From: Actinomycetota bacterium
GTDB taxonomy: Bacteria > Actinomycetota > Actinomycetes > Mycobacteriales > HKI-0501
NCBI GenBank assembly: GCA_030840805.1
Contig: JAVEDU010000108.1
Span: 1 to 35,872, forward strand
Length of the DNA stretch: 35,872 nt
Direction of reading: 5' to 3'
The notes under the pieces are model-generated. The model was given only the letters and a program-made list of their open reading frames with translations, was not told where the DNA came from and did no database searches. Positions 1-35,872 of the stretch are shown one piece after another. Position 1 is the stretch's first letter. Each line of letters begins with the position of its first letter. A program made the position numbers and the translations under genes.

Positions 1-762
1 GGGGAGGGCGCGGACGACGTGCCGCTCACCGAGGAGCACCTGCTGGTCAGGGCCATGCGGACCGCGTTCGAGGCCCTGGGTGGGCAGCCGGCCGGCCTCC
101 GGGTGGGCTGCGTCAACCAGATCCCGCACGCGCGTGGCCTCGGCTCGTCCGCGGCGACCATAGTGGCGGGAATGCTGGCGGCCCGCGCGCTTGTTGCCGA
201 GGGTGAGAACCGCCTCGACGACGCCGGCCTGCTGGTGCTGGCCACCGCGATGGAGGGTCATCCCGACAACGTCGCCGCCTGTCTGTACGGCGGACTGACG
301 ATCGCATGGATGGCGGACGGCGCCGGGCACGCCGTCCGGGTCGCGACTCACCCGGACGTGCGTCCGGTCGCCTTCGTCCCACCGACGCGGTCCTCCACCG
401 CGGAGGCGCGCGCGCTGATGCCGGCGGTGGTGCCGCTCGCCGACGCCGCCGCGAACGCGGGCCGTTCCGCGCTGCTCGTGCACGCGCTGTCGACCGACCC
501 GTCGCTGCTGCTCCCCGCCACGGTCGACCACCTCCACCAGCCGTACCGGGCGCCGGCGATGCCGCTCTCGGCCGCCCTGGTGACCGCGCTGCGCGACGCC
601 GGCATCCCGGCGGTCATCAGCGGGGCCGGCGGCACCGTGTTGGCATTCGCGCCGGACCGGGTGGAGGATGGGGTCTACGAGCGGTTCGCGGCAGAATCGT
701 TCGCGGTACATCGCCTCGACGTCGACACCGAAGGCGCCACCGTGGTCGCCGGACAAGCCTGA
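1..762 (+). CDS. thrB: Homoserine kinase, N-terminus cut off by the window edge
   Basis: ATP-dependent phosphorylation of L-homoserine in threonine biosynthesis, cytosolic, GHMP kinase family. The frame is open from base 1 (reading G-E-G-A-D-D), so the true start lies before the window. An internal GTG at 19 is not a credible start because family residues precede it. The GHMP phosphate-binding loop is visible as P-H-A-R-G-L-G-S-S-A-A at about 120-155. A Gly-rich C-terminal motif, S-G-A-G-G-T, lies near 618-640. About 253 residues are present against a usual 300 or so, so roughly the first 50 are missing. It ends 360 bases before rho. In actinobacteria thrB commonly follows hom and thrC, which would lie to the left. 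Confidence 0.93.
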   Translation, partial: GEGADDVPLTEEHLLVRAMRTAFEALGGQPAGLRVGCVNQIPHARGLGSSAATIVAGMLAARALVAEGENRLDDAGLLVLATAMEGHPDNVAACLYGGLTIAWMADGAGHAVRVATHPDVRPVAFVPPTRSSTAEARALMPAVVPLADAAANAGRSALLVHALSTDPSLLLPATVDHLHQPYRAPAMPLSAALVTALRDAGIPAVISGAGGTVLAFAPDRVEDGVYERFAAESFAVHRLDVDTEGATVVAGQA

Positions 763-805
763 CCGACCGGGCACACCCTCGGGAACACTCGACAGCTCCT
801 GGTTG

Positions 806-834
806 TTGCTGCAAGTGGCGGGTGCGTCTACGCT
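806..834 (+). promoter_or_regulatory. Candidate rho promoter (TTGCTG, 17-base spacer, TACGCT)
   Basis: A TTGCTG box at 806-811 and a TACGCT box at 829-834 are separated by exactly 17 bases, matching a housekeeping sigma promoter of the TTGNNN/TANNNT type. It would leave a leader of about 280 bases before the rho TTG start. It is the best candidate in the 360-base gene-free stretch 763-1122. Inferred from sequence only. Confidence 0.45.
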
Positions 835-1021
835 GCACACAGCACAGCCGCCCCCAGGGTGCGCGATGTCACCGGTTGAGCGATCCGTCTGCTCACCGCC
901 AGGGTTTTCCCCGCTCGTACGTCACGCCGCTATTTCGGGCGCCATGCTCAGGTAACTCCGGCGACGACGCGGGCGGCGTGGGGATCTCTCCGACATCTCC
1001 TCACCGGCTGTTCCACATGCT

Positions 1022-1064
1022 CCCCGCCTCCAGCGGCGGGGGAACCACCCGGCCGACAGGCCGG
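1022..1064 (+). promoter_or_regulatory. Two hairpins in the rho leader
   Basis: Two adjacent hairpins lie 60-100 bases before the rho start. The first has a 7-bp stem, 1022-1028 with 1035-1041, and a 6-base loop. The second has a 6-bp stem, 1049-1054 with 1059-1064, around a GACA loop. Rho genes in many bacteria are autoregulated through their leader, so these are candidates for such control. No T-run follows either hairpin. The rest of 763-1122 shows only the candidate promoter. Confidence 0.4.
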
Positions 1065-1122
1065 TCGCTCCACATCCGGCCGATGGGCTCACTGCCCCGG
1101 CCGTCGCAGGGAAGGACCCCCA

Positions 1123-3282
1123 TTGAGCGACACCACCGACCTCCTCACCGACGCGAACGACGCCACGGGTGACGCGGGCACTGCGCCTGCCGCGCCCAAG
1201 ACGCGTCGCCGCGCGGGTGGAGGCCTCACCGCGATGCTGCTGCCCGAGTTGCAGGGCCTCGCCGGTGAGCTCGGCATCTCCGGCACCGGCCGCATGCGCA
1301 AGGGCGAGCTGATCGCCGCGATCCAGGCCAAGCAGTCGGGCGGCCAGACCGCGTCGCAGGCCGAGCTTCCGGTCGCCGCCGGCGCCCGCGGCTCCGCCGC
1401 GCGCCGCACCGGCACCGCGGCGCCCGCCGCCGTCAAGGCCGCGGCGCCCGCCGCCGCCCAGGCCGACGCGCCCGCCGCCCAGGCTGACGCGCCCGCCGCC
1501 CAGGCCGACGCACCTGCGACCGACGGTGCGCCCGCAGTCGCGGACAGCGAGCCCGGCACCGAGCGACGGCCGCGTGGCCGCCGTGGCGCCAGCCGCCCTG
1601 CCGGTGCACCCGACAGCCCCGGCACCCCGGCCCCGTCGGCCGCGCCGGCCGCGCCGGCCGCGCCGGCCGCGCCGGCCGCGCCGGCCGGTGAGACCACCAC
1701 TACCACCACCACCACCACCGACGACGGTGCCGACGACACCCGCGGTGACGACGCCCGCCGGCCCCAGCGTGAGCGGGGCGACGGCGAGCGCGGCCAGCGC
1801 GACCGTCAGCAGGGCGACCGCCAGCGGGACCGCAACGGCCGTGGCCAGGGCCAGGGCAGCGACCGCAACCAGGGCAGCGACCGCAACCAGGGCAGCGACC
1901 GTGGTCAGGGCAGCGACCGCAACCAGGGCAGCGACCGTGGTCAGGGCAGCGACCGTGGTCAGAACAACGACCGGGGCCAGAGCAACCCGAACGACCACGA
2001 CGACGACGAGGGCGGCAACCGCCGGCGGCGTGGCCGGTTCCGCGACCGCAACCGTCGCGGCGGCAGCGGCAGTGGTAGCGGCCGGGACCGTGGCGCGGAG
2101 CGCTTCGGCGGCGAGCCCGATCCGGTCGTCGGCGACGACGATGTCCTCGTCCCCGTGGCGGGCATCGTCGACATCCTCGACAACTACGCGTTCATCCGGA
2201 CGTCCGGTTACCTCACCGGCTCCAACGACGTGTACGTCTCGCTCTCGCAGGTGCGCAAGTACGGCCTGCGCCGCGGTGACGCGGTCACCGGTTCCGTGCG
2301 CCAGCCGAAGGAGGGCGAGCGGAAGGACAAGTACAACGCGCTCGTCCGCCTCGACGCGGTGAACGGCACGGATCCGGAGGAGGCCAAGAACCGCCCCGAG
2401 TTCCACAAGCTCACCCCGCTGTACCCGCAGGACCGCCTCCGGCTCGAGACCGAGTCGCACATCCTGACGACCCGCGTGATCGACCTGGTCATGCCGATCG
2501 GCAAGGGCCAGCGCGCCCTCATCGTCTCGCCGCCGAAGGCAGGCAAGACGATGGTGCTCCAGGCGATCGCCAACGCGATCACCACGAACAACCCCGAGTG
2601 CCACCTCATGGTCGTCCTGGTCGACGAGCGGCCCGAGGAGGTCACCGACATGCAGCGGTCGGTGAAGGGCGAGGTCATCGCCTCGACCTTCGACCGTCCG
2701 CCGTCGGACCACACCACGGTCGCCGAGCTCTCCATCGAGCGGGCGAAGCGGCTGGTGGAGCTCGGGCACGACGTGGTCGTCCTGCTCGACTCGATCACCC
2801 GCCTCGGGCGCGCCTACAACCTGGCGGCCCCCGCCAGCGGGCGCATCCTCTCCGGTGGTGTCGACTCGACCGCGCTGTACCCGCCGAAGCGGTTCCTCGG
2901 CGCGGCGCGGAACATCGAGAACGGCGGCTCGCTCACGATCCTCGCCACGGCGCTGGTCGAGACGGGCTCGACGATGGACACGGTCATCTTCGAGGAGTTC
3001 AAGGGCACCGGTAACGCCGAGCTCAAGCTCGACCGGAAGCTCGCGGACAAGCGCATCTTCCCGGCGATCGACATCGACCCCTCCGGCACCCGCAAGGAGG
3101 AGATCCTGCTCCCGCCGGAGGAGCTGGCGATCGTGATCAAGCTGCGCCGGGTGCTCCACGCGCTGGACTCGCAGCAGTCGATCGAGCTGCTGCTGGACAG
3201 GATGAAGAAGACCCGGACCAACATCGAGTTCCTGATGCAGATCCAGAAGACCACGCCGGGCGGCGGCCTCAACGGCGAGTAG
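1123..3282 (+). CDS. rho: Transcription termination factor Rho with a long Arg/Gly/Asp-rich N-terminal insert
   Basis: Hexameric RNA-dependent ATPase that ends transcription. 719 residues, against about 420 in E. coli. Residues about 35-71 form the Rho N-terminal helical domain (L-L-P-E-L-Q-G-L-A...K-G-E-L-I-A-A-I). Residues about 75-340 are a low-complexity insert: Ala/Pro repeats, a run of nine Thr (near 1693-1720), then Arg/Asp/Gln/Gly-rich repeats. The cold-shock RNA-binding domain is at about 345-396 ([13 protein letters not shown]). The ATPase P-loop P-P-K-A-G-K-T is at 470-476, and Walker B ends at D556 ([10 protein letters not shown]). The TTG start is chosen because AGGGAAGGA lies just upstream and the product then starts M-S-D-T-T-D. 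Long inserts are usual in high-GC actinobacterial Rho. The exact repeat content here varies by species. Confidence 0.97.
1852..1977 (+). repeat. Seven 18-base in-frame repeats inside rho
   Basis: Seven tandem 18-base units encode Q-G-S-D-R-(N or G), the last degenerate as Q-N-N-D-R-G. Units fall at 1852, 1870, 1888, 1906, 1924, 1942 and 1960. Two codon versions (ending CGCAAC or CGTGGT) are mixed, which suggests recent unit duplication or slippage. The encoded stretch is polar, Arg-rich and probably disordered. Confidence 0.9.
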
Positions 3283-3299
3283 TCCCGCCCCGCGAACTG

Positions 3300-3336
3300 C
3301 GACGATGCCGGCCGGCACCCCCGGCCGGCATCGTCG
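3300..3336 (+). terminator. Terminator-like hairpin after rho
   Basis: A 14-bp perfect stem (3300-3313 with 3323-3336) encloses a 9-base loop, 17 bases after the rho stop. No T-run follows, as is common in high-GC actinobacteria. Confidence 0.65.
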
Positions 3337-3404
3337 TCCCGGTCCGGTCGTCCTGCGCCGGACCCGGGTGGAACAAGCCGCCCGCCCGCCCTGTTGAACC
3401 GTCT

Positions 3405-3422
3405 GTCACACTGTTGAGTGAC
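3405..3422. promoter_or_regulatory. Inverted repeat upstream of rpmE
   Basis: GTCACAC, 4 bases, GAGTGAC forms an imperfect dyad 65 bases before the rpmE start. The heptamer CTGTTGA also occurs twice nearby, 20 bases apart (3391 and 3411). It could be an operator, but no known regulator motif is recognised and no clear -10 box is seen. Confidence 0.25.
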
Positions 3423-3486
3423 TTCCGGTACCGGTTCACGTCCCGTGCCCGCGTGACGACCCGGCGACCTTGACGAAAGAGGAACC

Positions 3487-3711
3487 ATGAAGCCCGACGT
3501 CCACCCGCAGTACACCGAGACCACGGTGACGTGCTCCTGCGGCAGCACCTTCACCACGCGCAGCACCTCGACGAGTGGCTCGATCCACGCCGACGTGTGC
3601 TCGCAGTGCCACCCGTTCTACACGGGCAAGCAGAAGATCCTCGACACCGGCGGCCGCGTGGCCCGGTTCGAGAAGCGCTTCGGCAAGCGCCCCGGCAAGG
3701 CCGACAGCTAG
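3487..3711 (+). CDS. rpmE: 50S ribosomal protein L31, zinc-binding form
   Basis: Structural protein of the large ribosomal subunit. 74 residues, normal for L31. Four cysteines (C16, C18, C38, C41) in the pattern C-x-C ... C-x2-C mark the zinc-containing paralogue rather than the zinc-free form made in zinc starvation. The ATG start is preceded by AAAGAGGA. Its place between rho and prfA is the conserved actinobacterial order. Hairpins on both sides suggest it is transcribed as its own unit. Confidence 0.96.
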
Positions 3712-3718
3712 CAACGCC

Positions 3719-3763
3719 ACGGCGCCCGTTCGCGATCCTGCCCGGATCGCGGGCGGGCGCCGT
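3719..3763 (+). terminator. Terminator-like hairpin between rpmE and prfA
   Basis: A two-part stem: outer 10 bp (3719-3728 with 3754-3763), a 2x2 internal loop, then inner 8 bp (3731-3738 with 3744-3751) and a 5-base loop. It starts 8 bases after the rpmE stop. There is no T-run. Confidence 0.65.
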
Positions 3764-3804
3764 CGTCATGTCCGGACCGGCGCCCCACTCCACGGAGGAC
3801 CACG

Positions 3805-4881
3805 ATGAAACGCGACGGCGAGTCCCTCGACGCGCTCCTCGCCGAGCACGCCGACCTCGAGCGCGAGCTCGCCGATCCCGCCGTGCACGCCGACCAGGGG
3901 CGGGCCCGCGAGCTCGGCCGCCGGTACGCGGAGCTGGACCCGGTCGTGCAGGCGGCCCGGGAGCTGGGGGGCGCCCGCGACGACCTGGAGGCGGCCCGGG
4001 AGCTCGGCGGGGACGACCCCGCGTTCGCCGCCGAGGCGCGCGAGCTGGCCGGGCAGATCCCGGCGCTGGAGGCACGGCTCACCGAGCTGATGCTGCCCCG
4101 CGACCCGGCGGATGCGAAGGACGTGATCCTGGAGATCAAGGCGGGGGAGGGCGGCGAGGAGTCGGCCCTCTTCGCCGGCGACCTGCTCCGGATGTACCTG
4201 CGGTACGCCGAGCGGCAGGGCTGGAAGACCGAGGTCATCGACTCCACGGAGAGCGACCTCGGCGGGTACAAGGACGTGTCCGTCGCCGTGAAGGCCCGGG
4301 GCGTTCCGGCGCCGGGGCAGGGCGTGTTCGCCCGGCTCAAGTACGAGGGCGGCGTCCACCGCGTGCAGCGCGTGCCGGTCACCGAGTCGCAGGGGCGGAT
4401 CCACACCTCCGCGGCCGGGGTGCTCGTGCTCGCGGAGGCGGCGGACGTCGACGTGACGATCAACGCGAACGACCTGCGGATCGACGTCTACCGGTCCAGC
4501 GGCCCCGGTGGGCAGAGCGTCAACACCACCGATTCCGCCGTACGGATCACGCATGTCCCGACCGGCATCGTCGCCTCCTGCCAGAACGAGAAGTCGCAGC
4601 TCCAGAACAAGGAGCAGGCGATGCGCATCCTGCGGGCCCGGCTCCTCGCCGCCGCGCAGGAGGAGGCCGACGCCGCCGCGAGTGCGGAGCGGCGGTCCCA
4701 GATCCGCACGGTGGACCGCAGCGAGCGGATCCGGACGTACAACTTCCCGGAGAACCGGATCAGCGACCACCGGGTCAACTACAAGGCCTACAACCTCGAC
4801 CAGGTGCTGGAGGGCGAGCTCGACGGCGTGGTCGAGGCGCTCGTGGCGGCGGACACGGCGGCGCGGCTCGGTGGCGGCTGA
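3805..4881 (+). CDS. prfA: Peptide chain release factor 1
   Basis: Reads UAA and UAG stop codons and triggers peptide release on the ribosome. 358 residues, normal. The codon-reading tripeptide is P191-V192-T193, the P-x-T type of RF1 rather than the S-P-F of RF2. The catalytic loop is G-P-G-G-Q at 233-237. The ATG start has GGAGG 6 bases upstream. The 3' end overlaps prmC, whose product methylates the Gln of the GGQ loop, so enzyme and substrate are coupled in one transcript. Confidence 0.97.
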
Positions 4882-5734
4882 CCTCCGTTCCGCGCTCGCC
4901 GCGGCGACCGTGGAACTGACCGATGCCGGCGTCGACAGCCCCCGCAACGACGCCGAGATCCTTGCCGCGCACGTGCTGGGCTGCCGGCGGGGAGCCCTGG
5001 TCGTCGCCGACATGACCGGGGAGCAGGCCGGGCGGTACGCCGAGCTGGTGAGCCAGCGGGCGTCCCGGGTCCCGCTGCAGCACCTCACCGGGGTGGCCGG
5101 GTTCCGGCACCTGGACCTCGCCGTGGGGCCGGGCGTCTTCGTGCCGCGGCCGGAGACCGAGCTGCTGGCGGGGTGGGGCCTGTCCGTGCTCGGCGCCGCT
5201 CCCGTGGTCGTGGACCTCTGCGCCGGCTCCGGCGCCCTCGCGCTGAGCGTGGCCAACGAGTGCCCCTCGGCACGGGTGTACGCGGTCGAGCGCACGGAGT
5301 TCGCCGTCGCGTGGGCCGGCCGGAACGCCGAGACCCGGGCCGCGCTCGGCGACACCCCGATCACGCTGCTGCGCGGCGACGCGACCGATCCGGAGGTCCT
5401 GCGCGAGCTCGACGGCACCGTCGACCTCGTGCTGACGAACCCGCCGTACGTCCCCGACGGGGCGACCGTGGCCCGCGAGGTCGCCGAGCACGACCCGCCC
5501 GAGGCGCTGTGGGGCGGCCCCGACGGGCTCGACGTGGTGCGCGCGCTGGTCCGGCGGGCGGCGGCGCTGCTGAGGCCCGGCGGGTACCTGGGCATCGAGC
5601 ACGCCGACAGCCAGGGCACCGCGGTCCCGGCCGTCGTCCGCGCGGCGGGCGGCTGGACGGAGGTCACCGACCATCGCGACCTTGCCGACCGGGACCGGTT
5701 CACCACCGCGCGCCGTGACACGATGACGCCGTGA
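4871..5734 (+). CDS. prmC: Release factor glutamine methyltransferase
   Basis: SAM-dependent N5-methylation of the GGQ glutamine in RF1 and RF2. 287 residues. The N-terminal helical substrate domain is followed by the Rossmann methyltransferase with V-V-D-L-C-A-G-S-G at about 110-120. The catalytic N-P-P-Y is at 190-193. The GTG start at 4871 overlaps the prfA stop by 11 bases, which implies translational coupling. No strong ribosome binding site is seen, and longer readings would run through conserved prfA sequence. The stop overlaps the next start in GTGA. Confidence 0.94.
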
Positions 5735-6381
5735 GCAGGATCTTCGACACGCGCCAACCGACCGAGCGCGCCGACGGCATCGCGGCCGCGATCGACGCGG
5801 TACGCCGCGGTGGCCTGGTCGTGCTGCCGACCGACACCGTGTACGGCATCGGCGCCGACGCCTTCGACCGCCGCGCGGTGGCGGACCTGATCACGGCGAA
5901 GGGCCGCGGGCGGGACATGCCGGTGCCCGTCCTCGTCGGCTCCTGGCGCACGCTGGACGGCCTCGTCATGTCGGTGGACCAGCGGACGCGCGACCTGCTG
6001 GAGGCCTTCTGGCCCGGCGGCCTCACGCTCGTCGTCGAGCATGCGCCGTCGCTCGCCTGGGACCTCGGGGACGCGTACGGCACCGTCGCGGTCCGGATGC
6101 CGCTGCACCCCGTCGCGCTGGAGATCCTCGCCGAGACCGGCCCGATGGCGGTCTCCAGCGCGAACGCGACGGGTCACCCGCCCGCGGCCACCGCGGCCGA
6201 GGCGCAGGCGCAGCTCGGGTACCAGGTCGGCGTCTACCTGGAGGCGGGGGAGGGCGGCGCCCAGGTCCCGTCGACGATCGTCGACGTGACGCGGGACGTG
6301 CCCCGGGTGCTGCGGCTCGGCGCCGTGGGGCTCGACGAGCTACGCAAGGTCGTACCGGAGCTGGAGGCGAGCACCGGGTGA
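5731..6381 (+). CDS. L-threonylcarbamoyladenylate synthase (Sua5/YrdC/TsaC family)
   Basis: Makes threonylcarbamoyl-AMP from Thr, bicarbonate and ATP, the first step of the t6A37 modification of ANN-decoding tRNAs. 216 residues, covering the YrdC domain only, with no C-terminal Sua5 domain. Seen: L-P-T-D-T-V-Y-G-I-G near 32-41, the K-G-R motif near 57-59, and S-S-A-N-A near 142-146. The GTG start overlaps the prmC stop by 4 bases. The neighbours are all translation-related, which fits the role. Confidence 0.93.
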   Translation: MSRIFDTRQPTERADGIAAAIDAVRRGGLVVLPTDTVYGIGADAFDRRAVADLITAKGRGRDMPVPVLVGSWRTLDGLVMSVDQRTRDLLEAFWPGGLTLVVEHAPSLAWDLGDAYGTVAVRMPLHPVALEILAETGPMAVSSANATGHPPAATAAEAQAQLGYQVGVYLEAGEGGAQVPSTIVDVTRDVPRVLRLGAVGLDELRKVVPELEASTG

Positions 6382-6962
6382 GACCGTTCACCGTCCTGCA
6401 CGTCTGCATGGGCAACATCTGCCGGTCGCCGATGGCGGAGCGGCTGCTGGTCGCCCGGCTGGGTGCGGGCGCCCGCGACCTGATCGTCTCGCACGGCGCC
6501 GGGACCGGGGACTGGCACGAGGGCGAGCCGATGAACCCGCCCGCCGCCCGGCAGGTCCGCGCCCGCGGGGGCGACCCGGACTCGTTCCGCGCCCGGGGCC
6601 TCCTGCCCCAGTTCGTCACGGGCAGCGACCTGGTGCTCACCGCCACGGCGGAGCAGGTGGAGTTCGTCGTGCGGATGGTGCCCGCGGCGGCGGAGCGCAC
6701 GTTCGTGCTCGGCGAGTTCGGCCGGTTGGCCGCACAGGTCGACCTCGCGGCGCTGCCGTCGTACGCCCCCACCGCGGCGGCGGTCGCGGCCCGCGGTCGG
6801 GCGCTGGTGGCCGCCGTGGACGCCCGCCGCGACGGTGCGCTGCCGGACCCGGCCGACGACCTGGGCGATCCGTGGGGACGTGGGGAGCCGGTCTTCATGC
6901 GGACCGCGGACGCCGTGGAGCGGCACCTCGCGCCGCTGGTCACGGGCCTTGCCGGACCGTGA
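6378..6962 (+). CDS. Low molecular weight protein-tyrosine-phosphatase family protein
   Basis: 194 residues. The phosphate-binding loop C10-M-G-N-I-C-R16-S is at the N-terminus, and the general-acid motif D157-P lies in L-P-D-P-A-D-D, so both catalytic parts are present. The length is above the usual 150-160. The extra residues lie mostly before D157, in an Ala/Arg-rich stretch. The GTG start overlaps the tsaC stop by 4 bases. Members of this fold include Tyr/Arg phosphatases and arsenate reductases. The DP acid loop favours a phosphatase. Its substrate is unknown. Confidence 0.85.
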   Translation: MRPFTVLHVCMGNICRSPMAERLLVARLGAGARDLIVSHGAGTGDWHEGEPMNPPAARQVRARGGDPDSFRARGLLPQFVTGSDLVLTATAEQVEFVVRMVPAAAERTFVLGEFGRLAAQVDLAALPSYAPTAAAVAARGRALVAAVDARRDGALPDPADDLGDPWGRGEPVFMRTADAVERHLAPLVTGLAGP

Positions 6963-6996
6963 TCGGCTGATCTCGGGCAGTTGACCCCACAGCAAG

Positions 6997-7002
6997 TAGG
7001 GT
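6997..7002 (+). promoter_or_regulatory. Candidate -10 box for glyA (TAGGGT)
   Basis: TAGGGT fits the TANNNT -10 consensus and would start transcription near 7009, leaving a leader of about 30 bases with GAGGAG before the ATG. A TTGACC at 6981-6986 is only 10 bases upstream, too close to be its -35 partner. Confidence 0.35.
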
Positions 7003-7038
7003 GGCTCATCGGCCCGCCGCGAGCGAGGAGCACGCCCG

Positions 7039-8304
7039 ATGAGCACTCCGTTCTGGGGACCCGACTTCGACGCGCTGGCCGCCGAGGACCCCGAGATCGC
7101 CGAGGTGGTCCTCGGCGAGCTCGACCGGCTCCGTGGTGGCCTCCAGCTCATCGCCAGCGAGAACCTGACCTCGCCCGCCGTCCTCGCCGCGCTCGGCTCG
7201 ACGCTGAGCAACAAGTACGCCGAGGGCTACCCCGGCCGGCGGTACTACGGCGGCTGCGCCCAGGTGGACCGCGCCGAGGAGATCGGCATCGCCCGCGCCC
7301 TCGAACTGTTCGGCGCCGACCACGCCAACCTCCAGCCCCACTCCGGCGCGAGCGCGAACCTGGCGGCGTACGCGGCGCTGCTCGTCCCCGGCGACACCGT
7401 TCTCGCGATGTCGCTGCCGCACGGCGGGCACCTCACCCACGGCAGCAAGGTGAACTTCTCCGGCCGCTGGTTCGACACCGTCGGGTACACGGTGCGCCGG
7501 GACACCGAGCTGATCGACTACGACGAGGTCCGTGACCTCGCGCTCGAGCACCAGCCGAAGATGATCATCTGCGGCGCGACGGCGTACCCGCGGTTGATCG
7601 ACTTCGCCCGGTTCCGCGAGATCGCCGACGAGGTGGGGGCGTACCTGCTGGTGGACGCCGCGCACTTCATCGGCCTGGTGGCCGGCGGCGTGATCCCGTC
7701 GCCGGTGCCGTACGCGGACGTCGTCTCGTTCACCACGCACAAGGTGTTGCGGGGGCCACGCGGCGGGATGCTGCTGTGCCGGGCGGACCTCGCCCAGCGC
7801 ATCGACAAGGCCGTGTTCCCGTTCAGCCAGGGTGGCCCGCTCATGCACTCCGTCGCGGCGAAGGCGGTCGCGCTCCGGGAGGCCCAGCGGCCCGCGTACC
7901 GGGACTACGCCCGGCAGGTCGTCCGCAACAGCCAGGCACTCGCGGAGGGCCTCGCCGCCGAGGGGATGCGACCCGTCTCCGGGGGTACCGACACCCATCT
8001 CGCGCTCATCGACCTGCGCGAGACCGGGGTGACCGGCGCCGAGGCCGAGTCGCGCTGCGACGCCGCGGGCATCACGCTCAACAAGAACGCCATCCCGTAC
8101 GACCCGGAGAAGCCGATGGTCGCCTCGGGCATCCGCGTCGGGACGCCCAGCGTGACGACGCAGGGGATGACCGAGCACGACATGAAGGAGGTCGCCTCGC
8201 TCATCGGCCGGGCGGTGCGGGACGCCGACGGCACGGCGGCGCCGGAGCTTGCGCGGGCCGTCGGGGAGCTGGTGGGGCGCTGCCCCGCCTACCCGCGCGA
8301 CTGA
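7039..8304 (+). CDS. glyA: Serine hydroxymethyltransferase
   Basis: PLP enzyme interconverting serine and glycine with transfer of a one-carbon unit to tetrahydrofolate. 421 residues, normal. Seen: S-E-N near residues 35-37, the [13 protein letters not shown] substrate loop near 58-70, H-S-G-A near 101-104, and the PLP lysine K235 in [15 protein letters not shown] start with GAGGAG about 8 bases upstream. Many actinobacteria have a WecA-like sugar-phosphate transferase between glyA and the atp genes. It is absent here. Confidence 0.96.
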
Positions 8305-8341
8305 CGCGGTCCGCCCGACCGGGCGCCCGGACGAGGTGCGA

Positions 8342-8373
8342 TAGATTTCGGTACCGGCCGCTACCGCGGCCGG
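8342..8373 (+). promoter_or_regulatory. Candidate atp operon -10 box (TAGATT) and leader hairpin
   Basis: TAGATT at 8342-8347 fits TANNNT and lies about 95 bases before the first gene of the ATP synthase locus. The predicted start would be near 8354. There a perfect 8-bp hairpin (8354-8361 with 8366-8373, loop TACC) would sit at the very 5' end of the transcript. No canonical -35 is seen. A short weak hairpin at 8312-8325 may end the glyA transcript. Confidence 0.4.
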
Positions 8374-8441
8374 ACAACCCCTGACGACACCGCGGGCGGC
8401 GGCCGAGGCCGCGCGCCGTCGCACCGACCGGAGGCGAACCC

Positions 8442-8876
8442 ATGGCTGTCAGCGCCCCGCGCCGCGGCGGTCGTCACCCGCTCCTGCGGAACCGCCGCGC
8501 CCTCGCCGGTGGCGGCGCGGCGCTCGTCGTCCTGCTGCTCGCCGGCTCGGCCGCGCTCGGCGGCCTGCCCGCGCTGCTCGGGTCCGTGGTGGGCCTGCTG
8601 CTCGTCGCGGCGTTCCTGGTCGGCGGCCGGCTCCCGGTCCGGCTCGGAGACCGGGTGCCCGCGGCCGTGGGCTTTGCGGTGCTCGTGGTGAACTACTCCG
8701 TTCGCCTCGTGCTGATGCTGATGGCCCTCGCGGCGCTGCGCGACGTCTCGTGGATCGAGCCGCGGGCGGTCGGCGCGACGATCATCCTCGGCGCCCTGAT
8801 GTGGAGCGCGGTGGAGGTGGTCGGGCACGTGACGTCCCGGCGGCCCACCATCGAGCCGATCGGGACCGGCCGATGA
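8442..8876 (+). CDS. AtpI-like ATP synthase accessory membrane protein
   Basis: 144 residues with an Arg-rich start, then four hydrophobic segments at about 21-42, 43-58, 70-92 and 105-125. This matches the size and topology of ATP synthase protein I, which helps assemble the c-ring or its cation supply. Primary sequence identity to AtpI is weak by eye, so the call rests on topology and position. The ATG start has GGAGG 7 bases upstream. The stop overlaps the next start in ATGA. Confidence 0.65.
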   Translation: MAVSAPRRGGRHPLLRNRRALAGGGAALVVLLLAGSAALGGLPALLGSVVGLLLVAAFLVGGRLPVRLGDRVPAAVGFAVLVVNYSVRLVLMLMALAALRDVSWIEPRAVGATIILGALMWSAVEVVGHVTSRRPTIEPIGTGR

Positions 8877-9247
8877 GCGACGACGACGTACCTCGGTCCA
8901 CACCGGACACTCCCGTACCCGACCGTCCGGAGCCGGCCCGGAAACCGGTGTCCCGGTGGGGCGACGCGCATTACCCGCAGTTCGATCCGTGGTCGGCGAT
9001 GAGTTCCATCATGGCCGGTGTCCTGCTGTGGGGCGTGATCGGCTGGGGGGTGTCGAAGTGGACCGGAATCGAGGTCTTCGCCGGCGTCGGAATCCTGATC
9101 GGGGGGGTGCTCGGAACTCTCGTCGTATACCTCCGGTACGGTAGGCCACAGTCTGGAACGCCCGGTGCGGCGCGCCACGACAGAACCCCCGCGGAGCGTG
9201 GTCCTCGACCGTCCGCTGCGCCCCCCGCCGAGGAGGAGAAGCCGTGA
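8873..9247 (+). CDS. AtpZ-like small membrane protein (ATPase gene 1 family)
   Basis: 124 residues: an acidic, Pro-rich N-terminus, then two hydrophobic helices at about 43-60 and 65-85 joined by a short loop (K-W-T-G-I-E). The second is Gly-rich (G-I-L-I-G-G-V-L-G-T-L-V-V-Y-L-R-Y), the pattern of the AtpZ/ATPase_gene1 family found just upstream of atpB. The C-terminal 35 residues are Pro/Glu/Arg-rich. ATG overlaps the previous stop by 4 bases, and its stop overlaps the atpB start in GTGA. AtpI and AtpZ are reported to act together in magnesium or calcium supply or c-ring assembly. Confidence 0.7.
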   Translation: MSDDDVPRSTPDTPVPDRPEPARKPVSRWGDAHYPQFDPWSAMSSIMAGVLLWGVIGWGVSKWTGIEVFAGVGILIGGVLGTLVVYLRYGRPQSGTPGAARHDRTPAERGPRPSAAPPAEEEKP

Positions 9248-10020
9248 GCGTCGTGCTCGCCGCAGGAGGCAACGGATTCGTCGCCCCCGGGCCCGCCGAT
9301 TTCGAGTTCCCCCCGGTCTTCGGATTTGTCACGAAGCCCATGCTCATCGTCGTGCTCGGTGCGATCGTCATCGCCGCGTTCTTCTACGCCGCCGCCCGGA
9401 ACCCGCGGCTCGTGCCCGGTAAGGCGCAGTTCATCGGCGAAGAGATCTACGGCTTCGTCCGCAACGGGATCGCGCGCGACACGATCGGCGCGAAGGAGGG
9501 GATGAAGTACGTCCCCTACCTCGTCACGCTGTTCGTGTTCATCTCGGTGCTGAACCTGACCGGCATCATCCCGCCGATCCTGTTCCCCGCGAACTCGCGC
9601 ATTGCGTTCCCGCTGGTCCTGGCGCTGATCTCGTGGGCGATCTTCAACTACATCGGGATCCGCCGGCAGGGCTTCGTCGGCTACTTCAAGAACATGATGT
9701 TCCCGCCCGGTATCCCGTGGCCGGTGTACATCCTGCTCTCGCCGATCGAGTTCCTGTCGACGGTCATCATCCGGCCCGTCACGCTGACCCTGCGTCTCAC
9801 GCTGAACATGTTCGCGGGTCACCTCGTGCTCATGCTGTGCATGTTCGGCGGAGCATTCCTGCTCGGCCAGGGCGGCCTGCTGGCCGTGGCCAGCATCATC
9901 CCGTTCCTCTTCGCCATCGTCCTCACGTTCTTCGAGGGCTTCGTGCAGTTGCTGCAGGCTTATGTCTTCACGCTGCTCTCGGCCCTGTACATCGCGGGCG
10001 CCGAGTCCGAAGAGCACTGA
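9244..10020 (+). CDS. atpB: F1Fo ATP synthase subunit a
   Basis: Membrane stator subunit forming the proton half-channels against the c-ring. 258 residues with at least five hydrophobic segments. The essential arginine lies in the motif [11 protein letters not shown], matching R210 of E. coli. The C-terminal helix [13 protein letters not shown] is typical. GTG start overlapping the preceding stop by 4 bases. Confidence 0.96.
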
Positions 10021-10070
10021 CCGCACGACTTCCCGACGTATTACCCAACGCAGAAGGGGATCACCCAAGC

Positions 10071-10292
10071 ATGAACGGCACTGTGGACATCCTGGGCAAC
10101 CTGAACATGATCGGGTATGGCCTCGCGGCCATCGGCCCGGGCGTGGGCATCGGCCTGATCTTCGCCGCCTACATCTCCGGCGTGGCGCGTCAGCCCGAGG
10201 CCCGCGGCATGCTCCAGGCGATCGCCATCCTCGGCTTCGCCCTTGCTGAGGCTCTTGCCATCATCGGCATCGGCCTCGCGTTCGTCCTCTGA
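10071..10292 (+). CDS. atpE: F1Fo ATP synthase subunit c
   Basis: Proton-carrying ring subunit. 73 residues, two transmembrane helices joined by the polar loop R40-Q-P-E43. The proton-binding carboxylate is E60 in G-F-A-L-A-E-A. No sodium-binding Q/E pattern is seen in the first helix, which supports proton coupling. The ATG start has AGAAGGGG upstream, the best ribosome binding site in this part of the operon, as expected for a subunit needed in many copies. This region is also where diarylquinolines bind in mycobacteria. Confidence 0.96.
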
Positions 10293-10294
10293 CG

Positions 10295-10843
10295 ATGATC
10301 ACTGACACCGTGACATTCCTGGCAGCGGGGGAGGAGCCGAACCCGCTCATCCCGCACACGGCCGAGCTGGTCGTCGGGGTCATCGCCTTCGCCATCCTCT
10401 TCTTCTTCCTGAAGAAGGCGGTGTACCCCCGGTTCGAGCAGACCTTCCGCGACCGTCAGGAGACGATCGAGGGCGGGATCAAGCGGGCGCAGGAGGCTCA
10501 GGCCGAGGCGCAGCGCCTGCTCGAGCAGTACAAGGCGCAGCTCGCCGAGGCCCGCACCGAGGCCGCGAAGATCCGTGACGACGCGCGTGCCGAGGGCACC
10601 CGCATCGTCGAGGAGCTCCGCACCGAGGCGCACGAGCAGGCCCAGCGCATCATCCAGCGTGGCGAGGAGACCCTCGCCGCCGAGCGTGAGCGCCTGGTCG
10701 TCCAGCTCCGGGCCGAGATCGGGGACCTTGCGGTCGAGCTGGCCGAGCGCGTCATCGGCGAGGCCCTCGCCGACGAGGCGCGGCGGGCCGGCACCATCGA
10801 CCGGTTCCTCTCGGAGCTCGACGCCACCCCGGGGCGGCGCTGA
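10295..10843 (+). CDS. atpF: F1Fo ATP synthase subunit b
   Basis: Peripheral stalk subunit. 182 residues: one N-terminal membrane helix (about 25-40, V-V-G-V-I-A-F-A-I-L-F-F-F-L) and then a long charged coiled coil rich in Glu, Ala, Gln and Arg. The start lies 2 bases after the atpE stop with no separate strong ribosome binding site. b and delta are separate genes here, unlike mycobacteria, where a b-delta fusion is found. Confidence 0.95.
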   Translation: MITDTVTFLAAGEEPNPLIPHTAELVVGVIAFAILFFFLKKAVYPRFEQTFRDRQETIEGGIKRAQEAQAEAQRLLEQYKAQLAEARTEAAKIRDDARAEGTRIVEELRTEAHEQAQRIIQRGEETLAAERERLVVQLRAEIGDLAVELAERVIGEALADEARRAGTIDRFLSELDATPGRR

Positions 10844-11664
10844 TGCACCGCGCCAGCCGGGAGAGCCTGAAGACCGCCCGCGAGCGGCTCCAGGAGCTCG
10901 GCCACTCGGTGGACACCGCCACGCTGTCGGTCATCGCCGACGAGCTGGAGGCGTTCGCCGCGCTGCTCGAGCGGGAGCCCACGCTCCGGCGTGCGCTCGC
11001 CGACTCCGGCGTGCGGGGCGAGCGGCGGCGTGAGCTGCTGGACGCCGTGCTGTCGGGCAAGGTGTCCGACCAGACGCTGGCCGTGCTGGGCGCGCTCGTC
11101 GAGGGTCGTTGGTCGAGCTCCGCGGACCTCGTGGACGCGGCCGAGATCCTCACCGTCGACGCCCATCTCCACGGGGCGGAGCGCGAGGGGCACCTCGCCG
11201 ACGTCGAGGACGAGCTGTTCCGGTTCTCCCGGATCGTCCTCGGCTCGCCCGAGCTCGCCGGCATCCTCGGAGACCGGGCGACGGGCGCCGATCGGCGCCG
11301 GGAGCTCGTCCGCTCGCTGCTGGCCGGCAAGGCCGACCCGATCACCGTCCGACTCGTCGAGCTCGCTGCGGCGATCGGTATCGGCGGTCGGCGGTTCGAG
11401 GCATCGGTCGAGCGGCTCGTCTTCCTGACGGCCGAGCGGCGTGACCGTGAGGTCGCGTACGTCCGGGTCGCGGCCCCGATGACCGACGCGCAGGAGGCCC
11501 GGCTGTCATCTCGGCTCGCCGCGACCTACGGTCGGGACATCTCGCTGAAGGTTCAGGTCGACCCGTCCATCATCGGCGGGGCGACGGTACGGGTCGGCGA
11601 CGACCTGTACGACGGCAGCGTGAAGCGGCGGCTCGAAAACGCCCGCGCCACGCTCGCCCGCTGA
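10843..11664 (+). CDS. atpH: F1Fo ATP synthase subunit delta
   Basis: Links the b stalk to the top of F1. 273 residues, longer than the E. coli protein (177) but usual for actinobacteria. The C-terminal part shows the conserved delta signature S-S-R-L-A-A-T-Y-G-R-D-I-S-L-K-V-Q-V-D-P and the end motif I-G-G-A-T-V-R-V-G-D. ATG shares one base with the atpF stop. Confidence 0.94.
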   Translation: MHRASRESLKTARERLQELGHSVDTATLSVIADELEAFAALLEREPTLRRALADSGVRGERRRELLDAVLSGKVSDQTLAVLGALVEGRWSSSADLVDAAEILTVDAHLHGAEREGHLADVEDELFRFSRIVLGSPELAGILGDRATGADRRRELVRSLLAGKADPITVRLVELAAAIGIGGRRFEASVERLVFLTAERRDREVAYVRVAAPMTDAQEARLSSRLAATYGRDISLKVQVDPSIIGGATVRVGDDLYDGSVKRRLENARATLAR

Positions 11665-11713
11665 CGTCCGGTAAATGCACTTCCGATAACAAAGAGAACT
11701 GAGGACGCTGACG

Positions 11714-13363
11714 ATGGCGGAGCTGACCATCTCCTCCGAGGAGATCCGTGGTGCGATCGAGCGCTACGTCTCCTCCTACACGCCGGAGATCTCCCGTGAG
11801 GAGGTCGGCGTCGTCACCGAGATCGGTGACGGAATCGCCCAGGTCGAGGGTCTGCCCTCGGCGATGGCCAACGAGCTGCTCGAGTTCGAGGGCGGCGTCC
11901 TCGGCATCGCCCTGAACCTCGACGTCCGCCAGATCGGTGTCGTCATCCTCGGTGACGCGACGCACATCGAGGAGGGCCAGCAGGTCCGCCGCACCGGCGA
12001 CATCCTGTCGGTCCCGGTGGGCGACGGCTTCCTCGGCCGCGTGGTGAACCCGCTCGGCCAGCCGATCGACGGGCTCGGCGAGATCGAGGCCGAGGACCGT
12101 CGCGCCCTGGAGATCCAGGCGCCGTCGGTGGTCGAGCGCCAGCCGGTCAAGCAGCCGCTGCAGACGGGCATCAAGGCCGTCGACGCCATGACGGCGATCG
12201 GCCGTGGTCAGCGCCAGCTGATCATCGGTGACCGCCAGACCGGCAAGACCGCCGTCGCCCTGGACGCGATCCTGAACCAGAAGGCGAACTGGGCAACCGG
12301 CGACCCGGCGCAGCAGGTCAAGTGCATCTACGTCGCGATCGGCCAGAAGGGCTCGACGGTCGCGGCCCTGCGCACCGTGCTCGAGGAGCACGGCGCGCTG
12401 GAGTACACGACGATCGTCGCGGCTCCGGCCTCCGACGCCGCCGGCTTCAAGTACCTCGCGCCGTACACCGGCTCGGCCATCGGCCAGCACTGGATGTACA
12501 ACGGTCAGCACGTCCTCATCGTGTTCGACGACCTGTCGAAGCAGGCCGAGGCGTACCGCGCCGTGTCGCTGCTGCTCCGTCGCCCGCCGGGCCGCGAGGC
12601 GTACCCGGGTGACGTCTTCTACCTGCACTCCCGCCTGCTCGAGCGCTGCGCGAAGCTCTCCGACGAGCTCGGCGCGGGTTCGATGACCGGCCTCCCGATC
12701 ATCGAGACCAAGGGCAACGACGTCTCGGCGTACATCCCGACCAACGTCATCTCGATCACCGACGGTCAGGTCTTCCTCGAGACCGACCTGTTCAACGCCG
12801 GCGTCCGTCCGGCCATCAACGTCGGCATCTCGGTGTCCCGCGTCGGTGGTTCCGCGCAGGTGAAGGCCATGAAGAAGGTCGCGGGCTCGCTGCGCCTCAA
12901 CCTGGCGCAGTACCGCGAGCTGGAGGCGTTCTCGGCCTTCGGGTCCGACCTGGACAAGGCCTCGCGCGACGCCCTGGACCGCGGCGCACGCCTGGTCGAG
13001 CTGCTCAAGCAGCCGCAGTACACCCCGTACCCGGTCGAGGAGCAGGTCGTCTCGATCTGGGCCGGTACGACGGGCCGGCTGGACGACATCGAGGTCTCGG
13101 ACATCCGGGTCTTCGAGGTCCAGTTCCTGGACTACCTGCGGCGTGAGCAGTCCGGGATCCTCGACGAGATCCGGCAGACCAAGCAGCTGACGGACGAGAA
13201 CGTCGAGCGGCTGGACGCGGCGATCAAGACGTTCAAGGACCAGTTCAGCGCTCACGGCGAGGACAAGGTGGAGGCGCACGACACCCCCGCCGACGCCCTG
13301 GACCCGGCGGCCGAGGGTCGCGAGACCGTCAAGCGCCAGGTCCGGAAGCCGGCAGCGAAGTAG
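11714..13363 (+). CDS. atpA: F1Fo ATP synthase subunit alpha, with C-terminal extension
   Basis: Non-catalytic nucleotide-binding subunit of F1. 549 residues. P-loop G-D-R-Q-T-G-K-T at 172-179. The last 35 or so residues form a charged, probably flexible tail ending [10 protein letters not shown], which is absent from E. coli alpha (513 residues). Mycobacterial alpha has a similar tail that suppresses ATP hydrolysis by contacting gamma. Function here is inferred from length and position. ATG start with GAGGA 8-10 bases upstream, after a 49-base gap. Confidence 0.97.
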
Positions 13364-13365
13364 CC

Positions 13366-15749
<2,384 letters not shown>

Positions 15750-15774
15750 CCCCCAGCACGTCGGCACGTCCGTT

Positions 15775-15808
15775 CGGAGGCGGTCCCGGTCATCCGGGGC
15801 CGCCTCCG
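15775..15808. terminator. Strong hairpin between atpD and atpC
   Basis: A 15-bp stem with a single G-U pair (15775-15789 with 15794-15808) and a 4-base loop TCAT starts 26 bases after the atpD stop, inside what is normally a continuous operon. It could end or weaken transcription into atpC, or protect the upstream message. No T-run follows. Confidence 0.6.
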
Positions 15809-15821
15809 GCGTCTCACCCGC

Positions 15822-15882
15822 GTTGATCATGGGGTTTTCGGGAGGCACGCGGGGCGGTGGTGCCGACAACCCCATGATCGAT
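15822..15882. repeat. Degenerate palindromic repeat, TTGATCATGG family
   Basis: Arms TTGATCATGGGGTTTTCGG and its near-complement pair over about 18 bases with two wobbles and one mismatch. The 10-base core TTGATCATGG is the same as in the two 70-bp palindromes at 27881 and 28976, but the inner part differs. It is a diverged member or a related family. Confidence 0.55.
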
Positions 15883-15925
15883 TCGGAGGGGGCGGCCCCG
15901 GTGCGTTGCCGCCCCGGTCGATCGC

Positions 15926-15931
15926 TAGACT
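15926..15931 (+). promoter_or_regulatory. Candidate -10 box for atpC (TAGACT)
   Basis: TAGACT fits TANNNT and would start transcription near 15938, just before the GAAGGAG of atpC. The same hexamer precedes the mutase gene at 20942. No -35 at proper spacing (TTGCCG at 15906 is 14 bases away). Confidence 0.35.
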
Positions 15932-15962
15932 TCCCGACATCCCCTCATTCGAAGGAGCCGGT

Positions 15963-16238
15963 GTGGCGCAGCTTCACGTCGAACTGGTCGCAGTCGAGGA
16001 CAAGGTCTGGTCCGGCGACGCGTCCATGGTCGTCGCCCGCACGACCGAAGGTGAGATCGGCATTCTGCCCGGTCACGCCCCGCTCCTCGGCCAGCTTGCC
16101 GACCCCGGCACGGTTCGCATCAAGACCGACAGCGGCGACCGGGCGTACACCGTCCACGGCGGGTTCGTCTCGGTCACCGAGGATGGCGTCTCCATCCTCG
16201 CGGAGATCGCCGAACCAGTCGACGCGCAGGGTCACTGA
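15963..16238 (+). CDS. atpC: F1Fo ATP synthase subunit epsilon, N-terminal domain only
   Basis: 91 residues, against about 120-138 in most bacteria. The N-terminal beta-sandwich is complete (V-E-L-V-A-V-E-D-K-V-W-S-G ... G-E-I-G-I-L-P-G-H-A-P-L-L-G ... V-H-G-G-F-V-S-V). The protein then stops after I-L-A-E-I-A-E-P-V-D-A-Q-G-H, where the two C-terminal helices would begin. Those helices carry the inhibitory function. Other frames after the stop do not restore a helix-rich sequence, so it does not look like a simple frameshift. GTG at 15963 is chosen for the AGGAG 5 bases upstream. A longer reading from 15906 adds non-family residues. Confidence 0.92.
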   Translation: MAQLHVELVAVEDKVWSGDASMVVARTTEGEIGILPGHAPLLGQLADPGTVRIKTDSGDRAYTVHGGFVSVTEDGVSILAEIAEPVDAQGH

Positions 16239-16260
16239 CGGCCCGGCCGTAACGGGCGTC

Positions 16261-16707
16261 ATGGACTTCCTCGAGGCGTTCGCGGTGACGGCGTTGGTCG
16301 CCGTCGCGGGCCTCGGTGCGTTTCTGGTCCGCCGCATCACGCTGCTCCGCGGTGGCGGCACGGTGGAGATGAGCCTGCGGCTCTACCCGGACGGCCAGCA
16401 CGGTCGCGGCTGGGCGCTCGGAGTCGGGCGGTTTGTCGGTGACGAACTCCAGTGGTTTCGCACCTTCAGCCTCTCCCCACGTCCGAAGCGGGTCCTGTCC
16501 CGGCACGACCTGTCGGTGAACAGCCGACGCCGCCCGGTCGGCGGCGAAAGCCTCGCACTGATGTCCGGGTCGATCGTGCTGGCGTGTGCCAACCCGGCCG
16601 GTCCCGTCGATCTCGCGATGACCGAGGCCGCGGAAACCGGGTTCCTGTCGTGGCTGGAGTCGGCGCCCCCCGGGTCAGGGTTCGGCCGCCGCCTCGCCGC
16701 CGGCTGA
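16261..16707 (+). CDS. DUF2550 family membrane-anchored protein
   Basis: 148 residues: one N-terminal transmembrane helix (about 7-25, V-T-A-L-V-A-V-A-G-L-G-A-F-L-V-R-R), then a cytoplasmic domain of unknown function with W-F-R-T-F-S-L-S-P-R-P near 62-72. The position directly after atpC is where DUF2550 proteins are found across actinobacteria, which is the main support. No clear ribosome binding site precedes the ATG. Confidence 0.75.
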   Translation: MDFLEAFAVTALVAVAGLGAFLVRRITLLRGGGTVEMSLRLYPDGQHGRGWALGVGRFVGDELQWFRTFSLSPRPKRVLSRHDLSVNSRRRPVGGESLALMSGSIVLACANPAGPVDLAMTEAAETGFLSWLESAPPGSGFGRRLAAG

Positions 16708-16741
16708 GTCGGCGCCGCGCGCCGAGCCCCACCGGCACTCT

Positions 16742-16755
16742 CCCCTGCGTAGGGG
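16742..16755. terminator. Small hairpin between convergent genes
   Basis: CCCCT, loop GCGT, AGGGG lies in the 74-base gap between the DUF2550 gene and the oppositely directed adenosyltransferase gene. The stem is only 5 bp, so this is a weak candidate for a bidirectional terminator. Confidence 0.3.
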
Positions 16756-16781
16756 CGGGCGGCGCGGCGGGCGGGTAGGTC

Positions 16782-17354
16782 TCAGCTGCCGCCGCCCGGC
16801 TTCCAGAGCACGTCGCCGCCCGGGTTCGCGACCCGGGAGAGGATGAACAGCAGATCCGAGAGCCGGTTCAGGTAGAGCACCGGGGTCCGGTTGGTGTGGT
16901 CGGGTTCGTCCTCGAGCAGCGCCCAGGTGGACCGTTCCGCGCGGCGCGACACCGTGCGGGCCACATGCAGCAGCGCCGCCCCGGGCGTACCGCCGGGCAG
17001 GATGAAGCTGTCCAGCTTCGCCAGCCGCTCGTTGAACTCGTCGCACCAGCCCTCGAGCCGCTCCACGTACGCGTCGGTGACCCGCAGGGGCGCCCACCGG
17101 GGTTCGGGCACGACCGGGGTGCACAGGTCCGCACCCACGTCGAACAGGTCGTTCTGGATCTGGGTGAGGACGGCCCGCACGTCGTCGGCGAGCGCACCGA
17201 GCGCGAGCGCCACCCCGACGGCGGCATTGGTCTCGTCCACGTCGGCATACGCGCCGATCCGGGCCGACGTCTTCGGGACGCGCGACATGTCGCCGAGGGC
17301 CGTCGTGCCGTCGTCGCCGGTCTTCGTGTAGATGCGGGTGAGGTGCACGGACAT
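16782..17354 (-). CDS. Cob(I)alamin adenosyltransferase, PduO type
   Basis: Transfers the adenosyl group of ATP to cob(I)alamin to make coenzyme B12. 190 residues. The ATP-binding motif [11 protein letters not shown] is at 10-20. The second signature [11 protein letters not shown] lies near 133-143, and N-R-L-S-D-L-L-F near 163-170. These mark the PduO family rather than CobA/CobO. It supplies cofactor for the B12-dependent mutase at 20979. Start ATG at 17354 is preceded by TAGGCT and exactly 6 bases, which suggests a leaderless message. Confidence 0.93.
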
Positions 17355-17360
17355 GTCGCG

Positions 17361-17366
17361 AGCCTA
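17361..17366 (-). promoter_or_regulatory. -10 box TAGGCT, leaderless start of the adenosyltransferase
   Basis: Read on the minus strand, TAGGCT is followed by CGCGAC and then the ATG. Transcription should start on or next to the A of ATG. No ribosome binding site is present. Confidence 0.6.
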
Positions 17367-17447
17367 GGACCTCGGCACTTCCCGGGGCGTTCCGGTCCGG
17401 CTTCGCGGTGCCCGTCGGGGCGGCGCGTCGCGACCGGCCGGCTCACC

Positions 17448-17453
17448 TACGAT
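17448..17453 (+). promoter_or_regulatory. -10 box TACGAT, leaderless start of murA
   Basis: TACGAT is followed by GGCGCG and then the GTG start of murA, so transcription is predicted to start at the start codon. It lies back to back with the adenosyltransferase promoter, 81 bases apart. No TTGACA-like -35 is seen. Confidence 0.6.
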
Positions 17454-17459
17454 GGCGCG

Positions 17460-18743
17460 GTGGAAATACTGAGGGTCGCCGGCGGTGCGCGCCTGGCCGG
17501 TGAGGTCACGGTGGTGGGCGCCAAGAACAGCGTCCTCAAGCTGATGGCCGCCGCCCTGCTCGCGGAGGGCCGGACCGAGGTCACGAACATCCCGCGCATC
17601 CTCGACGTCACGATCATGAGCGAGGTGCTCCGCCGGCTCGGCTGCGATGTCGTCGCCGACGGGGACACGCTGGTCATCGACGTACCGGCGGAACCCCGCA
17701 CCGAGGCCGACTACGACCTGGTCCGGCAGCTCCGCGCGTCGATCTGCGTCCTCGGACCGCTGCTGACCCGCTGCGGGCACGTCAAGGTCGCGCTGCCCGG
17801 CGGTGACGCCATCGGCTCGCGTGGACTGGACATGCACATCGCCGGGCTCGAGCGGATGGGCGCCGAGATCACCAACGAGCACGGCTTCGTGATCGCCTCC
17901 GTCGACCGGCTGCGCGGCGCGGACATCGTGCTCGAGTTCCCCTCGGTCGGCGCGACCGAGAACATCGTGACCGCGGCCGTTCTCGCCAAGGGCACCACGG
18001 TGATCGACAACGCCGCGCGGGAACCGGAGATCGTCGACATCTGCGCGATGCTCAGCGCGATGGGCGCGCAGATCGACGGCGCCGGTACGTCGACGATCGT
18101 GGTCGACGGGGTCGACGCGCTCCGGCCGGTGACCCACCGCACCGTGGGAGACCGGATCGTGGCCGGTACGTGGGCGTTCGCGGCGGCGATGACCCGCGGC
18201 GACGTGACGGTGCGGGGCGCGGATCCCGCCCATCTCGACGTGGTGCTGGAGAAGCTGGCGTCCACGGGCGCCGAGGTCACCCGGTACGGCACGGAGGGGT
18301 TCCGGGTGGCGGCCGCCGACCGGCCCCGCGCGGTGGACGTCGTGACGCTGCCGTACCCGGGGTTCCCCACCGACCTGCTGGCGCCCGCGATCGCGCTCGG
18401 CACGGTCGCCGAGGGCGCGTCGATGGTCACCGAGAACGTGTTCGACGCCCGGTTCATGTTCGTCAACGAACTGGCCCGGCTCGGGGCGGACGCGCGCACC
18501 GACGGCCACCACGCGGTGGTCCGCGGGAAGCATGTGCTCTCCGGCGCACCGGTACGCGCCACCGACATCCGGGCCGGCGCCGCGCTGGTCCTCGCCGGGC
18601 TGTGTGCCGACGGCGTCACCGAGGTCGCCGACGTGCACCACATCGACCGCGGGTACCCGGACTTCGTCCCGCAGCTGGAGAGCCTGGGCGCGGACGTCCG
18701 ACGGGTCACGGTGCCCGACGTGGAGCTCCCGCCGGCGCTGTGA
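17460..18743 (+). CDS. murA: UDP-N-acetylglucosamine 1-carboxyvinyltransferase with Asp at the active-site Cys position
   Basis: First committed step of peptidoglycan synthesis: adds enolpyruvate from PEP to UDP-GlcNAc. 427 residues, normal. K22-N23 lies in G-A-K-N-S-V-L-K-L. The active-site loop reads P-G-G-D116-A-I-G-S-R, where E. coli has Cys115. Asp here is known from mycobacterial and chlamydial MurA and gives intrinsic fosfomycin resistance. GTG at 17460 is chosen because the family N-terminus begins there and a -10 box lies 6 bases before it. Longer readings add non-family sequence. Confidence 0.96.
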
Positions 18744-18749
18744 CCGTGC

Positions 18750-19046
18750 TCAGGGCTCGACCACGCGGCGGGCCCGTTCGGCGTCGTCGGGGAACACCAG
18801 GATGCGCACCCCACCGTTCCGGTCGGCGGTCATGGTCGCCCGGACGCCAGCCTCGCGCAGCCGCGCGAGGAACCGCCGCCCGTCCGGCGTGGTCGCCTGC
18901 GAGACGATCTCGGTGAGCAGCCCGTAGTCCTCGCCCGGGTGGAACGCGGCGGGTGGCGGCCGATCCCGTGGGTACGCCCACCGCAGGACGAGGGCGAGTA
19001 CGCCCACGACCGCGAGGGCGACGACGAGGTTCGAGCTGAAGGGCAC
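18750..19046 (-). CDS. Small membrane-anchored protein of unknown function
   Basis: 98 residues if started at GTG 19046: a hydrophobic helix at about 6-23 (N-L-V-V-A-L-A-V-V-G-V-L-A-L-V-L-R), a Pro-rich linker, then a soluble segment (E-D-Y-G-L-L-T-E-I-V-S ... V-R-I-L-V-F-P-D-D-A-E-R-A-R-R-V-V). I do not recognise the family. The end of the segment resembles small alpha/beta domains that resolve strand plus helix, but this is not a firm assignment. GATCAT lies 6 bases before the GTG, a possible leaderless promoter. The frame stays open upstream to GTG 19118, so the start is uncertain. It lies convergent with murA, 6 bases away. Confidence 0.6.
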   Translation of the reverse strand: MPFSSNLVVALAVVGVLALVLRWAYPRDRPPPAAFHPGEDYGLLTEIVSQATTPDGRRFLARLREAGVRATMTADRNGGVRILVFPDDAERARRVVEP

Positions 19047-19087
19047 GGGCCGATGATCCCACCCTCCGGGGCGCCGTCGCCCGCCGC

Positions 19088-19105
19088 CTGAACGCTCACT
19101 AAGGT
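19088..19105. promoter_or_regulatory. Candidate operator and -10 box before the hydroxybutyryl-CoA dehydrogenase gene
   Basis: CTGAACGCTCACTAAG (19088-19103) shares 11 of 16 positions with the palindrome-like CTGAGCGATCGTTCAG at 29900, also in front of a 3-hydroxyacyl-CoA dehydrogenase gene. TAAGGT (19100-19105), a TANNNT -10 box, overlaps its right end, which would suit repression. TetR-type regulators of fatty acid genes use sites of this shape. The regulator is not in the window. Confidence 0.35.
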
Positions 19106-19138
19106 TTCGGCGACACATTTTCGACGGAGGAGGAACAC

Positions 19139-19990
19139 GTGGCCGGACGGCTCGCAGTCATCGGTGCCGGGCTCATGGGCTCGGGTATCGCCCAGATCTC
19201 GGCCCAGGCCGGCTGGGACGTCATCCTCCGCGACGTGACGGACGCGGCGCTGGACCGCGGCCGCAACGGCATCGCGGCCTCCTATGACAAGTTCGTCGCC
19301 AAGGGCCGGATGTCCGCGGCGGACGCCGAGACCGCGCTGGGCCGGATCACCATGGTCACCGACCTCGACGCCGTGGCCGGCGCCGACATCGTCGTGGAGG
19401 CCGTGTTCGAGTCGCTCGACGTCAAGACCGAGGTGTTCACCGCCCTCGACCGGATCTGCAAGGACGGCGCCGTGCTGGCGTCGAACACCTCCGCCATCCC
19501 GATCACCCGCATCGCCGCGGTGACGCAGCGGCCCGAATCGGTCGTGGGCGCCCACTTCTTCTCGCCGGTGCCGATGATGGCGCTGTGCGAGCTGGTCCGC
19601 GGCTACAAGACCAGCGACGAGACCCTGGCGCGCACCCGGGCGTTCGCCGAGGAGATCGGCAAGACGTGCATCGTCGTCAACAGGGACGTCGCCGGGTTCG
19701 TCACGACGCGGCTCATCTCGGCGCTCGTCGTCGAGGCGGTCAAGCTGTACGAGTCCGGCGTCGCGTCGGCCGAGGACATCGACATCGCCTGCAAGCTCGG
19801 GTTCGGGCACGCGATGGGCCCGCTGACGACGACCGACCTCACCGGTGTCGACATCCTCCGCAACGCGACCCGGAACATCTACGAGGAGACGCAGGACGAG
19901 AAGTTCGCGCCGCCGGAGCTCCTCAACCGGATGGTGACCGCCGGCGACCTCGGCCGGAAGACGGGGCAGGGGTTCTACAGCTACGAGTGA
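19139..19990 (+). CDS. 3-hydroxybutyryl-CoA dehydrogenase
   Basis: NAD(P)-dependent interconversion of 3-hydroxybutyryl-CoA and acetoacetyl-CoA. 283 residues, the usual single-unit size. N-terminal Rossmann motif G-A-G-L-M-G-S-G (9-16), N-T-S-A-I-P near 120-125, catalytic His in G-A-H-F-F-S-P-V-P, and a C-terminal helical dimer domain ending G-R-K-T-G-Q-G-F-Y-S-Y. GTG start with GGAGGAGG 6 bases upstream, one of the strongest ribosome binding sites in the window. Product links to C4 acyl-CoA flux into the ethylmalonyl-CoA mutase nearby. Confidence 0.93.
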   Translation: MAGRLAVIGAGLMGSGIAQISAQAGWDVILRDVTDAALDRGRNGIAASYDKFVAKGRMSAADAETALGRITMVTDLDAVAGADIVVEAVFESLDVKTEVFTALDRICKDGAVLASNTSAIPITRIAAVTQRPESVVGAHFFSPVPMMALCELVRGYKTSDETLARTRAFAEEIGKTCIVVNRDVAGFVTTRLISALVVEAVKLYESGVASAEDIDIACKLGFGHAMGPLTTTDLTGVDILRNATRNIYEETQDEKFAPPELLNRMVTAGDLGRKTGQGFYSYE

Positions 19991-20178
19991 CGACGCATGA
20001 TCCTTGCGTGGTGAAGCATCGTCATGCCTTCGGAGTGTCCGCGTCTGCTCCATATGGGTGAAAGAAGGAACCGTACGGCTGATTCGGCCGAGCGCGGTCC
20101 CGCAGCACCCTGGACGTACGCAGCGCGGTGGCGGACACCTCCCGGCTCTGCCGCCGCGTCCCGGGCTGAGGGGGCGCC

Positions 20179-20502
20179 ATGGGCACCGAGACGCTGCACA
20201 ACTCGACGGCCACCGGCACGATCCTGTTGCCGATCGCCGTGGTGGCGACGACCGCGGCCGGCCTCCGTGCCGAGCTGCACCGGGCCGTCGACCTCGCCGC
20301 CGGTCCGGTAGTGCTGGACCTGAGCGCGGTCGAGCGGATGGACGTGGTCGGGCTCGGGGTGTTGATGGGGGCGCACCGGCGGGCGGCCGCGCGGGGACGG
20401 GACCTCCGGGTGATCCGGCCCAGCCGTCGGGTGGCCGCGGTCCTGCACGTCACCGGCCTCGACCGGGTGTTGTACCGGCGGCCGGAGCTCGATCTGCTCT
20501 AG
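20179..20502 (+). CDS. STAS-domain protein (anti-sigma factor antagonist-like) without the phosphoacceptor Ser
   Basis: 107 residues, a single STAS domain. The usual motif D-S-S-G-L-G, whose second Ser is phosphorylated by a cognate kinase, reads D55-V-V-G-L-G here. Secondary structure order fits the family (L-D-L-S-A-V-E-R-M strand, then helix V-L-M-G-A-H-R-R-A-A). Phospho-control by an anti-sigma kinase is therefore unlikely, and it may bind constitutively. ATG start with GAGGGGG 4 bases upstream. The 188-base gap before it holds no clear promoter. No kinase or sigma gene is adjacent. Confidence 0.8.
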   Translation: MGTETLHNSTATGTILLPIAVVATTAAGLRAELHRAVDLAAGPVVLDLSAVERMDVVGLGVLMGAHRRAAARGRDLRVIRPSRRVAAVLHVTGLDRVLYRRPELDLL

Positions 20503-20588
20503 CGTCGGGAAATCGACTGCGCCCGTCCGGCAACCGGATCCACACTCGGTGCGTCTGCACGGATGTGGGAGCGAACGGCGGTGACGGC

Positions 20589-20906
20589 ATGGTGGTGACG
20601 GCGGTACGGCCCGACGCGGCCGGATCGGTGGTGACGCTGACCGGGCGGGTGGACGGTGCGACGGTCGCGACCTGCCGTGAGGTGCTCCACCGCGCCGTCG
20701 ACGAGGGCACCGGCGTACTCGTCGTCGATCTCACCGACGTGGTCCTGGTGGACGCGATCGGGCTCGGGATGCTCTTCGGCACCGCCCGCCGGGCCGGCCG
20801 CGCCGGCCGTCCGATGGTGCTCCGCGGGACGCCACCCCGGGTGGCGCGACTGCTCCGGGTGCTCGGGCTGGACGGCGTCCTGCCCGCGGAGGGCGCCGTA
20901 CCGTGA
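20589..20906 (+). CDS. Second STAS-domain protein without the phosphoacceptor Ser
   Basis: 105 residues, one STAS domain. The motif reads D55-A-I-G-L-G in place of D-S-S-G-L-G, at the same residue number as in the preceding gene, so the phosphoacceptor Ser is again missing. N-terminal strands V-V-T-L-T-G-R-V-D-G and V-L-V-V-D-L-T-D are typical. The two proteins are clearly related but not near-identical, so the duplication is old. The ATG at 20589 has only a weak GGCGGTG upstream. GTG 20565 is an alternative start. Confidence 0.75.
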   Translation: MVVTAVRPDAAGSVVTLTGRVDGATVATCREVLHRAVDEGTGVLVVDLTDVVLVDAIGLGMLFGTARRAGRAGRPMVLRGTPPRVARLLRVLGLDGVLPAEGAVP

Positions 20907-20941
20907 CCGAGGTCACCGCCCGCTGGATCGTTACTCGCCAG

Positions 20942-20947
20942 TAGACT
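20942..20947 (+). promoter_or_regulatory. Candidate -10 box for the mutase gene (TAGACT)
   Basis: TAGACT fits TANNNT, lies 36 bases after the STAS gene stop and would start transcription near 20954, giving a leader of about 25 bases with GGAGG. No -35 at proper spacing. Confidence 0.4.
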
Positions 20948-20978
20948 CGGGAGGTCCCCACGGGAGCCGGAGGTGCCC

Positions 20979-22991
20979 ATGCCCTACCCGACGAAGCCCG
21001 GTGAGCGCGACCGCCCGTGGGTGATCCGCACCTACGCGGGTCATTCCTCGCCCGCGGAATCGAATGCGCTGTACCGGCGGAACCTGGAGAAGGGTCAGAC
21101 CGGTCTCTCGGTCGCCTTCGACCTGCCGACGCAGACGGGGTACGACCCCGACGACGAGCTGGCCCGCGGCGAGGTGGGCAAGGTGGGCGTGCCGATCTCC
21201 CACCTCGGTGACATGCGGCAGCTCTTCGACGGCATCCCGCTCGAGAAGATGAACACCTCGATGACCATCAACGCGACGGCCATGTGGCTGCTCGCGCTGT
21301 ACCAGGTCGTGGCCGAGGAGCAGGGCGCCGACGTCGCGCAGCTGGGCGGCACCACCCAGAACGACATCATCAAGGAGTACCTCTCCCGGGGCACCTACGT
21401 CTTCCCGCCCGGCCCGAGCCTGCGCCTGATCACCGACACCGTGGCGTACACCGTCGCCACGATGCCGAAGTGGAACCCGACCAACATCTGCAGCTATCAC
21501 CTGCAGGAGGCCGGGGCGACGCCGGAGCAGGAGCTCGCCTACGCGATGTGTACGGCGATCGCCGTGCTGGACGCGGTCCGCGACTCGGGCCAGGTGCCGC
21601 AGGAGCGCTTCGGCGAGGTTGTCGCGCGGATCTCCTTCTTCGTGAACGCCGGTATGCGGTTCGTCGAGGAGATGTGCAAGATGCGCGCGTTCGTCCAGCT
21701 GTGGGACGAGCTGACGCTGGAGCGCTACGGCGTGCAGGACCCGAAGCACCGGCGCTTCCGCTACGGCGTGCAGGTGAACTCGCTCGGTCTCACGGAAGCG
21801 CAGCCGGAGAACAACGTCCAGCGCATCGTGCTGGAGATGCTCGGCGTCACGCTGTCCCGGGACGCCCGGGCGCGGGCGGTGCAGCTGCCGGCCTGGAACG
21901 AGGCGCTCGGCCTGCCCCGCCCGTGGGACCAGCAGTGGTCGCTGCGGCTCCAGCAGGTCCTCGCGTACGAGTCCGACCTGCTGGAGTACGAGGACATCTT
22001 CGCCGGGTCGCATGTCGTCGAGGCCAAGGTGCAGTCCCTGGTCGAGGGCGCCCGCGCGGAGATCGCCCGGGTACAGGAGCTCGGGGGAGCGGTCGCGGCC
22101 GTCGAGTCCGGGTACATGAAGAGCCAGCTCGTGGGGTCGCTCGCCGAGCGGCGCCGCCGGATGGAGTCCGGCGAGGAGATCGTCGTCGGCGTCAACCGGT
22201 TCACCTCCACCGAGCCGAACCCGCTGCTCGCCGACATCGAGCGCGCGATCATGACGGTCGACCCGGCCGTCGAGCAGAACGCGGTCGACAACGTGCAGGC
22301 CTGGCGGGCACAGCGCGACGAGCCGGCGGCCGAGATGGCGCTGACCGAGCTGCGTGACGCCGCCAAGACCGACACCAACCTGATGGCCGCGACGGTGGCC
22401 TGTGTCCGCGCCGGCGTCACGACCGGCGAGTGGGCCGGTGCCCTGCGGGAGGTCTTCGGGGAGTATCGCGCCCCCACCGGCGTCGGCGGCGCGGCCGGCC
22501 ACGCCGGGGGGCTCGACGGGAACGCCGCCGACAAGCTCGCCGCGGTGCGCGAGAGCGTGGCGCAGACCGGTGCCGAGCTGGGCGGCAAGCTGCGACTGCT
22601 GGTCGGCAAGCCGGGCCTCGACGGCCACTCCAACGGCGCCGAGCAGATCGCGGTCCGCGCCCGGGACGCCGGGTTCGAGGTCGTCTACCAGGGCATCCGC
22701 CTCACCCCGGCGCAGATCGTCGCCGCGGCGGTGGAGGAGGACGTCCACGTCGTCGGGCTGTCGATCCTGTCCGGGTCCCACCTCGACGCGGTACCGGCGG
22801 TCCTCGACGGCCTCCGGGAGGCCGGGCTCACCGATGTGCCGGTCATCGTCGGCGGGATCATCCCGGAGGGCGACGCGGCGCGGCTGCGCGCGGCGGGCGT
22901 GGCCCGGGTGTTCACCCCGAAGGACTACGAGCTGACCGACATCATGGCCGGGATCGTCTCCGTGGTCCGCGAGGCCAACTCGCTGAGCTGA
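20979..22991 (+). CDS. meaA: Ethylmalonyl-CoA mutase (MeaA/Ecm type, B12-dependent)
   Basis: Adenosylcobalamin-dependent carbon-skeleton mutase converting ethylmalonyl-CoA to methylsuccinyl-CoA. 670 residues. The N-terminal TIM barrel (R-T-Y-A-G-H-S-S at 17-24, N-T-S-M-T-I-N-A-T-A near 91-100, K-W-N-P-T-N-I-C-S-Y-H-L-Q near 163-175) reads like the MeaA proteins of Streptomyces and methylotrophs rather than methylmalonyl-CoA mutase. The C-terminal B12 domain has D548-x-H550-x-x-G553. The whole enzyme is in one chain, shorter than large-subunit methylmalonyl-CoA mutases (about 730). ATG 20979 is preferred to GTG 20973 because GGAGG lies 5 bases before it. Crotonyl-CoA carboxylase/reductase is not in the window. 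Its end overlaps nagA on the other strand by 50 bases. Confidence 0.9.
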   Translation: MPYPTKPGERDRPWVIRTYAGHSSPAESNALYRRNLEKGQTGLSVAFDLPTQTGYDPDDELARGEVGKVGVPISHLGDMRQLFDGIPLEKMNTSMTINATAMWLLALYQVVAEEQGADVAQLGGTTQNDIIKEYLSRGTYVFPPGPSLRLITDTVAYTVATMPKWNPTNICSYHLQEAGATPEQELAYAMCTAIAVLDAVRDSGQVPQERFGEVVARISFFVNAGMRFVEEMCKMRAFVQLWDELTLERYGVQDPKHRRFRYGVQVNSLGLTEAQPENNVQRIVLEMLGVTLSRDARARAVQLPAWNEALGLPRPWDQQWSLRLQQVLAYESDLLEYEDIFAGSHVVEAKVQSLVEGARAEIARVQELGGAVAAVESGYMKSQLVGSLAERRRRMESGEEIVVGVNRFTSTEPNPLLADIERAIMTVDPAVEQNAVDNVQAWRAQRDEPAAEMALTELRDAAKTDTNLMAATVACVRAGVTTGEWAGALREVFGEYRAPTGVGGAAGHAGGLDGNAADKLAAVRESVAQTGAELGGKLRLLVGKPGLDGHSNGAEQIAVRARDAGFEVVYQGIRLTPAQIVAAAVEEDVHVVGLSILSGSHLDAVPAVLDGLREAGLTDVPVIVGGIIPEGDAARLRAAGVARVFTPKDYELTDIMAGIVSVVREANSLS

Positions 22992-24108
22992 CCCAGGCTC
23001 CGGCCCGCAGCACGGCGGCGGGCCGGAGGTCGGCGTCGAGCACGCACAGGTCGGCCCGGCGCCCCGGCGTGATCGCCCCACGGTCCTCGAGCCCGACGGC
23101 GCGCGCGGGGGTGAGCGTGGCGGCCCGGACGGCGTCGAGGAGCGGTACGCCGGCACGTACCGCCCGGCGCAGCACGTCGGCCAGCGTGGCCGTCCCGCCC
23201 GCGATGGCGCCCGTCGCGGTACGGGCGACGCCGTCCCGTACCGCCACGGCCAGCGTGCCGAGCGTGTACGCCCCGTCCGCGCACCCGGCGGCGGCCATCG
23301 CGTCGGTGACCAGCGCGATCCGGTCCGGCCCGAGGGTGGCGAACAGCAGGGTGACCACCTGGTCGGCCAGGTGCACCCCGTCGCCGATCACCTCGCACAC
23401 CACGCCGGGCCGCGCCAGCGCCGCCGCGACCGGCCCCGGGTCGCGGTGGTGCAGCGGCCGCATCCCGTTGAACAGGTGGGTCACCAGGCCGGCACCCGCG
23501 ACGAAGGCGGCGGTGGTCTGCGCGTACGTCGCGTCGGTGTGACCGACCGCGGCCACGACCCCGCGGTCGCGCAGGCGGGCGATCAGCTCCATCGCACCGG
23601 GCAGCTCCGGGGCGACCGTGACGTGCCGGACGTGACCGCGACCCGCGGCCAGCAGGCGGTCGAGCAGCGCCAGGTCCGGGGCGCGCAGCAGCACGGGGTC
23701 GTGCGCGCCGCAGCGCGCCGCCGCGAGGAACGGTCCCTCCAGGTGGATCCCGGCGAGGGTCCCGTCCTCGCAGAGGCCGGCCAGGACGGTCACGGCCCTG
23801 TGCAGGTCCTCGGGCGCCGCGGTCACCAGGCTCGCCACCGTGCTCGTCGTGCCGTGCCGCAGGTGGTACGCCGCCGCCGTACGGGCCCCGTCCGGATCGG
23901 CGGCCGGGAACGAGCCGCCGCCCCCGCCGTGGACGTGCAGGTCGACCAGACCCGGCACGAGGGTGTGCCCGGTGAGGTCGACGGCGCCCGTCGGGGCGGC
24001 GGTGGCGCCCCGCTCCACCGCGACGATCCGGTCGCCGTCGATGTAGACGACGCCGGGGTCGAGGACCCGGTCCGGGAGCACGACGCGGGCGCCGCCGAGG
24101 GTGAGCAC
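22942..24108 (-). CDS. nagA: N-acetylglucosamine-6-phosphate deacetylase
   Basis: Hydrolyses GlcNAc-6-phosphate to glucosamine-6-phosphate and acetate, amidohydrolase superfamily. 388 residues. H58-x-H60 in D-L-H-V-H-G-G-G-G. Metal ligands correspond to E124 (H-L-E-G-P-F-L), H190 (V-G-H-T-D-A-T) and H211 (T-H-L-F-N-G-M). Catalytic Asp D269 in V-T-D-A-M-A-A-A-G. The active site is complete. GTG start with GGAG about 9 bases upstream. The last 16 or so residues (A-S-W-P-R-G-P-R-R-R-S-R-P) are read from DNA that encodes the mutase C-terminus on the other strand, so the tail is probably not functional. Divergent from the ABC operon. Confidence 0.92.
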   Translation of the reverse strand: MLTLGGARVVLPDRVLDPGVVYIDGDRIVAVERGATAAPTGAVDLTGHTLVPGLVDLHVHGGGGGSFPAADPDGARTAAAYHLRHGTTSTVASLVTAAPEDLHRAVTVLAGLCEDGTLAGIHLEGPFLAAARCGAHDPVLLRAPDLALLDRLLAAGRGHVRHVTVAPELPGAMELIARLRDRGVVAAVGHTDATYAQTTAAFVAGAGLVTHLFNGMRPLHHRDPGPVAAALARPGVVCEVIGDGVHLADQVVTLLFATLGPDRIALVTDAMAAAGCADGAYTLGTLAVAVRDGVARTATGAIAGGTATLADVLRRAVRAGVPLLDAVRAATLTPARAVGLEDRGAITPGRRADLCVLDADLRPAAVLRAGAWVSSASWPRGPRRRSRP

Positions 24109-24193
24109 CCCGGCAGTCTCCCCGACGGAGGTTCCGGACGGGTGTGCGGAGCGGCGTCGGCCGTGGCACGGAGCTGCCCCCGGGCCGGGGGTG

Positions 24194-24222
24194 TTGACGG
24201 CGGTGCGCGGAGCCAGCAGGAT
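24194..24222 (+). promoter_or_regulatory. Candidate promoter for the ABC operon (TTGACG, 17-base spacer, CAGGAT)
   Basis: TTGACG at 24194-24199 and CAGGAT at 24217-24222 are 17 bases apart. The -10 lacks only the first T. It lies in the 152-base gap between nagA and the binding-protein gene. No dyad of the kind bound by DasR was found there. Confidence 0.45.
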
Positions 24223-24260
24223 CGCCCGCCTGGCGCCCGGTCAGGTCGAGCGGAGGACGG

Positions 24261-25490
24261 ATGCGACTCAGGCGACTGCTCCGGGCGTCGGCCGCGGTGC
24301 TGGTACTCGTCGCCGCGGCCTGTGGTGGCGGGAGCGGTGGGGGCACCGGGGACATCACCCTGCTCGTCCCGTCGTACAGCGACCACACCAAGCCGTACTG
24401 GACGGACCTGATCTCGCGGTTCGAGCGGGCGAACCCCGGGAGCCACGTCCGGCTGGAGGTGCAGAGCTGGGACGACATCAACGACGTCGTCCGTACCAGG
24501 GTGCAGGGCGGCCAGGCGCCGGACATCCTGAACATCGACGCCTTCGCCGCGTTCGCGAAGGACGATCTGCTGTACCGGGCCGACGAGGTCGCCTCACCCG
24601 CGACCCTCACCGACCTGCAGGACGGCTTCAGGGCGAACGCCGGGATCGACGGCACGCAGTACGCGTTCCCGCTGATCGCCTCGACGCGGACGCTGTTCTA
24701 CAACCGGGACCTCTTCGCGCGGGCGGGGATCGCCGCGCCGCCGAAGACCTGGGCCGACCTGCTCGCCGACGGGAAGAAGATCTCGGCGCTGGGTGGCGGG
24801 GTGTACGGCTACGGGATGCCGCTGGGCCGCGAGGAGGCGCAGGCCGAGACGTCGATCTGGACGTTCGGCGCGGGCGGAGACTGGGTCCGCGACGGGAAGA
24901 TCACCGTCGACACCCCGGAGAACCTCGCGGGCGTGCGCCAGCTGCAGACGATGGTCCGCGAGAACGCCACCCAGCCCGATCCCGGCGCCACGAACCGCAC
25001 CCCGCTCCTCAACGTCTTCATCCAGGGCAAGCTGGGGATGATCGAGGGCCTCGTCGTCACGCCGGGCCAGATCCGGGCCAAGAACCCGGCGCTGCGGTGG
25101 GGAACCGCGCCGATCCCGACCCGCGACGGTCGGCCCGTCACGCTCGGCGTGGCGGACCACCTGATGGCGTTCAGGAACGACGGTTCCCAGCAGGCCACGG
25201 TCCGCAAGTTCGTCGACTTCGTCTACGACCGCGACAACTACGTGCGCTTCGTGCGCACCGAGGGCTTCATCCCGACGACCAAGTCCGGCGCCGGCGCGAT
25301 GACCGGCGACCCCCGGCTCGCCGACTTCCTGGCCACGCTGCCGAACGCCAAGTTCTACCCGAGCACCAACACGGCGTGGTCGGCGACGCAGGGCGCGATC
25401 CAGTCGCTCATCGGCCAGGTGGCACAGGGCAAGGAACCGGCGGCGGTGCTCGCGGAGATCCAGCGGCGGGCGGACGACGCGTCCCGGTGA
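24261..25490 (+). CDS. Extracellular carbohydrate-binding lipoprotein of an ABC importer
   Basis: 409 residues. An N-terminal signal (M-R-L-R-R-L-L-R-A-S-A-A-V-L-V-L-V) ends in the lipobox A-A-A-C21, so the mature protein is lipid-anchored outside the membrane. The rest matches family 1 solute-binding proteins: D-I-T-L-L-V-P-S-Y-S, A-P-D-I-L-N-I, and a long lobe with Y-G-M-P-L-G. The nagA neighbour suggests an amino-sugar or chitin fragment as ligand, but this is inference. ATG start with GGAGG 5 bases upstream. First gene of a three-gene operon. Confidence 0.9.
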   Translation: MRLRRLLRASAAVLVLVAAACGGGSGGGTGDITLLVPSYSDHTKPYWTDLISRFERANPGSHVRLEVQSWDDINDVVRTRVQGGQAPDILNIDAFAAFAKDDLLYRADEVASPATLTDLQDGFRANAGIDGTQYAFPLIASTRTLFYNRDLFARAGIAAPPKTWADLLADGKKISALGGGVYGYGMPLGREEAQAETSIWTFGAGGDWVRDGKITVDTPENLAGVRQLQTMVRENATQPDPGATNRTPLLNVFIQGKLGMIEGLVVTPGQIRAKNPALRWGTAPIPTRDGRPVTLGVADHLMAFRNDGSQQATVRKFVDFVYDRDNYVRFVRTEGFIPTTKSGAGAMTGDPRLADFLATLPNAKFYPSTNTAWSATQGAIQSLIGQVAQGKEPAAVLAEIQRRADDASR

Positions 25491-26356
25491 GACGGTCCCT
25501 CGCGGCCCTGCCGTGTCTCGCGCCGTGTCTCGGCCTCATCGGGGGAGTCGTGCTGTTCCCCGCCGGATACATGGTCTACACGTCGTTCCGGCGGATCAGT
25601 GAGTTCGGCGTCGACACCGGACCGGCGGGGCTCGGGAACTTCGTGGCGGTGTTCGGCCGGGCGGAGCTGCCGCGGGTGCTCGCCAACACGGCGGTCTGGG
25701 TCGCCGGCGTGGTCGGGCTGACCCTGGTGCTGTCGCTGGCGCTGGGACAGTTCCTGCACCAGCGATTCCCGGGGCGACGGGCCGTGCGGCTCGCGCTCGT
25801 CGTCCCGTGGGCGGCGTCGGTGGTGATGACGTCGACCGTGTTCGTGTACGGCCTCGACCCGTTCTACGGGATCATCACCCACGCGCTGGTGGACGTGGGC
25901 CTCGCCGACCCGGGCACCGGCCCGCTGAAGACGCCGCTGTCGGCGTTCCTGTGGGCGATGGGGGTCGGGGTGTTCGTCTCCGTCCCGTTCACCACCTACG
26001 TCGTGCTCGCCGGGCTCGCGACGATCCCGCGGGACATCCTGGAGGCGGCGACGATGGACGGGGCCGGCCGGCTCGCGGCGTACCGCTCGGTGGTGTTCCC
26101 GATGCTCCGGCCCGCGCTCGCGGTCGCCGCGATCATCAACGTCATCAACGTCTTCAACTCGCTGCCGATCCTGCGCACGATGACCGGGGCACTGCCCGGG
26201 TACGACGCGGACACCACCACCTCGCTGACGTTCAAGCTCATCCAGGCGGACCGGCAGGTGGACACGGCGAGCGCGCTCAGCGTCGTGAACTTCCTCGTGA
26301 TCGCCGCGGTCATCGCCGGCTACCTGCGGGTGGCCCGGCCGATGCGGGAGGACTGA
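25487..26356 (+). CDS. Carbohydrate ABC transporter permease (MalF-like)
   Basis: 289 residues with six hydrophobic segments. The EAA loop that docks to the ATPase is E-A-A-T-M-D-G-A-G-R-L-A-A-Y near 185-200, followed by V-V-F-P-M-L-R-P-A-L. GTG start overlaps the binding-protein stop by 4 bases. Confidence 0.92.
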   Translation: MRRSLAALPCLAPCLGLIGGVVLFPAGYMVYTSFRRISEFGVDTGPAGLGNFVAVFGRAELPRVLANTAVWVAGVVGLTLVLSLALGQFLHQRFPGRRAVRLALVVPWAASVVMTSTVFVYGLDPFYGIITHALVDVGLADPGTGPLKTPLSAFLWAMGVGVFVSVPFTTYVVLAGLATIPRDILEAATMDGAGRLAAYRSVVFPMLRPALAVAAIINVINVFNSLPILRTMTGALPGYDADTTTSLTFKLIQADRQVDTASALSVVNFLVIAAVIAGYLRVARPMRED

Positions 26357-27178
26357 GTGCCCCGCCGCCGGGGGCTGTCCGCGGCCGGTGCCGTGATCGC
26401 GGCCGTGTTCCTCGCGCCGTATCTGGTCATGCTGGTCGGGGCGCTGAAGACGCGGGCCGAGATCCTTCGCGTACCGCCGACGTACCTGCCCGCGGACCCG
26501 TCGCCGGGCAACTTCGTGACGATGTGGGGCACGCCGGAGACGCCCCTGCCGCAGAACCTGCTGTCCAGCGTGGTGATCTCGGTGTGCGCCACCGCGCTCG
26601 TGCTCGCGGCGGCGCTGCCCGCGGCGTACTACACGGCGCGGTTCCGGTTCCGGCTGCGGCTGCCGTTCCTGCTGTTGGTGCTGGTCACCCAGCTGCTCCA
26701 GCCGACCGTGCTGGCGGCGGGGCTGTTCCGGGAGTTCGCGGTGCTCGGCCTGCTGGACACCTGGGCGGCGATGATCCTGGTGAACGCGGCGTTCAACCTG
26801 TCGTTCGCGGTGTGGATCCTGCACAGCTTCTTCTCGGCCGTCCCGCGCGAGCTGGAGGAGGCCGCGTGGCTGGACGGCTGCGGCCGGCTCGGCGCGCTGC
26901 GGCGCATCATGCTGCCGCTCGCCCGGCCGGGGATCGTGACGACGGTGATCTTCACGTTCATCGCGTGCTGGAACGAGTTCGCGGCCAGCCTCGTGGTGCT
27001 CTCCAGCGCGGACAAGGTGCCGCTCACGGTGGCACTGACCCGGTTCGTCGGCCAGTACGACGCGGCGTGGCAGTACGTCTTCGCGGTGTCGCTGGTGGGC
27101 ATCCTGCCGGTCGTCGTGCTGTTCGCGCTGATCGAGCGGCACCTCGTGTCGGGCCTGACCGCCGGTGGGGTGAAGTGA
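26357..27178 (+). CDS. Carbohydrate ABC transporter permease (MalG-like)
   Basis: 273 residues with six hydrophobic segments and the EAA motif [14 protein letters not shown] near 167-180, then [13 protein letters not shown] start immediately after the stop of the first permease. No ATP-binding-protein gene follows. In many actinomycetes a single MsiK-type ATPase encoded elsewhere serves several such importers. Confidence 0.92.
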
Positions 27179-27187
27179 GGCGGCCGG

Positions 27188-27193
27188 TAACCT
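27188..27193 (+). promoter_or_regulatory. -10 box TAACCT, leaderless start of nucS
   Basis: TAACCT is followed by 7 bases and the GTG of nucS, with no ribosome binding site between. This gives nucS its own promoter 10 bases after the permease stop. Confidence 0.5.
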
Positions 27194-27200
27194 CGCCGTC

Positions 27201-27860
27201 GTGCGCCTGGTGATTGCTCGTTGCTCCGTCGACTATGTCGGCCGCCTGACCGCCCACCTTCCGACGGCCGTGCGGCTGCTCCTCGTGAAGGCGGACGGGT
27301 CGGTGTCGATCCATGCCGACGACCGCGCGTACAAGCCGCTGAACTGGATGAGCCCGCCGTGCAAGATCCTGGAGACCGACGGCGTGTGGCGGGTGGTCAA
27401 CAAGGCGGGCGAGCAGCTCGTGATCACCCTCGACGAGGTCATGCACGACTCGTCCCATGAGCTCGGCGTGGACCCCGGACTGGTCAAGGACGGCGTCGAG
27501 GCGCATCTCCAGGAGCTGCTGGCCGCCCAGATCGGCACGCTCGGGGACGGGTGGACGCTGGTACGGCGCGAGTACCCGACCGCGATCGGGCCGGTGGACA
27601 TCCTGGCGCGGGACGCCGCGGGGAAGACGGTGGCGATCGAGATCAAGCGCCGGGGCGAGATCGACGGCGTCGAGCAGCTCACGCGGTACCTGGAGCTGCT
27701 CAACCGGGATCCGCTGATCGCGCCGGTGGCCGGCGTCTTCGCGGCCCAGGAGATCAAGCCCCAGGCGAAGGTGCTCGCCAGCGACCGGGGAATCCGGTGC
27801 GTGACCCTGGACTACCAGGCCCTGCGGGGGCTGGCGGACGACGGCCTGCGCCTCTTCTAG
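27201..27860 (+). CDS. nucS: Mismatch-specific endonuclease NucS/EndoMS
   Basis: Cuts both strands at mismatches, the non-canonical mismatch repair of actinobacteria that lack MutS and MutL. 219 residues, normal. N-terminal DNA-binding domain, then a nuclease domain with D133 (G-P-V-D-I-L-A-R-D) and E147-I-K149 (A-I-E-I-K-R), the complete catalytic set. The C-terminus L-R-L-F resembles the sliding-clamp binding tail described in actinobacterial NucS. Family position a few genes after the atp operon is conserved in many actinobacteria. The stop is 20 bases before a 70-bp palindrome. Confidence 0.95.
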
Positions 27861-27880
27861 TTCCCTCGCGTGCCCCCCCT

Positions 27881-27950
27881 CCGCGTTGATCATGGACTTT
27901 GCAACAGAAACGCCCGCGTGTCGTGTTGCAAAGTCCATGATCAACGCGGG
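27881..27950. repeat. 70-bp palindromic repeat, copy 1
   Basis: The arms begin CCGCGTTGATCATGGACTTT and pair perfectly for 26 bases with the other end. A one-base bulge (extra C in the right arm), one mismatch and a short centre follow. It starts 20 bases after the nucS stop and ends 8 bases before the stop of the convergent DUF559 gene, so it could act as a bidirectional terminator. The right arm is identical to that of copy 2. Confidence 0.9.
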
Positions 27951-27958
27951 AGAGGCGG

Positions 27959-28876
27959 TCACGCGGCCACCGCCAGGGCGCGGCGGACCACCGAGACGAT
28001 GTAGCGCGGGCGGCGCGTGTCGTCCCAGGTGAAGCGCACGATGGTCCACCCGCTGCCGCGGAAGTCGTTCGCCCGCTCGCGATCCCGGTACGCCGCCGGC
28101 ACCGAGTCGTGGGCGTACCGCCCGTCGGCCTCCGCGATCAGGCGTCCACCGGTCCAGGCCAGGTCGCCGTAGCCCAGGACTGTTCCCCAGTGGTCGACGA
28201 CCGGCTGCTGGAGCGTGTCCGGCGGTACCCCGCCGTCGCAGCAGATCAGGCGCACCCGGGTCTCCAGCGGGGACTCCGCGCGGCCGTCGCACTCGGCAAG
28301 CCGCGTCCGGGCGGCCAGCACCCCGGGGCGGTGGGCCAGGAGCGCCTCGAACCCGGCGAGGTCGGCCTCAGTGAGGTGCCCGTCGTGCAGGGCCGCGTCG
28401 AGCATGCTCACGCCCTCGTACCGGTGGAGCCGCAGCAGGAGGTCGCCGACCGTCCACGGCGGCGAGGTGACCCGCATGCCGTCGACCGCCGTGACGTGCT
28501 CGGGCCGGACGGCCACCTGTCGGATCGACAGCCCCGGTTGCGCGACGACGGGCCACCCGGACGGCAGGGCGATCTCGACGGGGCCGGGCGTCAGGTCGAG
28601 CCCGCCGAGGCCCAGCAGGGCGGCGGCGCTGCGCCCGGACACGGCGCCGTCCGGCACGGTCAGAGCCGCGGCGCGAATCCAGGCCCGGTCGGGCACCTCC
28701 TGGTACAGCTCCGCATCGATGAGAAATGCACCGCGGAGCAGCCGCCTCCACTCACCGCGCCGTTGCCGGACCCAGATGTCCGAGCGGGAGAGGCCCGAAC
28801 GCAGGGCCTGGGCCTGGGTGAGGACGCCATCCTGGGCCTCGGCGGCCGCACGCCAGCGCTGGTTGTCGCAAGCCAT
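27959..28876 (-). CDS. DUF559 (Vsr-like) nuclease-fold protein with AbiEi-type N-terminal domain
   Basis: 305 residues. Residues about 8-55 look like the AbiEi antitoxin-type winged helix (G-V-L-T-Q-A-Q-A-L-R-S-G-L-S ... W-R-R-L-L-R-G-A-F). The middle part is variable. Residues about 200-290 form the DUF559 domain related to Vsr and PD-(D/E)xK nucleases: E201-S-P-L-E-T, D238 (G-Y-G-D-L-A-W), E249-A-D251-G-R-Y-A-H, then R-D-R-E-R ... G-W-T-I-V-R-F-T-W. The active-site residues are kept. The ATG at 28876 has no good ribosome binding site, and GTG 28897 in frame is an alternative. Two nearly identical palindromes flank the gene. Function of this class is not established. No adjacent toxin gene is seen. 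Confidence 0.85.
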   Translation of the reverse strand: MACDNQRWRAAAEAQDGVLTQAQALRSGLSRSDIWVRQRRGEWRRLLRGAFLIDAELYQEVPDRAWIRAAALTVPDGAVSGRSAAALLGLGGLDLTPGPVEIALPSGWPVVAQPGLSIRQVAVRPEHVTAVDGMRVTSPPWTVGDLLLRLHRYEGVSMLDAALHDGHLTEADLAGFEALLAHRPGVLAARTRLAECDGRAESPLETRVRLICCDGGVPPDTLQQPVVDHWGTVLGYGDLAWTGGRLIAEADGRYAHDSVPAAYRDRERANDFRGSGWTIVRFTWDDTRRPRYIVSVVRRALAVAA

Positions 28877-28975
28877 ACCGGAGAGCCTGCGGCCCACGGC
28901 GTGCGCTGTGCGGCGCCGGGGGAAAGCTGTGGACGGCGAAGCGACCTGTGGACGCGCGCCTCGCCTCGCCCCACA

Positions 28976-29045
28976 CCGCGTTGATCATGGACTTTGCAAC
29001 AGACACGCCAGCGTGTCGTGTTGCAAAGTCCATGATCAACGCGGG
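28976..29045. repeat. 70-bp palindromic repeat, copy 2
   Basis: Same length and orientation as copy 1. It differs from copy 1 only in the left arm near the centre (CAGACACGCC against CAGAAACGCC) and at one centre base. The same extra C in the right arm is kept. It lies 100 bases upstream of the DUF559 start and 17 bases after the stop of the ANTAR gene, so on the minus strand it could end that transcript. Confidence 0.9.
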
Positions 29046-29061
29046 AAAACTGGGACAGGAC

Positions 29062-29805
29062 TCAGCCGGTGCGCAGTTCGGCCGGGCGGCCCGCCGAGGC
29101 CGCCGCCACGACCTCCGCCGCGAGCTCCCGCAGCTTGCGGTTCTCGTGCTGCGACGCGCGGCGCAGGACGGCGAACGCCTCGTCCGACTCGATCGCCATC
29201 GTCGCCATGAGTACGCCCTTGGCCTGCTCGATCACCGCGCGGCTGTCCATCGCGCGCTCCAGCTGCTGGGACACCGCGTTCGCCCGGTGGTACAGCCGGC
29301 CGTTGGCGACCGCGACCGACCCCTGGGCGGCGAACAGCAGGACGACCGCCTCGTCGACCTCCGCGAAGCCGTGGTGGGCCTCGGAGTACAGGTTCAGCGA
29401 GCCGATGCCCTCGCCGCGCACGACGAGCGGCGCGGCGAGGAAGCTGTGGATGCCCGCGTGCTCAGCGGCCTCGGCGAAGGCGGGGAAGCGCGCCTGCGCC
29501 GTACCGGCGGCGACCCGCTGGACCGACCGGGTGCGGTAGGCCCGCAGGCACGGACCGTCGCCGGCGGCGTACTGCGCCTCGTCGACCGTGAGCGTCCGGC
29601 GGTCGGTGGCGGCGAAGGTGGTCGGCCGGCCCTGCTCGACCAGCGTCACGCCGGCGCTGTCGCAGTCCGGGATCGTCCGTGCGGCGAGGTCCGCGACCCG
29701 CTGGAGCATCCCCGTGAGGTCGACATCGTCCACGAGCAGCAGGGCCAGCTCGGTGATGGCATCGGACATCTCGTCCATCCGCGTCTCTGCCGGTTCGATC
29801 GTCAA
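29062..29805 (-). CDS. GAF and ANTAR domain response regulator
   Basis: 247 residues from TTG 29805. GAF sensor domain at about 20-170 (S-A-G-V-T-L-V, G-D-G-P-C-L-R-A, S-F-L-A-A-P-L-V-V, I-G-S-L-N-L-Y-S). ANTAR RNA-binding domain at about 178-236 (L-E-R-A-M-D-S-R-A-V-I-E-Q-A-K-G-V-L-M). ANTAR proteins act by binding paired hairpins in leaders to prevent termination. TTG is preferred because AGGAGG lies 6 bases upstream. ATG codons further in (M-D-E-M-S-D) are alternatives. The frame is open far upstream over the opposite gene, but that is antisense. Divergent from the double hydroxyacyl-CoA dehydrogenase gene. Confidence 0.9.
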   Translation of the reverse strand: MTIEPAETRMDEMSDAITELALLLVDDVDLTGMLQRVADLAARTIPDCDSAGVTLVEQGRPTTFAATDRRTLTVDEAQYAAGDGPCLRAYRTRSVQRVAAGTAQARFPAFAEAAEHAGIHSFLAAPLVVRGEGIGSLNLYSEAHHGFAEVDEAVVLLFAAQGSVAVANGRLYHRANAVSQQLERAMDSRAVIEQAKGVLMATMAIESDEAFAVLRRASQHENRKLRELAAEVVAAASAGRPAELRTG

Positions 29806-29822
29806 CGTGCCCCTCCTGGCTA

Positions 29823-29845
29823 CCCGCTCGTGCGGGCAAAGAATA
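29823..29845 (-). promoter_or_regulatory. -10 box TATTCT and leader hairpin of the ANTAR gene
   Basis: On the minus strand TATTCT (29845-29840) is a good -10 box. The short leader then folds into a 5-bp hairpin with loop ACGA (29836-29823), directly before the AGGAGG. The loop does not match the known dual hexaloop ANTAR target. Confidence 0.4.
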
Positions 29846-29899
29846 TGTCGAACCTCACCGTGGGCGAGGCGGGGTTCCGTGGAAGACTCATTCATCACA

Positions 29900-29915
29900 C
29901 TGAGCGATCGTTCAG
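29900..29915. promoter_or_regulatory. Candidate operator, CTGAGCGATCGTTCAG
   Basis: A 16-base dyad with one mismatched pair lies 28 bases before the GTG of the double dehydrogenase gene, in the divergent region with the ANTAR gene. The shape fits a TetR-family operator. A related 16-mer precedes the dehydrogenase gene at 19139. Confidence 0.45.
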
Positions 29916-29943
29916 GTGGGTGACGACGGTGGAGGCGGCGACG

Positions 29944-31719
29944 GTGGCACGCGAGTTCGCGAAGGTCGGAGTGGTGGGGCTCGGCACCATGGGTGCGGGC
30001 ATCGCCGAGGTGTTCGCCCGAGCCGGGCTCGATGTCGTCGCGGTCGAGGTGAACGACGCGGCGGTGGAGACGGGCCGCGGTCACGTCGACGACTCGACCT
30101 CGCGCGCGGTCGCCCGCGGCAAGCTGTCCGAGGAGGACCAGGCGGCGCTGCTCGGCCGGATCCGGTACTCCACCTCGCTGAGCGACCTCGCCGACGCCCA
30201 GCTGGTGATCGAGGCGGTCCCCGAGCGCCTCGACCTCAAGCAGAGCGTGTTCAGCCAGCTCGACCGCATCTGCCCGCCGGACACGATCCTGGCGACCAAC
30301 ACCTCGTCGCTGTCGGTCACGGAGATCTCGGTGTCGACGAGCCGACCGAGCCGGGTCATCGGCATGCACTTCTTCAACCCGGCGCCGGTCATGAAGCTGG
30401 TCGAGGTGATCCGCACGGTGGTCACCGACGAGCAGGTGGTCGAGGACGTCGAGGCCCTCGCGCAGCGCCTCGGCAAGACCGACGTGACGGTCGGGGACAA
30501 GGCCGGTTTCATCGCCAACGCGCTGCTGTTCGGCTACCTGAACCACGCGGTCAACTTCTTCGAGTCCCGGTACGCGTCCCGCGAGGACATCGACGCCGCG
30601 ATGAAGCTCGGTTGCGGGCTCCCGATGGGCCCGCTCGCGCTGATGGACCTCATCGGCATCGACACCGCGTACGAGATCCTCGACACGATGTACAAGCAGG
30701 GCCGGAACCGCCTGCACGCGCCGTCGCCGGTCCTCAAGCAGATGGTGACCGCGGGGCTGCTCGGCCGGAAGTCCGGTCGCGGCTTCTACAGCTACGACAA
30801 GCCGGGTTCGCACGAGGTCGTGGCGGACGCGCTGACCCCGGTGCGGGGCGAGACCGCCGGCGGGGCCCGCTCGGTCACGAGCATCGGCGTCGTCGGCTCC
30901 GGGACGATGGCGACCGGCATCATCGAGGTCATCGCCAAGGCCGGGTACGACGTGATCTTCGTGGCCCGCGGCGAGGAGAAGTGCGCTCGGGTCCGCGCGG
31001 CCATCGAGAAGTCGCTGGAGAAGGCCGTCCAGCGCGGCAAGCTCGCCGAGGCGGACCGGGACGCGGCGCTCGCCCGGATCACGTCGTCGGTGACCGTGGA
31101 CGACCTCTCCGGCGTGGACCTCGTCATCGAGGCGGTCGTCGAGGAGCTGTCGGTCAAGCAGGCGCTGTTCGCGAACTTCGACGAGATCTGCAAGCCCGGC
31201 GCGGTGCTCGCCACCACGACGTCGTCGCTGCCGGTCATCGAGTGCGCCGCCGCGACGTCGCGTCCGGCCGACGTGGTGGGCATGCACTTCTTCAACCCCG
31301 CCCAGATCATGAAGCTGGTCGAGATCGTCTCCACGGTCTCCACCTCGCCCGAGGTCGTCGCGACCGTCCGCGCGGTCTGCGAGCGCATCGGCAAGCACCC
31401 GGTCGAGTGCGGTGACCGGTCCGGGTTCATCGTCAACGCGCTGCTCTTCCCGTACCTGAACGACGCCGTGCGGATGCTGGAGGCGCACTACGCGTCCAGC
31501 GACGACATCGACTCGGCGATGAAGGTCGGCTGCGGGTACCCGATGGGGCCGTTCGAGCTGCTCGACGTCGTCGGGCTCGACGTGTCGCTCGCGATCGAGC
31601 GGGAGCTGTACCTGGAGTTCCGCGAGCCCGGCTTCGCGCCGGCGCCGCTGCTGGAGCACCTGGTCACGGCCGGGTACCTCGGCCGCAAGACCAAGCGGGG
31701 CTTCCGCTCGTACGCCTGA
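29944..31719 (+). CDS. Double 3-hydroxyacyl-CoA dehydrogenase (two units in one chain)
   Basis: 591 residues made of two complete 3-hydroxyacyl-CoA dehydrogenase units. Unit 1: Rossmann loop G-L-G-T-M-G at 12-17, catalytic His H142 in M-H-F-F-N-P, ending G-R-K-S-G-R-G-F-Y-S-Y. Unit 2: G-S-G-T-M-A-T-G at 318-325, H448 in M-H-F-F-N-P, ending G-R-K-T-K-R-G-F-R-S-Y. There is no enoyl-CoA hydratase part, unlike FadB/FadJ. Both units keep the catalytic residues. GTG 29944 is chosen for the GGAGG 8 bases upstream. GTG 29920 is an alternative. Role in beta-oxidation or C4 metabolism is inferred. A terminator follows. Confidence 0.92.
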   Translation: MAREFAKVGVVGLGTMGAGIAEVFARAGLDVVAVEVNDAAVETGRGHVDDSTSRAVARGKLSEEDQAALLGRIRYSTSLSDLADAQLVIEAVPERLDLKQSVFSQLDRICPPDTILATNTSSLSVTEISVSTSRPSRVIGMHFFNPAPVMKLVEVIRTVVTDEQVVEDVEALAQRLGKTDVTVGDKAGFIANALLFGYLNHAVNFFESRYASREDIDAAMKLGCGLPMGPLALMDLIGIDTAYEILDTMYKQGRNRLHAPSPVLKQMVTAGLLGRKSGRGFYSYDKPGSHEVVADALTPVRGETAGGARSVTSIGVVGSGTMATGIIEVIAKAGYDVIFVARGEEKCARVRAAIEKSLEKAVQRGKLAEADRDAALARITSSVTVDDLSGVDLVIEAVVEELSVKQALFANFDEICKPGAVLATTTSSLPVIECAAATSRPADVVGMHFFNPAQIMKLVEIVSTVSTSPEVVATVRAVCERIGKHPVECGDRSGFIVNALLFPYLNDAVRMLEAHYASSDDIDSAMKVGCGYPMGPFELLDVVGLDVSLAIERELYLEFREPGFAPAPLLEHLVTAGYLGRKTKRGFRSYA

Positions 31720-31735
31720 TCGGCTCGTTCGACCC

Positions 31736-31765
31736 AAGCGCCCGGGGAGCCCTCCCCGGGCGCTT
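31736..31765 (+). terminator. Terminator hairpin after the double dehydrogenase gene
   Basis: A perfect 13-bp stem (31736-31748 with 31753-31765), loop GCCC, begins 17 bases after the stop. It ends in CTT, with no longer T-run. Confidence 0.75.
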
Positions 31766-31903
31766 CGGCGTGTCGCGGGACAGAGATCCTCCACGCGTGT
31801 CCGGCGGTCCGCCGCCCCGCTGAGCAGCGTGTCGGCGCCGTCCGAACCGCACCGTCTGATCCAGACTGTCCGCCCAACTTGTGACGGATTCGTCGCGCCC
31901 CCT

Positions 31904-31919
31904 TGTGTCGCGTGTCACA
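31904..31919. promoter_or_regulatory. CRP/FNR-like site upstream of coxS
   Basis: TGTGT, 6 bases, TCACA matches the CRP/GlxR consensus TGTGA-N6-TCACA at 9 of 10 positions. A half site TGTGA is at 31880-31884. It lies about 135 bases before coxS in the 332-base gene-free stretch 31720-32051. That stretch otherwise holds only the terminator above and no clear -10 box. Confidence 0.5.
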
Positions 31920-32051
31920 TTCGGATTGGCTACAGGACCCGGGAACGCTTTCGGCGGCCACGCCTCGGGTGTGGCGGTCGTGGCTGTGCGCGGCCAGATC
32001 CCGGGCATGCGTGGCGGGCACCGCCCGTCCGGGTCAAGGAGGAGAGGGCGT

Positions 32052-32531
32052 ATGAACCGAATTCACGTCAACGTGGACGGCGTCTCGTACACCGACGACG
32101 TGGAACCCCGGCAACTTCTCGTGTACTACCTGCGCGACCGTCTCGGCAAGGTCGGGACGGTCGTCGGCTGTGACACGAGCAACTGTGGAGCGTGCACCGT
32201 CCTGCTGAACGGCCGCAGCGCCAAGAGCTGCACCGTCCTCGCCGTACAGGCGGACGGCGGCGAGGTGACCACCATCGAGGGGCTTGCCGAGAACGGCACG
32301 CTCCACCCGGTTCAGCGCGCGTTCCACGAGCAGCACGGGCTCCAGTGCGGTTACTGCACACCCGGGATGATCATGGCGTCGGTGGACCTCCTGAAGGACA
32401 ACCCGGACCCGTCCGAGGCGGAGGTCCGGGAGGGCATCGAGGGCAACCTCTGCCGCTGTACCGGCTACCAGAACATCGTCAAGGCCGTCCGCGCCGCGGC
32501 GGCCGACATGCGCCAGGGGGTCCAGCAGTGA
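32052..32531 (+). CDS. coxS: Molybdo-hydroxylase small subunit, two [2Fe-2S] clusters (CoxS type)
   Basis: Electron-transfer subunit of an aerobic CO dehydrogenase/xanthine dehydrogenase family enzyme. 159 residues. First, ferredoxin-like cluster: C40, C45, C48, C60. Second cluster near the molybdenum site: C99, C102, C134, C136 (C-G-Y-C-T-P-G and C-R-C-T-G). Both sets are complete. ATG start with AGGAGG 8-9 bases upstream. First gene of a coupled S-L-M operon. Confidence 0.93.
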
Positions 32532-34981
32532 CCGTCACCGACGCCGTCCCGGCCGCCGAGATCGGGCAGTCCCGCCGCCGCAAGGAGGACGCCCGCCTGA
32601 TCGTCGGCCGCACCCGGTGGACCGACAACATCACCCTCCCCGGCATGCTGCACATCGCGATCCTCCGCAGCCCGATGGCGCACGCCCGGATCACCAGCAT
32701 CGACGTGAGCCCGGCCCTCGAGAGCCCGAACGTGGTCGCCGCCTTCTCCGGCCGCGATCTCGCCGCCGAGCAGGGCAGCCTGCCGTGCGCCTGGCCCGTC
32801 ACCCCGGACATGGTCACCCCGGACCACCCGGCACTCGCCGTGGACGAGGTCCACTTCAGCGGCGAGGCCGTCGCCGTGGTCGTGGCGCGGGACCGCGCGT
32901 CCGCCACGGACGCCCTGGAGGCCATCGAGGTCGAGTACGAGCAGCTGCCCGTGGTCCTCGACATGGAGGAGGCGCTGGCCGACGGCGCCGATCTCGTGCA
33001 CTCCGACAAGGGCACCAACAGGTCGTTCGACTGGATCTTCGACGCCGGTGAGGCCGGTACGGGGACGTCGACGGACGAGGCCTTCGCGAACGCCGAGGTC
33101 GTCGTCAAGCGCCGCTTCGTCCAGCAGCGGCTGATCCCGGCGTTCATGGAGCCGCGGGCGGTCGTCTGCGACCCGACCGGTGACGTGCTCACGCTCTGGT
33201 CGTCCACCCAGGTGCCGCACATCCTGCGGCTGATGCTGGCCCTGACCACCGGCACGCCGGAGCACCAGGTCCGGGTCGTCGCGCCGGACGTCGGCGGCGG
33301 CTTCGGCGGCAAGCTCCAGGTCACGCCGGAGGAGGTCATCACCTTCATCGTCGGCAAGCGCCTCGGCCGGCCGGTGAAGTACAACGAGAGCCGCAGCGAG
33401 AGCCTGCTGGCCGCCCACCACGGGCGGGACCAGATCCAGTACCTGGAGATCGCGGCCACCCGGGACGGCGTGGTCCAGGGGCTCAAGGTCAAGCTGCTCG
33501 CCGACATGGGCGCCTACCTCGGCCTGGTCACGCCCGGGGTGCCGATCCTGGGGGCGTTCATGTTCCCGGCGATCTACAAGATGCCGGCGTACCGCTTCGA
33601 GTGCACCGGCGTGTTCACCACCAAGGCGTGGACCGACGCGTACCGCGGTGCCGGCCGGCCGGAGGCGACGTTCGCCATCGAGCGGCTGATGGACGAGCTG
33701 GCCGCCGAGCTCGGCATGGACCCGCTGGAGATCCGGGAGAAGAACTGGATCAAGCACGAGGAGTTCCCCTACACCACGGTGGCGGGGCTGGAGTACGACT
33801 CGGGCAACTACGAGGCGGCCACCGCGAAGGCCAAGGAGCTGTTCGGCTACGACGCGCTGCGCCGCGAGCAGCAGGAGCGCCGCGACCGCAAGGATCCGGT
33901 CCAGCTCGGCATCGGCATCTCGACATTCACCGAGATGTGCGGGCTCGCCCCGTCGCGCGTCCTCGGCTCGCTGTCGTACGGCGCGGGCGGCTGGGAGAAC
34001 GCGTCGATCCGGATGCTGCCCTCGGGCAAGGTCGAGGTCGTCACCGGCTCGTCGCCGCACGGCCAGGGCCACGAGACGGCGTGGAGCCAGATCGTCGCCG
34101 ACCAGCTCGGGGTGCCCTTCGAGGACGTCCAGGTGCTGCACGGTGACACCGCGGTGTCCCCGCGGGGCCTCGACACCTACGGCTCCCGGTCGCTCGCGGT
34201 CGGCGGCATCGCGGTCGTCAAGGCCGCCGAGAAGGTCGTCCAGAAGGCGCGGAAGATCGCCGCGCACATGCTGGAGGCCAACGAGGACGACCTGGAGTTC
34301 ACGAGCGGTGCGTTCGCCGTCCGCGGTACCCCGGACGCGAAGAAGACCATCCAGGAGATCGCGCTGGCGACGTTCGCCGCCCACGACCTGCCGGACGGCA
34401 TGGAGCCGAGCATCGACGCGGACGCCACCTACGACCCGGACAACTTCTCGTTCCCGCACGGCACGCACCTGTGCGCCGTCGAGATCGACACCGAGACCGG
34501 ACACGTGGGGATCCGCAAGTACGCCTGCGTCGACGACATCGGCAACGTGGTGAACCCGCTCATCGCCGAGGGGCAGATCCACGGCGGTCTGGCGCAGGGC
34601 ATCGCCCAGGCGCTGTACGAGGAGGCGATCTACGACTCCGACGGCAACCTGACGACCGGCACGTTCGTGGACTACCTCGTGCCGAGCGCCATGGACCTGC
34701 CGCATTTCGACACCGAGCACCAGTCCACGCCCGCGCCGGGCAACCCGCTCGGCGTCAAGGGTGTCGGCGAGGCCGGCACGATCGCGTCCACGCCGGCGGT
34801 CGTCAACGCCGTGGTGGACGCCCTCCGGCCGTTCGGCGTCAACGACGTCCGGATGCCGTGCACACCGGAACGGGTCTGGCGGGCCCTCAACGAACGAGGG
34901 TCGGACGGCGGCGACCGTGCCGCCGAAGGGTCGATCGCGTACGGCGGCGCCCAGAACGCGCCTGCGGCCGGAGGTGCCTGA
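32528..34981 (+). CDS. Molybdo-hydroxylase large subunit, form II CoxL-like
   Basis: Molybdopterin-binding catalytic subunit. 817 residues. Cofactor loop G-G-G-F-G-G-K near 258-264. The active-site loop reads A371-Y-R-G-A-G-R377, the form II signature, not the A-Y-x-C-S-F-R of proven (form I) CO dehydrogenases, so the Cys that binds copper is absent. The catalytic Glu is E748 in G-V-G-E-A-G. Form II enzymes have uncertain substrates, and CO oxidation should not be assumed. GTG start overlaps the coxS stop by 4 bases. Confidence 0.92.
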
Positions 34982-35841
34982 TGATTCCCGCACAGTTCGA
35001 GTACGTCGCCCCGACGACCGTCGAGGAGGCGGTCGCGGCGCTCGCCTCGGCGGGTGAGGACGCCAAGGTGATGGCCGGCGGCCAGAGCCTGATCCCGGTG
35101 CTGCGGCTCCGGCTCTCCTACCCGGAGACGGTGGTCGACCTCGGCCGGATCCCCGCCCTGAAGGGCGTCCGGGAGGAGGGTGACGTGCTGGTCATCGGGT
35201 CGATGACCACGCACGACGAGATCCTCCGTGACCCCCTGGTGCGGCAGTTCGCTCCGCTGCTCCGGCAGGCGACCGAGACGGTGGCGGATCCGCAGGTGCG
35301 GCACCGCGGGACCTTCGGCGGGTCGCTGTCCCACGCGGACCCGGCCGGTGACCTGCCGGCGGTCGCGCTCGCCCTCGACGCCGAGCTGGTGATCGCGGGG
35401 CCGGACGGGCAGCGGACGGTCCCGGCCGGGGAGTTCTTCCTCGACTACCTCACCACGGCCATCCAGCAGGGGGAGATCCTGGTCGAGATCCGGGTGCCGA
35501 AGCTCGGCGAGGGCTGGGGAACCTGCTACGAGAAGTTCAACCGGGTCGCGCAGGCGTGGAGCATCGTCGCGGTCGCCGCGGCGGTACGCCGGGAGAACGG
35601 CTCGATCACCGAGGCCCGGGTCGGCCTGACCAACATGGGCACCACCCCGCTGCGGGCGACCGGGGTCGAACAGGCCCTCGCGGGCAGCGTCGCCTCGGCG
35701 GACGTGGTGGCGGAGGCGGCGTCGCACGCCGCCGAGGGCACCAGCCCGACGAGTGACGTCAACGCGCAGGCGGACTACCGGGCCCATCTCGCGACGGTTC
35801 TCACGAAGCGGGCACTGACCAAGGCCACGGGTCTGGCCTGA
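34981..35841 (+). CDS. coxM: Molybdo-hydroxylase FAD subunit (CoxM type)
   Basis: 286 residues, FAD-binding medium subunit passing electrons from the iron-sulfur clusters to the acceptor. FAD motifs A-G-G-Q-S-L-I-P-V-L near 32-41 and T-F-G-G-S-L-S-H-A-D-P near 110-120. ATG shares one base with the CoxL stop. The gene order S-L-M is that usually found for form II operons. Maturation genes, if present, would lie beyond the window. Confidence 0.93.
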   Translation: MIPAQFEYVAPTTVEEAVAALASAGEDAKVMAGGQSLIPVLRLRLSYPETVVDLGRIPALKGVREEGDVLVIGSMTTHDEILRDPLVRQFAPLLRQATETVADPQVRHRGTFGGSLSHADPAGDLPAVALALDAELVIAGPDGQRTVPAGEFFLDYLTTAIQQGEILVEIRVPKLGEGWGTCYEKFNRVAQAWSIVAVAAAVRRENGSITEARVGLTNMGTTPLRATGVEQALAGSVASADVVAEAASHAAEGTSPTSDVNAQADYRAHLATVLTKRALTKATGLA

Positions 35842-35854
35842 CCAGTACGGTCGT

Positions 35855-35872
35855 GGGGGGGGGGGGGGGGGG
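35855..35872 (+). other. Run of 18 G residues at the end of the window
   Basis: The sequence ends in an unbroken run of 18 G after the coxM stop. This is typical of a no-signal artefact of two-colour sequencing at a contig end, and is probably not biological. Confidence 0.8.

Follow-up and report, generated by a model that had tools for sequence, protein, structure and literature searches.

A probable REP-like element system of actinobacteria in which dispersed palindromes bracket a nuclease gene

What links a single nuclease gene to the two near-identical palindromes that frame it? In the window (the whole stretch of 35,872 nucleotides of actinobacterial DNA analysed here), palindrome 1 lies downstream of the gene at 27881-27949 and palindrome 2 upstream of it at 28976-29044, neither being assigned to a strand. 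An earlier note, made from the letters of the window, had described two near-identical 70-bp palindromes around exactly one gene, with right arms identical over 35 bases and a one-base bulge kept in both copies. We confirmed the bracketing of one gene (27959-28897) and the bulge, which is on the same side in both palindromes (bases 27923 and 29018). The near-identity also stands, with differences at 2 of 69 positions, and the length is corrected to 69 bp and the identical stretch to the last 34 bases. The outer arms are 26 nt long and perfectly complementary, with 17 nt between them, and each palindrome is predicted to fold into one hairpin with the bulge base unpaired near the tip (z of -11 to -14, none of 200 shuffles as good). 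The hairpin of palindrome 1 has extra mismatches in its tip, and the tip of palindrome 2 (29002-29018, likewise unstranded) is formed by GACACGCC and its partner GCGTGTC(G). The feet of both are paired (CCGCG...CGCGG), and these two copies have no unpaired GTAG or CGTC. At a hairpin threshold of score at least 14 and span at least 40, set after a first look at 30 loci (L031-L060), the window holds four hairpins, and the palindromes are the strongest two; the other, weaker two lie at 3719-3763 and 15825-15879. Rfam models gave nine miRNA matches on the palindromes and an sRNA match in another place; none reached its curated score, and we set these aside as generic hairpin scores.

The bracketed gene is on the minus strand and encodes 312 amino acids from a GTG at 28897 (an alternative ATG start lies at 28876). 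It had been called DUF559/AbiEi-type, and Pfam models match the protein weakly, all below their cut-offs (MTES_1575 at 2.5e-4, AbiEi_1 at 2e-3, DUF559 at 3.4e-3, and AbiEi_4 at 9.7e-3). In a structure model built with 39 sequences (mean pLDDT 92.6, pTM 0.86), residues 10-204 (28286-28870, minus strand) resemble the AbiEi antitoxin Rv2827c (6y8q_A; Z 12.2, 184 residues aligned, rmsd 5.4). Residues ~208-312 (27962-28276, minus strand) resemble the catalytic domain of I-Bth0305I (3r3p_A; Z 12.4, 95 aligned, rmsd 2.6) and Vsr (1cw0_A; Z 10.4, 99 aligned, rmsd 2.4); further folds that VIA-align listed, such as XisH, TnsA, VRR_NUC and Hjc, score lower (Z 6-7). A sequence profile of 27 members matches 3hrl (1.1e-6), 3r3p (2.8e-4) and, weakly, Vsr (0.14). 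In the model as a whole, an AbiEi-antitoxin fold is thus followed by a homing-endonuclease domain of EDxHD/Vsr-like type. Three putative catalytic residues, E212 (28262-28264), D245 (28163-28165) and E256 (28130-28132, all minus strand), are invariant in 27 of 27 aligned proteins, and the same three together with D258 in 39 of 39. Vsr nicks T:G mismatches and is the partner of a cytosine methylase. For the window protein, a homing-type nuclease with a duplex dyad as its site is no less likely than a hairpin enzyme. A review (PMC3943268) describes I-Bth0305I as forming a dimer on its target, which is nearly 60 bp long; this is about the size of the palindromes and may fit the present system.

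Palindromes of the same family are dispersed through the genome to which the window belongs, an assembly of 4.46 Mb in 111 contigs that is 95% complete. A genome-wide count, proposed in the earlier note as a check, gave 118 half-site matches when up to 3 mismatches were allowed (61 on one strand and 57 on the other; none for a reversed control pattern) and 49 complete palindromes of the form TTGATCATG-N30-55-CATGATCAA (control none), the latter possibly too low a figure since contigs that start with a half-site suggest that the repeats may break the assembly. A half-site was seen within the first 100 bases of contigs C8, C24, C89, C106 and C110 of this genome (G000). Among 17 distinct complete copies, the bulge base is kept in 16, as C in all of them, and arm columns 10 and 12 change on both sides together. 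None of the 17 is intragenic; eight lie between convergent genes, five between same-direction genes and four at contig or locus edges. The window gene is the one own-genome homologue of the protein at E<=0.01, and the bracketed unit is single-copy. No RAYT-type transposase (Y1_Tnp) was detected in this 95% complete genome, in a search that was positive for 5 of 14 control genomes.

Homologues of the protein (E<=1e-10) are widespread, being found in 98 of 121 genomes of the order, the own genome included. We analysed two sets of loci. The order set comprises 80 loci from 45 genomes, in stretches mostly of 16 kb; it leans to better matches because it was hand-picked from the matches listed, and it includes 26 of the 30 loci on which the hairpin threshold was set. 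The GTDB-species set, also of 80 loci, was taken later at the same threshold, and 11 of its loci have less than 350 bp of DNA on one side. One gene is present in both (L183 is L065), so that the 160 loci comprise 159 distinct ones. The earlier note had asked whether palindromes cluster beside DUF559 genes, and they do: they stand at both gene ends in 25 of the 80 order loci, at one end in 31 and at neither, above threshold, in 24, and the corresponding numbers for the GTDB-species set are 46, 20 and 14 of 80 (46, 19 and 14 of 79 without L183). Hairpin density in the order set is 4.25 per kb within 100 bp of the gene ends versus 0.03-0.08 per kb at 1-7 kb, and in the GTDB-species set 3.93 per kb within 150 bp, 0.88 at 150-300 bp and 0-0.1 beyond. 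Control genes of 0.6-1.4 kb at the same loci have hairpins on both sides in 4 of 474 and 3 of 255 cases and on one side in 84 of 474 and 87 of 255, some of the latter being the nuclease's own hairpins; a purpose-written gene caller underlies these counts and those of gene orientation and of genes inside the unit. The earlier note had weighed against its own reading a scatter of palindromes after unrelated genes with no link to DUF559 genes. The scatter is there, and the link to the nuclease gene is nevertheless strong.

The two palindromes that frame a nuclease gene are similar. As a gapped flank-to-flank similarity score gave poor separation from the control (20 of 80 loci above the control's 99th percentile), we compared hairpin pairs instead. 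Left and right palindromes have a mean similarity score of 34.8 within loci versus 9.0 between loci (25 loci), a result reached in none of 10,000 permutations. The arms differ between families. The 8-mer GACACGCC ranks first in an unguided count: 10 of 81 flanking palindromes, at 9 of 56 loci, contain it exactly, where random stretches from these loci would give 0.16. It is missing from most families. The pairing was also set as a prediction: families with TTGATCATG were found by pattern first, and then beside the nuclease in two of the five genomes tried. In G012 (40 copies), the locus L146 is bracketed by that genome's palindrome, and of the two families in G079 (42 copies), one is found at L150 and the other at L160. 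The two homologues of G002 (5 copies) have other palindromes alongside, and the nuclease loci of G014 (2 copies) and G070 (4 copies) give no clear palindrome match. In the distant genome G115, 400 kb (8%) contain five such hairpins, few copies, two of which match palindromes beside its own nuclease genes and lie more than 165 kb from the sole profile-found nuclease in the stretch.

Some genomes encode many homologues (11-14 each in G079, G115, G033 and G008; 13 in G079 at E<=1e-3). In these genomes, the loci that show palindromes mostly carry different ones, a pattern of several nuclease-palindrome pairs per chromosome.

In the window, the left neighbour is NucS (27201-27860, plus strand) and the right neighbour a GAF-ANTAR protein (29062-29793, minus strand), both outside the unit. 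The idea that NucS is part of the system did not hold: the window NucS has no tblastn match at E<=1e-20 in the 160 homologue loci, and we treat its position beside the nuclease gene as chance on that account. At two other loci, a gene adjoining the nuclease has hairpins at both of its own ends, a GDPD-family gene in L084 (6129-7454) and the gene at 6269-7483 in L097. PADLOC labels 26 of the 27 aligned proteins as AbiEi, and a Tsukamurella relative is annotated likewise, as would be expected if the gene belonged to an AbiE-type defence or toxin-antitoxin module whose palindromes mark self DNA. We regard such a module as most improbable, given that AbiEii was found neither among ten neighbours scanned at five loci nor beside the window gene, and that the units at eight loci examined contain no other called gene.

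In the GTDB-species set, 43 of the 80 loci have both flanks in common, which places the nuclease at one old site in Micromonosporaceae. We distinguished three palindrome types: type A (TTGATCAAG...TTTGCGTC), type B (TTGATCATG...TTAGCGG) and type C (TTGATCATG...TTATTGCC, mostly with the GACACGCC tip). Both sides could be typed in 42 of the 46 two-sided loci of this set, and the sides agree in all 42; no further A, B or C palindrome was found within the flanks of the 43 syntenic loci. On the tree of the nuclease the type changes 3 times (minimum 2, shuffled mean 18.5), versus 17 times on the tree of the left neighbour gene and 15 on that of the right one. These trees comprise the 41 of 80 loci that have a type and both neighbour genes, with L228 on a long branch; for six loci that the pattern failed to type (L183, L188, L190, L195, L199 and L211), the label was assigned manually. 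Given that the palindromes and the gene lie within 1.2 kb, co-inheritance as a cassette alone explains the tree result. Between M. saelicesensis (type A) and M. noduli (type B), identity is 98-100% in the left flank, to within 50 bp of the palindrome, and 92-97% over the first kb on the right, versus 53-67% from palindrome to palindrome. The alignments show a cassette swap with its edges at the palindromes.

Linkage-free evidence comes only from the dispersed copies and from comparisons of single sites. Dispersed copies tend to match the type of the resident nuclease: AAG-type copies are the majority over ATG-type copies in 12 of 14 genomes with an A-type nuclease versus 5 of 19 with a B- or C-type nuclease (33 genomes; Mann-Whitney p of 1e-4, 0.0037 after subtraction of the two own copies, and 0.0018 without the M. 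saelicesensis group, values that serve as guides because the genomes are related). This count leaves out G062, which has another type, and G111, which is outside the 98 homologue genomes and has neither AAG- nor ATG-type palindromes. The own type is not in the majority in G090, G122, G129, G130, G131 (a tie), G138, G142, G028 and G037 (a tie); several of the mismatching genomes belong to the M. saelicesensis group, which has A and C copies whatever the present cassette. G083, with an A-type nuclease, has 18 AAG copies and 5 of C type, and G090 has no AAG copy.

For single sites, we compared 14 palindrome sites of M. alfalfae (the first 14 of 21 listed) with five close relatives. Of 52 alignable comparisons, 43 show a typed palindrome, 8 none (one of these, site 4 in G137, has a shorter palindrome) and 1 another hairpin. 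The type differs in 26 of the 43 typed comparisons and agrees in 17, with a difference at 11 of the 14 sites; site 7 contributes four borderline-hybrid scores as different, and without it the numbers are 22 of 39 comparisons and 10 of 13 sites. One further site is C, B or A depending on the species, and another is A in every relative aligned. Intermediates occur: in six cases, of which site 7 accounts for four, a B arm is paired with a C arm, and in two a C-type tip sits between A arms. At L320:14473-14530 and at site 14 (L318), an A-type spacer was seen by eye to be inverted in place between close species with collinear flanks. A GATCTTGCACTTT... family, which brackets another nuclease in Micromonospora humi (L077, in the genome of L065/L183), occupies two M. 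arborensis sites (L413 and L408) where M. alfalfae has C-type palindromes. At site 11, the element is present in three species and missing in three. The common sites point to new insertion being rare, and some of the type switching could be mimicked by independent insertions into favoured intergenic sites.

The placement of the elements bears on two further explanations. Of 82 elements in Micromonosporaceae, 46 are convergent, 4 divergent and 3 intragenic, and the background is 41 convergent of 294 intergenic gaps of at least 60 bp in the GTDB-species loci. This excess between convergent genes (including the 8 of 17 in the own genome), as well as site positions that are often kept while the type changes, would suit bidirectional terminators kept by the host, the nuclease gene being merely one insulated gene. 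We think this unlikely, as the bracketing is specific to the nuclease gene compared with other genes, the palindrome type goes with the nuclease, and no intrinsic-terminator pattern with a T tract occurs in 27500-29500, a tract that may be missing from actinobacterial terminators. The palindromes could otherwise be operators through which the AbiEi-like part represses its own gene and a regulon. AbiEi binds inverted repeats in its own promoter, and residues 10-204 have the AbiEi fold; against this, a palindrome copy also stands at the 3' end of the gene, divergent placement is rare (4 of 82), and the nuclease triad is invariant, all of which makes an operator role quite unlikely.

The nuclease gene appears to be chromosomal. 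A search of 50,697 phage records with the window protein gave no match, and among 72,556 plasmid records the single match is to a Nonomuraea record of 11.85 Mb. Two other homologues have a few matches in plasmid records (L122 four and L104 two), from Tsukamurella (three records) and Collinsella (a 0.9-Mb record). Two of the Tsukamurella "plasmids", NZ_LR134451.1 and NZ_LR134463.1 (L444 and L445), encode tatB and dTMP kinase, or pdxS, and look like pieces of a chromosome; of these two regions, one is without a palindrome and the other has weak palindromes near both gene ends. The phage and plasmid results for the window protein, together with the single copy of the unit in the own genome and the site shared by 43 Micromonosporaceae loci, argue against a whole transposon in which the palindromes are the ends, the nuclease is the transposase and the solo palindromes are MITEs. 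Such a transposon would account for a bounded unit and for dispersed solo palindromes, and we hold it to be very unlikely; no target-site duplication was visible by eye at sites 9 and 11, compared with relatives that lack the element, where the flanks are low-complexity.

The comparisons document bracketing, cognate types, a cassette swap and type differences at common sites. Our preferred reading, which we consider probable, is a REP-like element system of actinobacteria, in which palindromes maintained and converted by a nuclease bracket their own enzyme gene. The earlier likening of the layout to REP sequences and their RAYT enzyme is upheld by the dispersed copies, their clustering by homologous nuclease genes in other genomes, and types that follow the nuclease. 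In the proposed mechanism, the element is a palindrome of ~50-70 bp with variable arms and, in some families, the GACACGCC tip, dispersed mainly at gene 3' ends, and the gene between two copies would encode the cognate enzyme, with a putatively DNA-binding AbiEi-type part and an EDxHD/Vsr-like nuclease. A dimer may bind the dyad via its AbiEi parts, and the nuclease may cut near the palindrome centre. Repair from another copy would then overwrite the cut palindrome in place, which could leave hybrid arms, new arms round an old tip or inverted spacers, and repair may now and then seed a new site. We infer binding, cutting and overwriting from the domain make-up, the invariant residues, the fitting size of the dyad site and the intermediates. 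The palindromes would depend on the bracketed nuclease as REPINs are thought to depend on RAYT, the enzyme being of homing type instead.

More tentatively, and with somewhat less than even confidence, we propose a stronger version, a "homing palindrome", in which a dimeric AbiEi-EDxHD nuclease would cleave its own ~60-bp palindrome and repair would overwrite rivals genome-wide, so that families compete for intergenic sites and the winner is the cassette that holds the locus. If true, the system would resemble a gene drive whose targets are the intergenic palindromes of a single chromosome; it would be widespread in actinobacteria, under the labels AbiEi antitoxin or DUF559. The pairing points to a role for genes whose present annotation is DUF559 or lone AbiEi antitoxin, and since it recurs with different sequences in many actinobacteria, specificity, overwriting and co-evolution can be tested by comparison and at the bench.

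How does this system compare with those already described? The protein shares the fold of residues 10-204 with the AbiEi antitoxin of the type IV toxin-antitoxin system AbiE (6y8q, Rv2827c), but has an extra nuclease domain and no AbiEii partner was found at the loci scanned. It shares the fold of residues 208-312 with the EDxHD homing endonuclease I-Bth0305I (which also gives a weak profile match, 3r3p at 2.8e-4) and with Vsr, which is likened to it in the catalytic fold alone. Unlike these, the enzyme appears to be chromosomal and neither intron- nor phage-borne, carries an AbiEi-like part and is bracketed by genome-dispersed palindromes. EDxHD homing spreads the endonuclease's own frame into sites without it; here we see a cassette swap and palindrome switching and no gene copy at a new site. 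Unlike an insertion sequence or MITE, the full unit occurs once in the own genome. In the open-access literature, we found no report linking DUF559 or AbiEi nucleases with dispersed palindromes, subscription papers being mostly outside this scope and a prior description possible; the terms RAYT, DUF559 and endonuclease are absent from a 2025 REP survey (PMC12306157). The enzyme-palindrome system looks undescribed, with an enzyme other than the known REP transposase.

Dispersed palindromes without a known mover are common in bacterial genomes, and the CGTC-tagged REPs, which "apparently lack a dedicated transposase" according to Di Nocera et al. 2013 (PMC3733652), are an example. The present elements are dispersed palindromes like these, but CGTC-tagged REPs are mostly alpha-proteobacterial (the word Actinobacteria is absent from the text of that paper), and their unpaired CGTC end is missing on the window's two copies. 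Here, the palindrome families have a dedicated enzyme of another superfamily. The closest likeness is to REP/REPIN-RAYT systems, which also have short dispersed palindromes that are mostly extragenic (49 copies in the own genome; intragenic in 0 of 17 own copies and 3 of 82 in Micromonosporaceae), a single-copy enzyme gene flanked by its own palindromes, and several enzyme-palindrome pairs per genome (PMC3116915). REPs are reported to sit at gene 3' ends (PMC3733652), and the convergent placement here agrees. The differences concern both partners: no Y1/HUH tyrosine transposase was found in the own genome, the enzyme being an AbiEi part with an EDxHD/Vsr-like nuclease, and the elements are single 69-bp hairpins whose type varies at the same sites across species; neither copy in the window ends in GTAG or CGTC at its foot. 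No homology of the enzyme or of the element to the REP pair was seen; the system works like a REP/RAYT pair and stands outside that class.
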